NCBI RefSeq assembly: GCF_000616095.1
Contig: NZ_BAMS01000002.1
Location: 62,001 to 126,000, forward strand
From: Sneathiella glossodoripedis JCM 23214
Lineage (GTDB): Bacteria; Pseudomonadota; Alphaproteobacteria; Sneathiellales; Sneathiellaceae
DNA: 64,000 nucleotides
Direction: 5' to 3'
This document shows positions 1-64,000 of this stretch, in pieces. Each line of letters begins with the position of its first letter. Position 1 is the first letter of the stretch. The position numbers were made by a program, and so were the translations under genes. A model generated the notes under the pieces. It was not told the origin of the DNA and made no database searches. It saw only the letters and a program-made list of their open reading frames with translations.

Positions 1-457
1 TCTGGTTGAATTGTTCAATCAGATTGGCTTTCAGCTCCGGGTTCAGATACAGCAATGATATTGCCATTCCTGACAGGAGGATACTCACAAATACCCAGCT
101 CACCATAAGGTTAGAGACCGGATACCAAGTTATCTTTTCGTTTTCCTCGCGCCACAACAGGGATTGGCGGGTTAGAACCAAGACCGGCAGGCCGCAAGTT
201 AAAACATATGTCAAACTGAATAGTGGAGCGACTAGCATCGCGGCAAGAAGTGAACCTGTTGCCACTGATACCAAACCGCCTGTTATTCCCCATCCCAGTC
301 CAGAGACGAAAAGCGGGAACACAGATAAGGTCATAATGAACATCGTCTGTAGGGCATTTACTTGTCCTGGAGCTCCTTCATTTCCCTGAAAAGAGAAAAT
401 GAAAAGCAATGTGCTAAGTGCCCCAAGAGCTGTATTTATGCCAATGTTCTTGACCAT
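1..457 (-). CDS. DUF2232 family membrane protein (partial, N-terminal part)
   Basis: Reading the minus strand from an ATG at 457 gives an open frame that runs off the left edge, about 152 residues. It is strongly hydrophobic, with probable membrane spans near residues 5-20, 33-75 and 120-140 and a short charged loop near residue 105. A protein of this type (DUF2232, usually about 300 residues) commonly lies between rpsR and rplI in alphaproteobacteria, which fits the position directly downstream of rpsF-rpsR. A GTG at 466 is an alternative in-frame start; no clear ribosome binding site separates the two. Function is unknown; membrane location is inferred from hydrophobicity. Confidence 0.7.
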   Translation of the reverse strand, partial: MVKNIGINTALGALSTLLFIFSFQGNEGAPGQVNALQTMFIMTLSVFPLFVSGLGWGITGGLVSVATGSLLAAMLVAPLFSLTYVLTCGLPVLVLTRQSLLWREENEKITWYPVSNLMVSWVFVSILLSGMAISLLYLNPELKANLIEQFNQ

Positions 458-472
458 GTTTTCCACTATCGG

Positions 473-492
473 AAAAGGCGGAACACCGCCTT
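473..492 (-). terminator. Short hairpin between rpsR and the DUF2232 gene
   Basis: On the minus strand a 7-bp stem, AAGGCGG/CCGCCTT with a TGTT loop, ends in a short T run. It lies between the rpsR stop and the DUF2232 start. The T tract is short, so it may only attenuate read-through from the ribosomal genes or stabilise the mRNA end. Confidence 0.4.
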
Positions 493-503
493 CCCGGTGC
501 TAC

Positions 504-737
504 TTATTTTACTACAAACGGCAACAGGGCAATGTTGCGAGCCCGTTTGATAGCTTTGGCAAGCTCACGCTGTTTCTTGGCAGATACAGCAGTAATACGG
601 CTTGGCATGATTTTACCGCGTTCGGAAACAAAGCGTTGCAGAAGCTTTACGTCTTTGTAATCGATTTTTGGTGCACCCTCGCCAGAGAAAGGGCAAGTCT
701 TGCGGCGGCGGAAAAAAGGACGACGTGCATCAGACAT
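504..737 (-). CDS. rpsR: 30S ribosomal protein S18
   Basis: A 77-residue basic protein with the usual S18 layout: an N-terminal RRPFFRRRK segment, the [15 protein letters not shown] region and a C-terminal helix rich in Lys/Arg ([14 protein letters not shown]). It binds the 30S platform next to S6. Its ATG overlaps the rpsF stop codon by one base (TAATG), so translation is probably coupled to rpsF. Length matches the family. Confidence 0.98.
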
Positions 738-1156
738 TATTCTTCCCCTTCATCTGTTGTTTCTTCGGAAGCTTCAGATTTGTCAGCAACGTCTTCGTCA
801 CTGTCTTCACTGTCACGGCGGTTGCCGCGGCTGGATTTGCTCTGAAGCATGACGGAATCTTCTTCGTCAAGTTCGTCAACGCGAATGGTCATGTGACGCA
901 GAATGTCTTCGTTCAGACGCAGATTGCGTTCCATTTCCTTGACAGCATCAACCGGTGCATCAATGTTCATGAGGACGTAATGGCCTTTGCGGTTTTTCTT
1001 GACTTTATAGGCAAGATTGCGAAGACCCCAGTTTTCAACTTTTGCGACTTTACCGTCTGCATCAGTAATAAAACCGGACATTTGTTCTGTCAGAGTATCA
1101 ACCTGTTGGGATGAAATGTCCTGACGGGCAATAAAAACTGTCTCGTAAAGAGGCAT
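737..1156 (-). CDS. rpsF: 30S ribosomal protein S6
   Basis: A 139-residue protein starting [15 protein letters not shown], typical of S6, which pairs with S18 on the small subunit. The conserved core spans about residues 1-95. The last 40 residues form an acidic, low-complexity tail rich in Glu, Asp and Ser, a common feature of alphaproteobacterial S6. A strong AAGGAGC ribosome binding site precedes the ATG. The gene heads the minus-strand rpsF-rpsR-DUF2232 unit. Confidence 0.98.
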
Positions 1157-1284
1157 ATGTATAAGCTCCTTATGGCTTGTAGGTATCTGGAGTTAGCCCA
1201 ATGCTAACCGAACAGACATAGCCGACCTCCGTCGGCAAGGAGTATTGAGGCGGCGGACTATACAGATTTCTCAAGTTTATGCAA
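1157..1284 (-). promoter_or_regulatory. rpsF promoter and structured 5' leader
   Basis: On the minus strand TTGCAT (1284-1279) and TATAGT (1262-1257), 16 bp apart, form a good sigma-70 type promoter. The leader that follows, about 95 nt, contains two hairpins before the ribosome binding site: one at 1221-1236 (6-bp stem, 4-nt loop) and one at 1192-1208 (GTTAGC/GCTAAC, 5-nt loop). Many bacteria autoregulate rpsF through a leader bound by the S6:S18 complex. These hairpins could serve that role, but I cannot match them to the consensus by eye. Confidence 0.5.
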
Positions 1285-1290
1285 GTGGGC

Positions 1291-1318
1291 TTGACAGGAT
1301 TTTCAATCGTAATATGAC
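1291..1318 (+). promoter_or_regulatory. Candidate fabD promoter
   Basis: A perfect -35 box TTGACA (1291-1296) is followed after 16 bp by TATGAC (1313-1318), a fair -10. This would start transcription about 30 nt before the fabD ATG. It is divergent from, and only a few bases from, the rpsF promoter. Confidence 0.5.
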
Positions 1319-1355
1319 TGTCACAGCAATATCTAACAGGATCGGACAAGTTATA

Positions 1356-2309
1356 ATGAAACGTGCATTCGTATTTCCGGGTCAGGGAAGCCAGACAGTC
1401 GGTATGGGCAAAGAGCTTTCGGACGCTTTTACCGTTGCCAAAGAAGTCTTTCAGGAAGTGGATGATGCGCTTGGGCAAAATCTCACCAAGTTGATGACTG
1501 AAGGACCGATCGAAGAGCTGACACTTACTGAAAACACCCAACCCGCCTTGATGGCGACAAGTGTCGCAGTCGCCCGTGTCTTGGAAAAAGAGGGCGGAAA
1601 AAAACTGGCTGATATGGCTGAATTTGTGGCTGGGCATTCCTTAGGAGAATATTCAGCGCTGACAGCGGCGGGATCGTTGCAGCTCGCCGATACTGCCCGG
1701 CTTCTTAAGGCACGTGGCCTTGCCATGCAAAAAGCGGTGCCGGTTGGTGTGGGTGCTATGGCGGCATTGCTCGGTATGGATATCAAGCCCGTCGAGGATT
1801 TGGTCGCGGAAGCGGCTTCGACCTCAGAAAATGACGAAATCTGTGTTGTCGCTAATGATAATGCAGATGGTCAGGTAGTTCTGAGCGGCCATAAAGGCGC
1901 GGTTGAGCGAGTAATTGAGCTGGCTAAGGAAAAAGGCGTGCGCAAAGCAATGATGTTGCCGGTCAGCGCACCATTCCATTGTCCGTTGATGCAACCGGCT
2001 GCTGATGAAATGAAAGCACAGCTTGCGAAGGTCACCATCGCACCGCCTGCGGTTCCATTGGTTGCAAATGTTACGGCCGATCAGGTGAGTGACCCCGAAA
2101 CAATTCGCAATCTGCTTGTTGAACAGGTGACAGGACGGGTACGCTGGCGTGAAAGTGTCCTTTATATGGGGCAGCAAGAAATCGAGTCACTTGTGGAGCT
2201 TGGAACCGGTAAAGTTCTCTCTGCGATGGTTCGCCGTATTAACAAGGCTATGACAGGTAGCGCTCTTCAGGGGCCATCTGACATCGAAGCATTCTTAAAT
2301 TCACTTTGA
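1356..2309 (+). CDS. fabD: Malonyl-CoA:ACP transacylase
   Basis: FabD moves malonyl groups from CoA to acyl carrier protein, supplying extender units for fatty-acid synthesis in the cytosol. The 317-residue protein begins MKRAFVFPGQGSQ, carries the nucleophile elbow GHSLGE with Ser95, and has the catalytic His208 in APFHCP. The ATG at 1356 is chosen because it gives the canonical N-terminus; the frame stays open 111 bases upstream but that part is not conserved-looking. The gene opens the fab cluster with fabG, acpP and fabF following on the same strand. Confidence 0.97.
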   Translation: MKRAFVFPGQGSQTVGMGKELSDAFTVAKEVFQEVDDALGQNLTKLMTEGPIEELTLTENTQPALMATSVAVARVLEKEGGKKLADMAEFVAGHSLGEYSALTAAGSLQLADTARLLKARGLAMQKAVPVGVGAMAALLGMDIKPVEDLVAEAASTSENDEICVVANDNADGQVVLSGHKGAVERVIELAKEKGVRKAMMLPVSAPFHCPLMQPAADEMKAQLAKVTIAPPAVPLVANVTADQVSDPETIRNLLVEQVTGRVRWRESVLYMGQQEIESLVELGTGKVLSAMVRRINKAMTGSALQGPSDIEAFLNSL

Positions 2310-2350
2310 ACCAACCGCTGTAATGGAATACAGGAAAAGGGGAGAGACCT

Positions 2351-3088
2351 ATGTTTGATTTGACCGGTAAATGTGCATTGGTGACCGGTGCGTCTGGCGG
2401 GTTGGGTGCGGCAATTGCCAAAGACCTTCATGCTGCAGGGGCGACAGTTGCTATCTCAGGAACCCGTGAAGCGGCACTTCAGGATCTGGCGAAAGAGCTT
2501 GCACAACGTGTTCATGTTGTTCCATGCAACCTTTCGGATATGGATGCCGTGGATAATCTGATCAAGGATGCCGAGGCCGCGATGGGACAGGTTGATATTC
2601 TGGTCAATAACGCCGGTATCACTCGCGATGGACTTGCGATGCGAATGAAAGACGAAGATTGGGATACCGTCTTGAATGTTAATCTGAAATCTGCGTTCAA
2701 ACTGTCCAGGAACTGCTTGCGCGGAATGATGAAGCGTCGCACTGGACGCATTATTAACATTACTTCAATTGTTGGCGTAACAGGCAACCCGGGACAAATG
2801 AATTATGCGGCTTCCAAGGCTGGCATGATTGGCATGTCCAAATCATTGGCACAGGAAATTGCTGCGCGCGGAATTACAGTCAATTGTGTCGCGCCGGGCT
2901 TTATTGCAACGGCGATGACTGATGAACTTTCAGATGCACAAAAGGAAAATCTGCTGCAGAATGTCCCGGCTGGTCGTCTGGGCGATCCGGCGGATATTTC
3001 GGCGGCCGTCCTGTATCTGGCGTCCGATGAAGCGGCTTATGTCACAGGCCAGACACTACATGTTAATGGTGGCATGGCCATGATTTAG
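2351..3088 (+). CDS. fabG: 3-oxoacyl-ACP reductase
   Basis: A 245-residue short-chain dehydrogenase that reduces 3-ketoacyl-ACP with NADPH in the fatty-acid elongation cycle. The cofactor motif TGASGGLG is at residues 12-19, NNAG at 86-89, and the catalytic triad is Ser139, Tyr152 and Lys156. The C-terminal VTGQTLHVNGGMAMI is typical of FabG. A GGGGAGAG ribosome binding site precedes the ATG. It sits 41 bases after fabD. Confidence 0.97.
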   Translation: MFDLTGKCALVTGASGGLGAAIAKDLHAAGATVAISGTREAALQDLAKELAQRVHVVPCNLSDMDAVDNLIKDAEAAMGQVDILVNNAGITRDGLAMRMKDEDWDTVLNVNLKSAFKLSRNCLRGMMKRRTGRIINITSIVGVTGNPGQMNYAASKAGMIGMSKSLAQEIAARGITVNCVAPGFIATAMTDELSDAQKENLLQNVPAGRLGDPADISAAVLYLASDEAAYVTGQTLHVNGGMAMI

Positions 3089-3132
3089 TCACATTCTGAA
3101 AATAGGAGCTAAAATCAGAATTTAGAATGTGA
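3089..3132 (+). promoter_or_regulatory. Inverted repeat with two competing hairpins after fabG
   Basis: Directly after the fabG stop codon, TCACATTCT (3089-3097) pairs with AGAATGTGA (3124-3132), a 9-bp stem with a 26-nt loop. A second possible stem, TTCTGA (3094-3099) with TCAGAA (3115-3120), uses part of the same left arm, so the two exclude each other. There is no strong T run, so a simple terminator is unlikely; an mRNA processing or attenuation site that helps acpP be expressed above fabG is possible. Confidence 0.45.
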
Positions 3133-3271
3133 GAGGTTTTCTTTGCATTAACTGTAAAGTATGTTAGGAACGCCACGAGATTTCACTGATGGTAAAAACG
3201 GATTGATTTACGGGGCGCCATCAGTAAAACAATTGAACTTTTATTGTTGGTTTATCTTAAGGACAACACAC

Positions 3272-3502
3272 ATGAGCGATATTGCTACACGAGTTAAAAA
3301 AATTGTCATTGAACATCTCGGTGTTGATGAATCTAAAGTAACTGAAGATGCAAGCTTCATTGATGATCTGGGCGCGGACAGCTTGGACACTGTTGAGTTG
3401 GTTATGGCATTCGAGGAAGAATTTGACATTGAAATTCCTGACGATGCTGCAGAAAAAATCCTCACAGTGAAAGACGCTATTACTTTCATCGAAAACGCGT
3501 AA
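3272..3502 (+). CDS. acpP: Acyl carrier protein
   Basis: A 76-residue acidic protein that carries growing acyl chains on a phosphopantetheine arm. The attachment Ser37 is in the motif GADSLDT. The ATG at 3272 has an AAGGA ribosome binding site and yields the usual family length; the frame is open further upstream but that part does not resemble ACP. It lies between fabG and fabF, the standard order. Confidence 0.98.
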
Positions 3503-3554
3503 GCGACCTCGGTTAAAGAACTGGTTTCTATAATTTAATTCATCGATAGGTTTC

Positions 3555-4817
3555 ATGATGCGACGTGTAGTTGTCACTGGATTGGGTCTGGTTACGCCTC
3601 TGGCAAATGGTGTTAAGCCAAGCTGGAATAGATTGATCAATGGTGAGTCCGGTGCAGGAAAGATCACCAAATTTGATACAACAGATCTCGCCGTGGACTA
3701 CGGCTGTGAGGTTCCTGTCGACGAAAACCATCCAGATGCCTTTCGGGCCGATGATATTCTGGCCCCGAAAGAGCAGCGTAAGCTGGATAAATTTATCATT
3801 TATGGGATTGCTGCTGCTGAAGAAGCCATTTTGGACTCTGGTTGGAAACCGGAAACTGAAGAGGATTTTTGCCGAACCGGCGTTACAATTGGGTCTGGTA
3901 TTGGCGGACTTCCTTCAATCGAAGAAAATTCCATCAAGCTCAAAGAGCAGGGGCCACGTCGTATCAGCCCCTTCTTTATTCCTGGCGCTCTGATCAATCT
4001 GGTCTCTGGACAAGTTTCAATTCGTCATGGCTATAAAGGGCCTAATCATGCTGTGGTTACAGCTTGTTCTACAGGTGCGCATGCGATTGGTGATGCGGCC
4101 CGCATGATTGCCTGTGACGATGCCGATGTTATGGTTGCTGGTGGTGCAGAAGCTGCCATGTGCCGAATTGGCTTTGCAGGCTTTTCCGCGGCCAAAGCCC
4201 TGTCTAAAAACTTCAGCGATGATCCAACCAAGGCATCCCGCCCCTATGACAAAGACCGCGATGGCTTTGTGATGGGTGAAGGTGCTGGCGTTGTTGTTCT
4301 GGAAGAATATGAACACGCGAAAAAACGTGGTGCTCATATTTATGCAGAAGTGGTCGGCTATGGCCTTACAGGCGATGCCTATCACATTACGGCTCCTGCC
4401 AGTGACGGTGATGGTGGATATCGCTCCATGCAAATGGCTATTCGCAAATCAGGTCTGTCAACTGACGATATCGGGTATGTGAATGCTCACGGAACCTCGA
4501 CCCCATTGGGAGATGAGATTGAGGTCGGGGCTGTTAAGCGTCTCTTTGGTTCAAGCGCTGAAAATCTTGCGATGTCATCAACCAAATCAGCAATAGGTCA
4601 CCTGTTGGGTGCTGCTGGTGGTGTTGAAGCCGTATTTTCAATTCTTGCCATGGAAAATGGCATTCTTCCTCCAACCATTAACTTGGAAAACCCATCTGAT
4701 GGTCTGGATATCAATCTTGTGCCTAATACGGCACAGGAGAAGAAAGTCGATGCAGTTCTGTCCAACTCCTTCGGGTTTGGCGGGACTAACGCAAGCCTTG
4801 TCATGAAACGGGTGTAA
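3555..4817 (+). CDS. fabF: 3-oxoacyl-ACP synthase II
   Basis: A 420-residue condensing enzyme that elongates acyl-ACP with malonyl-ACP and controls unsaturated chain elongation. Catalytic residues are Cys171 (TACSTGAH), His312 (NAHGTSTPLGD) and His349 (KSAIGHLLGAAG). The C-terminus has the FGFGGTNAS motif. Two adjacent ATG codons at 3555 and 3558 are equally good starts. The upstream neighbour acpP provides its substrate carrier. Confidence 0.97.
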   Translation: MMRRVVVTGLGLVTPLANGVKPSWNRLINGESGAGKITKFDTTDLAVDYGCEVPVDENHPDAFRADDILAPKEQRKLDKFIIYGIAAAEEAILDSGWKPETEEDFCRTGVTIGSGIGGLPSIEENSIKLKEQGPRRISPFFIPGALINLVSGQVSIRHGYKGPNHAVVTACSTGAHAIGDAARMIACDDADVMVAGGAEAAMCRIGFAGFSAAKALSKNFSDDPTKASRPYDKDRDGFVMGEGAGVVVLEEYEHAKKRGAHIYAEVVGYGLTGDAYHITAPASDGDGGYRSMQMAIRKSGLSTDDIGYVNAHGTSTPLGDEIEVGAVKRLFGSSAENLAMSSTKSAIGHLLGAAGGVEAVFSILAMENGILPPTINLENPSDGLDINLVPNTAQEKKVDAVLSNSFGFGGTNASLVMKRV

Positions 4818-4833
4818 CTCTGCAGACGGCTGC

Positions 4834-5820
4834 ATGAAAAAATACCTGATTTTTCTGATTGCCCTGTTTCTGTTGTTTAATGCAGCAGTTGCGGGGCTTT
4901 TTGGTTATGGCTGGCACTTATTTACTAAGCCCGGACCACTGACCCACTCAAAAATAATGCTCTTCGAAAAAGGCACCGGTGTCCGGCAAATTGCCAAACA
5001 ACTTCAAAGCGAAGGAATAATTCACAACGAATTTTCTTTCCTGCTTGGGACCAGGCTGCAATCTCAGGATAAAAGCCTGAAGGCGGGGGAGTATGAATTC
5101 ACGCCCGGCATGAGCGGTGAAGAGGTTATGTCAAAGCTGGTGGAAGGTAAATCCATCCAGCATGCGCTTACTATTCCCGAAGGCCTGCAAAGCCTCGAAA
5201 TTAGGAAACTGATTGAACAATCTGAAATTTTGGTCGGTGAAATTACCGAAAAAATGCCAGAGGGAAGCATTCTTCCTGAGACTTATCATTTTAATCGGGG
5301 TGATAGCCGGGATACGCTGATCCGCCGAATGAAAGCAGCTTTTCAGGATACAGTGGATGAACTTTGGCAAAACAGGAACCCAAATCCACTGATAAAAACT
5401 AAAAATGATCTGATTATTCTGGCTTCAATTGTGGAGAAAGAAACCGGTGTAGCAGGTGAAAGGGCAAAAGTTGCGAGCGTATTCCTGAACCGTTTGCGGA
5501 TTAATATGCGTCTGCAGTCGGATCCCACTGTGATATATGGCGTCACCAAAGGACTTTCGGTTATGGAGCGTCCCATTTCCAAAAAAGACCTTGCTGCCAA
5601 AAATGAATACAACACATACACCCGCTCAGGATTACCTGCAGGGCCCATTTGCAATCCTGGTATTGAAAGCCTTAAAGCAGTTCTGAGCCCCGCTCAAACC
5701 AAGTATTTATACTTTGTCGCCAGTGGGGATGGCGGGCATGTTTTTGCGACAAATCTGGCTGATCACAATCGCAATGTGCGCAACTGGCGAAAAATAGAAC
5801 GCAGCCGGAAATCAAACTGA
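4834..5820 (+). CDS. mltG: Endolytic murein transglycosylase
   Basis: A 328-residue protein with one N-terminal membrane span (residues 5-25) and a periplasmic YceG-like domain. MltG cuts nascent glycan strands at the inner membrane and so sets their length. The catalytic Glu201 is in the motif ASIVEKETG, and the family segments QSDPTVIYG and YNTYTRSGLPAGPI are present. It lies 17 bases after fabF, an arrangement seen in many alphaproteobacteria. Confidence 0.95.
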   Translation: MKKYLIFLIALFLLFNAAVAGLFGYGWHLFTKPGPLTHSKIMLFEKGTGVRQIAKQLQSEGIIHNEFSFLLGTRLQSQDKSLKAGEYEFTPGMSGEEVMSKLVEGKSIQHALTIPEGLQSLEIRKLIEQSEILVGEITEKMPEGSILPETYHFNRGDSRDTLIRRMKAAFQDTVDELWQNRNPNPLIKTKNDLIILASIVEKETGVAGERAKVASVFLNRLRINMRLQSDPTVIYGVTKGLSVMERPISKKDLAAKNEYNTYTRSGLPAGPICNPGIESLKAVLSPAQTKYLYFVASGDGGHVFATNLADHNRNVRNWRKIERSRKSN

Positions 5821-5893
5821 TAATTGAACTTGTATGTGCTTGCATGGCACAAATTTCAGTTCTGCACGTTATTACTGCAAAGCGTTTTAACGG

Positions 5894-6973
5894 ATGCGGA
5901 ATGATATGACAGTGAATAGCGATTCAATTCAGACACTTCTGCGGCAACGCCGCCAACTTCGTGACTGCCTTAAAGAACTAAAAGGCGAAATCTCTCGTCT
6001 TAATGAAAAAGCTTCCAATATGTCTGAGACGCATGATGTAGCGACTGTGATTGACGAAAAAATTGATCCAGGCAGACCCACGGAAGAGAAACCGCCTTTA
6101 ACTTTAATGGCCAATGATGCCGTTGACTTGCCAATCATGACCACCCAAAAAACCGAGTCAGAACCGCAGTCATCTAAAGAGGGTAAAATTGAGCCGTCCG
6201 TTTTAAAGCCTCCTAAAAACAACGAGATGGATGCTGATCAGATTTTGCAGGGTAGCAAGTTGGTTGACCCCGCAAAATGCGTTCAAAAACCAGTTAGAAA
6301 CTTTGGTCAACAGTCAGAATTAATAAACTCTAATGAAAAGCCTGAAAAAAGCGGAGAGTCAACTCCTTTCAGGAAGGAAAACACTTCAAAAGAAGCACTC
6401 GAAAAAGTTCCGGAAAGTAAACCCGAAGAGAGCTCGTTGAGGGGGGAAACAAAAAACACAATAAATTCCAAGGCCAACAAACATATTGAACAGGAATTGG
6501 AGAGAACGCTACATCACGCCGTATTGTTGGCGGGTTTTTTTTTACATCAACCTTCTGCTGCGGAGAATCAATTCCTCAACAACCTTGACGCGGCAATACA
6601 ACAGACAAAGACGCTTGATGAAAAGGCCAACAAAGTTGAAGCTCTAAAGACACTTAAAGATGCATATCGGAATGTACTAAAACGAACATATCCACATAAT
6701 AAGGTAAGCGGTAGAAGTATTCAGGAAAGTCAGACCACAAATCCGTATCTGTTTGGAATACCATTTGTGATTGCAGCTCTGGTGCTGGTTCTAATGCCGC
6801 TCTTGCTGTTATTCCAAATCATCACAAAGGATTTGTTTGTTACTGAAGTGGCAAGTAATTTTCATGTATTGCTAAGCGGAATGGGTACTTTCCTTTGGGG
6901 AGGAGTAGGTGCTCTGACCGCCATTGCTGTAACTGTTGCACGGCTTGTCCGAAAACGTAGCTATCTGCGGTAA
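5894..6973 (+). CDS. Unrecognised protein: coiled coil, charged linker, membrane C-terminus
   Basis: I do not recognise this 359-residue protein. Residues 10-45 are rich in Leu, Arg and Glu with a heptad-like pattern suggesting a coiled coil. Residues 50-200 form a charged, low-complexity linker rich in Lys, Glu, Pro and Ser. Residues 200-270 look helical. Two membrane spans follow at about 285-310 and 325-350, the second glycine-rich (MGTFLWGGVGAL). It sits between mltG and yicC, which often adjoin. The frame ends just where a second hydrophobic frame (6936-7166) takes over, so the real protein may be about 424 residues with four membrane spans, interrupted by an indel near 6970. Confidence 0.6.
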   Translation: MRNDMTVNSDSIQTLLRQRRQLRDCLKELKGEISRLNEKASNMSETHDVATVIDEKIDPGRPTEEKPPLTLMANDAVDLPIMTTQKTESEPQSSKEGKIEPSVLKPPKNNEMDADQILQGSKLVDPAKCVQKPVRNFGQQSELINSNEKPEKSGESTPFRKENTSKEALEKVPESKPEESSLRGETKNTINSKANKHIEQELERTLHHAVLLAGFFLHQPSAAENQFLNNLDAAIQQTKTLDEKANKVEALKTLKDAYRNVLKRTYPHNKVSGRSIQESQTTNPYLFGIPFVIAALVLVLMPLLLLFQIITKDLFVTEVASNFHVLLSGMGTFLWGGVGALTAIAVTVARLVRKRSYLR

Positions 6974-7166
6974 AATTGCGGGAGTTGGTTTGATTGGGGC
7001 AGTAGGTGGAGTATTGGGTTTGACAATTTCGCTTGTTTTTGATCAGCAACATTTCATAGTCGGTCAAAATTTGGCATACTTAAAAGCAATGGCCGCTTAT
7101 TTAACCGGCTGTGTGGCTGCCTTTTGTCTCCATAGCAGGATATCGAGGAAAAAACGATCCGAATAG
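6936..7166 (+). CDS. Short membrane frame, probable C-terminal continuation of the upstream gene
   Basis: This frame has no ATG near its beginning; TTG at 6936 would be the earliest start. From about 6970 it encodes a Gly-rich membrane segment (GVGLIGAVGGVLGLT), a short polar loop, another hydrophobic segment (YLKAMAAYLTGCVAAF) and a basic tail ending in RKKRSE. The basic end of the upstream frame (LVRKRSYLR) followed by this segment reads as a natural membrane domain. A two-base loss around 6968-6975 would join them. A separate coupled small membrane protein is the alternative. Confidence 0.4.
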   Translation: MHGLSENVAICGKIAGVGLIGAVGGVLGLTISLVFDQQHFIVGQNLAYLKAMAAYLTGCVAAFCLHSRISRKKRSE

Positions 7167-7245
7167 AGAGGTATTGAGGCGCTTCTTGTGCGTTCTGGAT
7201 ATCAACGATATACAGAATAGATAAGTTTCAGGAAGCGAGGTCACC

Positions 7246-8140
7246 GTGGCAGTACAAAGTATGACAGGTTTTGCGCGAAGTAGTGGTAGTCATGCCGAGC
7301 ATACCTGGCTCTGGGAGCTGAAAAGTGTCAACGGACGTGGTCTCGAAATTCGAACTCGCCTGCCATATGGCTATGATGCAGTCGAAGAATCTGCGTAAAA
7401 TACTGAAGACAAATTTTCATCGGGGAAGCATCAATTTACATCTGCAATTGCAGCAGACGTCGGGTAAATCCAATTATCAGATCAACCACGAGTTCCTGGA
7501 TGAGCTAATAGAACTTTCCAAAGAAAAAGCTGGCCTTGGCGGGGTAAAGTCACCTCGTATTGATGGATTGCTGGCACTGAAAGGTGTGATCGAACCAGCG
7601 GAAAAAGCCATTCTGGATGAAACAGAACAGCAGGCACTGGAAGCTGCTCTATTAACTTCCCTGCAGGAGGCTGTTTCAAAACTGACAGAAGCGCGCGTGG
7701 CTGAAGGGGCGCAGCTTCAACCGGTGCTGCTCTCGCAATTGGATGAAATCGGATCTTTGACAAAAGCAGCCGCTTCATCTGCGGCTCTAAGGCCTGAAAA
7801 TATGCGTGCCCGTTTACAGCGACAGATTGATACGTTGTTGGAAAACGGTGTCAGTCGTGAGGGGGATCGACTCGAACAGGAGCTTGCGCTTTTGGTGACA
7901 AAAGCAGATATCTCCGAAGAACTTGACCGGCTTGCAAGTCACGTAGCTACTGCACGGGAAATTCTGGCGGGCAAAGAAGGGGATGCCATCGGGCGACGGC
8001 TCGATTTTATCTGTCAGGAGTTTAACCGAGAAGCTAACACTTTATGTTCCAAATCCAATGAGACCGAACTCACTCAAATCGGACTTGAAATGAAAGTGAT
8101 CATCGATCGTTTTCGGGAACAGGTGCAAAATATCGAATAG
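7246..8140 (+). CDS. yicC: YicC family endoribonuclease, frame interrupted
   Basis: YicC-family proteins are stress-related endoribonucleases that have been linked to RNase E and small-RNA decay. The N-terminal part (GTG 7246, VQSMTGFARSSG, then WELKSVNGRGLEIRTRLP) is in one frame and stops at 7396. The rest, from LRKILKTNFHRGSINL onward, is in another frame up to 8140. The switch is at 7390-7391. Restoring a CT pair there (TCTG to TCTCTG) gives VEESLRK, matching the family, and a protein of about 298 residues, the normal length. The GGAAGCGAGG ribosome binding site precedes the GTG. It lies directly before gmk, a common order. Confidence 0.88.
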
Positions 8141-8284
8141 TTAGCACCATAAAAAGTGAATGAGTGGATTTCAGAGCCTCACGTTAAATACATGTATCTA
8201 TTACTTGGGCGCGCTGAAAAAATTTGATAAACAGGCAAATCTTTTATTCAAACATACCCTTGTGGCCGAGAGTTGGGAAAACGC

Positions 8285-8938
8285 GTGTCTGAAATTTCAA
8301 CTGAAAATATTCAAATTGAACGCCGTGGCTTGATGTTGGTGTTATCGTCACCCTCTGGAGCAGGGAAAACGACGATATCGCGGGCTTTATTGGCAGAAGA
8401 CGATAATCTGTCCATGTCTGTTTCAGCAACAACACGCAAGCCAAGACCAGGTGAAGTGGAAGGCAAAGACTATTTTTTCATGGAACCGGTTGATTTTAAC
8501 TTGCTGGTAAATAAAGGCGAGCTTTTGGAGCACGCCAAGGTTTTTGACAATTATTACGGCACCCCTGCGGCGCCTGTCCGTGAAGCACTGGCAGCGGGCA
8601 AAGATATTCTGTTCGATATCGACTGGCAGGGAACTCAGCAACTGGCCCAAAAGGCCGGTGATGATCTCGTGAGTGTTTTTGTATTGCCGCCCTCAACCCA
8701 GGCGCTGGAAAAGCGGCTTAAATCACGTGCACAGGATAGTGACGAAGTCGTTGCCCGCCGTATGTCAAAAGCGTCAGAGGAAATCAGTCATTGGCGTGAA
8801 TATGATTACGTGGTTGTCAATGATGATGTGAACCGTTGTATCGCAGAAGTGAAGGCAATTTTGCAAGCTGAACGGGTTCGCCGAAACCGGCGCACTGGTT
8901 TGCTGACATTCGTTGAACAGTTGCGCGAAGGTTACTAA
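8285..8938 (+). CDS. gmk: Guanylate kinase
   Basis: Converts GMP to GDP with ATP, feeding GTP and ppGpp pools. The P-loop SSPSGAGKTT follows the typical start RRGLMLVLSS, and the GMP-binding segment SATTRKPRPGE and the YDYVVVNDD motif are present. GTG at 8285 with an upstream GGGAAA is my choice (217 residues); TTG at 8273 is also in frame. Its stop overlaps the convergent rsmA stop by four bases. Confidence 0.95.
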   Translation: MSEISTENIQIERRGLMLVLSSPSGAGKTTISRALLAEDDNLSMSVSATTRKPRPGEVEGKDYFFMEPVDFNLLVNKGELLEHAKVFDNYYGTPAAPVREALAAGKDILFDIDWQGTQQLAQKAGDDLVSVFVLPPSTQALEKRLKSRAQDSDEVVARRMSKASEEISHWREYDYVVVNDDVNRCIAEVKAILQAERVRRNRRTGLLTFVEQLREGY

Positions 8939-9768
8939 CGCGTCCTGTACACTTCAGACAGGCGGCAAAATTCCTCGACGCTGAGTTCTTCCGCACGTTT
9001 GGTTGGAAGGATCCCCGCACTGTTCAGGATTTCCTCTGCATTTCCGCCAAGGGATTTCAGACTGGCACGAAGCATTTTTCGGCGTTGACCAAAAGCGGCT
9101 CCAACCACTCGCTCCAAAGTATTTAAATCGGCGGGGAAGGCAGGTTGATCGCGTGGTACCAGCTTGACGACTGTACTCACTACCTTCGGCGGCGGAGTAA
9201 AGGCCTTGGGTGAAATATCAAACTGTCTTGATACATGACATAGCCATTGACTGATGATGGACAGGCGACCGTATGCCTTCGTTCTGGGCTCCGCGGTAAT
9301 CCTGTCGGCAACTTCCTTTTGAAACATAAGCGTCATTGATTTGAAGTCTTCGCGCTTTTTGAGCCACTTGATCAGCAAAGGGGTTGCAACATTATAAGGA
9401 AGATTGGCAATTATATGCGCTTTTTCACCGACGAGTTCGGCTTCATCAATTTCTAATGCATCCTCGTTATGAACTGTCAGGCGATTTTCAAATGCCTTGG
9501 AAACCTCCTCAAGTGCCGCGAGACAACGGGTGTCTTTTTCGATGGCAACAAGACGCTTTGCTCCTGCAGCCAAAATTGCACGGGTAAGGCCACCGGGACC
9601 TGGCCCGATTTCAAGAACAGTTTCACCCTGGAGATTACCGGGACAACGGGCAATTCTTCCTGTGAGGTTAAGATCCAACAGAAAGTTCTGCCCAAGTGAT
9701 TTTTCAGCCCGCAAACCATATGTGTTGATGACATCCCGAAGAGGCGGGAGTGAACTGCCGTCACTCAT
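8935..9768 (-). CDS. rsmA: 16S rRNA dimethyladenosine transferase
   Basis: RsmA (KsgA) dimethylates two adjacent adenines near the 3' end of 16S rRNA during 30S maturation. The 277-residue protein has the SAM-binding motifs SLGQNFLLD, VLEIGPGPGGLT and the catalytic IIANLPYNVATP. Its ATG overlaps the pdxA stop by four bases, so the two are probably co-translated. It is the last gene of the lptF-to-rsmA minus-strand unit. Confidence 0.97.
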   Translation of the reverse strand: MSDGSSLPPLRDVINTYGLRAEKSLGQNFLLDLNLTGRIARCPGNLQGETVLEIGPGPGGLTRAILAAGAKRLVAIEKDTRCLAALEEVSKAFENRLTVHNEDALEIDEAELVGEKAHIIANLPYNVATPLLIKWLKKREDFKSMTLMFQKEVADRITAEPRTKAYGRLSIISQWLCHVSRQFDISPKAFTPPPKVVSTVVKLVPRDQPAFPADLNTLERVVGAAFGQRRKMLRASLKSLGGNAEEILNSAGILPTKRAEELSVEEFCRLSEVYRTR

Positions 9769-10757
9769 GAGCGATCACCCTGTGTTCTGGACATCAAATC
9801 TGCAGCTTTTATGGCTTCAATCAGGCTTGCAGGATTTGCCAATCCCTTTCCGAATATGTCTTCAGCTGTGCCATGATCCGGTGAGGTTCTGATGATGGGA
9901 AGTCCCAGCGTAATATTGACTCCTTTGTCAAAATCAATTGTTTTAAGGGGGATAAGGGCCTGATCATGATACATGCAAATTGCAGCGTCATAACTTTTGC
10001 GCATTTTTTCGTGGAATAGGCTATCTGCAGGGTAGGGACCGGAAATGTTCATTCCTTCTGATTTCAGTCTGTTCACAAGTGGTTGAATTATCTCTATTTC
10101 CTCTTGTCCGATACTGCCATCTTCCCCTGCATGAGGGTTAAGGCCGGCAATCACCAGATGTGGCTCTCTGATAGCAAAACGAGTGACAAGGTCCCTATAG
10201 GTTGTTCTAACCACGGCTTCAAGTCGGTCTGCGGTAAGGGTTTGCTTCACCTGTGCGAGAGGGATATGGATGGTTGCGGGAACGACCCGCAGTCCGGGGC
10301 AGGCCAGCATCATTACAGATTTGTCTGGTGATCCCGTCAACTCCGCGAGAAACTCCGTATGCCCGGGATGCTTGAACCCAGCTTCATACAGTCGCTTTTT
10401 TTGAATGGGATTAGTGATCAGTGCACGGGCTTCACCGTTCATGCAATAGTTGGTCGCCATTACAATTGATTGAATGGTTTCTTCTGCAGGTGATTGGTTG
10501 TTTTCACCAATATCTATTATGTTGAGCCTGCTAGGATCACAATCCTCATTCGGAGACCTTAGAATAGCTGTTGGGATATCCATTTTCAGCAGGTTCAAGG
10601 CAGCTTCTACTCTGCTGGTGGCCCCAACAAGAATAAAATCCGGCAATTGTTCGGTTTTTCGCTGTTTCCATGCCTTGAAAGTGATTTCAAGGCCGATCCC
10701 ATTCGGATCGCCCATAGTCACCAGTAGAGGTTTCTCACGCATGGTGTTCGTCTCCAA
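9765..10757 (-). CDS. pdxA: 4-hydroxythreonine-4-phosphate dehydrogenase
   Basis: PdxA oxidises 4-phosphohydroxythreonine in pyridoxal phosphate synthesis. The 330-residue protein shows the family segments VTMGDPNGIGLE at the start, the metal-binding HPGHTEFLAEL, LNPHAGEDG and MYHDQALIPLK. The surA-pdxA-rsmA order is widely conserved in proteobacteria. It follows surA by 11 bases. Confidence 0.97.
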   Translation of the reverse strand: METNTMREKPLLVTMGDPNGIGLEITFKAWKQRKTEQLPDFILVGATSRVEAALNLLKMDIPTAILRSPNEDCDPSRLNIIDIGENNQSPAEETIQSIVMATNYCMNGEARALITNPIQKKRLYEAGFKHPGHTEFLAELTGSPDKSVMMLACPGLRVVPATIHIPLAQVKQTLTADRLEAVVRTTYRDLVTRFAIREPHLVIAGLNPHAGEDGSIGQEEIEIIQPLVNRLKSEGMNISGPYPADSLFHEKMRKSYDAAICMYHDQALIPLKTIDFDKGVNITLGLPIIRTSPDHGTAEDIFGKGLANPASLIEAIKAADLMSRTQGDRS

Positions 10758-10768
10758 AAGCCACGCAA

Positions 10769-12037
10769 CTAGCGTGACTCAATTGACGCCTCGCGCCGCA
10801 AGTCGTTTAGATAACGCCGTGCACGAGCTTCGATACGTTTATTTCCGATCAATTGACGAATGGCTTCCTCACTGTCGCTTTGCATGCGGGTATCGGTGCG
10901 ATTGCAGACGATAAAGATCCGGTATTTATCCTCATCCAAAAAAGGATCACTTGCTTCGCCTTCTTCCAGATTTTCCACCAGATTTCTGAATTTGTCAGGC
11001 AAATTACTTAACTGAACACGGCCCATTTTACCGCTTTCATTGTTCACCATTTCGCTTGCCATATCCTGTAAATATTCGCAGCCATTGACAAAGCTGGACA
11101 CTGTTTTTGCCAACTGAGTTTGACTGTCCTTGCGGTTGTTGTCTTCGGCTGGTTTAAGTGGGACAACGATTTGGGCAAGTTCCATTAGAGCGTCGCTACT
11201 ACTTTCACCTAAAATCTTACGAATATCCTCTACAGCTACGATATAATAGCCATCGCGTGTACGGATCGGTTCCGAAATTTTGCCCGGCTCCAGCTTTGCT
11301 ACTGAACGGGCTATTTCTGGTGCCATTTCCTCTGCCATCTGCCACCCAACAAGCCCCCCATTTGCAGCTGTTGGCCCTTCACTAAACTGAGCGGCAACAC
11401 GCGCAAAATTTGCACCTTGTTTAAGTTGTCCGGCCAGGTTTTCAGCGTTCTGGCGGATTTCAGGCTCTTTCGATGCGACTTCTATTGGTAGAAATATTTC
11501 CCGAATTCGGTACTCGTTTTTACCTTTGTTAGCGCGCAGCTCTTCCTGTTTGGATTTTATTTCAGCTTCTGTCACGTTGATACGCGGCACGATGCGCCGC
11601 CTGATAAGCTTGTCCCAACCAATTGTTGCCCGAATTTGATGAATGACAGTTTCTGGATCCACGCGGATAGTTGCCAGAGCTTCTTCAAATTTCCCTGGGC
11701 GAATGTTGAAGCGTTGTTCAAATTGCTCAATTGCACGGTTTATTTCCTGATCACTGGCTTCTGTGTTGCGTCTCTTGGCTTCCTGCAGTTTCAGTTGATC
11801 ATCGATGAGTGTTTTGATGACTGAGGGAACAAGCTGCTGCCGAGTACGATTGTTTGCAGGTAGTCCCGCCATGAAAATATTGAGATTTATGCGCTGAATA
11901 ACATCATATCCGGAAATCACGTCGTCATTTACTATAGCGACAATTTTTTGGACTTCCTGTGCCTGCACGGGAGCATTAACGCTGGCAAAGCCTGTAAGCA
12001 GGGCGATAGCAGTCAAAATTTTTGCGAACAATTTCAT
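10769..12037 (-). CDS. surA: Periplasmic chaperone / peptidyl-prolyl isomerase
   Basis: SurA escorts outer-membrane proteins through the periplasm. The 422-residue precursor has a signal peptide (residues 1-27, cleavage near VQAQ), the SurA N-domain, and a parvulin-type isomerase domain at about 165-270 (FSEGPTAANGGLVGW). The following domain lacks clear parvulin hallmarks and may be degenerate. ATG at 12037 follows a GAGAG site; a TTG at 12049 is also in frame. It sits between lptD and pdxA, matching its role in LptD folding. Confidence 0.94.
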   Translation of the reverse strand: MKLFAKILTAIALLTGFASVNAPVQAQEVQKIVAIVNDDVISGYDVIQRINLNIFMAGLPANNRTRQQLVPSVIKTLIDDQLKLQEAKRRNTEASDQEINRAIEQFEQRFNIRPGKFEEALATIRVDPETVIHQIRATIGWDKLIRRRIVPRINVTEAEIKSKQEELRANKGKNEYRIREIFLPIEVASKEPEIRQNAENLAGQLKQGANFARVAAQFSEGPTAANGGLVGWQMAEEMAPEIARSVAKLEPGKISEPIRTRDGYYIVAVEDIRKILGESSSDALMELAQIVVPLKPAEDNNRKDSQTQLAKTVSSFVNGCEYLQDMASEMVNNESGKMGRVQLSNLPDKFRNLVENLEEGEASDPFLDEDKYRIFIVCNRTDTRMQSDSEEAIRQLIGNKRIEARARRYLNDLRREASIESR

Positions 12038-12124
12038 GTGAACTCTCAAAACACTTAAATTTTTTTGCTCAGGACATCTCGCCGTTGCGGTTTCTGACTA
12101 TGTGAAGATAAACTCTTTTCGCCC

Positions 12125-14284
12125 CTAGTTAAAGGGTAACAATCGAATACGCACGCCAACTTTGGTCTCAGGCTTAAGGTCGCGATCGCGGGTGTAATCT
12201 CGTTTAACTTCCAGTGCGAAACCAAAACATTCGTCTAGATACTCCAATCCAGCTCTGGCTTCGATAGAGTCATTCTCTTCCAGATCCCGGCGATAGCTGC
12301 CATATGTACTCCAGAAATCGGCCAATTGGACGCGTCCGGCAACATATATCTCGTGGCGACTTTCAAGTCCGATTGCAGCTTGATCATCAGCAAGGCTCAA
12401 ATAGCCAAGCTCAAACCAGTTTTTATCCGACCCGAGACGCATATCCAACTCGTGTCGAGCCAGAGACAAATCATCTTGGTCAATTCGAACCCGTTGCGAA
12501 TAGCTGAAATATTCGTTGGGTTGAATGGCCAAACGTGCCACATAGTCTGAAGTCTGGTTTTCAAGGCCGCTTCCCTCACTAAATCCTGTATCGTTACTTT
12601 CATACAGGCTTTGACCAATCAAAAAAGAGGTATAGCCACCCTCAGAGCCATAGAATCCAAAATTCACGCCGTAGTTCAGTCTTGCACCTTCTTCGACGGA
12701 ATCAAGTCCTGCGGATCTGTTGAAACCAAATAAATTGGTATCGTCAAACTCAAAACTGAGGCTATCTTCATTGGGAGTGTTTTTACTACCCAGGGATTCT
12801 GACCAAACAGCTTCAACAATTGGTTCAACTGTCTGGCGTACGGACCCTGTACTTCGGACAAATGGATAACTCCATTTAAACGACACTGCGGGTATTACAC
12901 GTCCTGTAACACTTTCGCTGGTGTCACTGGTTGGATCAAATGGGTCATCCAACTGATCGCGAGAATAATAGGCATCGCCGCGAATGGTCGCATCCAGCGA
13001 CATAACCTGACCCGATGGTGAAGTATGTGGTAGATGCCATCCAGCGGATGCAGAAAGACGATTTGTGTCCTGCCCCTCAGTGCGGATCAGCATGAGTGCG
13101 TCTACATCAACACTGAAACGAGAGCCGACTTTATCGGGCTCGCTTATGTAATGATATTCAAGCCAACCGGGGACAAAAGGCGTCTCCCCGCTGTCATCCT
13201 CCTCATTCAGTGCTTGGAATGCAATTGCACTCAACCTGGTGAAATTGCGGCCTCGCAAACCCTGCACATAGGCAGTCGACGTGAGAGTATCAGCATCACT
13301 GATGTCATACTTCTCCAAATAGGTGTCGTGGGAGGTGGCAAAGAAGTTATATCCCCATACCCAATCGTCGCGCAGGGCAAACTCACCAATACCTCTGATA
13401 TGTCCCTGAATTTCCTGATCGCCGGTTTTGATGTTTTCGCGATCTCTCTCATCTACATAAGTCACAGATGCATCCAGAACCATATCACCAGTTTCAAAAG
13501 CCTGACGATACTCGGTGGCGATTTGCACTCCTTCTTTGCTCGTAACAAGAGGGGTGATGGTCATATCTTTGTCTTCAGAGATGACATAATAATAAGGGAC
13601 TGATAGCCCATACCCAAGGCGGCTGGATTCAAACGCGGATGGTGCTAGGAATCCACTTTTTCGCTCAACTGTAGGATCAGGGTGACTGAAGTAGGGTGTA
13701 TAAAAAACCGGAATACCGAAGAATTCGAGAACGGCATTTTCATACGCGATGGTCTGATCGGCCTTGTTATGCTCAACTTTACTGGATTTTAGCTGCCAAA
13801 GGGGGTCCGCTTCAGGATCCTCTTCACACAAACTGCAGGAGCTGAACACTGCTTTGTTCAGAACTGTTTTTGTCTCACTTTCCCGAACAGCACTATACGC
13901 TGCGAGGCGGGAGTTATCGGCAAAAAGTATTCTGATTTCGCGAATAGTACCGGTTTTAAACTCGTTTGACAGGGTGACCCTATCGGCAAAAACCACGTCT
14001 CCTGACGGCTCTAGAAGAGCAATATTTCCAACTGCTTCAACAGTATCCGCAGCAACATTATAAATAACCTGGTCCGCTTTTAATATGCGGTCACCTTGCA
14101 CAATCTCAACATTACCGGTTGCGGTAACTGTTTCCGTTTTCTGGTCATACGCGATTTCATCTGCGCTAAATAAAGACTCATGTTGGAAGTCAACGGATGG
14201 GGCTATTTCTTTTGCACTGACGATATCAATCGCGACGGTATTTAAAAAGGTACTGGCAAGCAAGGCGGGCAGAAGACGTGTCAT
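12125..14284 (-). CDS. lptD: LPS-assembly outer membrane protein
   Basis: LptD is the outer-membrane barrel that, with LptE, inserts lipopolysaccharide into the outer leaflet. The 719-residue precursor has a signal peptide (about 1-24), an LptA-like N-terminal domain at about 35-145 (TATGNVEIVQGD, LKADQVIYN), and a long beta-barrel with alternating polar/hydrophobic strands to the C-terminus. Cysteines at the CSLC motif near residue 155 and in DECFGF near 690 could form the disulfide needed for maturation. It lies three bases after lptG. Confidence 0.95.
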   Translation of the reverse strand: MTRLLPALLASTFLNTVAIDIVSAKEIAPSVDFQHESLFSADEIAYDQKTETVTATGNVEIVQGDRILKADQVIYNVAADTVEAVGNIALLEPSGDVVFADRVTLSNEFKTGTIREIRILFADNSRLAAYSAVRESETKTVLNKAVFSSCSLCEEDPEADPLWQLKSSKVEHNKADQTIAYENAVLEFFGIPVFYTPYFSHPDPTVERKSGFLAPSAFESSRLGYGLSVPYYYVISEDKDMTITPLVTSKEGVQIATEYRQAFETGDMVLDASVTYVDERDRENIKTGDQEIQGHIRGIGEFALRDDWVWGYNFFATSHDTYLEKYDISDADTLTSTAYVQGLRGRNFTRLSAIAFQALNEEDDSGETPFVPGWLEYHYISEPDKVGSRFSVDVDALMLIRTEGQDTNRLSASAGWHLPHTSPSGQVMSLDATIRGDAYYSRDQLDDPFDPTSDTSESVTGRVIPAVSFKWSYPFVRSTGSVRQTVEPIVEAVWSESLGSKNTPNEDSLSFEFDDTNLFGFNRSAGLDSVEEGARLNYGVNFGFYGSEGGYTSFLIGQSLYESNDTGFSEGSGLENQTSDYVARLAIQPNEYFSYSQRVRIDQDDLSLARHELDMRLGSDKNWFELGYLSLADDQAAIGLESRHEIYVAGRVQLADFWSTYGSYRRDLEENDSIEARAGLEYLDECFGFALEVKRDYTRDRDLKPETKVGVRIRLLPFN

Positions 14285-14287
14285 GAG

Positions 14288-15382
14288 TTAGCCGTCCTCC
14301 AAATGGAACATCATCGAAAGGCCAAGCAATGTAATTGCAACCGAAGGTGTCCAGGCGGCTAAAAGAACTGGCAGATTTCCCGCAAGTCCCAATGCCAAAA
14401 TGATATCGGTGAAAAAGTAGAACACGAAACCTGTTGTAATCCCCGCCATAACCAATAGGCCTGTTTTTCCCCGCCGCGTGGCTCTTAAGCTAAAAGTTGC
14501 TGCGACCAGAACCATTGCAAGTAATAAAACTGGCCGCGCAATTAGACTGTGCCAATATATACGATGGTTCAATGCGGAAAATCCAGCTTCTTCAAGGGTG
14601 TCGATGAAACCCGGTAAATCCCAGAACGAAATCTGCTTCGGTGGGGCAAAGCTTTCCTGAATTTGTGCTGCGGTTAGGCTGGTGGAAATCTGTAGACTCT
14701 CCAATACTTCACCGGGTTGCTCAGGACTGGTCAGCAGAACGCCTTTCAAATCCCAATAACCATCTCGCAATCGCGCGTGGTCGGCTTCAATTCTGCCTGT
14801 GAAATTCTCTTCTGCATCATACTGAAAAATCACAACCTCTGTCAGGTCAATGCCTTGGTTTATTGCACCGCGGGCATGAATTACAGAAAGTCCGTCATCA
14901 TCCACCTGGCGAAGCCACAAGTTATCAGATGTTAAAACCAGCAGGTTCGAACGTCTTTCAAAATACTTGGCCTCAAGCTGTGCAGAATAGGATTGCATCG
15001 CCGCTGCGATCGGATTGATGACCGTTAGCATCAAAATTCCGAGGAAAAATGCGATGGCTAGCGATGGCATTAGGAATAGCCATGCAGACACGCCAGCTGC
15101 TCTTATAACGGTTAATTCATTTGTCCGCGACAATCTGAAAAAGGTCAGCATCCCACCAAAGAGGGCAATAAACGGGAATAAGATTTGGGCAAGTGTTGGT
15201 AAACGCAACAGGGCAAGCTCTACTGGTACCCACAGGGTTAGGTGGTCTTTATCGCTGGACCGGCGCAGAAACTCAATAAAATCTGCAATGAAAACGATTG
15301 CCATTATGACGGCAAAAATGATTGCAACGTTTTTGAGAAACTGTTTGCCCAGATACAGAGAAAGTGTGCCGGAAAGCTTCAC
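14288..15382 (-). CDS. lptG: LPS export ABC transporter permease LptG
   Basis: A 364-residue YjgP/YjgQ family inner-membrane protein. It pairs with LptF and the LptB ATPase to extract LPS from the inner membrane. Membrane spans cluster at residues 15-120 and 270-360, with a periplasmic beta-jellyroll-like domain between them. It lies two bases after lptF. LptB and LptC are not in this window. Confidence 0.93.
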   Translation of the reverse strand: MKLSGTLSLYLGKQFLKNVAIIFAVIMAIVFIADFIEFLRRSSDKDHLTLWVPVELALLRLPTLAQILFPFIALFGGMLTFFRLSRTNELTVIRAAGVSAWLFLMPSLAIAFFLGILMLTVINPIAAAMQSYSAQLEAKYFERRSNLLVLTSDNLWLRQVDDDGLSVIHARGAINQGIDLTEVVIFQYDAEENFTGRIEADHARLRDGYWDLKGVLLTSPEQPGEVLESLQISTSLTAAQIQESFAPPKQISFWDLPGFIDTLEEAGFSALNHRIYWHSLIARPVLLLAMVLVAATFSLRATRRGKTGLLVMAGITTGFVFYFFTDIILALGLAGNLPVLLAAWTPSVAITLLGLSMMFHLEDG

Positions 15383-15384
15383 TG

Positions 15385-16527
15385 CTACAGACCTCCCTGT
15401 TCAGGTTTTTGCGAAGGCGGGAGGATGCTTCTGGATCTGAATGGTATTGATATCCGACCGCCACTCGCAAGATGTGCGGCGAGCAGCGAAGCCAGCACAG
15501 GTAGAATATAGATTGGCACGACAAAGGCCGCGTTCTTCTCAATCAGATTAAATAGGGCAAGAGCGCAAACCACCAGCAATATACCGCTGCCCCCCGCTGC
15601 AAACAGTTTAGGTGCTCTGCCGCGCCTGCTAAATTCTCCGCTCATGGTGCCAGCCAAAGCAATGAGTGCCAAGGCGATGGTATAGATAGGTAAAACAAGG
15701 CGGTTATGCAGCTCCGATCGGATCTTGGCAAGATTTTTCTCGGAAATTTCTTCCTCTTCAGGCCAGAGTAATTCGTGGATATATCGAGCTTCTGCCCTTA
15801 AGTATGACCCAGACCTTTGTTTTTCAAACTGACTGAGATCCAGCGTATAGTCATCAAAATACAGGATGCTCAGTTTGGCTTCATCTTTGCGGACTTCCTG
15901 CAAATTTCCATTCTTCATATAAAAACGGGGACCAGCATCTGTTTTGATGAAGGCTCCTTCCTGGGCCATATATGTCACAGGCTTTTCCCGGACCCTTTCA
16001 TCATGGACGAGAATACCCAGCAGCTTCCCACTGTCCGTTTTTTCGCGAATATAAACTGTCACATTGTTCGAGATACTGTTGAATACCCCCTCGCGCAATA
16101 CGACAGAGGCAAGACTCTCCCGCCATTCAACTCTAAGCTCACGTAATGTGCGAACTCCAAAAGGGGTGACGTAAAAGCTGAAAATATACAGAAGCACCGT
16201 CAAAAACAGAGCGAGATACATCACTGGTTTCATAAGCGCAGCTTTGCTTAGTCCAGCAGACCACATCACTATCAATTCTGACTCTGTGTAGAGCTTGTTA
16301 AACGTAAATAAAATTCCGAAAAACAGCCCCAGCATTAGGGTGAATTTCAAAATACCCGGCAGCAACAATACTGTTAGCGTCAGAAAGGTACTGATTGGCA
16401 AACCTGTTATTAATTTTTCCACGAATTGCAGGGTCTGCGATAGCCAGATTACCCCTGTTAGCGCAAAGGTAATGAACAGGGTCGGGCCCAGCAGCTGAAC
16501 AATAATATACCAATTGATCTTTTTCAT
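15385..16527 (-). CDS. lptF: LPS export ABC transporter permease LptF
   Basis: A 380-residue partner of LptG in the LptB2FG complex, with N-terminal membrane spans (residues 10-115), a central periplasmic domain and C-terminal spans (about 270-345). The segment ELIVMWSAGLSKAALMKPV is characteristic of the family. It opens the six-gene minus-strand unit lptF-lptG-lptD-surA-pdxA-rsmA. Confidence 0.94.
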   Translation of the reverse strand: MKKINWYIIVQLLGPTLFITFALTGVIWLSQTLQFVEKLITGLPISTFLTLTVLLLPGILKFTLMLGLFFGILFTFNKLYTESELIVMWSAGLSKAALMKPVMYLALFLTVLLYIFSFYVTPFGVRTLRELRVEWRESLASVVLREGVFNSISNNVTVYIREKTDSGKLLGILVHDERVREKPVTYMAQEGAFIKTDAGPRFYMKNGNLQEVRKDEAKLSILYFDDYTLDLSQFEKQRSGSYLRAEARYIHELLWPEEEEISEKNLAKIRSELHNRLVLPIYTIALALIALAGTMSGEFSRRGRAPKLFAAGGSGILLVVCALALFNLIEKNAAFVVPIYILPVLASLLAAHLASGGRISIPFRSRSILPPSQKPEQGGL

Positions 16528-16551
16528 GGGGGCAGTATAGCGAAAGTCTCG

Positions 16552-16578
16552 TCAAGCGCTATTAAAGAAGCGCCTTGA
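16552..16578. promoter_or_regulatory. Inverted repeat upstream of lptF
   Basis: TCAAGCGC (16552-16559) and GCGCCTTGA (16570-16578) form a near-perfect inverted repeat with one bulged base, 25 bases before the lptF start and about 145 bases before pepA. It could be an operator or an mRNA hairpin in the lptF leader. No regulator is identified. Confidence 0.35.
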
Positions 16579-16653
16579 TTTGCAGAAAAAAGTTATAATT
16601 TGAAACAGTTGGGGGTCAAAGCTGGATTGGCCTTATTTTAAATCTATTCCATG

Positions 16654-16682
16654 TTGAACCTGTCTGCCAGCTAGGGTATGCA
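16654..16682 (+). promoter_or_regulatory. Candidate pepA promoter
   Basis: TTGAAC (16654-16659) and TATGCA (16677-16682) are separated by 17 bp and lie 40 bases before the pepA ATG. The -10 is only a moderate match. Confidence 0.35.
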
Positions 16683-16721
16683 GGTAATCAAAGTAACCAA
16701 TATAACAATCAGGGGTTTCCC

Positions 16722-18227
16722 ATGAATTTTGTCTTCTCAGAAATTGCCTTGCCACAAAATGGTACTCTCGCCATTCCGGTATTTGCTGAAAACACCCTTT
16801 CACCGACCGCGCAGGAAGTGAACGACATGACCGATGGTGCTCTTGTTCGTGCGATTGAAGATAGCCGTTTCAAGGGTAAATCCGGCGACATGCTGGTTGT
16901 CATGGCACCGCAAGGTGTGGAGGTGTCCCGCGTCGTTCTGTTTGGTCTCGGTGAACCGGAAGAGCTGAAACTTGCAGATTTTGAAAATCTGGGTGGCAAG
17001 TTGATTGGAAAACTGAATGCATCAGGTGCTAAAAAGGTCCGCGTGATACTGGATGGACTGGTTGATAGCCCTATCACAGATGGTGAAGCTGCCGCTCGTG
17101 TTGCATTCGGTGCCCAGCTCGCGTCTTATCGCTTTGACAAGTACAAAACTGATCAGGATGATGACAGCCTACCATCAGTTGAAGATTTTGAAGTCGCCTC
17201 CGCCTCTGCAGATGAAGCTAAATCATTGTATGGCGATTTGGATGCCATCGCGCAGGGTGTCTTTTTGACCCGTGATTTGGTGAGTGAACCTGCCAATTCT
17301 CTGTACCCTGAAACCTTCGCTGCCCGGTGCAAGGAGCTTGCAGATTTAGGTGTCGAAGTCGAAGTGCTTGGTGAAGCCGAAATGGAAGAGCTGGGCATGG
17401 GGGCGTTATTAGGGGTCGGGCAGGGATCTGTCCGTGAAAGCCAGCTTGTAGTCATGAAGTGGAATGGCAACCCTGACGCCAAAGACAGCAAACCGCTTGC
17501 TTTTGTGGGTAAGGGCGTTTGCTTTGATACTGGCGGTATTTCATTAAAGCCCGGTCCGGGCATGGAAGAAATGAAATGGGACATGGGCGGCGCTGGAACA
17601 GTAACTGGCCTTATGAAAGCTCTTGCTGGGCGGAAAGCGAAAGTTAATGCCGTCGGTGTCATTGGCCTTGTTGAAAATATGCCAGATGGAAATGCGCAGC
17701 GTCCGGGTGATATTGTGAAATCCATGTCTGGACAGACTATAGAAATTCTAAACACGGATGCTGAAGGCCGACTGGTACTTGCAGATGCTCTGTGGTACAC
17801 GCAGGATCGCTTTGACCCGAGCCTCATTATTGATTTGGCGACCCTTACGGGGGCGATTATCATCTCACTTGGGCATGAAAACGCGGGCCTGTTTTCAAAT
17901 AATGATGAACTGGCAGACCAGATTTTTGCATCCGGTAAAGCTGTTGGTGAAGGTGTCTGGCGTTTCCCACTTCAACCTGAATACGCCAAACAGATTAAAT
18001 CCCCAATAGCCGATATGCAGAATATCGGAACTGGTGGGCGTGGTGCTGGATCCATTGTGGCCGCTGAATTTCTTCAAAAATTTGTAAATGGCAAGCCTTG
18101 GGCTCATCTTGATATTGCTGGCATGGCATGGTCTAAAAAAGACACCCCAACTGTACCCAAAGGGGGAACGGGATATGGCGTGCGGTTGCTGGATGAATTC
18201 GTTCGGCGCAATCACGAAGGAAAGTAA
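16722..18227 (+). CDS. pepA: Leucyl aminopeptidase
   Basis: A 501-residue M17 cytosolic metallopeptidase that removes N-terminal residues from peptides. The family signature NTDAEGRL is near residue 345, with the metal- and substrate-binding GKGVCFDTGGISLKPG upstream. The N-terminal 150 residues are the variable macro-like domain. AGGGG precedes the ATG. The next gene is holC, a frequent pairing in proteobacteria. Confidence 0.96.
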   Translation: MNFVFSEIALPQNGTLAIPVFAENTLSPTAQEVNDMTDGALVRAIEDSRFKGKSGDMLVVMAPQGVEVSRVVLFGLGEPEELKLADFENLGGKLIGKLNASGAKKVRVILDGLVDSPITDGEAAARVAFGAQLASYRFDKYKTDQDDDSLPSVEDFEVASASADEAKSLYGDLDAIAQGVFLTRDLVSEPANSLYPETFAARCKELADLGVEVEVLGEAEMEELGMGALLGVGQGSVRESQLVVMKWNGNPDAKDSKPLAFVGKGVCFDTGGISLKPGPGMEEMKWDMGGAGTVTGLMKALAGRKAKVNAVGVIGLVENMPDGNAQRPGDIVKSMSGQTIEILNTDAEGRLVLADALWYTQDRFDPSLIIDLATLTGAIIISLGHENAGLFSNNDELADQIFASGKAVGEGVWRFPLQPEYAKQIKSPIADMQNIGTGGRGAGSIVAAEFLQKFVNGKPWAHLDIAGMAWSKKDTPTVPKGGTGYGVRLLDEFVRRNHEGK

Positions 18228-18235
18228 CTTTTTGA

Positions 18236-18685
18236 ATGGTTGAGGTCAGCTTTTATCACTTGCAGGCCCAGCCGCTTGAGCAGGTATTGCCGCGTTTGCT
18301 TGAAAAAGTAAGTGAACGCGGCCTTCGTGCTCTGCTTCGCCTTAAGTCAATCGAATTGTCTGAACGGCTGAACACAGAACTTTGGACTTATTCCGCCCCG
18401 TCTTTTTTACCTCACGGAAGTGATCAGGACGAAAACCCTGAGCAGCAGCCGATTTTACTAACGACTGATACTGCATCGAACCCCAATTCTGCATCAGTGC
18501 TTGTCTTGCTCGAAGATGCTGACGCCGCCGACATAGCGGATTTTGATCGCTGCCTCTATATGTTCGATGGTAATGATCCTGAAAGTCTTCAATTGGCCAG
18601 AGCGCGCTGGAAAAGTTTCAAGGCAGAAGGGCTAGAAGTGACCTATTGGCAGCAGGAGCAGGGGCGTTGGGTCAAGAAAGCCTGA
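18236..18685 (+). CDS. holC: DNA polymerase III chi subunit
   Basis: A 149-residue protein of the HolC family, part of the clamp loader that links polymerase III to single-stranded DNA binding protein. It begins with the characteristic VSFYHLQAQPLEQVLPRLLEKV. The end contains RARWKSFKAEGLEVTYWQQ, another family segment. It lies eight bases after pepA, and its ribosome binding site is inside the pepA end. Confidence 0.93.
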   Translation: MVEVSFYHLQAQPLEQVLPRLLEKVSERGLRALLRLKSIELSERLNTELWTYSAPSFLPHGSDQDENPEQQPILLTTDTASNPNSASVLVLLEDADAADIADFDRCLYMFDGNDPESLQLARARWKSFKAEGLEVTYWQQEQGRWVKKA

Positions 18686-18689
18686 CTAT

Positions 18690-20588
18690 TCAAGCTTCCA
18701 GACCTTCAAGTTCTTCCTGTTTCAGCATCCATTCCGCTTCAATCTTTTCCAGTTTAGAGTTCAGATCACCAATTTCTGCGACGATTTTGGCTTGATAATC
18801 AGAGCCTTTCTCGTAAGTCTCCGGGGCCGCCATGATGTCTTCCAGCTTGCCTTTTTCGCTTTCCAGCTTTTGAATCTGGTTTTCAAGCTTGCTGATTTCC
18901 TTGCGAAGAGGGGCCATTGCTGCACGGTTCTGGGCACGTTGCTTTCGTGCTTCCTTGCCGCTTAATCTAGGTTGTTCGGTGTGTTTCTCTGCAGTTGAAA
19001 TCGGTTTGCCAGCGCCGGCCGATCTGGCTGTTTCCAACACAAGCTTCTTATAGTCCTCTATGTCACCATCAAACCGCTTTACACCACCTTCTGCGACCAG
19101 CCACAAATCGTCCGCAACCAGACTGACCAGATGCGGGTCATGGCTAATCAGAATAACGGCGCCTTCATATTCGTTCAGGCCCTGTACCAGCGCTTCTCGC
19201 GCATCGACGTCCAAATGGTTTGTCGGCTCATCAAGGATCAACAGATGCGGTTGATCCACTGATAACAGGCAGAAGGTCAGGCGCGATTTCTCCCCCCCTG
19301 AAAGTTGCGCTACAGGCACGTCTGATTTATCCTTGGAAAAGCCAAATTGTCCAAGGCGCGCCCGGATTTTGGCTTCACCCACATTGCCAAGTTTTGCAGC
19401 CAGATGTTGATATGCCGTCTCGTCAGGACGCATTTCATCAAGCTGGTGTTGGGCGAAAAAACCGATTTTCAGTTTGGAGGATTTATTCAGTTGCCCCCCC
19501 ATACGCTGTAATTTACCCGCCAGTAGCTTTGCAAATGTTGATTTACCGTTACCGTTCTGACCCAGAAGCGCAATGCGATCTTCCATATCAATCCGAAGAT
19601 CCAGCCCCTTAAGCACAGGTTTATCTGGCGAATATCCTGCACTCGCGCCTTCCATGGAAATGATCGGAGAGGAGAGCGGCTCAGGGGATGGAAAATGAAA
19701 ATTGACCGTATATTCTTCCATGACTGAAGCAATTGGCTTCATTTTCTCAAGCATTTTTACACGGCTTTGCGCTTGGCGTGCCTTGGAAGCCTTCGCCCGG
19801 AAACGATCGACAAATGATTGCAGATGTTTACGCTGGGCCTCCTGTTTTTTGGCCATTGCAGCATTTAATGCCAGTTGCTCTGCCCGGGTTTTTTCGAAGA
19901 AATCATAGTTACCCGTATATTTGACAAGTTGTCTGTTTTCCAAATGGACAATCGTACCTGCAACATTATTCAGAAGATCACGATCGTGACTGACAATAAT
20001 GAGCGTATGCGGATAGTTTCTGAGGAAGTTTTCAAGCCACAAAGTCGCTTCCAGATCCAGATAGTTGCTTGGCTCATCGAGGAGCAAGAGATCTGGATTG
20101 GAAAAAAGCGTGCCTGCAAGGCTGACGCGAGTACGCCACCCCCCGGAATAAGAAGAGCAGGGGCGCTTCTGTGCCTCGTGATCAAAGCCTAGACCTGCAA
20201 GGATTTTAGCCGCACGGCTTTCTGCGCTATGGGCATCAATATCCGCAAGTCGCGTGTGAATTTCCGCGATGCGCATTGGATCTTCGGCTGTTTCTGCTTC
20301 CGCCATAAGGGAAGCCCGCTCGACATCTGCTGCCAATACAGCTTCAATCAGACTTTCCGGACCCGATGGCGCTTCTTGCGGCAGGACACCCAGTCTGGCA
20401 CCGTTCTGCAATTGAATAGAACCGGAATCGCTTGCTAGCTCTCCAGTAATCAGTTTTAGCAAGGTGGATTTCCCGGTGCCATTGCGACCAATCAATCCCA
20501 CTTTATGTCCGGCAGGAATGTGAACACTTGCATCTTCAAGAAGTGTGCGTCCGGCAACCCGGTATGTAAGCTCTTTAATCTGTAACAT
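18690..20588 (-). CDS. ABC-F family ATPase (YheS-like)
   Basis: A 632-residue protein with two fused ABC ATPase domains and no membrane segments, so an ABC-F translation factor rather than a transporter. Domain 1 has GRNGTGKS (34-41), signature YSGGWR and Walker B LLLLDEPSNYLD. A linker rich in Lys/Arg/Gln follows. Domain 2 has GQNGNGKS, LSGGEKSR and LLILDEPTNHLD. A C-terminal coiled coil (about 560-630) is rich in Glu and Lys. These proteins act at the ribosomal E site. Length and order suggest the YheS/Uup side of the family. It converges with holC. Confidence 0.9.
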   Translation of the reverse strand: MLQIKELTYRVAGRTLLEDASVHIPAGHKVGLIGRNGTGKSTLLKLITGELASDSGSIQLQNGARLGVLPQEAPSGPESLIEAVLAADVERASLMAEAETAEDPMRIAEIHTRLADIDAHSAESRAAKILAGLGFDHEAQKRPCSSYSGGWRTRVSLAGTLFSNPDLLLLDEPSNYLDLEATLWLENFLRNYPHTLIIVSHDRDLLNNVAGTIVHLENRQLVKYTGNYDFFEKTRAEQLALNAAMAKKQEAQRKHLQSFVDRFRAKASKARQAQSRVKMLEKMKPIASVMEEYTVNFHFPSPEPLSSPIISMEGASAGYSPDKPVLKGLDLRIDMEDRIALLGQNGNGKSTFAKLLAGKLQRMGGQLNKSSKLKIGFFAQHQLDEMRPDETAYQHLAAKLGNVGEAKIRARLGQFGFSKDKSDVPVAQLSGGEKSRLTFCLLSVDQPHLLILDEPTNHLDVDAREALVQGLNEYEGAVILISHDPHLVSLVADDLWLVAEGGVKRFDGDIEDYKKLVLETARSAGAGKPISTAEKHTEQPRLSGKEARKQRAQNRAAMAPLRKEISKLENQIQKLESEKGKLEDIMAAPETYEKGSDYQAKIVAEIGDLNSKLEKIEAEWMLKQEELEGLEA

Positions 20589-20666
20589 GGCGCGAAGCTC
20601 TAGCAGCTTTTTATCCCGCAGGACACAAAAATACTAAGGCAAAGCCTAAAAAATTCGGTAATTCTG

Positions 20667-20695
20667 TTGCAGCATTGTTTGCATACGGTTATAAG
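20667..20695 (+). promoter_or_regulatory. ndk promoter
   Basis: TTGCAG (20667-20672) and TATAAG (20690-20695) at the ideal 17-bp spacing lie 43 bases before the ndk ATG. Both boxes match the sigma-70 consensus at five of six positions. Confidence 0.6.
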
Positions 20696-20738
20696 GCGCA
20701 AAATTCTTTTTTCTGTTCCTCCAACCAGAGTGATGACA

Positions 20739-21161
20739 ATGGCTTTAGAACGTACTTTTTCAATCATTAAACCAGATGCAACCCGCCGTAACCTGACAGG
20801 TAAAATCAACGCTGTTTTCGAAGAAGCTGGACTGCGTATCGTAGCCCAGAAACGTATTCGTATGACTCGTGAAAATGCAGAAGCATTTTATGCGGTTCAT
20901 AAAGAGCGTCCTTTCTTCGGTGAACTTGTTGACTTCATGACATCAGGTCCAGTTGTGGTTCAGGTTCTGGAAGGTGAAAATGCTGTTGCTAAAAACCGCG
21001 AGGTTATGGGTGCAACAAATCCTGCGGACGCTGCTCCTGGCACAATCCGCAAAGAATTTGCTGAAAGCATCGAAGCAAACTCAGTTCACGGCTCAGACAG
21101 CCCTGAAAATGCTGCGATTGAAATTTCACAGTTCTTCTCACAGTTTGAAATTGTTGGCTAA
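20739..21161 (+). CDS. ndk: Nucleoside diphosphate kinase
   Basis: A 140-residue enzyme that balances nucleoside triphosphates through a phosphohistidine intermediate. The active-site His117 is in [12 protein letters not shown], and the start [13 protein letters not shown] is canonical. ATG at 20739 gives the standard length; an ATG two codons upstream is possible. It has its own promoter and a strong terminator. Confidence 0.98.
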
Positions 21162-21177
21162 CGACTGATAGTTTCCG

Positions 21178-21209
21178 AAAAAAGGGCTCCCATCAGGGGG
21201 CCCTTTTTT
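21178..21209 (+). terminator. Rho-independent terminator after ndk
   Basis: A long stem of AAAAAAGGG, then C-T-C-C paired with G-rich bases, closes on a CATCAG loop and ends in CCCTTTTTT. It starts 16 bases after the ndk stop. Confidence 0.9.
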
Positions 21210-21349
21210 ATGTGAAATTACAGGTGACAGAGAATCTCTCGCGCTTTTTCGAAATATAAAATCTGATGAGTAAGGACGTTTGCGGTTGTTATCCATTTGA
21301 AGAATATTGTGTTTTAAAATTACGAAAAATATTCTTGACGTGAAACTTT

Positions 21350-21376
21350 ATTAAGGTCAGTGTTGTTGACCTTAAT
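21350..21376. promoter_or_regulatory. Perfect 10-bp inverted repeat before the aminotransferase gene
   Basis: ATTAAGGTCA (21350-21359) and TGACCTTAAT (21367-21376) are perfect inverted copies with a 7-base spacer. They end 20 bases before the ATG of the downstream aminotransferase. The size and spacing fit a dimeric regulator operator. No candidate regulator is adjacent. A TTGACG at 21335-21340 could be the -35 box the site overlaps, but no good -10 is visible. Confidence 0.6.
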
Positions 21377-21396
21377 GATGTCACAGGATTTTATTG

Positions 21397-22629
21397 ATGA
21401 GTTGGACCAATAAATTTTCAGAAGATGCAAGGGCAATAGAAGCATCTGAAATTCGCGAACTGCTAAAAATTCTGGCAGACCCCAATATTCTTTCATTTGC
21501 TGGTGGAATTCCCGACCCTGAATTATTTCCGATGGCGGATATCTCTTCTATTCGCAATACCATTGAACTGGACCCTGTTTTGTCCAAAGAATCCATGCAG
21601 TATTCGGCCACTGAAGGGTATATGCCACTGAGAGAGTGGATCGCTGAACGCTGTACTACTGAAAATCTTGCTCTGACATCAGACAACATTCTGGTTACCA
21701 GTGGGGCGCAGCAATCGCTGACATTGCTGGCTGCCGCTCTTATGGATCCGGATTTGCCCGTCGCTGTTGCCGATCCAACCTATTTAGGGGCGTTGCAGGT
21801 TTTTATGACGCGCAGGCCCAAATTCGTAACCGTGCAGACTGACGAGGATGGTTTAATTCCAAGCAGTTTGGAAGAAGCCTTCAAGGCAGGTGCACGGATC
21901 CTCTATACCATTCCTGATTTCCAAAATCCGGGTGGGATGACGATCCCTCTGGATCGGCGCCGTGAAATTGTCGAACTGGCTCATAAATATGATGTCGTCA
22001 TTCTGGAGGATACTGCTTATAGAACCCTCTATTATGATGGTCCTGCGCCGGCTTCCCTATTGGAAGTGGAAGGTGACTATCTGGGGCAGGGTAAATGGCA
22101 AAGCGAAGGACTTGTGATACAGGTTGGAACCGCTTCAAAAACGCTTATGCCTGCCTTGCGTGTGGGGTGGACCATTGCACCGAAAGCATTGTTCGAAAAG
22201 CTTGTCATCCTTAAGCAGGCCAATGATCTGCAGACCTCCTGCATGAACCAGATGATGGCATTTAAACTGTTCAGCAGCATTTTGGATGACCATGTTCAAA
22301 AACTTCGTGAAGTTTACGGTGAACGCCGGGATGCCATGGTTAAGGCGTTACGCAGATATCTGCCAAACAATGTCCGTTTTACTGAGCCGGCTGGCGGCAT
22401 GTTTGTCTGGTTGCAGTTGCCCGACGGGCTGGATGCAAAGGAACTTCTGGCGAAATCACTGGAAAGTGAGAAAATAGCATTTGTCCCAGGTGCTGCTTTT
22501 CACGCAACTGGTACCGGCAAAAACACATTGCGGTTGTCTTTCTCTACCTGCAAACCGCCAGTAATCGATGATGCCATGCGGCGCTTGGCGAACCTGATCG
22601 CCGCCGAAGAGAGAAGGCGTGTCGCTTAA
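21397..22629 (+). CDS. PLP-dependent aminotransferase (MocR/2-aminoadipate transaminase type)
   Basis: A 410-residue fold-type I aminotransferase with the PLP-binding Lys248 in GTASKTLMPALRVGW and upstream motifs YSATEGYMPLREW, TSGAQQSL and PDFQNPGG. This pattern matches the LysN/AraT-like class that includes 2-aminoadipate and aromatic aminotransferases; the true amino donor cannot be read from sequence. No GntR domain is fused. AGGA nine bases before the ATG supports this start. It is monocistronic, with an upstream palindrome and a downstream terminator. Confidence 0.88.
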   Translation: MSWTNKFSEDARAIEASEIRELLKILADPNILSFAGGIPDPELFPMADISSIRNTIELDPVLSKESMQYSATEGYMPLREWIAERCTTENLALTSDNILVTSGAQQSLTLLAAALMDPDLPVAVADPTYLGALQVFMTRRPKFVTVQTDEDGLIPSSLEEAFKAGARILYTIPDFQNPGGMTIPLDRRREIVELAHKYDVVILEDTAYRTLYYDGPAPASLLEVEGDYLGQGKWQSEGLVIQVGTASKTLMPALRVGWTIAPKALFEKLVILKQANDLQTSCMNQMMAFKLFSSILDDHVQKLREVYGERRDAMVKALRRYLPNNVRFTEPAGGMFVWLQLPDGLDAKELLAKSLESEKIAFVPGAAFHATGTGKNTLRLSFSTCKPPVIDDAMRRLANLIAAEERRRVA

Positions 22630-22660
22630 GGCTTGCAAGCTTTCATTCTAAAAGAATTTA

Positions 22661-22688
22661 AAAGGCGCCGGTTTTGGCGCCTTTTTTT
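22661..22688. terminator. Bidirectional terminator between aminotransferase and bactofilin genes
   Basis: AAAGGCGCC (22661-22669) and GGCGCCTTT (22676-22684) form a 9-bp stem with a GGTTTT loop, followed by T residues on the plus strand and A/T-rich sequence on the minus strand. It serves the two convergent genes. Confidence 0.9.
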
Positions 22689-23100
22689 AATCTGAACGGC
22701 CGTTTTCAGCTTTGTCAAAAAGGGCAACTGTATCCGCGCCCCCGCGTGGATTGTCACTGTGACGGCAATGACCGTCTATAATAGCACCGGGCTCAATACT
22801 CAGCGAAGAATTTGTGACATCACCTTTCACGCGGCCCGAAGCGGTAATGGCTACATCATGGGCGACGATATTGCCATCGACCTTTCCATGGATGATAAGG
22901 GTATCGACTTCGATATCACCCGTTACATGGGCAGTATCCCCTAAAGTAAGCTTTTGCGCGCGAATATTGCCAGCAACAATGCCATTGACCTGAAGCTCAC
23001 CGTCACACTCCAAATCCCCGGATATGACGAGCCCTTTTGCAATAATGGAGGGCATATCCACACCAGTCTGTCCTTTTTTGTCCTGACCGCTTGAAAACAT
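22687..23100 (-). CDS. Bactofilin family cytoskeletal protein
   Basis: A 137-residue protein with the bactofilin (DUF583) right-handed beta-helix core, visible as repeating short strands with Gly turns such as GDLECDGELQVNGIVAGN and IHGKVDGNIVAHDV. Bactofilins polymerise without nucleotide and localise cell-wall enzymes. The upstream gene, 28 bases away on the same strand, is an M23 peptidase, a partnership documented in several bacteria. ATG at 23100 is preferred; GTG at 23112 lies too close to the GAGGGG site. The C-terminal 30 residues are disordered-looking. Confidence 0.92.
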   Translation of the reverse strand: MFSSGQDKKGQTGVDMPSIIAKGLVISGDLECDGELQVNGIVAGNIRAQKLTLGDTAHVTGDIEVDTLIIHGKVDGNIVAHDVAITASGRVKGDVTNSSLSIEPGAIIDGHCRHSDNPRGGADTVALFDKAENGRSD

Positions 23101-23128
23101 TATGATGCCCACCCCTCTTGAAAATTGA

Positions 23129-24592
23129 TTAGTCCTTGGCTTCCTCTAAAACGCTACTGGTTTTAAAGGCGTAGTTCCCAGCTTTGAAAAACTTGGCCGG
23201 GTTCTGGTTTTTACCATTATATATGATTTCATAATGCACATGACGGCCGGTACTACGACCTGTTGATCCCATGGTTCCAATTTTGGTTCTGAAATCCACC
23301 TGATCGCCGCGTTTGACATGAATTTTTTTCAGATGACCAAACTTGGTTTTAAACCCTTGTCCATGATCGATTTCCACCATCTTCCCATATGCACCGCTAT
23401 GACCGGCAAAGACCACTTTTCCCGGTGCAGTTGCCAAAATAGGGGAGTTGCGGGGGCCACTCATGTCTATACCCGCATGAAAAGCTTTCTTCTTGGAAAT
23501 CGGATCGCGGCGCATGCCGAAACTTGAAGTCACATAACCACTATCCAGTGGCCGCGCCAGCGGGATGTTCTTCATCAGGGAATTCAGCGTTGTCCATTTG
23601 GCAAGGCTTGCCTCCATTTTGAGGGCATCCTGATAATAACGCTGTTCGACTTCCAGTAGCTCGCGCGTATTGGACAGTTCATTGAAGGGGCCGCCAATCC
23701 CTTCCACATTGTCGAGGGACAGAACCTCATCGGGGTTGAGGCCGGTTAGGGTAATGGTTTGTTTCAGCGCATCAATTCCCTGTTCCGCCTGTTCATGAAC
23801 ACGCGCAATCAGGTTCTTGTTCTGTTTGGAAATGGTTGCGATACGGCTTTTCAGATCCTGAACTTCATTTTGCAGGTTTTCGACCAGTACTTCTTTTTCA
23901 GACCGCTCTTTTTCAAATGTGGAAAGGCGTTTTTTGGTTTGCTGAAGTTCTTTGTAAATTTCATCCTTGGAGGATTGGAACATCTGCAGTTCGCGATTTA
24001 GCGAAGACAGGCGTTTTTGCGCAATCAGTTTTTCTTCCGCATGCATATCCCGCTCTTCAGCGGTCTGGTAAAGAGCTTTATTGATCTGAGTGATTTTCAG
24101 CGACAGCTCTTCACTGCGTTTGTTGGTTCTCTCCAGCCGCGAAGATAGCATCTTGATCCTGTTTTCCAGATCCTTCGCATATTCGTCACGGCTATTCAGA
24201 TCATTGGCTTTTTTCTGCAACGTGGCAGTAGCCATCTGCAGGGTCGATTTCAAATTTTCCCGCTGACTCAGAATATCTTCCAATCGCGCATATTGCCGGT
24301 CCAGCTCTTCCTTTGTCATAGTCAGGTTGGAGCGGGCATAGAGCAGGTTGGACGAAACATCGCGGACCCGATCCTGCAGCAAAGCGAGTTGTCTCTCCTG
24401 CTTGGAAATGGTGACATCTTTGGCAATATTTTGACTGATCAGACCCGTAATCAGTGCAGCCGTACAAATGCCGCCAGCAACCAGCGAAACCTGCAGCCTT
24501 GTGCTGAACGAGTAATATTTGGGTTGACCGTTTTTACTGACAATGACTTGTCGGGGCGCGAAAATGCGTCCCAAAGTTCCCTTCAGATTCAT
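23129..24592 (-). CDS. M23 (LytM) peptidase with coiled coil
   Basis: A 487-residue protein: cytoplasmic basic N-terminus, one membrane span at about 34-56, a long coiled coil (about 65-275) and a C-terminal LytM domain. The zinc ligands lie in FHAGIDMSG and in HVHYEI, with HGQGFKTKFGHL between, so the domain looks catalytically competent and should cut peptidoglycan cross-links. ATG at 24592 follows GGGGAG; the frame upstream is unlikely to be used. It precedes and is probably co-transcribed with the bactofilin gene, suggesting a cell-shape module. Confidence 0.92.
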   Translation of the reverse strand: MNLKGTLGRIFAPRQVIVSKNGQPKYYSFSTRLQVSLVAGGICTAALITGLISQNIAKDVTISKQERQLALLQDRVRDVSSNLLYARSNLTMTKEELDRQYARLEDILSQRENLKSTLQMATATLQKKANDLNSRDEYAKDLENRIKMLSSRLERTNKRSEELSLKITQINKALYQTAEERDMHAEEKLIAQKRLSSLNRELQMFQSSKDEIYKELQQTKKRLSTFEKERSEKEVLVENLQNEVQDLKSRIATISKQNKNLIARVHEQAEQGIDALKQTITLTGLNPDEVLSLDNVEGIGGPFNELSNTRELLEVEQRYYQDALKMEASLAKWTTLNSLMKNIPLARPLDSGYVTSSFGMRRDPISKKKAFHAGIDMSGPRNSPILATAPGKVVFAGHSGAYGKMVEIDHGQGFKTKFGHLKKIHVKRGDQVDFRTKIGTMGSTGRSTGRHVHYEIIYNGKNQNPAKFFKAGNYAFKTSSVLEEAKD

Positions 24593-24701
24593 CTGCTCCC
24601 CGCAAAGGTGTATTCCGTTGGTCCAAGACGGCAATTATTAAACCGATTTTCACTGAAACTGCAACTCTACAGAAGACGGTCTAAAGTCTGGCCTGTGACG
24701 C

Positions 24702-25509
24702 TCAGGAAACTTTCTGGGAGTGGCTCAAGGGCATGTAATAGTCAGGGGTGAGATCGGCTTCAGCCCGCGCAGCTTCATTAAATGGAGGTTTTAAAAGGCC
24801 TTTGAAGTTTTTTCTCACCAGTTCTTGCCAGAATTCACGAGGACTTTCATTCAGTCGGCCGCACAGGAAATGAAACCACCGGTTTCCCGTAGCCACATGT
24901 CCTATCTCTCTTCCAGAATGATTTTAAGAACATCTGCACTCTCTTCGTCGCCCATTTTCACGAATCGCGCGATCATTCCCGGCGTGACATCTAGCCTCTC
25001 GCTTCCAGAACCATCGGCACAATAGCCAGCCTTGCAGCAAAATTATTTCTAGTTTCGAAGGCAGCTTCCCAAAGTCCATCATGGGCGGGGAAGTCTCCAT
25101 ATTCGAAACCCAGTTTACGAATGCGTTTCTGTAACAATTGGAAATGCTTGCCCTCTTCAGCGCCGACCTTTACCCAATCATCAAAAAACGCCTTAGGCAT
25201 GCCCTGATCACTGAATCTCAGCACCATGTCCCAAGCAAGGTCGATCGCATTCAGCTCAATATGCAAGACAGCATGGAGCAATGTCGCGCGGGCTTTATCT
25301 GACACACCGCGTCGCCGTGGCATTTCAGCCGGCGCTAACAGGGGCGGGCGCTCGGGGCGCCCCGGACGATCTGGCGCGGCGGCGAAACCAATTTGTGTTA
25401 TCTCTGCATTTTGCCAACGTGCTGCATTTTCAACACTTAGCCGTGCTTTCTGATCGCCGTCGGTGGCTGTAAGAACAGCAAATGCCAGATCGCTCAGTGT
25501 GTCAGTCAT
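24702..25509 (-). CDS. DUF455 ferritin-like protein, frame broken twice
   Basis: The start (25509) encodes a ferritin-like helical protein with HAVLHIELNAIDLAWD and EEGKHFQLL, the Glu/His pattern of the DUF455 (COG2833) family. The frame stops at 24995, but the family sequence continues in other frames: LDVTPGMIARFVKMGDEE, then EIGHVATGNRWFHFLC to the stop at 24702. Breaks are at 24994-24995 and within the CTCTCT run near 24907-24910, each repaired by one extra base. The repaired protein is 269 residues, the usual length. Function is unknown; a di-iron centre is likely from the conserved Glu/His pairs. It starts one base before the bcp stop. Confidence 0.85.
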
Positions 25510-25971
25510 CTAGAGCGCTTTTGCAGCCTCAAGGACTGCGTCCACATGGCCTTTGACCTTCACTTTGCGCCAGACATTGCGAACGGTGCCGGCTTCGTCC
25601 ACTAAAAAGGTAGCACGTTCAATTCCCATATATTTACGGCCATACATGTTTTTCTCAACCCAGACACCAAAGGCCTCGCACACATCTCCCTCTTCATCAC
25701 TGGCGAGGATCACTTGAAGGTCATGTTTTGTGCGGAATTTTTCGTGTTTGGCAATCGTATCTTTGGATACTCCGATTATTTTCACCCCAAGCGCATCAAA
25801 TTCGCTTTTAAGCTCAGTAAAACCCTTCGCTTCAGTGGTGCAGCCCGGTGTGTCATCTTTGGGGTAGAAGTAAATTACATAGGGCGACCCTTTAAGGCTT
25901 TCATTGCTGATTTTCCCATCTGTATCTGTTTCCATTTCAAAGGCGGGAACTGTGCTTCCTGCTTCAGTCAT
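25510..25971 (-). CDS. bcp: Thiol peroxidase, Bcp/PrxQ family
   Basis: A 153-residue peroxiredoxin that reduces hydroperoxides in the cytosol. The peroxidatic Cys44 sits in DDTPGCTTEAKGF. The resolving Cys found five residues later in E. coli Bcp is replaced by Lys49; a second Cys98 (GDVCEAFGVW) might act instead, or the enzyme may use an external thiol. It is directly upstream of the DUF455 gene on the same strand. Confidence 0.94.
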   Translation of the reverse strand: MTEAGSTVPAFEMETDTDGKISNESLKGSPYVIYFYPKDDTPGCTTEAKGFTELKSEFDALGVKIIGVSKDTIAKHEKFRTKHDLQVILASDEEGDVCEAFGVWVEKNMYGRKYMGIERATFLVDEAGTVRNVWRKVKVKGHVDAVLEAAKAL

Positions 25972-26014
25972 GAGGTCTCCTGATCGTTAGAGTATTTGAA
26001 AAATTGTGCAGAGG

Positions 26015-28998
26015 TTATGAGCCTTTTTCCCCGGGCACAACTACAATTTTTTCAAAAACTTCGCTGACTTTGCGTTCCGTTTGCGCAAGCTTTTCGTTTA
26101 AATCCGAAAAGTCCTTAGCGCCACCAACTGTCGACAAAGCCTCTTTGAGAGCCAGCGGAATTTCATCGGTAACTATACGATCTTTAAGCGATAATCGGAT
26201 CAGTCCTTGCAGATTGAGGTAAAAACCCATCGCGTTAATCAGTGCAGTGCCATCGGCTTCCTCCAGAAGACGGGCCTTCATCATTTCGCGCAGACTTTCA
26301 ATTGTATTTGTCTGTAAAATTTCTGGGTGGTCTGCGCAATGGAGCAGCTTCAAATACTGGCAGATAAACTCCAGATCCATCAGGCCGCCTGCATGGTGTT
26401 TGAGCCGCCATATGGGTGCATTCGCATATTCCTGACGGATACGCCCCTGCATGTCCAACAGGTCGCCCGTAATTTTTTTGGTATCACGCGGTGCTTTAAG
26501 GATGGACTCCAATTCCTTTTGGGTGTCTGCAAGCAGGCTTTCATCTCCGACAATTGGACGGGCGCGGGTTAAGGCCAGGTGCTCCCATGTCCAGGCTTCT
26601 TTCATATAGTAATTGTTAAAGCCATCCAGTGGTAGCGCGATGGGGCCAGCCTTGCCATGGGGGCGCAGTCTCATGTCGACTTCATAGAGGAAACCCTCTC
26701 CAGTAAGGGCGCTTAATGCATTTATGAAGCGTTGGGAAAGCCGCGTATAAAATAACCCCGGTGCAATTGGTTTCGCCCCATCTGTCATCACATCTTCATC
26801 AGGCAGATCATATACAAAAATCAGATCTGCATCTGATCCGGGTGTCATTTCCATGCTGCCCAGTTTGCCCGCTGCCAGAACGGCAAACCGGCCTCCGGGA
26901 ACAGAGCCATGCTTTTCACACAGCTCTTCCATGACTTGCGGCAAAATCCGGCTCATGACAATTTCCGCAATCTGGCTGAGGGGTTTACCTGCATTTACCG
27001 TTGGCCCGAGCGGATTGCCGTGGTCAATATTATTCAGGATCTGCACGCCGATCTGGAATTTAAGATCATTTATCCAGCGGCGACAGATATCCAGCACATC
27101 CTGATAGTCACGGGCAGTGGTGAGCATTTCATCCAGCTCTTCTTCAAGTATCGGGCGTTCTGCAATCGGGGCCATGAAATCGGAACTGAGAACCCCATCC
27201 AGCAACAGCGGATTACCCGCCAGACGGTCTGCCAGATCGGGTGCCATCCCCATAATTTTAGCGACAAGCTTGAGTAAGCTCGGATGAGCGGTAAATAAAG
27301 AAAATAACTGAACTCCGGCGGGTAATTTTCTTAAAAACGCGTCGAAACGCATGAAGCAGCGTCGGGATTGGCAGTATTAGCCAGATCCTCCAGAATAGTC
27401 GGCATCAAAGCCGTTAATAACTGCTGTGCCCGGACGGTGCGTGTGGCGCGGTATCGTCCATGATGCCATTCACGAACCAGCTTGGAAATGGCAGAGCTAT
27501 CTGCAAAACCCAAGGCCTGCAAAGATTGAAGAGTCTCTGGATCATCTTCCGAGCCGGTGAAAACAAGCCGTCCGACTTTTCTTTCTTCATTTTCTTCAAA
27601 CTGGAATAAAGCATCGTAATGGGCTTTGACTTGCAACAGCGTTGCTTCCAGCTTCTGACGGAAATCCTGAGGATCATCATAGCCCATAAACACTCCCAAG
27701 GCATCCAGTTCACCGGCCTCATCAGGAAGGAGTTGGGTTTGTTCGTCATTAATCATTTGCAGACGATGTTCCAGTGTTCGAAGAAATATATAGCTGTCCC
27801 TTAAATCATCTCGAACCTGCGCTTTGGTTTTTCCAGCCTCCACAAGGGCGTCAAGGGTTTCCAGCGTGCCTGAGGTTCGAAGACCCAAATCCCGCCCACC
27901 TTCAATCAGCTGTTGGGTTTGGCAGAAAAATTCGATTTCTCTAATGCCGCCGCGACCAATTTTTATGTTATGTCCATCGAGGGAAATTTCCCCAAATCCT
28001 TTATGGGTATGAATTTGGGATTTGATAGCCTGAATATCGGCAATCGCTGCGAAATCAAGAAATTTACGCCATACAAACGGGCGCAGAAACTCAATGAACT
28101 CAAGGCCTGCGTCAATATCACCAGCGATTGGGCGGGCTTTGATCATTGCGGCCCGTTCCCAATTTTGTCCCTGACTTTCATAATAGGTATGAGCAGCGGA
28201 AATTGGGAGTGCAATGGGAGTTGCGCCGGGGTCCGGGCGCAGACGTAAATCCGTTCGAAAGACATATCCATCCGCGGTGCGATCCTGCATCATGCGGACA
28301 AGGCTTTTGGTCATTCGAACCATATAATCTTCGAGAAATTTTCGACCCGTATAGGTTATTTTTTCGCGGTCAAACAGAACGATCAAATCAATGTCACTGG
28401 AATAATTGAGCTCAAAAGCTCCCAACTTGCCCATTCCCAGAATAATCACACCACAGTCTTTTGTTGGTTTATCCGCATCGGGCAGTTGCAAATCCCCTTT
28501 CTGATGACCCGCATAAAGTAAATGGGCGATGGCCGCATCCGTTGCGCTTGCTGCAAAATCGGACAGGGTTTTTGTTATTTTCATGAGCGGCCAAGCTCCG
28601 GCAATGTCACACGCCGCTGTCAAAAGAGCAATTCGGCGTTTGCCGACACGAAGCCCCTTCATGACGTCACTTTCAGTGTTTTGCGGGGCGCAGTCATTCT
28701 GCAGTTCACGAAAAATGAATTTCAGCGCTTTTTCACTGCCATCTTCCATCAAACGTTTGAAAAATGGAATTTCCTTGAGCAGACATTGACTGAGAAAAGG
28801 ACTGTTGCCGAAAATGGCAGATAAAAAATCACTGGCGTCCTTAGAATTGCCCAATTCTTCTGCGAAACCTGACAGGATAGGATCCAAGGCTGTTTTTTCA
28901 GCCCAGTTTTCCATGTTTATAGCAAGCTGTTCCTCATGCGCAGCCTTTGGGAGTGAAACAATTTCTGTCAGGAAAGAAAATTTATTTTCAGCGGACAT
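26015..28998 (-). CDS. glnE: Bifunctional glutamine synthetase adenylyltransferase/deadenylase, one frame break
   Basis: GlnE adds and removes AMP on glutamine synthetase in response to PII proteins. Both nucleotidyltransferase domains are visible: the N-terminal one with LGMGKLGAFELNYSSDIDLI and the C-terminal one with AAGKLGSMEMTPGSDADLI. The first frame stops at 27331, and the second begins around 27355 with MRFDAFLRKLPAGVQL. Changing TT to TTT at 27354-27355 joins them into a 994-residue protein of normal size. I take this as one gene. ATG at 28998 is chosen; TTG at 29013 is in frame. Confidence 0.92.
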
Positions 28999-29090
28999 AT
29001 CCAATAAATCCAATTTGGGTCATAGTAGGATTACGTAAATTCCATACTGTGCCAGTGTGCAATAATTCCAATAAGGTTCATAGCGTTTAA

Positions 29091-32000
29091 GTGACTAGCA
29101 AAGTGATTTCCACAGCTTATAAAATTTTCACCCGCACTCTATTAAGCATCCTCGTGCTGTTTGTACTTGCAGCTCTGGTGCTGGTGGCAGCCTTGTCGCG
29201 CGGGCCGGTTTCAATGACATTTATGGGACCCTATCTGGATCAGGTGATCGCGGATCAGTATCCGGATATGACATTCGCCTTTGATGATATCCAGATGCTT
29301 TGGGATAATCGCGACAGAAATCTGGTCTTCAATGTCCAAAGCATGTCTATCCGCCGCGAGGCGGAAACGGTTGCCTTTATCCCTGAAGTGACCGTAACGT
29401 TCAGCGCAGATGCCTTGTATAATGGTCGACTGGCGCCTTCCGGGCTTGAATTTGAAGGACTTAAAATTGTCCTCACGCGCACAGCGGATGGGGCAATGAA
29501 TTTGGGCTACAGCTATGGCGAAGAACGGGATGCGGATAAATCTGCAGATAACACCGCTGAAGCCAGCAACCCTGAGATTGTACACACACTCCTGGCGGAA
29601 TTGGGTCAGAAACAGGCCAGTTCCGATCTGACGGCGTATCTGGAACGGCTGGAGATATATGATTTTGGCCTGTTTGTTGAGGATGAAAAAATCAACAAAC
29701 TCTGGCGGATCACATCGGCCGATCTTGTACTTTGGAAAAGCGAGGAGGGGCTGAACGGTCGGTTGCAAGGTGATGCGCATTTTGGCGAGGATACAATTAC
29801 GCTGGCCTTTGATGCAGCCTATAACCGCGCGAGTGGGGAGACAGTTATGCAGACCGCCATTCGCGATCTGCATTTGCCTCTTTTGGCGCGGGAAATTCCT
29901 GATCTGAAAATACTGCAAGGGGTGACGTTGCCCGTCAGTGGAAATATCGATTTGTCCATTGATCGCACCTTCCAGCCTAAACAGGTCAGTTTCCGTCTTC
30001 GTGCGGGGCAGGGAAAAGTGGACATCCCCGATCTCTACAAAAAACCACTTCCTATTAATTCTGTAGAAGTGGTTGGGCATAGTGCTGCCCCGTTTAATGG
30101 GGTCAACCTGAATGTGGTGAAGATTGATAGCGACGGGCCGGATATAACCCTGAATGGGGCTTTCCAGCAGAGCGAAGCCGGTTTTGGCATGTCAATCGAA
30201 GGGAGCTTTCCGGAAATTCGAACCAATGATCTGGCGCTCTATTGGCCATATTCAGCAGGTGTTGATGCTTATAACTGGGTGACGAGCAAAATCAGTGACG
30301 GAGTGGCCAAAAACGTGACGTTCCGTGTTGATCTGCCAGCGGGTGCGATTGCCAGTGGTAAAATCCCCGATGATTCAATTGAGTTGAAATTTGATATTGA
30401 AGGCGCAAGTGCGGATTATTTCGCTCCTCTTCCAAAAGTGACAAACATTAATGGCAAGGCAATTCTGACCGAAAAGCAGATTCACATTTTTGCAATGACC
30501 GGCGAAGTGGGTGGCCTGCGGTTACCGCAAGGCGATGTGCTGATCTATGACTTTGATAAATATGACCAGATTGCGGACATTACGTTGAAGGTTGAGGGGG
30601 AAAACGCACGTATTTTTGAATTTTTGGATCGCAAACCACTGGAACTTGCGAGCCCATATGGTATTGAGCCTGCGAAAATGACAGGCACGGGTGTCGTTCA
30701 GGCGCAGTTTGTTTTCCCTTTGCGCGATGATCTGCAGCTTGAGCAGGTTAATTTTGAAGCCAGTGGTGAATTTTCAAACGCGTATATTCCGAATGTGTAT
30801 GAAAATTTCGACCTGTCTTCTGCCAATATGGCCGCCTTGGTAACCCCGGAAAAACTAAGCGTCAAAGGCAAAGGAAATGTGCAAGGTGTCGATGCTGATG
30901 TCACGTTTCAGTCCTGGTTCAAAGGGGATAAATCCGGTCAACGCCGCTATGAGGTTCAGGCTCGGCTGGATGAGCAGGACCGGGCAGCCTTGGAATTTGA
31001 CACGGAATATCTGATGGGAACTGTTGGCGCTTCTCTGGCGGTGGATTTGTATCCCAGTGGTGTCTCTTCCGGTGTCGCTACCCTAAATCTTGTTGAAAGT
31101 GAATTGCGATTTGATCCACTGAAAATTAACAAACCGGTCGGTGTGCGAGGACTGGTTGGAACTCAGTTCCGCACAGAAAAGGATGGAACGACAAAACTCT
31201 CGAATATTCGGCTAAGTTCACAAAATCTGGATTTGGTGGCGACTGCTGAGCTGGACGCAGATGGTTTGAAAACTTTTGATGCCAAAGATCTGAAGTTTGA
31301 AGGGGGGAGTGGAAGCGTAAATATCAGACGTGTGGCGGCTAATTCTTATGACGCACGTATTAACGGCAGTCATATCGATTTGAAACCATTTATTCTGGAA
31401 GAAGCCAAACCGATAAATGACGATCCTGCCGCCCTTGAGGAAGCGCTCAATTCACCCACTGTGCGCGCTCAGTTTCTGTTTGGTGAGGCAACCCTTGATG
31501 AGGATGTCAAACTATCCAATCTGCAAGGAACGCTCGAATATAGCCGCGGGATTATGCAAAAAGCCAATATCTCTGCCGCCTATGCAGGACAGCATAAACT
31601 GACATATGCTTTGGATGCAAACGGGCCGGAAAGCCGGAAATTTGAATTGTCAGCGACCGAAACCGGTATGCTCCTCAAAGGGCTGGATGTTTATGACAAC
31701 GGGCAGGCAGGAGAGTTGAGCATTACCGGTACCCTTACAAATCATCCCCTTGATAGCGAGGCGACAGGATTTGTGAAAATCAAAGACTTGAAAGTTCACA
31801 AAGCAAATGTGCTGGCAAAAATTCTGACCATTGGCTCGCTGACAGGTATCGTGGAGCTTCTGCAAAATGACGGCATGACTTTCGCGACGTTGGAGGGACC
31901 ATTTACCTACAAAAGCAACGTTGTTGAAACAAAAGACTTTCGCGCTGTGGGGGCCATTGGCCTGACCTTTACCGGTAAAATAGATCAATTGCAGAAAACA

Positions 32001-32279
32001 ACAGAAGGGTTTGGAACTGTTATTCCGGCTTATACTCTAAACTCAATACTTGGAAATATCCCCATACTTGGTCGTCTGTTGGTTGGCCGTGAAGGGGAGG
32101 GAATCTTTGGTTTTTCCTACAAACTTTCTGGGAAAAGTGAGGACCCCGATGTGTTTGTGAACCCGGTATCTGCGCTCGCTCCCGGCATATTGCGGCGCAT
32201 GTTTTTCGAACCTTGGGGCTCCGGCGATACAAAACCGGCAGAGCAACAACCAAAAAAAGGGCCAGCCCAGCAGCCTTGA
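29091..32279 (+). CDS. Large YhdP/AsmA-like protein (DUF3971)
   Basis: A 1062-residue protein with one N-terminal membrane span (residues 13-36) and a very long periplasmic region rich in short beta strands, ending in a basic, Gln/Pro-rich tail. The start region, with MTFMGPYLDQVIADQYPD, and the C-terminal PVLGR-like segment NIPILGRLLVGREGEGIFGF resemble the YhdP branch of AsmA-like proteins. These bridge inner and outer membranes and help move phospholipid. The start is GTG at 29091, with a weak ribosome binding site; it keeps the membrane anchor. It is divergent from glnE. Confidence 0.85.
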   Translation: MTSKVISTAYKIFTRTLLSILVLFVLAALVLVAALSRGPVSMTFMGPYLDQVIADQYPDMTFAFDDIQMLWDNRDRNLVFNVQSMSIRREAETVAFIPEVTVTFSADALYNGRLAPSGLEFEGLKIVLTRTADGAMNLGYSYGEERDADKSADNTAEASNPEIVHTLLAELGQKQASSDLTAYLERLEIYDFGLFVEDEKINKLWRITSADLVLWKSEEGLNGRLQGDAHFGEDTITLAFDAAYNRASGETVMQTAIRDLHLPLLAREIPDLKILQGVTLPVSGNIDLSIDRTFQPKQVSFRLRAGQGKVDIPDLYKKPLPINSVEVVGHSAAPFNGVNLNVVKIDSDGPDITLNGAFQQSEAGFGMSIEGSFPEIRTNDLALYWPYSAGVDAYNWVTSKISDGVAKNVTFRVDLPAGAIASGKIPDDSIELKFDIEGASADYFAPLPKVTNINGKAILTEKQIHIFAMTGEVGGLRLPQGDVLIYDFDKYDQIADITLKVEGENARIFEFLDRKPLELASPYGIEPAKMTGTGVVQAQFVFPLRDDLQLEQVNFEASGEFSNAYIPNVYENFDLSSANMAALVTPEKLSVKGKGNVQGVDADVTFQSWFKGDKSGQRRYEVQARLDEQDRAALEFDTEYLMGTVGASLAVDLYPSGVSSGVATLNLVESELRFDPLKINKPVGVRGLVGTQFRTEKDGTTKLSNIRLSSQNLDLVATAELDADGLKTFDAKDLKFEGGSGSVNIRRVAANSYDARINGSHIDLKPFILEEAKPINDDPAALEEALNSPTVRAQFLFGEATLDEDVKLSNLQGTLEYSRGIMQKANISAAYAGQHKLTYALDANGPESRKFELSATETGMLLKGLDVYDNGQAGELSITGTLTNHPLDSEATGFVKIKDLKVHKANVLAKILTIGSLTGIVELLQNDGMTFATLEGPFTYKSNVVETKDFRAVGAIGLTFTGKIDQLQKTTEGFGTVIPAYTLNSILGNIPILGRLLVGREGEGIFGFSYKLSGKSEDPDVFVNPVSALAPGILRRMFFEPWGSGDTKPAEQQPKKGPAQQP

Positions 32280-32300
32280 CTGCTAACGGCTGACCCTTTT
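32255..32300. terminator. Terminator overlapping the 3' end of the YhdP-like gene
   Basis: AAAAGGG (32255-32261) pairs with CCCTTTT (32294-32300), and CAGCC with GGCTG inside, then GCAG with CTGC. The stem includes the last codons of the YhdP-like gene and faces the convergent tyrS gene, so it may stop both transcripts. Confidence 0.7.
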
Positions 32301-32314
32301 CGGATTATGGCCTG

Positions 32315-33568
32315 TTAAACAGGGATGATCAGATGATGGCGTTTTTTACCGGCGGATAATTTGATACGTCCTTCTGCATCAAGGTGATCCAGTGACACCA
32401 CCAGTTTCTCATCCGCTATTTTCTCATCATTAAGTCGCGCACCGCCACCTTTGATCAATTTTCTGGCTTCGGAGCTGGACTGTGCCAGTCCGATTTGATT
32501 GAACAGAGCAAATGCAGGAATGCCGGCCTCAAGATCTGCTTTGGGCACTTCTGTTGAGGGAAGGCTGTCTGCCGTTTGACCCATTTCAAACGTTTTGCGC
32601 GCTGTTTCAGCAGCTGCCTCAGCGGCTTCTGCCCCATGGGCGAGGCGGGTGCATTCATTTGCCAGAATCTTCTTGGCTTCGTTCAGCTCCGCTCCTTCAA
32701 GGCTTTCAAGTCTTGAAATTTCATCCATGGGCAATTCTGTAAACAGTTTGAGGAATTTACCCACATCTGCATCTTCTGTATTGCGCCAGAACTGCCAATA
32801 GTCATAAGCCGAAAGCATATCTTCATTCAGCCAGATCGCGCCAGCGGCGGTCTTGCCCATTTTCGCGCCTGATGACGTTGTCAGAAGCGGGGTTGTCAAG
32901 CCATAGAGGTCAAAGCCATTTGTCCGGCGACCCAATTCTGTCCCGTTGACAATATTTCCCCACTGATCGGAGCCACCAAGCTGCAGGCTGCAGTTGTAGC
33001 GCTTTTTCAGTTCAACGAAATCGTAGGCTTGCAGGATCATGTAATTGAATTCCAGAAAACTCAAAGACTGTTCCCGTTCAAGCCGCAACTTCACGCTATC
33101 AAATGTCAGCATCCGGTTGATGGAAAAGTGCCGTCCATAATCGCGCAGGAAACTGATATAGCCAAGGCCACTGAGCCAGTCATCGTTATTCACCATGATC
33201 GCATCAGTTGGTCCATCGCCAAAGGTAATGAATTTTTCAAATACCTTTTTAATGCCATCCATATTTTCCTGGATCATTTCATCCGTAATAACCGGGCGGC
33301 TTTCATCTTTGCCTGACGGATCACCGACTTTGGTTGTTCCCCCGCCCATCAGCACAATTGGCTTATGTCCCGCTTGTTGCAGGCGGCGCAGAATCATAAT
33401 CTGCATCAGGGATCCAACGTGAAGACTGCGGGCCGTACAGTCAAAGCCGATATACGCGGTCACCGGCTCTTTGGCAAAGGCGGCATCCAGCTCGTCAATA
33501 TTGGTACATTGATGCATGTATCCGCGTTCGACGAACATTTTCATAAAGTCAGAGCGTAATTCGGTCAT
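32315..33568 (-). CDS. tyrS: Tyrosyl-tRNA synthetase
   Basis: A 417-residue class I synthetase that charges tRNA-Tyr. The HIGH-type motif is HVGSLMQI, the KMSKS-type motif is AKMGKT, and the tyrosine pocket segment [11 protein letters not shown] is present. The C-terminal S4-like RNA-binding domain begins near residue 350 ([20 protein letters not shown]). ATG at 33568 gives the usual start. Confidence 0.97.
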
Positions 33569-33635
33569 TTGATCTATATTTATCTAAAAGGTGGAAAAAA
33601 ACAGAGACAGTCCTGTAGCATATTCTGAACCTGTT

Positions 33636-33664
33636 TTGAAAGGACTGGTTTGAAACTGTAAATT
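33636..33664 (+). promoter_or_regulatory. Candidate anmK promoter
   Basis: TTGAAA (33636-33641) and TAAATT (33659-33664) have a 17-bp spacing and lie 22 bases before the anmK ATG. The -10 match is moderate. Confidence 0.4.
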
Positions 33665-33686
33665 TAAAGGGGCGAGGAGTGTTACC

Positions 33687-34759
33687 ATGCAGCCAGTTTG
33701 GGCTATTGGACTAATGAGCGGCACCTCCATGGATGGGGTGGATGCTGCCTTGATCAAAACGGATGGACAGAGCGTTTTCGAATTTGGTCCTGCTTGTTCA
33801 CTCAGCTATAAACTTGACTTTAGAAATCGTTTTCGCAGATTTCTTGGACAACAAACAGCGCCCGCGGAAATCATTAACGAGTTCACGGACATTAATGCCT
33901 CTGCGGTTGAAGCTGTTCTTGAAGAAAGTGGCCTTGATCGCAGTGATATAAATGTGATTGGTTTCCATGGGCAGACGTTGTTTCATGATGCTCCTGCCGG
34001 GATCACGGTTCAGGTTGGAAATGCCAGCCGCCTTGCCAAGCGTGCGGTGTTGAAGTTGTCTCCGAATTTCGTGTTGCGGACGTTGCTGCCGGCGGGCAGG
34101 GGGCTCCATTTGCACCGCTTTATCACCGTGCATTGGCAAAGGGTTTGGAAGGCCCACTTGTCGTTTTAAATCTGGGCGGTGTTGCGAATGTCACTTATAT
34201 AAATGATGACGAAATTCTGGCTTTTGATACGGGACCTGCCAGCGCCCTTCTGGATGATTGGGTTCTGTCGAAAACCGGGATGGCATATGATTCAAACGGT
34301 CATATCTCCAGACGCGGTACAGTCGATCAGTCTGCGCTATCGCACTTGTTGTCTCACTCCTACTTTGATCGCCCGCCGCCAAAAAGTCTGGATCGGGATG
34401 ATTTCTCCAGCCATCCAGTCCGGCATCTGTCTTTGGAAGATGGCGCGGCAACCCTTGCCGCCTTTACCGTGCAGAGCATCCAGAAATCTCTCGAGCATAT
34501 GCAGGTGAAGCCGCGTCGTTGGCTGGTTACAGGCGGCGGTCGCCACAACAGCTACTTTATGGAACAGATCTCAAAAGCGGTGGGCACATCTGTTGAACCG
34601 GTTGAAGCTGTTGGCTGGCGGGGAGATGAGCTGGAAGCAGAGGCATTTGCTTTTCTTGCAGTGCGCTCATTGCTGGGATTGCCGCTGAGCGTTCCGGGTA
34701 CAACAGGTGTTAAAACACCGATGTGCGGCGGTGTCCGCTACCCTTGTGCAGCGGCTTGA
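33687..34759 (+). CDS. anmK: Anhydro-N-acetylmuramic acid kinase, frame broken
   Basis: AnmK phosphorylates anhydro-MurNAc during peptidoglycan recycling. The first frame (WAIGLMSGTSMDGVDAA, FHGQTLFHDA) stops at 34169. The correct continuation, CGVEVVSEFRVADVAAGGQGAP then VVLNLGGVANVTYI and LVTGGGRHN, is in another frame to 34759. Adding one G at 34040/34041 joins the two as LAKACGVEVVSEF and gives 357 residues, the normal length. GAGGAG precedes the ATG. Its 3' end overlaps the convergent kinase gene by 22 bases. Confidence 0.9.
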
Positions 34760-36435
34760 ATGTAGCGATCTTTTTTGATTTCATCCAGTGTTTCACGCAC
34801 CTTTATGGCAAGTGTATCAATGGAATAGGGTTTAGGCAGAATATCATCCGCAATATCATCAATTTCTTTCGCGGTCTGTTTTGTCAGCATCTCATCAGCG
34901 CGTGAATACCCGCTTGTTAGAAGAACTTTCAGACTGGCCTTTTGCAGGCGTCCTGCTGCGGCCAGTTTAAACCCATTAAGTTCACCGGGCATGATTATAT
35001 CTGTGATCATCAGCTCGATTTGCGGGAATTCGTTTAAGATTTCAAGGGCGCATTCGCCGCTATAAGCTGTGAAAACCGTGTAACCCAAATTTTCAAGTCG
35101 GCAACGGGCGATTTCGGCCAGTTCTTTTTCATCATCGACAATGAGAATCTTCTCATTTCCGGTTGGCAGCGGTGCCTTGCTATCGGATTTTTCGGCTCCG
35201 GCAGGAGTGAGGGGGGTCTCATAGTCACGCGGGATGAAAAGGGTAAAAGAACAGCCTTCGCCCGGCCTGGATTTTACTTTGATATGGCCCTTGACCCGTT
35301 TGATGAAGCCAAACACCATACTTAATCCCAGGCCGCTTCCTCCGCTGTCTTTTTTTGTTGTATAAAACGGCTCAAACATATGTTCCTTAACTTCATTGCT
35401 CAGGCCGTGACCCGTGTCTTCGACCGTAATGGCAACATAGTCACCCGCCACAATATCTGGCTGCAAGCGGGCATAACTGGCACCTATGGAGGTATTTTCT
35501 GTCCAAATCGAAAGCCTGCCTCCGTCTGGCATTGCGTCTTTAGAGTTCAGACACAGATTAATCAGCGCATCCTCCAATTCGCCGGGATCGACTTTTACCG
35601 GCCAGATTTTAGGCGTCAGATGGGTTTCGAACTGAACTGATGCAGTTGCTGATTTGGCAATCAGTACCTTCAGCTCACGGATCATCTGATTGCTGTTCAC
35701 CTGCTTCGTGTCCGAGTTTTTATTTGCAGAAAAATTGAGCAGTTTTCGTGTGATTTTGGCGCCGCGTTCAGTGCAATGTATCGCAGTCTTTAAATGCTTT
35801 TGCAGGGAATTGTTGACATCAAGCTGCTCGGAGGCGAGTTCCAGATTGCCCTGAATAATACCCAGCAGATTGTTGAAATCATGCGCTATTCCACCCGATA
35901 ATTGACCAATGGCCTGCAGTTTCTGAGCACTTTGCTGCTCCTGATTGTACCGTTTGCGTTCGGTGACATCAAAGCCGGAAAAAAACAGCATGTCCCGGCC
36001 ATCCAGATGAATGATTTCAGCATTTAAAAGAAAATCGCGGACTTCGCCATTTCTCATAACCGATTGGGTGGCATAATCGCGCAGGCTTCCGGTTTTTTGA
36101 ATTTCGGTCAGGATCTTCTCACGTGCCGATGTGTCATCACCCCAGATGTTCAGCTCGTCCGCAGTCTTGCCAATGGCTTCATCGCGGCGAAAGCCACGTG
36201 TTGTGATCCAGGCATCATTAACATCAATGAAACGACCGGTTTCCAAATCCGATATGGAAGCAAGTTGGGCGCTGGAATAAAATGCGGCGTCATATAGTTT
36301 TGAAAGGCGCGCAAGTTCACCCTTTGCCTCTTCCAGCTCTGCTTCCTTCTCAGCAAGTTTGTTCAGCGCATCCTGCAATTCAGTATCTTGCGTATCAGAT
36401 GCGGGGCCAACCTGCTGATTTGCACTCTGGGACAT
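34738..36435 (-). CDS. Hybrid PAS sensor histidine kinase with receiver domain
   Basis: A 565-residue soluble signalling protein. It has an N-terminal coiled coil (20-45), a PAS domain at about 45-165, a HisKA domain with phospho-acceptor His185 in GGIAHDFNNLL, an ATPase domain with LCLNSKDAMPDGG and SGLGLSMVFGF, and a C-terminal receiver with phospho-acceptor Asp479 in LMITDIIMPG. No output domain or membrane span is visible, and no response regulator is adjacent. ATG at 36435 has AGGAG at ideal spacing; the ATG at 36441 lies on top of that site. Confidence 0.93.
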   Translation of the reverse strand: MSQSANQQVGPASDTQDTELQDALNKLAEKEAELEEAKGELARLSKLYDAAFYSSAQLASISDLETGRFIDVNDAWITTRGFRRDEAIGKTADELNIWGDDTSAREKILTEIQKTGSLRDYATQSVMRNGEVRDFLLNAEIIHLDGRDMLFFSGFDVTERKRYNQEQQSAQKLQAIGQLSGGIAHDFNNLLGIIQGNLELASEQLDVNNSLQKHLKTAIHCTERGAKITRKLLNFSANKNSDTKQVNSNQMIRELKVLIAKSATASVQFETHLTPKIWPVKVDPGELEDALINLCLNSKDAMPDGGRLSIWTENTSIGASYARLQPDIVAGDYVAITVEDTGHGLSNEVKEHMFEPFYTTKKDSGGSGLGLSMVFGFIKRVKGHIKVKSRPGEGCSFTLFIPRDYETPLTPAGAEKSDSKAPLPTGNEKILIVDDEKELAEIARCRLENLGYTVFTAYSGECALEILNEFPQIELMITDIIMPGELNGFKLAAAGRLQKASLKVLLTSGYSRADEMLTKQTAKEIDDIADDILPKPYSIDTLAIKVRETLDEIKKDRYIQAAAQG

Positions 36436-36511
36436 GTACATCTCCTACTTACTCTGAAAAAGTGTAAGCAGGAGTCGTAAAGTAAATCTTAAAACACAGT
36501 GAATTTCTAAT

Positions 36512-36542
36512 AAAAAAGCCGCTAATAAAGAGCGGCTTTTTT
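36512..36542 (-). terminator. Terminator after the COG2945 hydrolase gene
   Basis: A perfect 12-bp stem (AAAAAAGCCGCT/AGCGGCTTTTTT) with a 7-base loop lies just after the stop of the hydrolase gene and before the kinase start. On either strand it ends in T residues. Confidence 0.9.
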
Positions 36543-36549
36543 AAAGAAT

Positions 36550-37200
36550 TTATTCTTCCGTCGGGGCGAGGCGCATATCCAGATATTCATCTACAGCTTC
36601 CATCAGGTCCGGAATGGTTTCCTGGAAGAAATGATCAGCTTTGCTGATCTCTGTATGGTGAATGGTAATGCCTTTTTGCGCCTGCAGCTTTTCAACCAAT
36701 TTCAGCACGTCCTTGTGAGGGACTTGAGCATCGCGCAATCCGTTGATAATCACACCAGATGACGGGCACGGGGCCAGAAATGAAAAATCATACATGTTTG
36801 CAGGTGGCGCAGCAGAAATAAATCCTTCAATTTCCGGGCGGCGCATCAATAACTGCATGGCAATCCAGGCACCAAAGGAAAAACCCGCTACCCATACGGA
36901 TGGGGCATTGGGGTTGTTTGTCTGCATCCAGTCAAGCGCAGCCGCTGCATCAGAAAGCTCGCCTACGCCCTGATCATAATCACCCTGGCTTCGCCCAACA
37001 CCGCGGAAATTGAAACGCAGGACAGAAAATCCACGCTCTTTGAAATTGGTAAACAGATGGTAGACCACTTTGTTGTTCATGGTGCCGCCAAACTGCGGGT
37101 GCGGGTGAAGGACCAGCGCTAACGGAGCGTTTGGTTCTTCAGAATGGTGATAACGACCTTCGAGGCGACCTTCAGGTCCATTAAATATTACGTCAGGCAT
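36550..37200 (-). CDS. Alpha/beta hydrolase, COG2945 type
   Basis: A 216-residue predicted hydrolase with the early oxyanion segment LHPHPQFGGTM, NFRGVGRSQGDYD and nucleophile elbow GFSFGAW. These mark the COG2945 family of alpha/beta hydrolases. In alphaproteobacteria this gene often adjoins Fe-S assembly genes, which fits cysE and cysteine desulfurase divergently upstream. Substrate unknown. Confidence 0.88.
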   Translation of the reverse strand: MPDVIFNGPEGRLEGRYHHSEEPNAPLALVLHPHPQFGGTMNNKVVYHLFTNFKERGFSVLRFNFRGVGRSQGDYDQGVGELSDAAAALDWMQTNNPNAPSVWVAGFSFGAWIAMQLLMRRPEIEGFISAAPPANMYDFSFLAPCPSSGVIINGLRDAQVPHKDVLKLVEKLQAQKGITIHHTEISKADHFFQETIPDLMEAVDEYLDMRLAPTEE

Positions 37201-37242
37201 CTAAGTTCAGGTTCCTAATCGTCTAAACATGTTAAGTGCTGC

Positions 37243-37257
37243 TATACATAGTGTATA
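37243..37257. promoter_or_regulatory. Palindrome TATACATAGTGTATA in the hydrolase-cysE intergenic region
   Basis: A 6-bp inverted repeat with a 3-base centre sits 43 bases before the hydrolase start and 61 bases before the cysE -35 box. It could be an operator serving either divergent gene. Confidence 0.35.
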
Positions 37258-37317
37258 AATGCACTGTGATCCAGATCAACAATACCGTAAATTCCAGCCG
37301 CATATTATAAGGCTTCC

Positions 37318-37345
37318 TTGACAGGCAGGGGAAGCCCTTTATATC
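37318..37345 (+). promoter_or_regulatory. Candidate cysE promoter
   Basis: A perfect TTGACA (37318-37323) and TATATC (37340-37345) at 16-bp spacing, 75 bases upstream of the cysE ATG. Confidence 0.5.
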
Positions 37346-37419
37346 TGAATCTTACGGGCGCGTTGCAACTTTTAGCTAGTTTCGCTATAAAGGCCGCACA
37401 ATACAGAAGGAATGGGCTA

Positions 37420-38172
37420 ATGTTCAAGCATATTAGCGAAGATCTTGAAGCTGTTATCGAAAGAGATCCCGCTGCACGCTCCAAATTGGAAGTTGCGTTA
37501 CTGTATCCAAGTTTTCATGCAGTCCTTCTGCATCGTGTTGCTCACGCCTGTTATAAAAGCGGTTGGCGTCTTATTGCGCGCCTCATTTCCCAATTTAGCC
37601 GGTTCATGACTGGCATTGAAATTCACCCCGGCGCCAAAATCGGCAAAAAACTGTTTATTGATCATGGAATGGGTGTGGTCATTGGGGAGACTGCTGAAAT
37701 CGGTGACCATGTGACATTATACCATGATGTGACACTTGGTGGGGTCGCTCCCTCAATCGATTCAGATAGCCAGCGGGATGTGAAGCGCCACCCTACACTT
37801 GAAGATAATGTTATTGTCGGTTCAGGGGCGCAGGTGCTCGGGCCAATTACCGTTGGTCGATGTGCACGGGTAGGGGCCAACTCGGTCGTTGTAAAAAACG
37901 TGCCTGAACGTGTAACAGTTGTCGGTAGCCCTGCTCGCGCAGTCACCGGCGCACCGCGCCCATCAGAAGAAAGATTCGCAGCTTACGGTATCGGCGGTGA
38001 TGAATTGCCCGATCCTGTCTTCAAGGTTCTCGATGGTTTATTGGATAAGGTGCAGTCTTTATCCATGCGCGTGGAAGAACTTGAAAATGAACTCGAAGCA
38101 ACCCGTCCTTCTTCAGTAATGATTGGTAAAGAGGATGTGGATCGGGAAAAAGCTGCCGATAAAAAGGCGTAA
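37420..38172 (+). CDS. cysE: Serine O-acetyltransferase
   Basis: Makes O-acetylserine, the acceptor for sulfide in cysteine synthesis. The 250-residue protein has an N-terminal helical region and a left-handed beta-helix of hexapeptide repeats, with the catalytic region [18 protein letters not shown] and [11 protein letters not shown]-terminal extension of about 60 residues is helical and charged. ATG at 37420 follows AAGGA. It is upstream of the cysteine desulfurase and ferredoxin genes on the same strand, so cysteine supply and use may be co-regulated. Confidence 0.95.
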
Positions 38173-38218
38173 TCTTTCACCTTTTCGCAATTAGCACCTT
38201 CTCAAGACTTGCCTGATA

Positions 38219-38242
38219 GGGGCGAAATACATATTTTGCCCC
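38219..38242 (+). promoter_or_regulatory. Hairpin immediately before the cysteine desulfurase start codon
   Basis: A 10-bp stem (GGGGCGAAAT pairing with ATTTTGCCCC, one G-U pair) with an ACAT loop ends two bases before the ATG at 38244. The only Shine-Dalgarno-like bases (AGGGG) are in its 5' arm, so folding would control access to the initiation site. Confidence 0.55.
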
Positions 38243-38243
38243 T

Positions 38244-39364
38244 ATGACACACGCCATTTATCTAGATTACAATGCGACGGCTCCCATCCGCCCTGAGGTT
38301 ATTTCTCTGGTTAGCGAAGTGATGAGCGAAGGGGGTAATCCGTCGTCTGTACATGCACTTGGCCGAAAGGCGAGGGCACGTGTTGAAGGCGCGCGCCGTC
38401 AACTGGCATCGCTTGTAGAATGCAAAGCGCAGGAAATTATTTTCACATCGGGCGGAACTGAAGCCAATAATATGGTCTTCAACGGGTTTGAGGGACGAAA
38501 ACTGATCATTGGTGCGGGTGAGCATGACAGCGTTCTGGCATCCGCGATGCAGCAAAATGCTGTGCAGGTTCCGTTAAATACAGATGGTGTAATTGATCTG
38601 GATGCTCTTAATTCCCTCTTGAGCACTATTGAAGAGCCTGCCCTGATCTCGGTGATGATGGCCAATAATGAAACCGGTGTCATACAGCCCATTTCTGAAA
38701 TTGTTGAACTTGCCCGCGAGCACAGTGCTCTTGTGCATACCGATGCCATACAGGCTGTTGGAAAAATTCCTGTTTCATTTTCCAACTTGGGTGTTGATAT
38801 AATGACAGTATCCTCACACAAAATCGGTGGACCGCAAGGACAGGGGGCGTTAATACTGCGCGAAGGTGTGCCAATTTCAGCGGGCCAAAAAGGCGGCGGG
38901 CAGGAACTTGGGCGCCGCGGTGGAACAGAAAATGTCGCGGGTATAGCAGGCTTTGGACTTGCTGCTGAAATGGCGGCGCTGGAAATAGATAAGATCTCTG
39001 CCCTTGCAGAGCTCCGTGACCATCTGGAAGCAGAAATCACACAATATTGCCCCCACGCGGTTATTTATGGGAAATCAGCGCTACGTCTGCCAACAACGAG
39101 CTGTATATCCATGCCTGGCGTTGGTGCAGAGCTGCAGGTCATGAATTTTGATTTGGCAGGTATCGCGGTTAGCGCCGGGTCCGCCTGCTCAAGTGGTAAA
39201 GTCAAAGCAAGCCATGTTCTCACGGCTATGGGCGCCAGCGACGAGGCGGCATCAGAGGCTATTCGGGTAAGTCTTGGTCTCTCACGACGGCCAATGAGAT
39301 TGATAAATTTGTGGAAGTCTGGCAAAAGTTGTATCACAAGAAAAGCCCCAGAAGTGCGGCATAA
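38244..39364 (+). CDS. Cysteine desulfurase (NifS/IscS type), frame broken near the 3' end
   Basis: Removes sulfur from cysteine for Fe-S cluster assembly. PLP-binding Lys193 is in SSHKIGGPQG and the active Cys315 is in SAGSACSSGKVKASH, as in group I desulfurases. After IRVSLGLS the open frame diverges and runs on into the ferredoxin gene. Restoring one base at 39283/39284 gives TTANEIDKFVEVWQKLYHKK, the expected C-terminus, and a stop at 39362-39364 (373 residues). The apparent desulfurase-ferredoxin fusion is therefore not believed. Confidence 0.92.
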
Positions 39365-39401
39365 TGCCGATTTGGGCGTAAAGAAAAGGGTTACAGAGTT
39401 T

Positions 39402-39731
39402 ATGTCGAAACTGACATTCGTTAAACCGAACGGAGACCGAGTGGAAGTCGTTGCGCCAATTGGCAAAACCCTTCTTGAAATTGCTCATCAGAATGGTCTT
39501 GAGCTTGAGGGCGCATGTGAAGGCAGTCTCGCCTGCTCAACCTGTCATCTGATTATTGACGAAGATGATTTTGACCGTTTGCCTGAAGCCTCTGACGATG
39601 AAGAGGATATGCTGGACCTTGCTTGGGGATTGACACCAACATCCCGCCTCGGGTGCCAGATTGTCATGACCGAAGAGCTTGAAGGCATGGTTGTGACTTT
39701 ACCAAGCGGCTTTAACAATCAGTTATTTTAG
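39402..39731 (+). CDS. fdx: 2Fe-2S ferredoxin, adrenodoxin/Isc type
   Basis: A 109-residue electron carrier with cluster ligands Cys39, Cys45, Cys48 (CEGSLACSTC) and Cys85 (SRLGCQIV). The spacing and the acidic patch before the last Cys mark the vertebrate-type/Isc ferredoxins that work in Fe-S assembly and with P450s. ATG at 39402 lies 38 bases after the corrected desulfurase stop. The ferredoxin-NADP reductase at 41263-42582 is a plausible electron donor. Confidence 0.93.
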   Translation: MSKLTFVKPNGDRVEVVAPIGKTLLEIAHQNGLELEGACEGSLACSTCHLIIDEDDFDRLPEASDDEEDMLDLAWGLTPTSRLGCQIVMTEELEGMVVTLPSGFNNQLF

Positions 39732-39737
39732 CATCTC

Positions 39738-40406
39738 ATGTCTGAAACGCTTTTTGACCGCTTGAAAGCGGCTAATCTGGACCATTGGAACGCTTACATT
39801 CATCATGCATTCGTTGTCGGGATGCAGGATGGCAGCTTACCCAAGACCGCGTTTCAATTCTATCTGGTGCAGGATTATCTGTTCCTGATCCAGTTTGCAC
39901 GCGCTTACGCTCTTGCGGCCTACAAAGCTAACACGCTTGAAGACCTGAAAGCGGCTGCTGAAACGGTGACTGCTTTGACCGATACGGAAATGAAGCTTCA
40001 TGTGCAATATTGCGAAGAATGGGGCATCAGTGAAAAGGAAATGCAGGCAACCGCGGAAGCACCGCAAAATATGGCATATACCCGTTATGTGATGGAGCGC
40101 GGTATGTCAGGCGATATTCTCGATTTATATGTCGCGCTTGCCCCTTGTGTCGTGGGATATGGTGAAATCGGTGCGCGCCTCATATCTTCTCCTGATACGT
40201 TGCGCGAAGAAAACCCTTATCTTCCCTGGATCGAAATGTATGGCGGGGACGACTATCAATCAGTGGCAAAAGCGGCAATCTCCCAACTTGACCGATTGGC
40301 TGCCACAAGATTGACGGATGCCCGCTTTGATGATCTGTTAAAAACCTTTGGCGATGCAACCCGACTGGAAGTCGGCTTCTGGCAGATGGGTATAGATGCG
40401 ACTTGA
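39738..40406 (+). CDS. tenA: Thiaminase II / TenA family aminopyrimidine aminohydrolase
   Basis: A 222-residue all-helical protein that salvages thiamin breakdown products by hydrolysing aminopyrimidine. It has the family start LFDRLKAANLDHW, QFYLVQDYLFL, and catalytic Cys137 in ALAPCVVGYGEIG. The C-terminal Glu in LEVGFWQMGI is also conserved. It starts six bases after the ferredoxin stop, so it shares that transcript. Confidence 0.93.
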   Translation: MSETLFDRLKAANLDHWNAYIHHAFVVGMQDGSLPKTAFQFYLVQDYLFLIQFARAYALAAYKANTLEDLKAAAETVTALTDTEMKLHVQYCEEWGISEKEMQATAEAPQNMAYTRYVMERGMSGDILDLYVALAPCVVGYGEIGARLISSPDTLREENPYLPWIEMYGGDDYQSVAKAAISQLDRLAATRLTDARFDDLLKTFGDATRLEVGFWQMGIDAT

Positions 40407-40456
40407 GGTCGCTCGCAGTTCTATCTCTTAATTCTGTTTTTCTGCGAATTTTCGCT

Positions 40457-41263
40457 CTATTCTGGATATCCTTCAAGCTCCCACAGGATTTGAGCCTCTT
40501 CCGTGAAGCAGACATGACTGACAAGTGAGTGATCCTTCGTCCATAGATGCAGCAGAATGTCAGCAGGTTCATCTACGGTTCCAAGCCGCTCGCTTCCCGT
40601 CAGATTTAACATGACCTTATGCGAGGTTGACGCGCAAATCTCTGCGTGAACTCCGTAAAAATTGGAACTGATGGTTCGGTGAAGATGTCCGCAGAAAATA
40701 CGCAATACCTGTTTGTGTCTGGAAATAACCTCTCCAAATTTGTCAGCATCTTTCAGACCCATTTCATCCATCGGTTTAATCCCGGTCAGGAAGGGGGGGT
40801 GATGCATGAAAATTAAGGTTGGCATTGTCGGTTTTTCGGACAGGGTTTTATCCAGCCATGCAAGGCGTTCTTCACATAATCTACCCCAGGCCTGACCTTT
40901 GACATTGGTGTCCAACATGACATGCCGAAGCCCTTCTTCTTCCCAGCAATATTGGATATAATCTGTCTTTGGCACATAAGCGTGATCTGCAAATTTCTGG
41001 CGAAAAGTCTCACGGCAGTCGTGATTACCAATGCCAAGATATGCCGGAATTTCCAGTGTCGCCAGAACTGCAGACAGGGCATCATATTCATCGGCGCCCC
41101 CTTCATTGACCAGATCACCGGTTATGACTGCAAATTTCGGGCGGGGTTCCATGGCATTTACGCGATCAATGGCACGCTGCAATTTGTCGATTGTCAGGTA
41201 AAGATCGTGAAATTCTGACTGACGGACCGTTACATGCGGATCACTCAACTGCGCAATAATCAT
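40457..41263 (-). CDS. Metallophosphoesterase, CpdA-like phosphodiesterase
   Basis: A 268-residue calcineurin-like phosphoesterase with the metal-binding set AQLSDPHV, GDLVNEGG, GNHD, MHHPPF and GHLHR. This layout matches class III cyclic nucleotide phosphodiesterases such as CpdA; the natural substrate is not proven. Its ATG overlaps the fprA-type gene stop by one base, so they are co-translated. Confidence 0.88.
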   Translation of the reverse strand: MIIAQLSDPHVTVRQSEFHDLYLTIDKLQRAIDRVNAMEPRPKFAVITGDLVNEGGADEYDALSAVLATLEIPAYLGIGNHDCRETFRQKFADHAYVPKTDYIQYCWEEEGLRHVMLDTNVKGQAWGRLCEERLAWLDKTLSEKPTMPTLIFMHHPPFLTGIKPMDEMGLKDADKFGEVISRHKQVLRIFCGHLHRTISSNFYGVHAEICASTSHKVMLNLTGSERLGTVDEPADILLHLWTKDHSLVSHVCFTEEAQILWELEGYPE

Positions 41264-42582
41264 TAAACCTGTCCTTCGCGTAATAACTTCAGCATATCCC
41301 GTGTGCGTACGAATTTGCGTCTTGGGCTTTCATCCTTCGCCCGCTGTTTTTCAGCTTCGTTGATTTGTTCCCAATCAGAGAAGGTCACGGTTTCAATTCC
41401 CTTCTCCTGGCAATAGGCATCCAGCCCTTTGGCACCGGATTTACTTCCATCGCCTCCATCGCAATGGTCAGCGACAATAACATCGACAACTCTTTGGCTA
41501 TCCAATCTGTTCGTGCCAATCGTTCCCGATGGGCCACGTTTGGCCCAACCAACGACATACAGATGCTCATCCACTTTGCCATCGGTGTTTTTTACAACGC
41601 CTTTTTCGACGGGTAAGCCGCCAACATTGACCAGCTCATAGCCAATGCAGGTGACTAGCAGATCACAGGGATATTCAACAAACTCTCCGCTCCCGACAGC
41701 CTTGCCATCTTCGATCCGGTTCTTCTCAAAACGGACCTTTTCAATGCGATCATCACCGTATATGTGGGTGGGGGAGAGCAAAAAATCAAGGCTGAGCAAG
41801 CGTTTGCCGGCTACTGGCTTGTTAGCGGCATAGTCGCGCAGCAGGCTCAGGTTATTATTGACCACCTTTGTCTCTTTGGCATCTGTACCTTCAAAACTGT
41901 CAGGGATGAGCGCTGGATCCGTGACCGTGACTGCTGTGCTCAGATCCTTGAACTCACTCAGCTCTTTAGTTGAAAACTGGGCGTGTTCAGGGCCGCGTCT
42001 ACCAATTACGCGAACATGTTCAATTGGACTGTCAAAGATCATCTCGCGGGCATGATCCACAAGATCGCTATCTTTCATCTCTTCAGTACTGCTGAGCAGA
42101 ACACGGGCAACGTCTAGGGCGACATTTCCATTGCCGATTACAATCGCGTTCTTGATATTCAGATGTGGGACAGCGTTTCGGTATTCCGGGTGACCATTAT
42201 ACCAATAGACAAAGACCTGTGCGCCGAATACCCCTTCCTTGTCTTCACCTTCAATGCCCAATTCTCTATCTTTGGGGGTGCCGATTGCCATTACGACAAC
42301 ATCGTAAATTTCCCGCAATGTCTGCAAAGAAATATCATCACCAAAAGAGATATTCCCAACGAAACGGACATTTTCATTTTCCATTATCTTGTCAAAGGCG
42401 CGGCTGACATTTTTTGTCGTTTGATGGTCCGGCGCGACACCGGTGCGGATTAACCCATATGGGGTTGCGAGTTTTTCGAGGATATCGATTTCGCAGCCGG
42501 GACATTTGTCAATAAGCGCTCCTGCCGTATACATGCCAGCGGGGCCCGATCCAATAATTGCAACCTTCAGAGCATTACCCAT
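41263..42582 (-). CDS. Ferredoxin-NADP+ reductase, adrenodoxin reductase type
   Basis: A 439-residue FAD enzyme with the N-terminal dinucleotide motif IIGSGPAGMY, the second motif VIGNGNVALD, and RIGRRGPEHAQFS-like segment VIGRRGPEHAQFS. The late WAKRGPSGTIGTNR is a hallmark of the adrenodoxin reductase/FprA family. It would pass electrons from NADPH to a 2Fe-2S ferredoxin such as the one at 39402-39731. The start overlaps the paaX-like gene by eight bases. Confidence 0.94.
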   Translation of the reverse strand: MGNALKVAIIGSGPAGMYTAGALIDKCPGCEIDILEKLATPYGLIRTGVAPDHQTTKNVSRAFDKIMENENVRFVGNISFGDDISLQTLREIYDVVVMAIGTPKDRELGIEGEDKEGVFGAQVFVYWYNGHPEYRNAVPHLNIKNAIVIGNGNVALDVARVLLSSTEEMKDSDLVDHAREMIFDSPIEHVRVIGRRGPEHAQFSTKELSEFKDLSTAVTVTDPALIPDSFEGTDAKETKVVNNNLSLLRDYAANKPVAGKRLLSLDFLLSPTHIYGDDRIEKVRFEKNRIEDGKAVGSGEFVEYPCDLLVTCIGYELVNVGGLPVEKGVVKNTDGKVDEHLYVVGWAKRGPSGTIGTNRLDSQRVVDVIVADHCDGGDGSKSGAKGLDAYCQEKGIETVTFSDWEQINEAEKQRAKDESPRRKFVRTRDMLKLLREGQV

Positions 42583-43528
42583 CCTGTTCCTCCCTACCCA
42601 TCAGACCACCAAAGCGCTTTTCAAAGTCAGCGGATGCGGCCGGCAATGGGCCCCCGATTGTCTTTAAAACCTGCATCAGATGTATCTCCGCCTGCTGCCA
42701 GATCCGCTGGTAAATGTCGTGAAACAGGTCTCGCGCCCGCATACCGTGCCAGTTTTCAGGCAGCAATGTTTCTGGCAGCATCGGATCACGAAGCAGGGCA
42801 CGCCGATAGTCGTGCACAAGCAGGGTTCTGACGACGAATGCCTGTTGATCACTGAGCGTCTCGCCCTTTTTAATGGCTGTTTCAATGGGCTCAAAATGCG
42901 CGATGAAATCACTATAGCCTTTTTCAATTTCTTCCAGATTCCATCCTTTTTGCACAACGATATGGGCGCTTGGCTCCTCTGTCAGTGCAAATTCGGCGCC
43001 CTTGATAAAGGTGACATGCGACTGTACGCCAAGGTCTTCCACAAGTTGTGCGACCCGATTTGGCGGACATTGCGGATGGGCAAAAATGCCGGCGCCCAGA
43101 TCCCCAAATCCCAGCCAGCCCAGTTCAATTGCCAACTGGCGTTTCTGATCATCATTTAATTTGCGACGTTCAGAAAACAGCAGCGTCCATTCACCATCCC
43201 ATTCCTGCGGCAAATGGTTGTATATGCGCTTTGTTGCCTCTTCGAAGCGGTGTTGACCACTTTTGGTGAGGGTATAATAACTTTTGCGGCCCCGTTGTAC
43301 GCTGCTTAGCAATTGATCATTTTTCAGTCGAAAAACAGAAGTCCGCACAGCGCGTTCATTCAGGCCGAGACAGTCAACCAGATCGATCAGACTGCCAAGC
43401 CACACGGTGCCGCCATGGGGTGCAATGGAATCGCCCCAAATGGTGACCAGCAGAGAGCGTGCCTTCAAATTCAGTTGCTCAGGAAGTTTTGAGAGCCGTC
43501 GCGTCAGCGCCGGTATATCTCCGCCCAT
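42575..43528 (-). CDS. PaaX family transcriptional repressor
   Basis: A 317-residue regulator with the PaaX winged-helix N-domain (LKARSLLVTIWGDSI, RAVRTSVFRLKNDQLLSS, GRKSYYTLT) and the C-terminal PaaX domain (LLRDPMLPETLLPENWHG). PaaX proteins sense aryl-CoA esters such as phenylacetyl-CoA. No paa catabolic genes are present here, so its target may be its own operon with the reductase and phosphoesterase. A possible operator lies 21 bases upstream. Confidence 0.93.
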   Translation of the reverse strand: MGGDIPALTRRLSKLPEQLNLKARSLLVTIWGDSIAPHGGTVWLGSLIDLVDCLGLNERAVRTSVFRLKNDQLLSSVQRGRKSYYTLTKSGQHRFEEATKRIYNHLPQEWDGEWTLLFSERRKLNDDQKRQLAIELGWLGFGDLGAGIFAHPQCPPNRVAQLVEDLGVQSHVTFIKGAEFALTEEPSAHIVVQKGWNLEEIEKGYSDFIAHFEPIETAIKKGETLSDQQAFVVRTLLVHDYRRALLRDPMLPETLLPENWHGMRARDLFHDIYQRIWQQAEIHLMQVLKTIGGPLPAASADFEKRFGGLMGREEQDG

Positions 43529-43548
43529 TACTCACACCCTGTGTCCAA

Positions 43549-43583
43549 ATACGATACGACTTTCTTTTGGTTGTGTATCATAT
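43549..43583. promoter_or_regulatory. Inverted repeat upstream of the paaX-like gene
   Basis: ATACGATAC (43549-43557) and GTATCATAT (43575-43583) match as inverted copies at eight of nine positions with a 17-base spacer. A widely spaced inverted site fits PaaX autoregulation. The right half lies inside the 64-bp direct repeat; the left half lies just outside it. On the minus strand the right half also contains TATGAT, a possible -10 box. Confidence 0.45.
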
Positions 43584-43621
43584 TGACCCAACTCCGGGCG
43601 AAGTACCAGTGAAATCTGTGT
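43558..43621. repeat. 64-bp direct repeat, left copy
   Basis: This 64-bp block, beginning GACTTTCTTTTGG and ending GAAATCTGTGT, recurs without a mismatch at 44677-44740. Identity stops abruptly at both ends. The copies bracket the plus-strand lipoprotein gene. Confidence 0.97.
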
Positions 43622-43687
43622 CGCGATAGGCCTGTCGAAGCAACAGGACACAATCTACACTATTGCATAAGACAATCATAATATTAA

Positions 43688-43715
43688 TTGACTGTATTTG
43701 ATTTTACTATACTAT
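43688..43715 (+). promoter_or_regulatory. Candidate promoter of the lipoprotein gene
   Basis: TTGACT (43688-43693) and TACTAT (43710-43715) at 16-bp spacing lie in an A/T-rich stretch 23 bases before the ATG. Both boxes lie inside the insert, so the cargo gene seems to carry its own promoter. Confidence 0.5.
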
Positions 43716-43738
43716 CACAACTAGAGGTGGAGGGCGAA

Positions 43739-44677
43739 ATGAAAAAATACATTTTTTGGGCTGCCATGACAATGCTCACAGCTTGTTCTGGCTTAAGTAC
43801 TGTTCCTACTTCAGGGGAACAAGCTTCAGGCTATGGATATGTTCCGCTTGATGGGCTTGCAGTAGAGTTTAACAAAAAATGTGTTGACCCAAATGCGGCT
43901 TTGAAACTGTTCCCTGACGTCACGCTAAGGTTTGCTGTGGGGAGTTACGACGTAAATGGAGAGTTAACTTATGGCCCCGCAACAGTTACAACAAAAGGTC
44001 AAACATACAAAGCGATACTGGATTATGTGAACATTGACGCTGTTCCAATCACCTTTCTGATTAGAAAAAGAATATCAAATGAAGATAATACTTTATGGGT
44101 TCCTCTCACAGCTCCTGTGCCAGATAAATTCTTAGTAATCGCATATGATGCAGTCCAGGTTATTGAAAAAGAACGGTTGCTTTCTAGTTCTGACGTAAGG
44201 ACAAATTTAACCACTACTTTTGGCGAAGTCAGAACAGATAAAAAATTTAAAGACTATGATCTTGTTACAATGCCAGTTTATATTGGTGTTGGCCTGCGGC
44301 TGATTGCAGATATCGTTGCGTTGGAAGGTAAAATAAACCTAAGCGGCCTTGGTGTGATCGGGGCTGAAGCAGGTAACAAGAAATTGACTGGTAAGCTGAC
44401 GGTGCAAACAATCGGTGTAAATGGTTCTGCAATTGGAACTATATTGCCTTTACCGAGTAAGTTGGATCAAACAACTATTGAAAATGGGATCCTCGCCTTG
44501 GGCAGCGGGCGAACTTCTCTCTATAATAAAACCGAAGAAAACAGGAACTTGTGGGTTACGCCTAGAGTGGTGGGGCTATATAGCCCCGTAGGAACGAATT
44601 CTAGCTTAATAAATGCGCTTTATTCTGCTTTATCAAAAGTACCTCCCAGATGGCAGGGTGACTGCACGGATAAATAG
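43739..44677 (+). CDS. Putative lipoprotein of unknown function, in a direct-repeat-bounded insert
   Basis: I do not recognise this 312-residue protein. It has a lipoprotein signal: MKK, a hydrophobic stretch, then the lipobox LTAC with Cys16 as the lipidation site. The mature part is mostly predicted beta strands with few Cys (for example CVDP near residue 41 and CTDK at the end). The codon use looks more A/T-rich than its neighbours. A GGTGGAGGG ribosome binding site precedes the ATG. The gene is on the opposite strand to its flanking genes. Its TAG stop has its last base as the first base of the right 64-bp repeat, so the cargo ends exactly at the junction. Confidence 0.85.
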   Translation: MKKYIFWAAMTMLTACSGLSTVPTSGEQASGYGYVPLDGLAVEFNKKCVDPNAALKLFPDVTLRFAVGSYDVNGELTYGPATVTTKGQTYKAILDYVNIDAVPITFLIRKRISNEDNTLWVPLTAPVPDKFLVIAYDAVQVIEKERLLSSSDVRTNLTTTFGEVRTDKKFKDYDLVTMPVYIGVGLRLIADIVALEGKINLSGLGVIGAEAGNKKLTGKLTVQTIGVNGSAIGTILPLPSKLDQTTIENGILALGSGRTSLYNKTEENRNLWVTPRVVGLYSPVGTNSSLINALYSALSKVPPRWQGDCTDK

Positions 44678-44740
44678 ACTTTCTTTTGGTTGTGTATCAT
44701 ATTGACCCAACTCCGGGCGAAGTACCAGTGAAATCTGTGT
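44677..44740. repeat. 64-bp direct repeat, right copy
   Basis: Identical to 43558-43621 over all 64 bp. It ends four bases before the stop codon of the minus-strand amidohydrolase gene. The period between copies is 1119 bp. Confidence 0.97.
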
Positions 44741-44744
44741 GACT

Positions 44745-46082
44745 TTAGCTAATCAGTTTTTTGGCAATGTGACTGTGTTCTGCCATCAATGCCTCCATAT
44801 CCAACCCGATTACAGCACCGTCGCTCACCCGCCATTTTCCGCCTACCATCACATGATCAGCTTGGTGGGCGCCGCATAAAAGAAGTGCGGCAAGTGGATC
44901 ACCAGCTCCCGAAAAGCGGGGCTCATCCAGCTTGAAAAGTGCCAGATCCGCCTGCTTGCCAACGGTAATCTGGCCAATATCATCGCGTCCAAGGCACTGG
45001 GCCGATCCTTTGGTCGCAAATTCGAAAGCTTTTTGATGGGTCATTTCAGTGGCTTCATAGCGCAGGCGACCAAGCAAAAGCGCCTGACGCACTTCCTGAA
45101 TAAGGTTGGATCCATCATTGGAGGCGGAACCGTCTACACCAAGCCCAACAGGTGAGCCTGCCTCTTGTAATTCCAGGGTTCTGCAAATGCCGGAGCTGAG
45201 CACCATATTGGAAGAAGGGCAATGACAAATCCCGACGCCGGCCTCACCCAGCCGTTTAATTTCGTTATCGTCGAAATGAATGCCATGCGCAAGCCAGGTT
45301 TGATCTCCAAGCCATCCCACACTTTCCAGATAATCAAGCGGGCGCAGCGAAAACATCTTTTCGCAAAATGCTGTCTCGTCATGGGTTTCGGCAAGATGCG
45401 TGTGCAGGCGAACGTTCAGGTCTTTGGCAAGCTTGGCGCTATCCTTCATCAACTGGGTGCTCACCGAAAAAGGGGAGCAGGGGGCGAGTGCAATCTGAAC
45501 CATCGCGCCATTGCCGCGCTCGTGATAACGGTTAATCAGACGCTCGCTGTCGTTTAAAATTGCCTCTTCACTCTGCACTGTGCTCGGCGGCGGCAGTCCG
45601 CCCTGATCTTCCCCAAGGCTCATGGAGCCGCGCGTCAGCATCGCCCGAATGCCCATCGATCTTGCCGCTTCAACCTGTATGTCGATTGCCTCTTCAAGGG
45701 GACCGGGGAATAAATAGTGATGATCCGCCGCGGTGGTGCAACCTGAAAGAAGTAATTCAGCCAGCGCAAGCTGCGAGGAGAGCGCAATCATTTCTTCGCT
45801 CAGACCCGCCCAAATGGGATATAGCGATTGCAGCCATGGGAATAGTGGTTTGTTAAGGGCGGGCGGACATGCGCGCGTCAGTGTCTGGTAAAAATGATGG
45901 TGAGTATTGATCAGGCCGGGCAACAGGACATGTTCACTGGCATCGAAAACCTCAATACCTGTCATGTCTTTTGGTGTTTCACCAGAGCCGTAGGTCGCGG
46001 TTATCTGGTCATTTTCCACGAGGATGCCGCCGGCACAATTGTCGCCCAATACCGCGAGCGGATTTTTGATCCAGATTTTCAT
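44745..46082 (-). CDS. 8-oxoguanine deaminase-like amidohydrolase
   Basis: A 445-residue metal-dependent deaminase of the AtzB/TrzN/guanine-deaminase superfamily. It has the metal ligands in LINTHHHFYQTLTRA, HTHLAETHDE and VGLGVDGSASNDGS. The LFPWLQSLYPIW segment and the overall pattern match enzymes annotated as 8-oxoguanine deaminase, which convert that base to urate; hydroxyatrazine-type substrates are an alternative. It is divergent from the crp-like gene and may once have been followed directly by the paaX-like gene. Confidence 0.88.
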   Translation of the reverse strand: MKIWIKNPLAVLGDNCAGGILVENDQITATYGSGETPKDMTGIEVFDASEHVLLPGLINTHHHFYQTLTRACPPALNKPLFPWLQSLYPIWAGLSEEMIALSSQLALAELLLSGCTTAADHHYLFPGPLEEAIDIQVEAARSMGIRAMLTRGSMSLGEDQGGLPPPSTVQSEEAILNDSERLINRYHERGNGAMVQIALAPCSPFSVSTQLMKDSAKLAKDLNVRLHTHLAETHDETAFCEKMFSLRPLDYLESVGWLGDQTWLAHGIHFDDNEIKRLGEAGVGICHCPSSNMVLSSGICRTLELQEAGSPVGLGVDGSASNDGSNLIQEVRQALLLGRLRYEATEMTHQKAFEFATKGSAQCLGRDDIGQITVGKQADLALFKLDEPRFSGAGDPLAALLLCGAHQADHVMVGGKWRVSDGAVIGLDMEALMAEHSHIAKKLIS

Positions 46083-46152
46083 GACCGTTTACTCTGCTAC
46101 AGATTATTTTACGTGGAAATATTGGTAAAAACTCTACGTCAGTTGTGGAATT

Positions 46153-46174
46153 CTGACAAGTCAACAAATGTCAG
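46153..46174. promoter_or_regulatory. Inverted repeat between amidohydrolase and crp-like genes
   Basis: CTGACA (46153-46158) and TGTCAG (46169-46174) form an inverted repeat with a 10-base spacer, followed on the plus strand by CTTTTTT. It could be an operator for the divergent pair or a small terminator-like hairpin. Confidence 0.3.
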
Positions 46175-46277
46175 CTTTTTTGACCTTTTTATGCTAATTT
46201 TGTTGCTCAAATCGGATTTAGCCTTAATTTTGCTTTGGGTACAAATGCAGTTACGGGTACAAGGCGTAAGAGCGGCT

Positions 46278-46978
46278 ATGCAAAGCTTGGATAACATTGA
46301 ATTACTCTCAGGACTGACAGCGGCAGAGCGGCAGGAAATTGCCGCAAAATGTAGCTGGAAAACCTACTCGCCCGGAAAACAGATACTGGAAAAATCCAGC
46401 ACCAGCCGCGACGTGTTTTTTGTCGTCTCGGGCAGTGTGAATATCGTCAATTTTGGTGTCTCCGGACGGGAAGTCGCTTATGCTACGGTTGAAGCGGGTC
46501 AGTATTTTGGTGAGCTTTCAGCCATTGACGGGCGTCCGCGTTCCGCAAATGTGATCGCGAACAAGGAATGTGTTCTGGCGTCCATGTCACCGGAAAATTT
46601 CACCGAACTGCTCAAAGATCATCCGGAAGTTTCCATTCAGGTATTGCAGCGGCTGGCCCGGATTATCCGTGTTAATGACGAAAGAATTCTGGACCTCTCC
46701 ACGCTTGGCGCCGTGCAACGGGTTTGTCAGGAACTTCTGCGCATGGCGGAACCTGATCCGGTTACCCCCGGATCATGCTCATTTACCCTATGCCCACACA
46801 AAGTGCGATCGCCAGCAGGGTATCCACTACGCGCGAAACCGTGGCTCGTGTTCTGGGGCAATTGTCACATGATGACCTCGTCCTCAAGAAGGGTAAAAAC
46901 CTGTACCTGAAAAACCGCGCCGGGATTGAAGAGCTGATCAACTCACTGGCAAGCTCGACATCAAACGTCGCGCGTTAG
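46278..46978 (+). CDS. Crp/Fnr family transcriptional regulator, frame broken
   Basis: A cyclic-nucleotide-binding-fold regulator: effector domain at about residues 15-130 (GQYFGELSAIDGRPRSANV), dimerisation helix, then a C-terminal winged helix with recognition region ASRVSTTRETVARVLGQL. The frame breaks at 46777/46778; one more G (TGG for TG) gives GSWLIYPMPTQSAIA and a 233-residue protein ending at 46978. The effector domain keeps GELSAIDGRPRSA, consistent with cNMP binding, and lacks the Fnr cysteines. ATG at 46278 is chosen; an ATG at 46245 is also in frame. Confidence 0.9.
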
Positions 46979-46979
46979 G

Positions 46980-48203
46980 CTATCGGTTAAGCCATTTTTC
47001 AATTCCCTTTGCAGCGGCGATCCCCGTTGCAAAGCAGGCCTGCAGTAAATATCCGCCGGTGGGGGCGTCCCAGTCAATCATTTCACCAGCGGCAAACAGA
47101 CCGCTCCGTGATTTGATCATCAGGTTCTGATCCAGCTCCTCGCATTTGAGCCCACCTGAGCTGCTGATCGCTCGTTGCAAGGGGCGCGGGCGGTGGATGG
47201 CAACAGGTAATTTCTTGATCAATGCGGCGAGTTGCGTATCCGGCATGGCAGCGGAGCCACCCGCTTCATGAAGTAAAGCGATGGTTAAAGAAGATAGTTT
47301 AAGTTTTTTTCGTAAATAATTGGAAAAACTTAGTTTTTTGCGTGGTTCCTGAAGCCGCCGTAGAATTTTTTCTTCTGGCATATCCGGCAGCAAGTCCAAC
47401 AGGGCTTGCGCCGAGCCATCTGATTTGCAGCTTTGAACGAGCTCCCGGCTAAGGGCATAGATTGCGCCTCCTTCAAGTCCGTATTTTGTAACAATCAGAT
47501 CGCCGCGGATACGGTTTTCTTTGTGACTCATAGCGATATTTTTAAGCGGCTGCCCTTCAAATTTTTCTATTAAAAAGGGGCTCCAGTTACAGTCGAAACC
47601 GCAATTCAAGGGGGAGAAGTCTGTTGTCTTCAGCCCCGCATCCTGAAAGAGCGATAGCCAGCTTCCGCTTGCCCCTAAATGTGGGTAGCTGGCGCCGCCC
47701 ATGGCAAACAGGATCGCGTCCGCCGTGAAATTCTGGCGGTGCCCATCACGATCTTTGAAGTGCAGATTTTGATTTTCGGGAAAAGCGGTGAGCGATTGGC
47801 CGAGATGAACCTGCAATCCATTCTCCAGCAATCGGCGGCTCCAGGCCCGCATCAGTTTGCTGGCTTTCATTTCCACAGGAAATACCCGGCCACTACTGCC
47901 AACAAACGTCTCGCTTCCCAGACCCTCAGCCCAGGATCTCAAAGCTTGCGGTGGAAAGGCTTCAATATGGGGTTTTAAAAATTCGGCTGCCTGTCCATAT
48001 CGCTCTAGAAAATCGGGCAGGGGCTCGGAATGTGTCAGATTTAACCCGCCGCGTCCCGCGATCAGAAATTTGCGCCCAACTGAAGGTTTTTGATCAAACA
48101 GGTGGACTTCGAAACCCTGCTTCTGCGTCAAATATTCTGCTGCAAATAATCCCGCGGGGCCTCCGCCGACGATTGCAATCTTTTGGGGGTCAGTTTCGCT
48201 CAT
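46980..48203 (-). CDS. HI0933/YhiN family FAD-dependent oxidoreductase
   Basis: A 407-residue flavoprotein starting with the FAD motif AIVGGGPAGLFAAEYL, then GRKFLIAGRGGLNLTHSE, typical of the HI0933-like family, and ending with the second FAD contact GLFAAGEMIDWDAPTGGYLLQ. Function is not established for this family. It is one base after modC and converges with the crp-like gene. Confidence 0.9.
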   Translation of the reverse strand: MSETDPQKIAIVGGGPAGLFAAEYLTQKQGFEVHLFDQKPSVGRKFLIAGRGGLNLTHSEPLPDFLERYGQAAEFLKPHIEAFPPQALRSWAEGLGSETFVGSSGRVFPVEMKASKLMRAWSRRLLENGLQVHLGQSLTAFPENQNLHFKDRDGHRQNFTADAILFAMGGASYPHLGASGSWLSLFQDAGLKTTDFSPLNCGFDCNWSPFLIEKFEGQPLKNIAMSHKENRIRGDLIVTKYGLEGGAIYALSRELVQSCKSDGSAQALLDLLPDMPEEKILRRLQEPRKKLSFSNYLRKKLKLSSLTIALLHEAGGSAAMPDTQLAALIKKLPVAIHRPRPLQRAISSSGGLKCEELDQNLMIKSRSGLFAAGEMIDWDAPTGGYLLQACFATGIAAAKGIEKWLNR

Positions 48204-48204
48204 C

Positions 48205-49272
48205 TTACTGCTCGATCGAATTAACGGTCACGGATTTAATCAGTGCCCAAACGGTCGATCCCACTTTCAAATCAAGATCAGCCAATGATTTGCGCGTGAT
48301 GCCTGCGTTGAGTGGTATCCCTGCATCCAACTCCACAAGGACAGAAGAAGCCGTATGATGAATTGCCATTATTTTGCATTTTAACTGGTTAAGTGTCGAT
48401 ATGTTGGGTATCTGGCTGGTGGCGAGGGATATGTCTTTTGCCCGAATACGAATGCGAACCCGCTCACCAATTCTGATCGGGCTTTGTGCAGGCAGCAGCA
48501 GTTGCCCCGCGGCCGTATCCAGTGTGACCAGCTCATGCGCGTCATCATGAGAGCTCACGACACCCTCAAAAACACTGCCCACACCAATCCCGCTCTGCTC
48601 AAGCAGAAGATCATGGCGCGAAAGGACCTCACCAATAGCACCTGCTGCCCGAACCTTCCCTGCGTTCAGAAGGACAATATGATCGGCAAGACGAAGAACT
48701 TCATCCAATGCGTGGGTAATATACAGGATCGTCAGATTAAATCTGTCTTGTAGGGTCTCGATCAATGACAGAATATGGGTTTTCCGATCCTGATCCAAAC
48801 TGGACAGGGGTTCATCCATTATTAAGAGCTCAGGTTCGGCCAGCAAGGCACGGCCAATTGCCACTCTCTGGCGCTCTCCTCCTGAAAGATGTTTTGGATA
48901 TCTCTCTAAAAGGTGTTTTATATCAATAGCTTCAATGATTTCTTCAAAGTTGTGGCTGGGGTGTTGTGGACATCCAAAAAGCAGATTTTCCTCAACTGTT
49001 TTATGTGGAAATAATAAATGATCCTGAAACACCATCCCGATGCGCCGTTCATGGGCAGGGATACAAATACCCCCCACCTCAAATAACGGTCGCGAATTCA
49101 GCTCAAGCCTTCCACTGTCTGCTGTTTCAAGTCCTGAAATTATGCGGGCAAGCTGGGTTTTCCCACTGCCTGAGGGTCCAAATAAAGCAGTAATGCCACT
49201 GGGTAACTCAAATTTGGCCGCAAGCGTGAAGTCTGCGAGCTGTTTTTTAATATCAAGGCGCAGGATTGCCAT
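48205..49272 (-). CDS. modC: Molybdate ABC transporter ATP-binding protein
   Basis: A 355-residue ABC ATPase with Walker A GPSGSGKT, signature LSGGERQRVAIGRALL, Walker B LLIMDEPLSSLD, and a C-terminal Mop/TOBE domain at about 290-355 that binds molybdate. That domain distinguishes ModC from sulfate and iron transporters. Its ATG overlaps the modB stop (TAATG). No modA lies nearby. Confidence 0.93.
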   Translation of the reverse strand: MAILRLDIKKQLADFTLAAKFELPSGITALFGPSGSGKTQLARIISGLETADSGRLELNSRPLFEVGGICIPAHERRIGMVFQDHLLFPHKTVEENLLFGCPQHPSHNFEEIIEAIDIKHLLERYPKHLSGGERQRVAIGRALLAEPELLIMDEPLSSLDQDRKTHILSLIETLQDRFNLTILYITHALDEVLRLADHIVLLNAGKVRAAGAIGEVLSRHDLLLEQSGIGVGSVFEGVVSSHDDAHELVTLDTAAGQLLLPAQSPIRIGERVRIRIRAKDISLATSQIPNISTLNQLKCKIMAIHHTASSVLVELDAGIPLNAGITRKSLADLDLKVGSTVWALIKSVTVNSIEQ

Positions 49273-49961
49273 TACGTTCCCTCGCGCGTGGGTCGCTTGC
49301 GGACAAGCCATTCCGACAGGGCAATCGCTGCAAATGAAATCAGGACCGAGATTATGACAAGACGGATGACTTTATCATCGCCGCCGGGAATTTGTAGCAA
49401 ACCGTATATTGCGATGGGCAGGTTGCGGGTTTCCCCCGGTATATTGGATACAAATGTAATGGTTGCTCCAAATTCTCCCAATGCTCTGGCAAAGCCGAGC
49501 GTGATCGCAGAGATAAATGAGGGAATAAGCAATGGGGCGGTAATGGTCAGAAAACGGCGAACTGGTCCTTTGCCAAGGGTTGCGGCCACTTCATTCAAAC
49601 GCCAGTCATGGGTTTCAAACCCGCTTCGCAATGCCCGCACCATGAGTGGAAAGGACATGACAGCCGTTGCAATCACCGCACCGTGCCAACTGAAAATAAG
49701 TGAAATTTCAAAAGCCTCATGCAGCCACCTGCCAATGGGCCCATTACGCCCCAGCAGAACCAGCAGAAAATAACCGGTTACGACCGGGGGAATGACCAGC
49801 GGCAAATGAACAATGGCACTGAGGAGTGTCTTGCCCTTAAACTGACATCGGGCCAGCAGCCAGGCAATGAACAGGGCAGGCAGGGCGCTGATTGTGATGC
49901 ACCAAAGTGCAATTTTCAGCGACAGGTAAATTACCTCCCATTCCTCTGCGCTTAAGCTCAT
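49272..49961 (-). CDS. modB: Molybdate ABC transporter permease
   Basis: A 229-residue inner-membrane protein with about five spans and the ABC coupling motif EVAATLGKGPVRRFLTITAP followed by GFARALGEFGATITF. It forms the molybdate channel with ModC. It starts eight bases after hisI. The substrate-binding ModA is absent from this locus. Confidence 0.93.
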   Translation of the reverse strand: MSLSAEEWEVIYLSLKIALWCITISALPALFIAWLLARCQFKGKTLLSAIVHLPLVIPPVVTGYFLLVLLGRNGPIGRWLHEAFEISLIFSWHGAVIATAVMSFPLMVRALRSGFETHDWRLNEVAATLGKGPVRRFLTITAPLLIPSFISAITLGFARALGEFGATITFVSNIPGETRNLPIAIYGLLQIPGGDDKVIRLVIISVLISFAAIALSEWLVRKRPTREGT

Positions 49962-49969
49962 CAGCGGAT

Positions 49970-50374
49970 TTATTTATCTCCATACAGTTGGTCGGGGGAT
50001 GTAAGAACATCTGCGATAATCTCGATCTGGCCGGATTTATCCACCTCGTTGAAGAAGCAGTTCCGGCGCCCGGTATGACAGGCGACACCTTTCTGATCCA
50101 CCAGCAATAAAATCGTATCTCCGTCGCAATCCACCCGCAATTTCACCAGTTTCTGAACCTGCCCACTGCTTTCCCCTTTTCGCCAGTAGGCCTGACGGGA
50201 TCTTGACCAGTAACAGACCTGACCAGTTTTCAGGGTTTCATCGATCGCAGCGCGGTTCATCCATGCCATCATCAAGACTTCACCAGTGTCATGCTGCTGG
50301 GCAATGGCCGGCACAAGTCCGTCTGAATTAAAGGTCAGCAACTCATCAAGGGAGGGAATATCAGTCATTGGCAT
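49970..50374 (-). CDS. hisI: Phosphoribosyl-AMP cyclohydrolase
   Basis: HisI opens the adenine ring of PR-AMP in histidine synthesis. The 134-residue protein has the conserved MMAWMNRAAIDETL, CYWSRSRQAYWRKGESSG and the zinc/active-site segments VDCDGDTIL and ACHTGRRNCFF. It is a stand-alone domain without the HisE pyrophosphohydrolase. Other his genes are not in the window. An ATG two codons downstream is an alternative start. Confidence 0.96.
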   Translation of the reverse strand: MPMTDIPSLDELLTFNSDGLVPAIAQQHDTGEVLMMAWMNRAAIDETLKTGQVCYWSRSRQAYWRKGESSGQVQKLVKLRVDCDGDTILLLVDQKGVACHTGRRNCFFNEVDKSGQIEIIADVLTSPDQLYGDK

Positions 50375-50379
50375 TTGCT

Positions 50380-51555
50380 CTATTTCAACTTGTTCAAGCG
50401 CTCAAATCCGGCACTGAGGTCTGCAATCAGGTCGTCAGTATCTTCAAGTCCGATGTGCAGACGTAAAAGCGGGTTCGTGTTATCCCATTTCGTTGCTGTA
50501 CGGTAGCTGCTCGGGTCAGCATAGATGATCAGACTTTCATATCCGCCCCAGCTATAACCCATACCAAATAATTCAAGATCGTCCATAAAGGCCGCAATCG
50601 CATCTCTACTGCAGGCGTTCAGGCGGAAGGAAAACAGTCCTGATGCGCCTAAAAAGTCTCTCTTCCAAAGATCATGTCCGGGATGATCTTCAAGTGCAGG
50701 GTGCAAAACACTGTGAACTTCGGGGCGACCTTTAAGCCACTCCGCCACCTTGATCGCATTTTCCATATGCTGTTTCAGGCGAACAGACAGCGTTCTCAAA
50801 CCGCGCTGGGCCAAATACACATCGTCGGGTCCAGCGGTTTGTCCCATGATATTGGCGCACGCCTGAAGGGCCGGCCAATGCTCTTTGGTTGTGGTAACCG
50901 TTCCGATCATCACATCGCTATGACCAACGATATATTTTGTGCCTGCCTGAATTGAAACATCAACCCCATGCTCAAACGGTTTATAGTAAAGAGGGGATGC
51001 CCATGTATTGTCCATCAGCACCACTGCACCTGCCTTGTGCGCGGCCTCAGCGATTGCTGGAATATCCTGCATCTCGAAGGTCTGCGATCCGGGTGATTCT
51101 GTAAAAACGACTTTGGTATTGGGTTGGATCAGCTCTGAAATGCTACTTCCGATCAACGGATCGTAATAAGTCGTTTCCACACCGAATTTTTTCAGCATGT
51201 GGTCGCAATATTGCCGCGTGGGATTGTAGACACTGTCGGTGACCAGAATATGATCTCCTGCTTGAACAAACGTTTGAATTGCATGGGCGCAAGCCGCTAA
51301 TCCAGATGGAAAAACCTGTGTCCTGTATCCACCTTCCAATTCGGCAACTGCATTTTCAAGCGACCATGTTGTTGGTGTCCCCATTCGCCCATAAGTCACA
51401 ACCTGCTTGCCTTCCGCGCGGTCTTTATGGGCTTTTTGTAATTCAGAAAGTGAAGAATAAAGAACTGTCGAGGCGTGATATACAGGCGCATTAACTATTC
51501 CAAAATTAGTTTCTGGTGAACGGCCTGCTACCACAATTTTTGTTTCGTCTTTCAT
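50380..51555 (-). CDS. metC: Cystathionine beta-lyase
   Basis: A 391-residue PLP enzyme that splits cystathionine to homocysteine in methionine synthesis. PLP-binding Lys207 is in SIQAGTKYIVGHSD, and the family segments YGRMGTPTTWSLE and DNTWASPLY are present. The order and length fit the bacterial MetC branch rather than MetB. It is five bases upstream of hisI and heads this minus-strand unit. Confidence 0.93.
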   Translation of the reverse strand: MKDETKIVVAGRSPETNFGIVNAPVYHASTVLYSSLSELQKAHKDRAEGKQVVTYGRMGTPTTWSLENAVAELEGGYRTQVFPSGLAACAHAIQTFVQAGDHILVTDSVYNPTRQYCDHMLKKFGVETTYYDPLIGSSISELIQPNTKVVFTESPGSQTFEMQDIPAIAEAAHKAGAVVLMDNTWASPLYYKPFEHGVDVSIQAGTKYIVGHSDVMIGTVTTTKEHWPALQACANIMGQTAGPDDVYLAQRGLRTLSVRLKQHMENAIKVAEWLKGRPEVHSVLHPALEDHPGHDLWKRDFLGASGLFSFRLNACSRDAIAAFMDDLELFGMGYSWGGYESLIIYADPSSYRTATKWDNTNPLLRLHIGLEDTDDLIADLSAGFERLNKLK

Positions 51556-51831
51556 TATGATTACACCTCAGCAACACGAATTTCTTTTGTATTTCAATAT
51601 AGGATTGAACGAATAGAGGGAAGAAAGAATTTAAGGTTAACGACCCTTGGAAATTGATGAAGTTAACAATTTGCTAAATTTTTCCGTTGACGGGTTAGGT
51701 AAAAATATTATCGTCATATACAAGCAGTCACCGAATTGGGAAAATCGGTTTCTGCGGGCCTTATGGCCTTTTTTACTTGTTCACTTATGGACTTGTGAAT
51801 TGAAACAGAAAACTGACAGGAAGGTTATTTT
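51556..51831. promoter_or_regulatory. Divergent metC-aapJ intergenic region
   Basis: This 276-base region is A/T-rich. A GGCC-TTAT-GGCC hairpin followed by T residues at about 51760-51777 looks like a weak attenuator about 55 bases before aapJ. GTTAAC appears twice, near 51637 and 51664. A TTGACG near 51684 has no good -10 partner. No nitrogen-sigma promoter is evident by eye. Confidence 0.3.
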
Positions 51832-52845
51832 ATGAAAAAAGCGAGCTTTATTGCTGTCGCTACAGCAGCTACTTTGATGGCCGGTGCAGCAACTGCTGGC
51901 ACCTTGGACGATGTTCGTGCAAAAGGCTTTATTCAATGTGGTGTGACAACAGGTCTTGCTGGATTTGCATCTCCAAACGATCAGGGTCAATGGGAAGGTT
52001 TCGACGTTGACTTCTGCCGGGCGATGTCCGCAGCGATCTTTGGTGATCCAGACAAGGTTAAATACACACCTACAACTGCTAAAGAGCGTTTCACAGCTCT
52101 GCAGTCAGGTGAAATTGACGTGCTTGCACGGAACACAACATGGACTCTGAGCCGTGATGTGAACCTCGGTTTCGAATTTGTTGGCGTGAACTACTATGAC
52201 GGTCAGGGCTTTATGGTGAAAAAGTCACTGGGCGTGTCTTCAGCCAAAGAACTTGACGGCGCACGCGTATGTCTGCAGTCCGGTACAACAACTGAATTGA
52301 ACCTCGCTGACTATTTCGCAGCGCAGGGCATGAGCTACGACTCAGTTCTCTTTGATACTGCCGACGAAGTTCGTGAAGCTTACATCAAAGACACATGTGA
52401 CGTTTACACAACTGACCAGTCTGGCCTGTATGCACAACGTTCAGTGATCGCAGATCCTGATAATCACGTCGTTCTTCCAGAAGTGATTTCAAAAGAGCCT
52501 CTCGGCCCACTTGTCCGCCACGGTGACAATGCTTGGGGCGATCTGGCACGCTGGACACTCAATGCAATGATTGAAGCAGAAGAAATGGGCATTACGTCTG
52601 CAAACGCTGCTGAAATGAAAGGTAGCCAGAACCCTGGTATTGCCCGTCTGATGGGTGCATCAGGTGATCTGGGTGAGCAACTGGGCGTATCTAACGACTG
52701 GGCATACAACATTGTTTCCATGGTTGGTAACTATGGTGAAGTGTTTGAAAAGCATCTGGGCGCGTCAACACCGCTCAAGATTGCTCGTGGTCTGAACCAG
52801 TTGTGGAGCAAAGGTGGTATTCTGTATGCACCACCAGCACGCTAA
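51832..52845 (+). CDS. aapJ: General L-amino acid ABC transporter, substrate-binding protein
   Basis: A 337-residue periplasmic binding protein with a signal peptide (residues 1-22, cleavage after ATA). The type-II binding fold shows FIQCGVTTGLAGFASPN, GFDVDFCRAMSAAIFGD and RNTTWTLSRD, as in AapJ. It captures a wide range of L-amino acids. AGGAAGG precedes the ATG. It heads the aapJ-aapQ-aapM-aapP operon and is followed by a hairpin likely to favour its own message. Confidence 0.95.
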   Translation: MKKASFIAVATAATLMAGAATAGTLDDVRAKGFIQCGVTTGLAGFASPNDQGQWEGFDVDFCRAMSAAIFGDPDKVKYTPTTAKERFTALQSGEIDVLARNTTWTLSRDVNLGFEFVGVNYYDGQGFMVKKSLGVSSAKELDGARVCLQSGTTTELNLADYFAAQGMSYDSVLFDTADEVREAYIKDTCDVYTTDQSGLYAQRSVIADPDNHVVLPEVISKEPLGPLVRHGDNAWGDLARWTLNAMIEAEEMGITSANAAEMKGSQNPGIARLMGASGDLGEQLGVSNDWAYNIVSMVGNYGEVFEKHLGASTPLKIARGLNQLWSKGGILYAPPAR

Positions 52846-52865
52846 TCATAACTAGCTAGCTTAAG

Positions 52866-52900
52866 AGAGTGTGTGTCTCCGTGAGGCATGCACTCTTTTT
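52866..52900 (+). terminator. Partial terminator between aapJ and aapQ
   Basis: AGAGTG (52866-52871) pairs with CACTCT (52891-52896), with imperfect inner pairing including CTC/GAG, and is followed by a T run. Such an attenuator gives more binding protein than permease, as usual in these operons. Confidence 0.6.
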
Positions 52901-52941
52901 GTTTTTGATTACGCATATACACTCCCGGAAGGAGCTGCCTT

Positions 52942-54128
52942 ATGACTACAGATGTCTCAGGCCAAGCTGGAGTTAGTATGTGGCGGGACCCGAAAATCCG
53001 AGCGATTTTCTTTCAGGTTCTCGTTATCGCGCTATTCCTTGCTTTCGTATTATATGTGGGCAATAACACCATCATAAACCTTGAAAAACGTGGTATCGCG
53101 TCTGGTTTTGGTTTCTTGTCCCAGCCTGCCGGTTTCGGCATTGGCATCGTCCTGTTGATGGATTACAACGCACAGACATCAACGCATGCGGACGTCCTTA
53201 TGATCGGTATAATCAATACCCTTGCGGTATCGTTATCCGGCATCGTGCTTGCAACAATTATCGGTTTTATCTTTGGTGTCCTGCGTCTATCCAAAAACTG
53301 GATGGTCGATAAGATTGCTGCAGTTTATATCGAGGTTGTTCGAAACATTCCGCTGCTGGTGCAGTTGCTGTTCTGGTATTTCGCTGTGCTCAGCGTCTTG
53401 CCACGTGTGGGCGACAGTATCACTTTTGGCTCAGACTACCTGATTAACAATCGGGGTTTCTATTTTCCGAAAATTATCCCTGAGGCTGGTTTTTCAGTTA
53501 TCTGGATCGCTTTGATCATTGGTATCGTTGCAACCGTTTTCATCTCCAAATGGGCGCACAAGCGTCAGGACGAAACCGGTCAACCCTTTCCCGTCTTTCT
53601 GACAGGACTGGCCCTGATCATCGGTTTGCCAATATTGGGGGCTTTGGTCAGCGGCATGCCTTTCGAGTTTGAATATCCTGCAAAAGGGCGTTTCAACATC
53701 AAGGGTGGCTGGGTAATGGAGCCTGAATTTCTGGCGCTGTTCTTAGGCCTGAGTATTTATACCGGTGCCTTTATTGCGGAAATTGTCCGCGCCGGAATTA
53801 ACTCGGTCAGCCACGGTCAAACCGAAGCGGCTCATTCATTGGGTATTCGGCCAAATATTACAATGCGACTTGTGATCCTGCCGCAGGCCTTGCGGGTGAT
53901 CATTCCACCCCTTACCAGCCAGTATCTGAACCTGACCAAAAACTCCTCCTCGCAACTGCTGTGGGGTATCCGGAGATTGTGGCCATTTTCAGCGGAACGT
54001 CTCTGAACCAGACAGGGCAGGCAATTGAAATTATTGCGCTGACCATGCTGTTCTACCTGACGATCAGTTTGCTGATCTCTGCGTTCATGAACTGGTACAA
54101 TAAACGTATTGCATTGGTGGAGAGGTAA
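52942..54128 (+). CDS. aapQ: General L-amino acid ABC transporter permease AapQ, frame broken
   Basis: An inner-membrane HisMQ-family permease with several spans and the coupling region QTEAAHSLGIRPNITMRLVILPQALR. The frame fails after LNLTKNSS at 53949/53950: one extra C gives LATAVGYPEIVAIFSGTSLN and a run of membrane segments to the stop at 54126-54128. The repaired protein has 395 residues, right for AapQ. GGAAGGAG precedes the ATG. Confidence 0.92.
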
Positions 54129-54131
54129 GTC

Positions 54132-55231
54132 ATGGCAATTGTAAAAACAGAACGCCATCCAGAAATGCCACCTCCGGTGTCGCAGACAGGCGTTATTGGC
54201 TGGCTTCGGGAAAATCTTTTCTCAAGCTGGCTTAACACGATCCTCACACTGGTGTCTTTGTATGTAGTCTGGGTGTCCATGTCGGCACTCATCAATTACG
54301 CCATTATTGACGCCAATTTTGTGGGAACTTCAAAAGCTGACTGTACGGGTGAGGGGGCCTGCTGGGTCTTTATCAAGGCCCGTTTTGGTCAGAATATGTA
54401 CGGCTTCTATCCAGAAGAGCTGCGCTGGCGCGTGGATCTTGGATATATACTGGGGGCAATCGGCCTGTTCTTTGTTCTCTCTGACGTGGTCAAGAACAAA
54501 AAATGGCCGGCGATCTACTTGTTCGTGATTTACCCGGTCATCTGCTACTTCCTTTTCTACGGTGGTCTTGGCCTTGAAAAGGTTGAAACTTCACAGTGGG
54601 GTGGATTGTTCTTAACCTTGGTGCTGGCGTCGGTATCCATATTCGTGGCCTTGCCGCTGGGTATCATTCTGGCATTGGGGCGCCGATCGAACATGCCGGC
54701 AGTTCGCATGATGTGCGTTGGATTTATTGAGTTGATCCGCGCCGTCCCGCTGATTTCCGTGTTGTTCATGGCATCTGTGATGCTGCCTCTTTTTCTGCCA
54801 GAAGGTCAAAATTTTGACAAGCTGGTTCGTGCTCTTGTGGGCATGTCGCTTTTCTCCGCTGCTATATGGCAGAGGTGATCCGCGGTGGTCTGCAGGCCAT
54901 TCCGAAAGGTCAGATGGAAGCCGCCAAGTCGCTTGGGCTTGGGTATTGGCAGGCGATGGCCTTCATCATTTTGCCGCAGGCTCTGAAAATCTCAATTCCA
55001 GCGATTGTGAATACCTTTATCGGTCTGTTCAAGGATACGACACTGGTTCTGATCATCGGTCTTCTTGATCTTCTCAGCATTGTAAAGGCGGGTACCACAG
55101 ATAAAAACTGGTTGGGTATGGCAACCGAAGGCTATGTCTTCGTGGCTGCTGTATTCTGGGTATTCTGCTTTGGTATGTCACGATACAGCATCTGGTTGGA
55201 GAACAAACTCCACACCGGACATAAACGATAG
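54132..55231 (+). CDS. aapM: General L-amino acid ABC transporter permease AapM, frame broken
   Basis: The second permease of the AapJQMP system. The first frame stops at 54878 after LFSAA; the natural continuation [32 protein letters not shown], the ABC coupling loop, is in another frame to 55231. One extra base at 54862/54863 joins them into 366 residues. It starts three bases after aapQ. Confidence 0.92.
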
Positions 55232-55243
55232 GAGGCGGCAAAT

Positions 55244-56014
55244 ATGAGTGATGCAGCCATGAGTAAAGCACAGCAGGAAGCAGCCATTCAGATTATTGGC
55301 ATGCACAAATGGTATGGTGATTTTCACGTTCTGCGAGATATCAACCTGACGGTTGAACGCGGTGAGAAAATTGTGGTGTGCGGACCTTCGGGCTCCGGTA
55401 AATCCACAATGATCCGTTGCATTAACCGGTTGGAAGAACATCAGCAGGGCCAGATCATCGTGGACGGAATTGAACTGACCAGCGATGTGAAGAAAATCGA
55501 TGAAATCCGCCGTGAAGTGGGGATGGTGTTTCAGCATTTTAACCTCTTTCCTCATCTGACGGTTCTGGAAAACTGTACGCTGGCTCCGATTTGGGTGCGC
55601 AAAACACCTAAGGCCGAAGCAGAAGCGATTGCCATGAAGTTTCTGGAACGGGTTAAAATCCCGGATCAGGCTCTGAAATATCCTGGGCAATTGTCTGGTG
55701 GTCAGCAACAGCGTGTGGCAATTGCCCGCTCGCTCTGCATGAACCCTCGGATCATGCTCTTTGATGAGCCGACATCCGCACTGGATCCGGAAATGATTTC
55801 TGAAGTGCTTGATACAATGATCAGCCTTGCCGAAGAAGGTATGACAATGGTTTGCGTGACCCATGAAATGGGCTTTGCAAAAACTGTTGCGGATCGAGTT
55901 ATCTTTATGGATCAGGGGGAAGTCATCGAACAGGCTCCGCCCACCGAGTTCTTCGAAAATCCACAAAGTGAACGAACAAAACTCTTCCTGTCGCAGATCC
56001 TCCATAACGGGTGA
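55244..56014 (+). CDS. aapP: General L-amino acid ABC transporter ATP-binding protein
   Basis: A 256-residue ATPase of the polar amino-acid type: Walker [11 protein letters not shown]-loop [12 protein letters not shown], signature [15 protein letters not shown] and Walker [14 protein letters not shown]. It powers uptake through AapQ and AapM. GGAGGCGG precedes the ATG. A terminator follows. Confidence 0.97.
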
Positions 56015-56032
56015 TCGATATATGAAGATCAG

Positions 56033-56065
56033 AAAGCCTCCGGTGGAAACGCCGGGGGCTTTTTT
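56033..56065 (+). terminator. Terminator after aapP
   Basis: AAAGCCTCCGG pairs with CCGGGGGCTTT (one wobble), with an 8-base loop and a T run. It starts 18 bases after the aapP stop and ends the aap operon. Confidence 0.9.
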
Positions 56066-56199
56066 GTCCGTAAATCCCACCCAGTCTCACTAATCATACA
56101 AATGAGGCGCCAGATTTGACTTATCTGAAATACGCTCTAAGCTGGTTTCATACAAAAAATACTGGCACAATGCGACATCTGGTGGTGGGAGACTGGAAA

Positions 56200-56421
56200 A
56201 TGCGCCATAAATTGATTGTGTGTGTGACACAGCTGATTGCAGTGATGATCGGGGTTGGGATATCTCTTGGCATCCTGTCACTAACGACGGCACGGGAATG
56301 TCTGGTCGGGGGATACGGTTTTTGCCTGTTGGATACAGTGCTGATTACCGTTATGGGGGCGATTGCACTCATCTCTTTTGCCTTCGCCGCTCTCCTTTTC
56401 AAAGCCTATCGGATCAAATAA
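56200..56421 (+). CDS. Small two-span membrane protein, unknown function
   Basis: A 73-residue protein with membrane segments at about residues 5-27 and 43-66, separated by a short loop with two Cys residues (ECLVGGYGFCLL). ATG at 56200 has a purine-rich TGGAAA before it. ATG at 56170 is an in-frame alternative. I do not recognise a family. It lies alone between aapP and the convergent GNAT gene. Confidence 0.55.
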   Translation: MRHKLIVCVTQLIAVMIGVGISLGILSLTTARECLVGGYGFCLLDTVLITVMGAIALISFAFAALLFKAYRIK

Positions 56422-56439
56422 AAGCTAGCCTTTGCTTTT

Positions 56440-56994
56440 TCAATCGCGAATAGGTGCGATGCTTAATTCTTTTTGTTTGTAGGGGGCGTAGCCAAAGCGC
56501 TGATAGAGGGGCAGGGCCTTGGGGTGATCCAGTGTACAGGTGTTGACGGTGATGCAATCAGGATCACGCAGCCACGCCTGTTTGATGGCCCAGTCAAGAA
56601 AATAGGGCCCCAGTTTCATGCCGATGAATTCGGGCATGATGCCAAAATAGGCCAGATCCACTTCAGCCGGGAATTTACGGAAATTAAGCTCCGCATAGCC
56701 CGCCGGTACACCGCGGATATAGAGCACATAAATCTCCGTATCCTTGTGTTTGATAACCTCTTCCAGCTCTTCATCGCTCATTAATTTGCGATCCATCCAT
56801 CCCCAGTCCCGGCCAACCGCATCATAAAGAAAGCGGTAAAAGGAAACTGTTGGATTTTCAGCTCGCTGAATGGCGTGCGGAATGGCCGGCGCAGGAATGG
56901 TTTGCGGCTTTGGCTTGTTCGTCATTTTCAAATAGGTGATCGTGACAGGCCATGACCCATCTGAATTTGGCTCAGGTTTCCGCTTTATTGGCAT
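56440..56994 (-). CDS. GNAT family N-acetyltransferase
   Basis: A 184-residue acetyltransferase with the GNAT core LYIRGVPAGYAELNF, VDLAYFGIMPEFIGMKLGPYFLDWAIKQAW and TCTLDHPKALPLYQRFGYAPY. The N-terminal 45 residues are extra and polar. ATG at 56994 is one base after the sulfurtransferase stop. Substrate unknown. Confidence 0.88.
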   Translation of the reverse strand: MPIKRKPEPNSDGSWPVTITYLKMTNKPKPQTIPAPAIPHAIQRAENPTVSFYRFLYDAVGRDWGWMDRKLMSDEELEEVIKHKDTEIYVLYIRGVPAGYAELNFRKFPAEVDLAYFGIMPEFIGMKLGPYFLDWAIKQAWLRDPDCITVNTCTLDHPKALPLYQRFGYAPYKQKELSIAPIRD

Positions 56995-56995
56995 G

Positions 56996-57853
56996 TTATG
57001 CGCTTCCGTTTTGGACAGGCAGATTTTCATCAAGCGCCCATTCGGTCCAGGAGCCGTCATAGACGGCTGTATCCCGATGCCCAATCATATGCAGGCCAAA
57101 GGCGAGCACGCAGGCTGTGATGCCAGAGCCGCAGGAGGTAATAACCGGTTTTTTAATGTCAATGCCGGAGGTTTCAAAGGCTGCGCGTAGCTCTTCGCCG
57201 CTTTTGAGCGTTCCCTCATCTGTCAGAAGCTCATTAAAGGGCAGATTGTAAGAGCCGGGGATATGTCCACCGCGTAAGCCTTCGCGAGGCTCCGCCTCAC
57301 TGCCTTCAAAGCGGCCTTTGGATCGCGCATCCAGAACCTGAGCCCGTGCGACTTCAACATTACGAAGTACCTGATCCTTGTCTTTAACCATCAGGGAATT
57401 CATACGTGATGTGAAATGTCGCTCCGCCGGGTGAGAGGGCATGTCGCTAATGGGGCGGCCCTCTGCCTGCCATTTGGCAAATCCACCATCCAGAATGGCG
57501 ACGTCATCATGGCCAAAAAGGCGGATCATCCACCAGGCGCGCGCCGCGCTTCTAATGCCGGAGCCGTCATAGACGACGATCCTATTGCCATCTCCAAGGC
57601 CAAGTTTTCTAAGCTTGGACGAAAATTTCTCCGGTGCCGGGATCATATGCGGCAAATCCACGTCTGTATCGGCGATTTCGTCAATGTCGAAAAACACCGC
57701 ACCTGGAATATGCGCTTTTTCAAATTCGGCTTTTGCATCTCTGTTTTCACCGGGCAGGTACCAGGATGCATCCACAATCCGAATGTCTGGCGCGGACATA
57801 TTCAGGCTCAACCATTCAGTGGAGACGAGGGAGGTAGGATTGGCGTAAGACAT
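56996..57853 (-). CDS. sseA: 3-mercaptopyruvate sulfurtransferase
   Basis: A 285-residue tandem rhodanese-domain protein. The C-terminal domain carries catalytic Cys241 in SCGSGITACVLA; CGSG(V/I)T is the mercaptopyruvate sulfurtransferase signature, unlike CRKGVT of thiosulfate enzymes. The inactive N-terminal domain covers about 1-140. It transfers sulfur from mercaptopyruvate, a cysteine breakdown product; cysK lies two genes upstream in the same direction. Confidence 0.92.
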   Translation of the reverse strand: MSYANPTSLVSTEWLSLNMSAPDIRIVDASWYLPGENRDAKAEFEKAHIPGAVFFDIDEIADTDVDLPHMIPAPEKFSSKLRKLGLGDGNRIVVYDGSGIRSAARAWWMIRLFGHDDVAILDGGFAKWQAEGRPISDMPSHPAERHFTSRMNSLMVKDKDQVLRNVEVARAQVLDARSKGRFEGSEAEPREGLRGGHIPGSYNLPFNELLTDEGTLKSGEELRAAFETSGIDIKKPVITSCGSGITACVLAFGLHMIGHRDTAVYDGSWTEWALDENLPVQNGSA

Positions 57854-57887
57854 ATACTTCTCTTTCAGACGGTTGGGTCTCTATTTT

Positions 57888-58601
57888 CTATTCGTCAAAG
57901 ATAAGTGAAACGCGCCTGTTTTGACGACCCTTTTTTTCAATTTTTCGCACCCGTACCCGGCCAATTTCCGAAGTGTTCTTCACATGGGTGCCGCCGCACG
58001 GCTGTAAATCCGTCTCTTCAATCTGAATAAGTCGGATATGACCGCTGCCACGTGGCGGCTTAACGGACATGGTTTTGACAAGGTCCGGTTTCGCGTCCAG
58101 TTCTTCATCGGTGATCCAGTCGGCGCTTACAGGTCGATTTTGCGAAATAAGGTCATTAAGCTTTTCGGTTATCTCGTCTTTATCGAGGGCCGCTTCGGGC
58201 AGATCAAAATCAAGCCGTCCTTTTCCATCAGAAACCTGTCCGCCCGTAACAGGATATGGCAGGACCGCTGAAAGCAAATGCAAACAGCTATGCATCCGCA
58301 TAAGCCTGTGCCGCACTTCCCAGTTTATTTCAGCAGTAATCGTCTCGCCGACTTCAGGCAATGACTGGCCTTCTGCAGGGACATGGACCACTTCATCAGC
58401 ATCTTTGCCTTTTACGGTTGTCGCAATGGTAATTTCTCGTCCATCCTCAAGGCGGAGCACACCCGTATCGCCGGGCTGGCCGCCGCCTGTCGGATAAAAG
58501 ACTGTCTGGTCAAGGACAATACCTCCAAGTTCGTTGATTTCTGTGATTTTAGCTGTACAGCTTGTTAAATAGGAATCTTCGCGAAAAAGCGCTCTTGTCA
58601 T
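57888..58601 (-). CDS. Alanyl-tRNA editing protein AlaX
   Basis: A 237-residue free-standing editing domain that removes mischarged Ser or Gly from tRNA-Ala. It has the two zinc-binding motifs, MHSCLHLLSAV and QPCGGTHVKNTSEIG, and the N-terminal beta domain FYPTGGGQPGDTG. Length fits AlaX-M type. It lies between cysK and the sulfurtransferase gene. Confidence 0.93.
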   Translation of the reverse strand: MTRALFREDSYLTSCTAKITEINELGGIVLDQTVFYPTGGGQPGDTGVLRLEDGREITIATTVKGKDADEVVHVPAEGQSLPEVGETITAEINWEVRHRLMRMHSCLHLLSAVLPYPVTGGQVSDGKGRLDFDLPEAALDKDEITEKLNDLISQNRPVSADWITDEELDAKPDLVKTMSVKPPRGSGHIRLIQIEETDLQPCGGTHVKNTSEIGRVRVRKIEKKGRQNRRVSLIFDE

Positions 58602-58624
58602 TGATCCTCCAGCTCCCGGATGTG

Positions 58625-59632
58625 TCAGGCTCCCTTGATCCAGGGAGCGATTGGCAGGTTATTTTCCTTCAGCATATCAACATCCATCAGCTTGCTAAAG
58701 TATTTTTGTGCCGTATCACAGAGGATCGTGACGATGGTATGTCCCGGTCCCATTTCCTTCGCCATGCGAATGGCGCCTGCCACATTTACACCAGAGGAAA
58801 GACCCATCTGCAGCCCTTCTTTGATATTCAGATCATACAGCACTTCAAGGGCTTCCGCGTCCGTAATTTGATAGGGCATATCAATATCAAGGCCTTCCAG
58901 ATTGGCTGTAATGCGCCCCTGTCCGATACCTTCCGTGATTGAGCTTCCGGATGCTTTGAGCTCTCCGTTTTTGTAATACTCAAAAAGTGCGGCACCCATG
59001 GGATCCGCGATGCCGATCTTGACATCGCTTTTACGCTCCCGCAGCGCATCAGCGGTTCCCGCCAGTGTTCCGCCACTGCCAACGGCACAGATAAAGCCGT
59101 CAATCTTGCCATCCAGTTGCGCAAAAATCTCAGGTCCGGTTGTTTTGTAATGACCAAGTTTATTTGCGACATTATCAAATTGATTGGCCCAGATGGCTCC
59201 ATGCTCGGCCGTCTTGGCAATTTCTTCTGCCAATCGGCCTGAATATTTAACGTAATTGCCCGGGTCTTTATAGGGTTTGGCCGGAACCAGTCGCAAATCT
59301 GCGCCGCAATATTTCAATAGCGCTTTTTTCTCATCCGTCTGGGTTTCGGGCATGACAATGACTGTCTTGTAACCTTTTGCATTGGCCACAAGTGCAAGGC
59401 CAATCCCTGTATTTCCAGCGGTTCCCTCAACAATTATACCGCCCGGCTCCAACAGGCCTTTCTCTTCCGCATCCTCAATAATTGCAAGTGCTGCGCGATC
59501 CTTTACCGACCCTCCCGGGTTCAGAAATTCCGCCTTTCCGTAGATCTCGCACCCGGTCGCTTCGGAGGCAGCAGTCAGGCGAATAAGGGGTGTATTGCCG
59601 ATTGTATCGACGAAATCTTTGCGCAGTGTCAT
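58625..59632 (-). CDS. cysK: Cysteine synthase A
   Basis: A 335-residue PLP enzyme that forms cysteine from O-acetylserine and sulfide. PLP-binding Lys44 is in NPGGSVKDRAA, the substrate loop is EGTAGNTGIG, and the phosphate loop is VGSGGTLAG. Its substrate is made by the CysE at 37420-38172. It begins the cysK-alaX-sseA-GNAT minus-strand unit. The protein is a little longer than classical CysK (about 320). Confidence 0.94.
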   Translation of the reverse strand: MTLRKDFVDTIGNTPLIRLTAASEATGCEIYGKAEFLNPGGSVKDRAALAIIEDAEEKGLLEPGGIIVEGTAGNTGIGLALVANAKGYKTVIVMPETQTDEKKALLKYCGADLRLVPAKPYKDPGNYVKYSGRLAEEIAKTAEHGAIWANQFDNVANKLGHYKTTGPEIFAQLDGKIDGFICAVGSGGTLAGTADALRERKSDVKIGIADPMGAALFEYYKNGELKASGSSITEGIGQGRITANLEGLDIDMPYQITDAEALEVLYDLNIKEGLQMGLSSGVNVAGAIRMAKEMGPGHTIVTILCDTAQKYFSKLMDVDMLKENNLPIAPWIKGA

Positions 59633-59860
59633 GTTGATCTCTGTGAATTATGTAAATAGCACTAAATTACTGTTAATCTATGGAATAACCCCCAAAACTG
59701 CAAGGGTATGTTTTAATCATCCACCTTGGATTGAATGGAACCGGACGGAGATCACATTTTTAAAATATTAAGACTTTTCATCGATAACTGATTGACGGTA
59801 AAACAGGTTGAGTATGGATGAGAGTTGTAATGCGTGCCAGAAGTAGTGCAGGGGGCTGTA

Positions 59861-61774
59861 ATGGGTGACATATCGCCCGTAAATAACAAGCATAATCGCG
59901 ATAAAAGCAAGCGGGTGGATGCAGGGCAGGGCGCGGATGATGCAATCTTTCGGGCGTTGCTGGAAAATGCAGCCATTGCCATGGTTGTTACCCGAAATGA
60001 CATATTTTTATATGCCAATGAATTCGCACTCGAACTGTACGGTATGAAAGATCAGGGCATGGTCGGGCATCATGTTCATGAATTTCATGAAGATCTGGAA
60101 GGCCTTCTGGAATTTCAGAAAAAACTGGCAGATGGCGAAAAAGTCATGAACCACCGTTTGGAAGTGGTTACCCCGCAAGGAGCGCGCAAAACCATTCTCT
60201 TCACATCGACCCGAGGCATGTATCAGGGGGAACCTGCCAATTTTTCTGTGCTGCAGGATTATACCGAATTTGTGCAAAGCCAGCTTGTCTATGAGCAACA
60301 GGAACAGCAGCTCCTTAAATTGCTCGAACTGATCCCCGATGCTTTGATTGTTCAGTCCGAAGGCACTCTGCTCTATGTAAATCAGGGAGCAGTCAACTTG
60401 TTCGGGGCAAAAAATGCGCACGAGATGCTGGGGAGAAGCTCACTTGATTTGGCCGCACCTTCGTACCGTGACAAGATCTTGGAGCTCCGCTTTGAGGTGG
60501 AGCAGCATGGCAGCAAGGTCGATCTTGAAACGCGCCATGTTCGCCGCGATGGAACCGAGTTTCCCTCGCAGATGTATGCGCAGCCCGTGCTCTGGAATGG
60601 CCGTCCCGGTACACTCAGCATCGTTCGTGATGTTTCACAAGAGGTAGACTATCTGGCACGCCTGCATCAGAAAGATCGCGAAATGGAACTGGCACAGCAG
60701 CTAGGGCGCGTCGGTCATTGGCGTATCAAGATTGATAATCTGGATGTGGAATGGTCGCGTTCCCTCTATGAAATGCATGGCCTTGAACTGGATGATACCG
60801 ACCTTGATATGGAGCTCGCCAGCTCCATGGTGGTAGAAGAAGATCGCGCCCTTATGGAGGAGGCCATCAACAATTGCCTCCGAACAAGATCCCAGCAATC
60901 CTATGAAGTACGACTACGAACTCCTCAAAATGAAATTCGGTATATGGTCGGGATTGTGCAGCCAGATGTTATCGAAGATGGCTTGGTTAAATCTGTATTT
61001 GGCTTCGCACAGAATGTCACGCAGCGGCGGGAGCTTGAAGAAAGATTGCGCCAGTCCCAGAAAATGGAGGCTATCGGCCAGCTCACAGGTGGTATCGCTC
61101 ACGATTTCAATAACCTGCTTGCTGTTATTCGCGGAAATGCAGAGCTTTTGCTAGAGCCGGACACCTTAAAAGGGGAGGCTCGGCCAAAGGCGCTTAAAAA
61201 TATTATCACAGCATCCGACCGTGGGGCTGACCTGACCAAAAACATGTTGGCTTTCGCTCGCGATCAGCAGCTTAACCCTGTTGTAAGCACTTTGGACACA
61301 CCGGTTCGCAATACGGTTTCCATGTTGCAACGGACAATTGGGGAAGAGATTGAAATTGCCCTCAAAATCGGGCGAAAACTCTGGCCTTGTCTGGTGGATA
61401 CGGGGCAGGTGGAAAATGCATTGCTGAATCTGGTGGTAAATGCCCGTGATGCCATGCCGAAGGGCGGGCGCCTGACAATCTCTCTTAAAAACCATGTGCA
61501 GAAAACACCGCGTCAGTTTCAAGAAGACGAAATGCCCTCCGGTGATTATGTGATGCTTAGCGTACGTGACACGGGCATGGGTATTGATCGGGAAAAGTTG
61601 AAGCAGGTCTTTGATCCCTTTTTCACAACCAAAGAGGTGGGCAAGGGAACCGGGCTCGGCCTGTCCATGGTTTATGGCTTTATTCGGCAATCATCCGGCT
61701 TTGTATCCATCAGCTCGACAAAGGGTAAAGGAACCCGTGTTGACATCTATTTACCGCGAGTTGGGATCGAATAA
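59861..61774 (+). CDS. PAS sensor histidine kinase
   Basis: A 637-residue soluble kinase with three PAS-like regions (about 25-145, 150-275 and 285-395), a HisKA domain with phospho-acceptor His414 in GGIAHDFNNLL, and an ATPase domain with VVNARDAMPKGG and GTGLGLSMVYGFI. There is no receiver domain and no adjacent response regulator. ATG at 59861 has GGGGGC in front; GTG at 59834 is also in frame. The kinase core is very like the one at 34738-36435. Confidence 0.93.
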   Translation: MGDISPVNNKHNRDKSKRVDAGQGADDAIFRALLENAAIAMVVTRNDIFLYANEFALELYGMKDQGMVGHHVHEFHEDLEGLLEFQKKLADGEKVMNHRLEVVTPQGARKTILFTSTRGMYQGEPANFSVLQDYTEFVQSQLVYEQQEQQLLKLLELIPDALIVQSEGTLLYVNQGAVNLFGAKNAHEMLGRSSLDLAAPSYRDKILELRFEVEQHGSKVDLETRHVRRDGTEFPSQMYAQPVLWNGRPGTLSIVRDVSQEVDYLARLHQKDREMELAQQLGRVGHWRIKIDNLDVEWSRSLYEMHGLELDDTDLDMELASSMVVEEDRALMEEAINNCLRTRSQQSYEVRLRTPQNEIRYMVGIVQPDVIEDGLVKSVFGFAQNVTQRRELEERLRQSQKMEAIGQLTGGIAHDFNNLLAVIRGNAELLLEPDTLKGEARPKALKNIITASDRGADLTKNMLAFARDQQLNPVVSTLDTPVRNTVSMLQRTIGEEIEIALKIGRKLWPCLVDTGQVENALLNLVVNARDAMPKGGRLTISLKNHVQKTPRQFQEDEMPSGDYVMLSVRDTGMGIDREKLKQVFDPFFTTKEVGKGTGLGLSMVYGFIRQSSGFVSISSTKGKGTRVDIYLPRVGIE

Positions 61775-62113
61775 ACCAATATTGCCGAATCGCTGTTTGT
61801 TAACCATATTTAATTAAGAATCATCTCTAGGTAGTTGATAAAACTGCTGAAAAATTTACAAAACATGGTTAATTTTCTGTCGTCGGAAGTTTCACTTTCG
61901 ATTTTACATGTCAATTTTCTTAAAAATTAACAAAAAGTAAACAAAACAGATTGTTCGATAGAAAACAATAATGTTATTAAATCTCCACGTGCATATGTAT
62001 CAGGTTCGCTCAAAGTCACAGAGCAAGATTTAAAACGGAGAATGAGCCTCATCATTAGCATTATTGTTCGTGTTTCAGGCCCATCTCACTAAAGAACAAT
62101 TGGATGCGCTAAC
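61775..62113 (+). promoter_or_regulatory. Long A/T-rich leader of the VPLPA-CTERM gene
   Basis: This 339-base stretch has no gene. It contains ATTGTTCG twice (61950-61957 and 62063-62070) and the inverted copy GAACAAT (62094-62100), so ATTGTTC can form a hairpin ending 13 bases before the ATG. A second inverted pair is ATTGTT/AACAAT at 61950-61969. No strong promoter is evident. The region may hold binding sites for a regulator of the surface protein gene. Confidence 0.35.
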
Positions 62114-62641
62114 ATGAAACAGTTTCTATTTGCTTTCGCGGTATTTCTACTAACAGCAGGCACCAGTAATGCCGCCATCAAGACCTATGATATTTCTTGG
62201 ACCGGGACGAGCAACTATTCTTTGGTAGGTAATTTTTCATTTAATGCTGCCACCGCGGGTGAGCACGTAAATGAAAATGAACTTCTTTCATTCTTCATTG
62301 AAGGGTTTCGCGGTACTACGTCAATCGGAACTTACAGTGGCCGGGTTTTAAACTTTAATTTTAACACCGCTACCGAAGAGTTTGTGATTGGTGGCTCTGT
62401 CACTTCCGGCTCGGGCCAATTATGGAACCATGACAGACCAGGGATCGGGTTTACTTCCAGCGCTAGAACTCAGGCGTTGCTGCTCAATTACAGCCTCGTA
62501 AATAGTATTCCTGTTGAAAATTCTACGCTGACAGCAACTCTCTCCAGCGTTCCTCTGCCTCCGGCGGCTCTTTTATTCAGCGCTGCATTGGGCGGGCTCG
62601 GCTTCTTTACACGCCGTCGTCGCTTGAAAGCGGCTGCATGA
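62114..62641 (+). CDS. VPLPA-CTERM sorting domain protein
   Basis: A 175-residue secreted protein with a signal peptide (residues 1-20) and a C-terminal tripartite sorting signal: VPLPPAA, a hydrophobic segment (LLFSAALGGLGFF) and an Arg cluster (TRRRR). This is the alphaproteobacterial VPLPA version of PEP-CTERM, handled by an exosortase that would be encoded elsewhere. The middle is Gly/Ser/Thr/Asn-rich and probably beta-structured. Function unknown, perhaps part of an extracellular matrix. Confidence 0.88.
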   Translation: MKQFLFAFAVFLLTAGTSNAAIKTYDISWTGTSNYSLVGNFSFNAATAGEHVNENELLSFFIEGFRGTTSIGTYSGRVLNFNFNTATEEFVIGGSVTSGSGQLWNHDRPGIGFTSSARTQALLLNYSLVNSIPVENSTLTATLSSVPLPPAALLFSAALGGLGFFTRRRRLKAAA

Positions 62642-62664
62642 CATTTGCTTTGCTCAAGCGTCTG

Positions 62665-62689
62665 AAAAAGGGCCGCAGGGCCCTTTTTT
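62665..62689 (+). terminator. Terminator after the VPLPA-CTERM gene
   Basis: AAAAAGGGCC (62665-62674) and GGCCCTTTTT (62679-62688) form a 10-bp stem with a GCAG loop and T tail. Confidence 0.92.
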
Positions 62690-62725
62690 ATTGCCCGAAT
62701 TAAGGGAGCTCAGTATCAAGGCATA

Positions 62726-63244
62726 ATGACAAACACCTTCACTATTCGCACCGCAACGCCGTCTGATTTTGCTATCCTTCCTGCTTTGGAGCTTAATGCC
62801 GCAGCGGCTTTTGCCGCCCTTGATATGACGGATATCGCAAGCCTGCCTCCCATTGGGGAGCAGGATTATGTTACTCATCAAAACTCTCAGCACGTCCTGC
62901 TTGCTGAGATGGACGAGCGGCGGGTCATTGGCTTTTGCATTTTGCGAGAAATGGATGGGCAAGGATATTTCCGGGAATTGGGGGTTGCGATTGACCATGC
63001 CGGACAGGGCGTTGGCCGGCGGCTTCTGGATGCGGCTGTTCAGTGGGCACGGGCATCTAGCTATGACTATCTTTTACTCACGACCTTTGAACATGTCCCT
63101 TTTAATGCCCCATTTTACGAGCGCTATGGTTTTGTGCGCCTGCAACCTGGTGACCCTTTTCCCGCACTGGCCCGGCAATTAAGATCGGAACGCGACGGAA
63201 TATTGGGCAATTACGCCCGCGTCGCCATGCGATACCATCTGTAG
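62726..63244 (+). CDS. GNAT family N-acetyltransferase
   Basis: A 172-residue acetyltransferase. The acetyl-CoA region is ELGVAIDHAGQGVGRRLLDAAVQWA, followed by LLLTTFEHVPFNAPFYERYGFVRL, resembling bacterial GNATs that act on small molecules. The substrate is unknown. It stands alone between a terminator and the acyl-CoA dehydrogenase gene. Confidence 0.9.
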   Translation: MTNTFTIRTATPSDFAILPALELNAAAAFAALDMTDIASLPPIGEQDYVTHQNSQHVLLAEMDERRVIGFCILREMDGQGYFRELGVAIDHAGQGVGRRLLDAAVQWARASSYDYLLLTTFEHVPFNAPFYERYGFVRLQPGDPFPALARQLRSERDGILGNYARVAMRYHL

Positions 63245-63335
63245 CAGCCGAATTAGACCCTCCAGTGATTTACAGGCGCTCTGCAATTGGCTACCTTCTT
63301 TAAAATCAAAAAATAATAAAAATCAGGTGGGTCTT

Positions 63336-64000
63336 ATGTCATTTCAAACCAGCAATCTGGAAGCAATCAGTGATACGTTCTCTTCTTTCCTCAAAGCGCA
63401 TCGCCTTGAGTGGGAAAAGTCGCAAACGGCCCCTCGTAACCTTTTTGAAAAGGCGGCAGAATGCGGTCTGCTGGGCTTGGAAACACCTGTGCGCTTTGGC
63501 GGTTTGGGGGCCCCTTTCTCGGATAAGGTGGCGCTGGCGCGAAAACTTTCAGAGCACTCCATGGCGGCGGCTTTTGCTCTCATTAACAGTCAGAATGTAG
63601 CATCTCGCCTCCGCGGCAGTGATCACGCGAGACATCATGAAATGGCAGATGAAATTCTCAGCGCGACGCGAATTGGCTGCACGGCCCTCACTGAGCCACA
63701 AGCTGGCAGTGATTTCTCATCCATTACCACGACCGCAACGCAAACGGCGGATGGCTGGATCATAAATGGCAGTAAAGCTGGATTACCAACGCGGCCTATG
63801 CCGATACAATTATGCTATATGCCCAAACAGATGCCAGCAAGGGATGGCGGGGGATCGCCAGTTTCGTCATTGATGCGCGCAAGCCCGGTTTCACGCGCGG
63901 TGAAATCTATCGGCTCATTGGCGGTCATATCATCGGCGCAGGCGAATTTCACTTAAAGGATTACCATGTTGATGCCGCTGATATGCTCAGCCTCCGGAAG
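63336..64000 (+). CDS. Acyl-CoA dehydrogenase (partial, frame broken)
   Basis: The N-terminal two thirds of an acyl-CoA dehydrogenase-like flavoprotein, with GLLGLETPVRFGGLG and the FAD/substrate motif CTALTEPQAGSDFSS. At 63778/63779 the frame fails; one extra T gives KAWITNAAYADTIMLYAQ and a normal continuation (FVIDARKPGFTRGEIYRLIG) to the window edge. AGGTGGG precedes ATG 63336. The catalytic Glu region lies beyond the window, so substrate class cannot be assigned. Confidence 0.88.

Follow-up and report, generated by a model that had tools for sequence, protein, structure and literature searches.

A lone, apparently foreign lipoprotein gene between two copies of a 64-bp target in Sneathiella glossodoripedis

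In the 64,000-nt stretch of the Sneathiella glossodoripedis JCM 23214 genome that was analyzed here (hereafter, the window), a solitary lipoprotein gene was found between a PaaX-like repressor gene (paaX) and an amidohydrolase gene, bracketed by two identical 64-bp direct repeats. Comparison with other species makes it very likely that an ancestral order A-B-C was converted into A-B-insert-B-C by capture of a foreign 1055-bp fragment, where A would comprise paaX and one half of a candidate operator, B the 64 bp, and C the end of the amidohydrolase gene. As to how this happened, we propose with moderate confidence that capture during repair or replication inserted one gene and left a long duplication of the target.

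The left copy of the duplicated target (B1, 43558–43621) lies on the paaX side and the right copy (B2, 44677–44740) adjoins the amidohydrolase end; both were located by a repeat scan and assigned as ancestral DNA by comparison, and they are identical at 64/64 positions. Between them lies the insert (43622–44676, plus strand, 1055 bp), which carries the plus-strand lipoprotein gene of 312 aa (43739–44677). The stop codon TAG of this gene occupies 44675–44677, its final G also opening the right repeat. Both neighbors are on the minus strand, paaX at 42575–43528 to the left and the amidohydrolase gene, with its ORF intact, at 44745–46082 to the right, and the gap between these two ORFs is 97 bp once 1119 bp are removed. 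All of this agrees with the initial annotation, which had described two perfect 64-bp direct repeats, a single plus-strand gene between minus-strand neighbors, a stop codon sharing its last base with the right repeat, and a normal spacing of about 97 bases after removal of 1119 bp. It had further noted no transposase or integrase between the repeats and a lipoprotein of no recognizable family, and indeed no recombinase or transposase gene was found in the insert, whose only gene has no family match.

As the initial annotation had proposed, the 64-mer was searched for in the whole genome (3.63 Mb, 12 contigs) and in related genomes. Full matches were returned at these two places of the own genome only and at none in the congeners, and the remaining matches in both covered 14–26 bases (E at least 0.18). 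Within the window, no third copy was present at up to three mismatches, with 0 matches also in 100 shuffles. Among exact direct repeats on the 790-kb contig with copies 100–8000 bp apart, the 64-bp repeat is the longest, followed by one of 54 bp. No Rfam match was found at the insertion site (E up to 1).

To read the state of the site before insertion, the paaX locus was compared across the genus, the ancestral state being derived from other species rather than from strains of the same species. Of the 24 genomes of the genus, 21 (this strain's among them) gave a match to paaX, and 19 relatives' loci were compared; one further genome (G012) gave a weak partial match from which no locus was obtained. 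In 10 of the 19 congeneric loci (L003, L004, L005, L007, L008, L009, L012, L013, L016 and L018), the amidohydrolase gene lies directly upstream of paaX without the lipoprotein gene, while in eight it was not found within 1.5 kb upstream of paaX and one locus (L017) stops at a contig border. With the flanks joined, the aligned protein ends are 100 bp apart in the window (1219 minus 1119), compared with 137 bp in L003 and 122 bp in L004. The lipoprotein gene was looked for in 78 relatives, including 23 congeners, and none had a match, although not all of these genomes are complete (of the 79 searched with the own one, 57 reach a completeness of 90% or more with contamination of 5% or less). The empty sites support the earlier proposal that foreign DNA was inserted between the amidohydrolase gene and paaX; the presence of both repeats and the gene in all relatives would have spoken against it, and 0/23 congeners matched either the gene or the full 64-mer.

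The comparison also bears on the origin of the repeat unit itself. When the joined site was aligned with those of L003, L004 and L005, the outer flanks aligned on both sides, and within the 64 bp, CAATATGATACA was exact in all three relatives, while TTTCACTGG was exact in L005 and differed at one position in L003 and at two in L004. Beyond the nearest species the spacer is little conserved, and the between-species alignment is partial. In addition, an inverted repeat GATAC-N17-GTATC is located upstream of paaX at 43553–43579. It was found upstream of paaX in six of the 19 relatives' loci (L003, L004, L005, L006, L007 and L010), was absent in the other 13, and has one match only in the 790-kb contig; a search for the same inverted repeat with a spacer of 18 returned no operator, the right spacer being 17. 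We take GATAC-N17-GTATC as a candidate PaaX operator. It straddles the border between A and B1, and the right repeat contains only a half of it; since one half lies within B1, the candidate operator would have remained complete beside paaX after the insertion. Because the 64-bp repeat aligns with the relatives' spacer DNA and holds half of this motif, it is best read as duplicated target. Judged from the nearest species, the 64 bp would thus be ancestral target DNA duplicated at the site, not att DNA known from an element.

The insert has a G+C content of 41.5%, compared with 47.3% for the contig, where 3.9% of all 1055-bp windows are this low; across the 64-kb window, 1 of 630 is. Similarly, GC3 is 35% in the lipoprotein gene versus 54 and 55% in its neighbors. 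Taken alone, this composition signal is modest. The insert nevertheless appears foreign because its gene was not found in 78 relatives and has few homologues, which occur in distant bacteria. No terminal inverted repeats of at least 12 bp, the threshold for listing, were found on the insert. Pairwise comparison of the insert ends with the adjoining flanks gave 0 bases in common in all four comparisons, and the right end of the insert coincides exactly with the lipoprotein stop codon. A sigma-70-like candidate promoter, TTGACT-N16-TACTAT (43688–43715, plus strand), matches the consensus inside the insert; sites of this type numbered seven on both strands of the region against 3.2 expected (sd 1.9), and the match is thus weak evidence that the insert may carry its own promoter.

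The product of the inserted gene begins with MKKYIFWAAMTMLTAC and contains the sequence LTAC, which by a general rule we take to be the lipobox. It belongs to a rare unnamed family: searches of Pfam, NCBIfam and PADLOC (E up to 1) and of PDB sequences (E up to 1) returned nothing for it, and its best PHROGs hit had an E of 0.2. A structure was predicted with pLDDT 66.8, and a fold search with it returned no match at E ≤ 0.001. Homologues were found in one Nitrospira metagenome genome, one Variovorax, an IMG/VR (viral-collection) contig and a Caballeronia plasmid; a sample of 398 genomes of the phylum yielded two more apart from the own genome, and in a sample of 385 from the class the own genome alone had the gene. 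The tblastn identities were 44, 39, 45, 48, 39 and 30%, and 28% for the Caballeronia N-terminal piece. In the Caballeronia plasmid (L026, 3605–3967 and 5001–5387), the homologue is interrupted by an IS5-family transposase gene and a caspase-domain gene adjoins it. Neighbors of some homologues include a caspase-domain gene and, in Variovorax, a DUF6088/AbiEi-like and AbiEii pair, and an ORF near the homologue on the viral-collection contig (L025) resembles an integrase by eye, while the L048 homologue lies between genes read by eye as coaE and a mechanosensitive channel, with no mobile or defence surroundings. These gene neighborhoods suggest mobile or defence surroundings for some homologues, and the gene product is probably an outer-membrane lipoprotein with an accessory role, encoded by mobile DNA. 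No long flanking repeats were found around the homologues in L023, L024, L025, L048 and L049, the long repeat family of L048 being a short-period repeat outside the gene; none was seen in L026 either, where the region compared was the C-terminal piece with 1.5 kb to its left and right and so included little true upstream flank.

A short homology was found at both borders of the duplicated block. B and C share their first six bases, GACTTT, one copy (r1, 43558–43563) being the first bases of the duplicated block and the other (r2, 44741–44746) lying directly 3′ of it, where two of its bases fall within the stop codon of the amidohydrolase gene; both are on the plus strand. In the window, at least six equal bases occurred in 607 of 1,560,204 sampled placements at distances of 30–200 bp (3.9e-4), a frequency to be read knowing that the match was spotted post hoc and that several comparisons of that kind were possible. 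The position of GACTTT at both borders points to short-homology template switching, and bears on the duplication alone, not on how the insert entered. In such a process, a growing or broken strand would depart from the chromosome just 5′ of r2 during repair or replication, be joined to or copy a foreign fragment of 1055 bp bearing the candidate promoter and the lipoprotein gene, and resume at r1, 64 bp back, on the same or the sister strand. B would be duplicated because the segment between r1 and r2 would be copied a second time, and neither the candidate operator of paaX nor the ORF of the amidohydrolase would be disrupted, which may explain why the insertion survived. Ku would probably not be involved: it was found in 0/24 genus genomes, although the control search did find it in Bacillus subtilis, and capture by Ku/LigD end joining was rejected on this ground.

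Several points count against capture during repair or replication as the best explanation. Random capture gives no reason to expect an insert that stops exactly at a stop codon, the insert ends have no base in common with the flanks, and eight of the 19 loci showed no amidohydrolase gene upstream of paaX and 13 no operator motif. Nine tyrosine-integrase-domain genes elsewhere in the genome could also act in trans. A trans-acting tyrosine recombinase might have integrated a small circle with the 64 bp as att core, an event that yields the A-B-insert-B-C topology and for which the integrase-like ORF beside the viral-collection homologue also speaks. However, B is ancestral local DNA with no further genome copy, so that the circle would need a 64-bp copy of the species' own spacer; the insert has no recombinase gene, neither a complete inverted core nor core-type arms were seen by eye inside B, and a 20-mer of B was unmatched in viral contigs. 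We therefore consider such integration unlikely. The att-like mobile cassette of the initial annotation is accordingly less supported, the repeat being ancestral target with two full genome copies only, and is less likely than insertion during repair with duplication of the target. A site-specific integrative element with its recombinase inside was discarded in view of the lone gene without family match, and the ancestral chromosomal origin of the 64 bp argues against an integron gene cassette. A transposase that cuts DNA with a 64-bp stagger, or a relative of an insertion sequence that has lost its transposase, would account for the presence of a target duplication, but transposon target duplications usually measure a few to about 30 bp, far below 64 bp, and with neither terminal inverted repeats of at least 12 bp nor a transposase in the insert this origin has very little probability. 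Equally improbable is an assembly artefact in which the second repeat or the entire insert is a joining error. The genome is indeed a draft in 12 contigs, but the gene lies more than 100 kb inside the 790-kb contig, 64 bp falls within ordinary sequencing read lengths, and each repeat copy adjoins its own ancestral flank, which makes the assembly duplicate considered in the initial annotation unlikely. Of its three options, recombination-driven integration comes closest to our reading.

Homologous recombination would require no special enzyme. In a model described for Streptococcus pneumoniae (PMC3784515), tandem duplications arise in transformation when two positions on sister chromatids pair with the donor DNA. 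Adapted to this locus, a donor carrying B or its flank would pair with the sister chromatid and leave a small merodiploid duplication, the foreign DNA between the copies being our own extension of the model. So extended, it can be a serious rival, but the donor must already join the gene to a near-identical B, 64 bp is short, and GACTTT at both borders is not predicted; its probability is low. A two-step origin, with slippage between the GACTTT copies producing a tandem B-B and foreign DNA then entering at the joint, is lower still in our estimate: slippage would give exactly the 64-bp tandem duplication, but the incoming DNA would then have to land at the junction or a few bases away, whether accidentally or through a preference for GACTTT. 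Finally, a sequence-specific enzyme not seen so far might insert single genes just 5′ of GACTTT-like sites with no target duplication, and inserts at r1 and r2 of two chromosomes would then recombine into A-B-insert-B-C. We regard this as very unlikely; if true, long target duplications would be scars left by a sequence-specific system that mobilizes single genes, rather than by repair accidents.

To find comparable arrangements, the whole 790-kb contig (C11) was scanned for exact repeats and compared with itself by BLAST. No other perfect repeats of about 64 bp bracketing a gene were found on it, and several pairs of 80–93% identity were present. The closest look-alike (335820–335881 and 337920–337983; L065 1820–1881 and 3920–3983) is a repeat of 62–64 bp and 92% identity that brackets one PAS sensor-kinase gene; it holds a terminator-like hairpin, and its right copy also takes in the very end of a chemotaxis-receptor gene. 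Only four of the 24 genomes of the genus, counting this strain's, gave a match to its neighbor gene, one of them weak, and neither the kinase nor the chemotaxis gene was found within 1.5 kb downstream of the two good non-own matches. This sensor-kinase locus is possibly an older case of the same kind and was not counted as a second case. A 147-bp repeat of 93% identity at 191805/192602 (L057 9805–9951 and 10602–10748) was rejected as the C-terminal end and terminator common to tandem genes of the VPLPPA type, the near-identical ends of which look as if shaped by gene conversion. A 114-bp pair at 767103/768546 presumably belongs to an RHS-type gene, as its translated motif looks. At 150762–157034 (L055), large adjacent repetitive blocks lie about 3.1–3.2 kb apart with 80–90% identity, which are probably tandem paralogues of a repetitive protein. 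Further pairs from the BLAST self-comparison were 158999/159664, 208899/209631 and 400727/401120 (81–82% identical) and 787123/789695 (30 bp, 93% identical).

The arrangement resembles the insertion with long target duplication described in Helicobacter pylori (Nobusato, Uchiyama, Ohashi and Kobayashi, Gene 2000;259:99–108, as related in PMC1643837, PMC3874152, PMC3031569 and PMC4978471), for which these accounts give long and variable repeats of the order of 100 bp and a frequent restriction-modification cargo. Common to both, as far as these accounts describe the class, are a gene apparently unlinked to a known mobile element, detection by comparing filled with empty sites, absence of the inserted gene at the relatives' site (here the 10 of 19 loci and the 78 relatives), a repeat that is ancestral DNA of the empty site (here from a between-species, partial alignment), and a length, here 64 bp, much above that of transposon duplications. 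Unlike the Helicobacter cases described there, which compare two Helicobacter pylori strains, ours compares species with species; a different lineage carries a solitary lipoprotein gene as cargo, without the restriction-modification link, and the duplicated block is set off by a 6-bp microhomology. In the literature search, no published lipoprotein example of such an insertion was found, and one may still exist. Homology-facilitated illegitimate recombination and merodiploid formation likewise capture foreign DNA by one-sided homology (as outlined in PMC3784515 and PMC3240628), and donor pairing on sister chromatids can duplicate chromosomal DNA (PMC3784515); unlike in the former process as outlined there, no homologous anchor is known here and the duplication is 64 bp only. 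In the short-homology tandem duplications of PMC11111574, border homologies, of 9 bp there, also set the repeat unit, but the cases it describes are plain tandem copies with no foreign DNA captured between them. Among the Arabidopsis transposed genes described in PMC2869330, a flanking repeat of >30 bp matches the relative's orthologous site in 13/18, and a long target duplication is one explanation offered there; these genes are eukaryotic, and excision of circles between the flanking repeats is considered in that paper as well.

A lone foreign-gene insertion with duplicated target is an already described, rare and poorly understood route without a visible transposon, and the locus is a clean new example of this known, mechanistically open kind. 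The restriction-gene pattern of Helicobacter is thereby extended to a different lineage and to an ordinary lipoprotein gene. Solitary genes without a visible vehicle are common in genomes, and a locus with a readable empty site, a duplicated block and border homology provides a testable footprint of vehicle-free gene movement.
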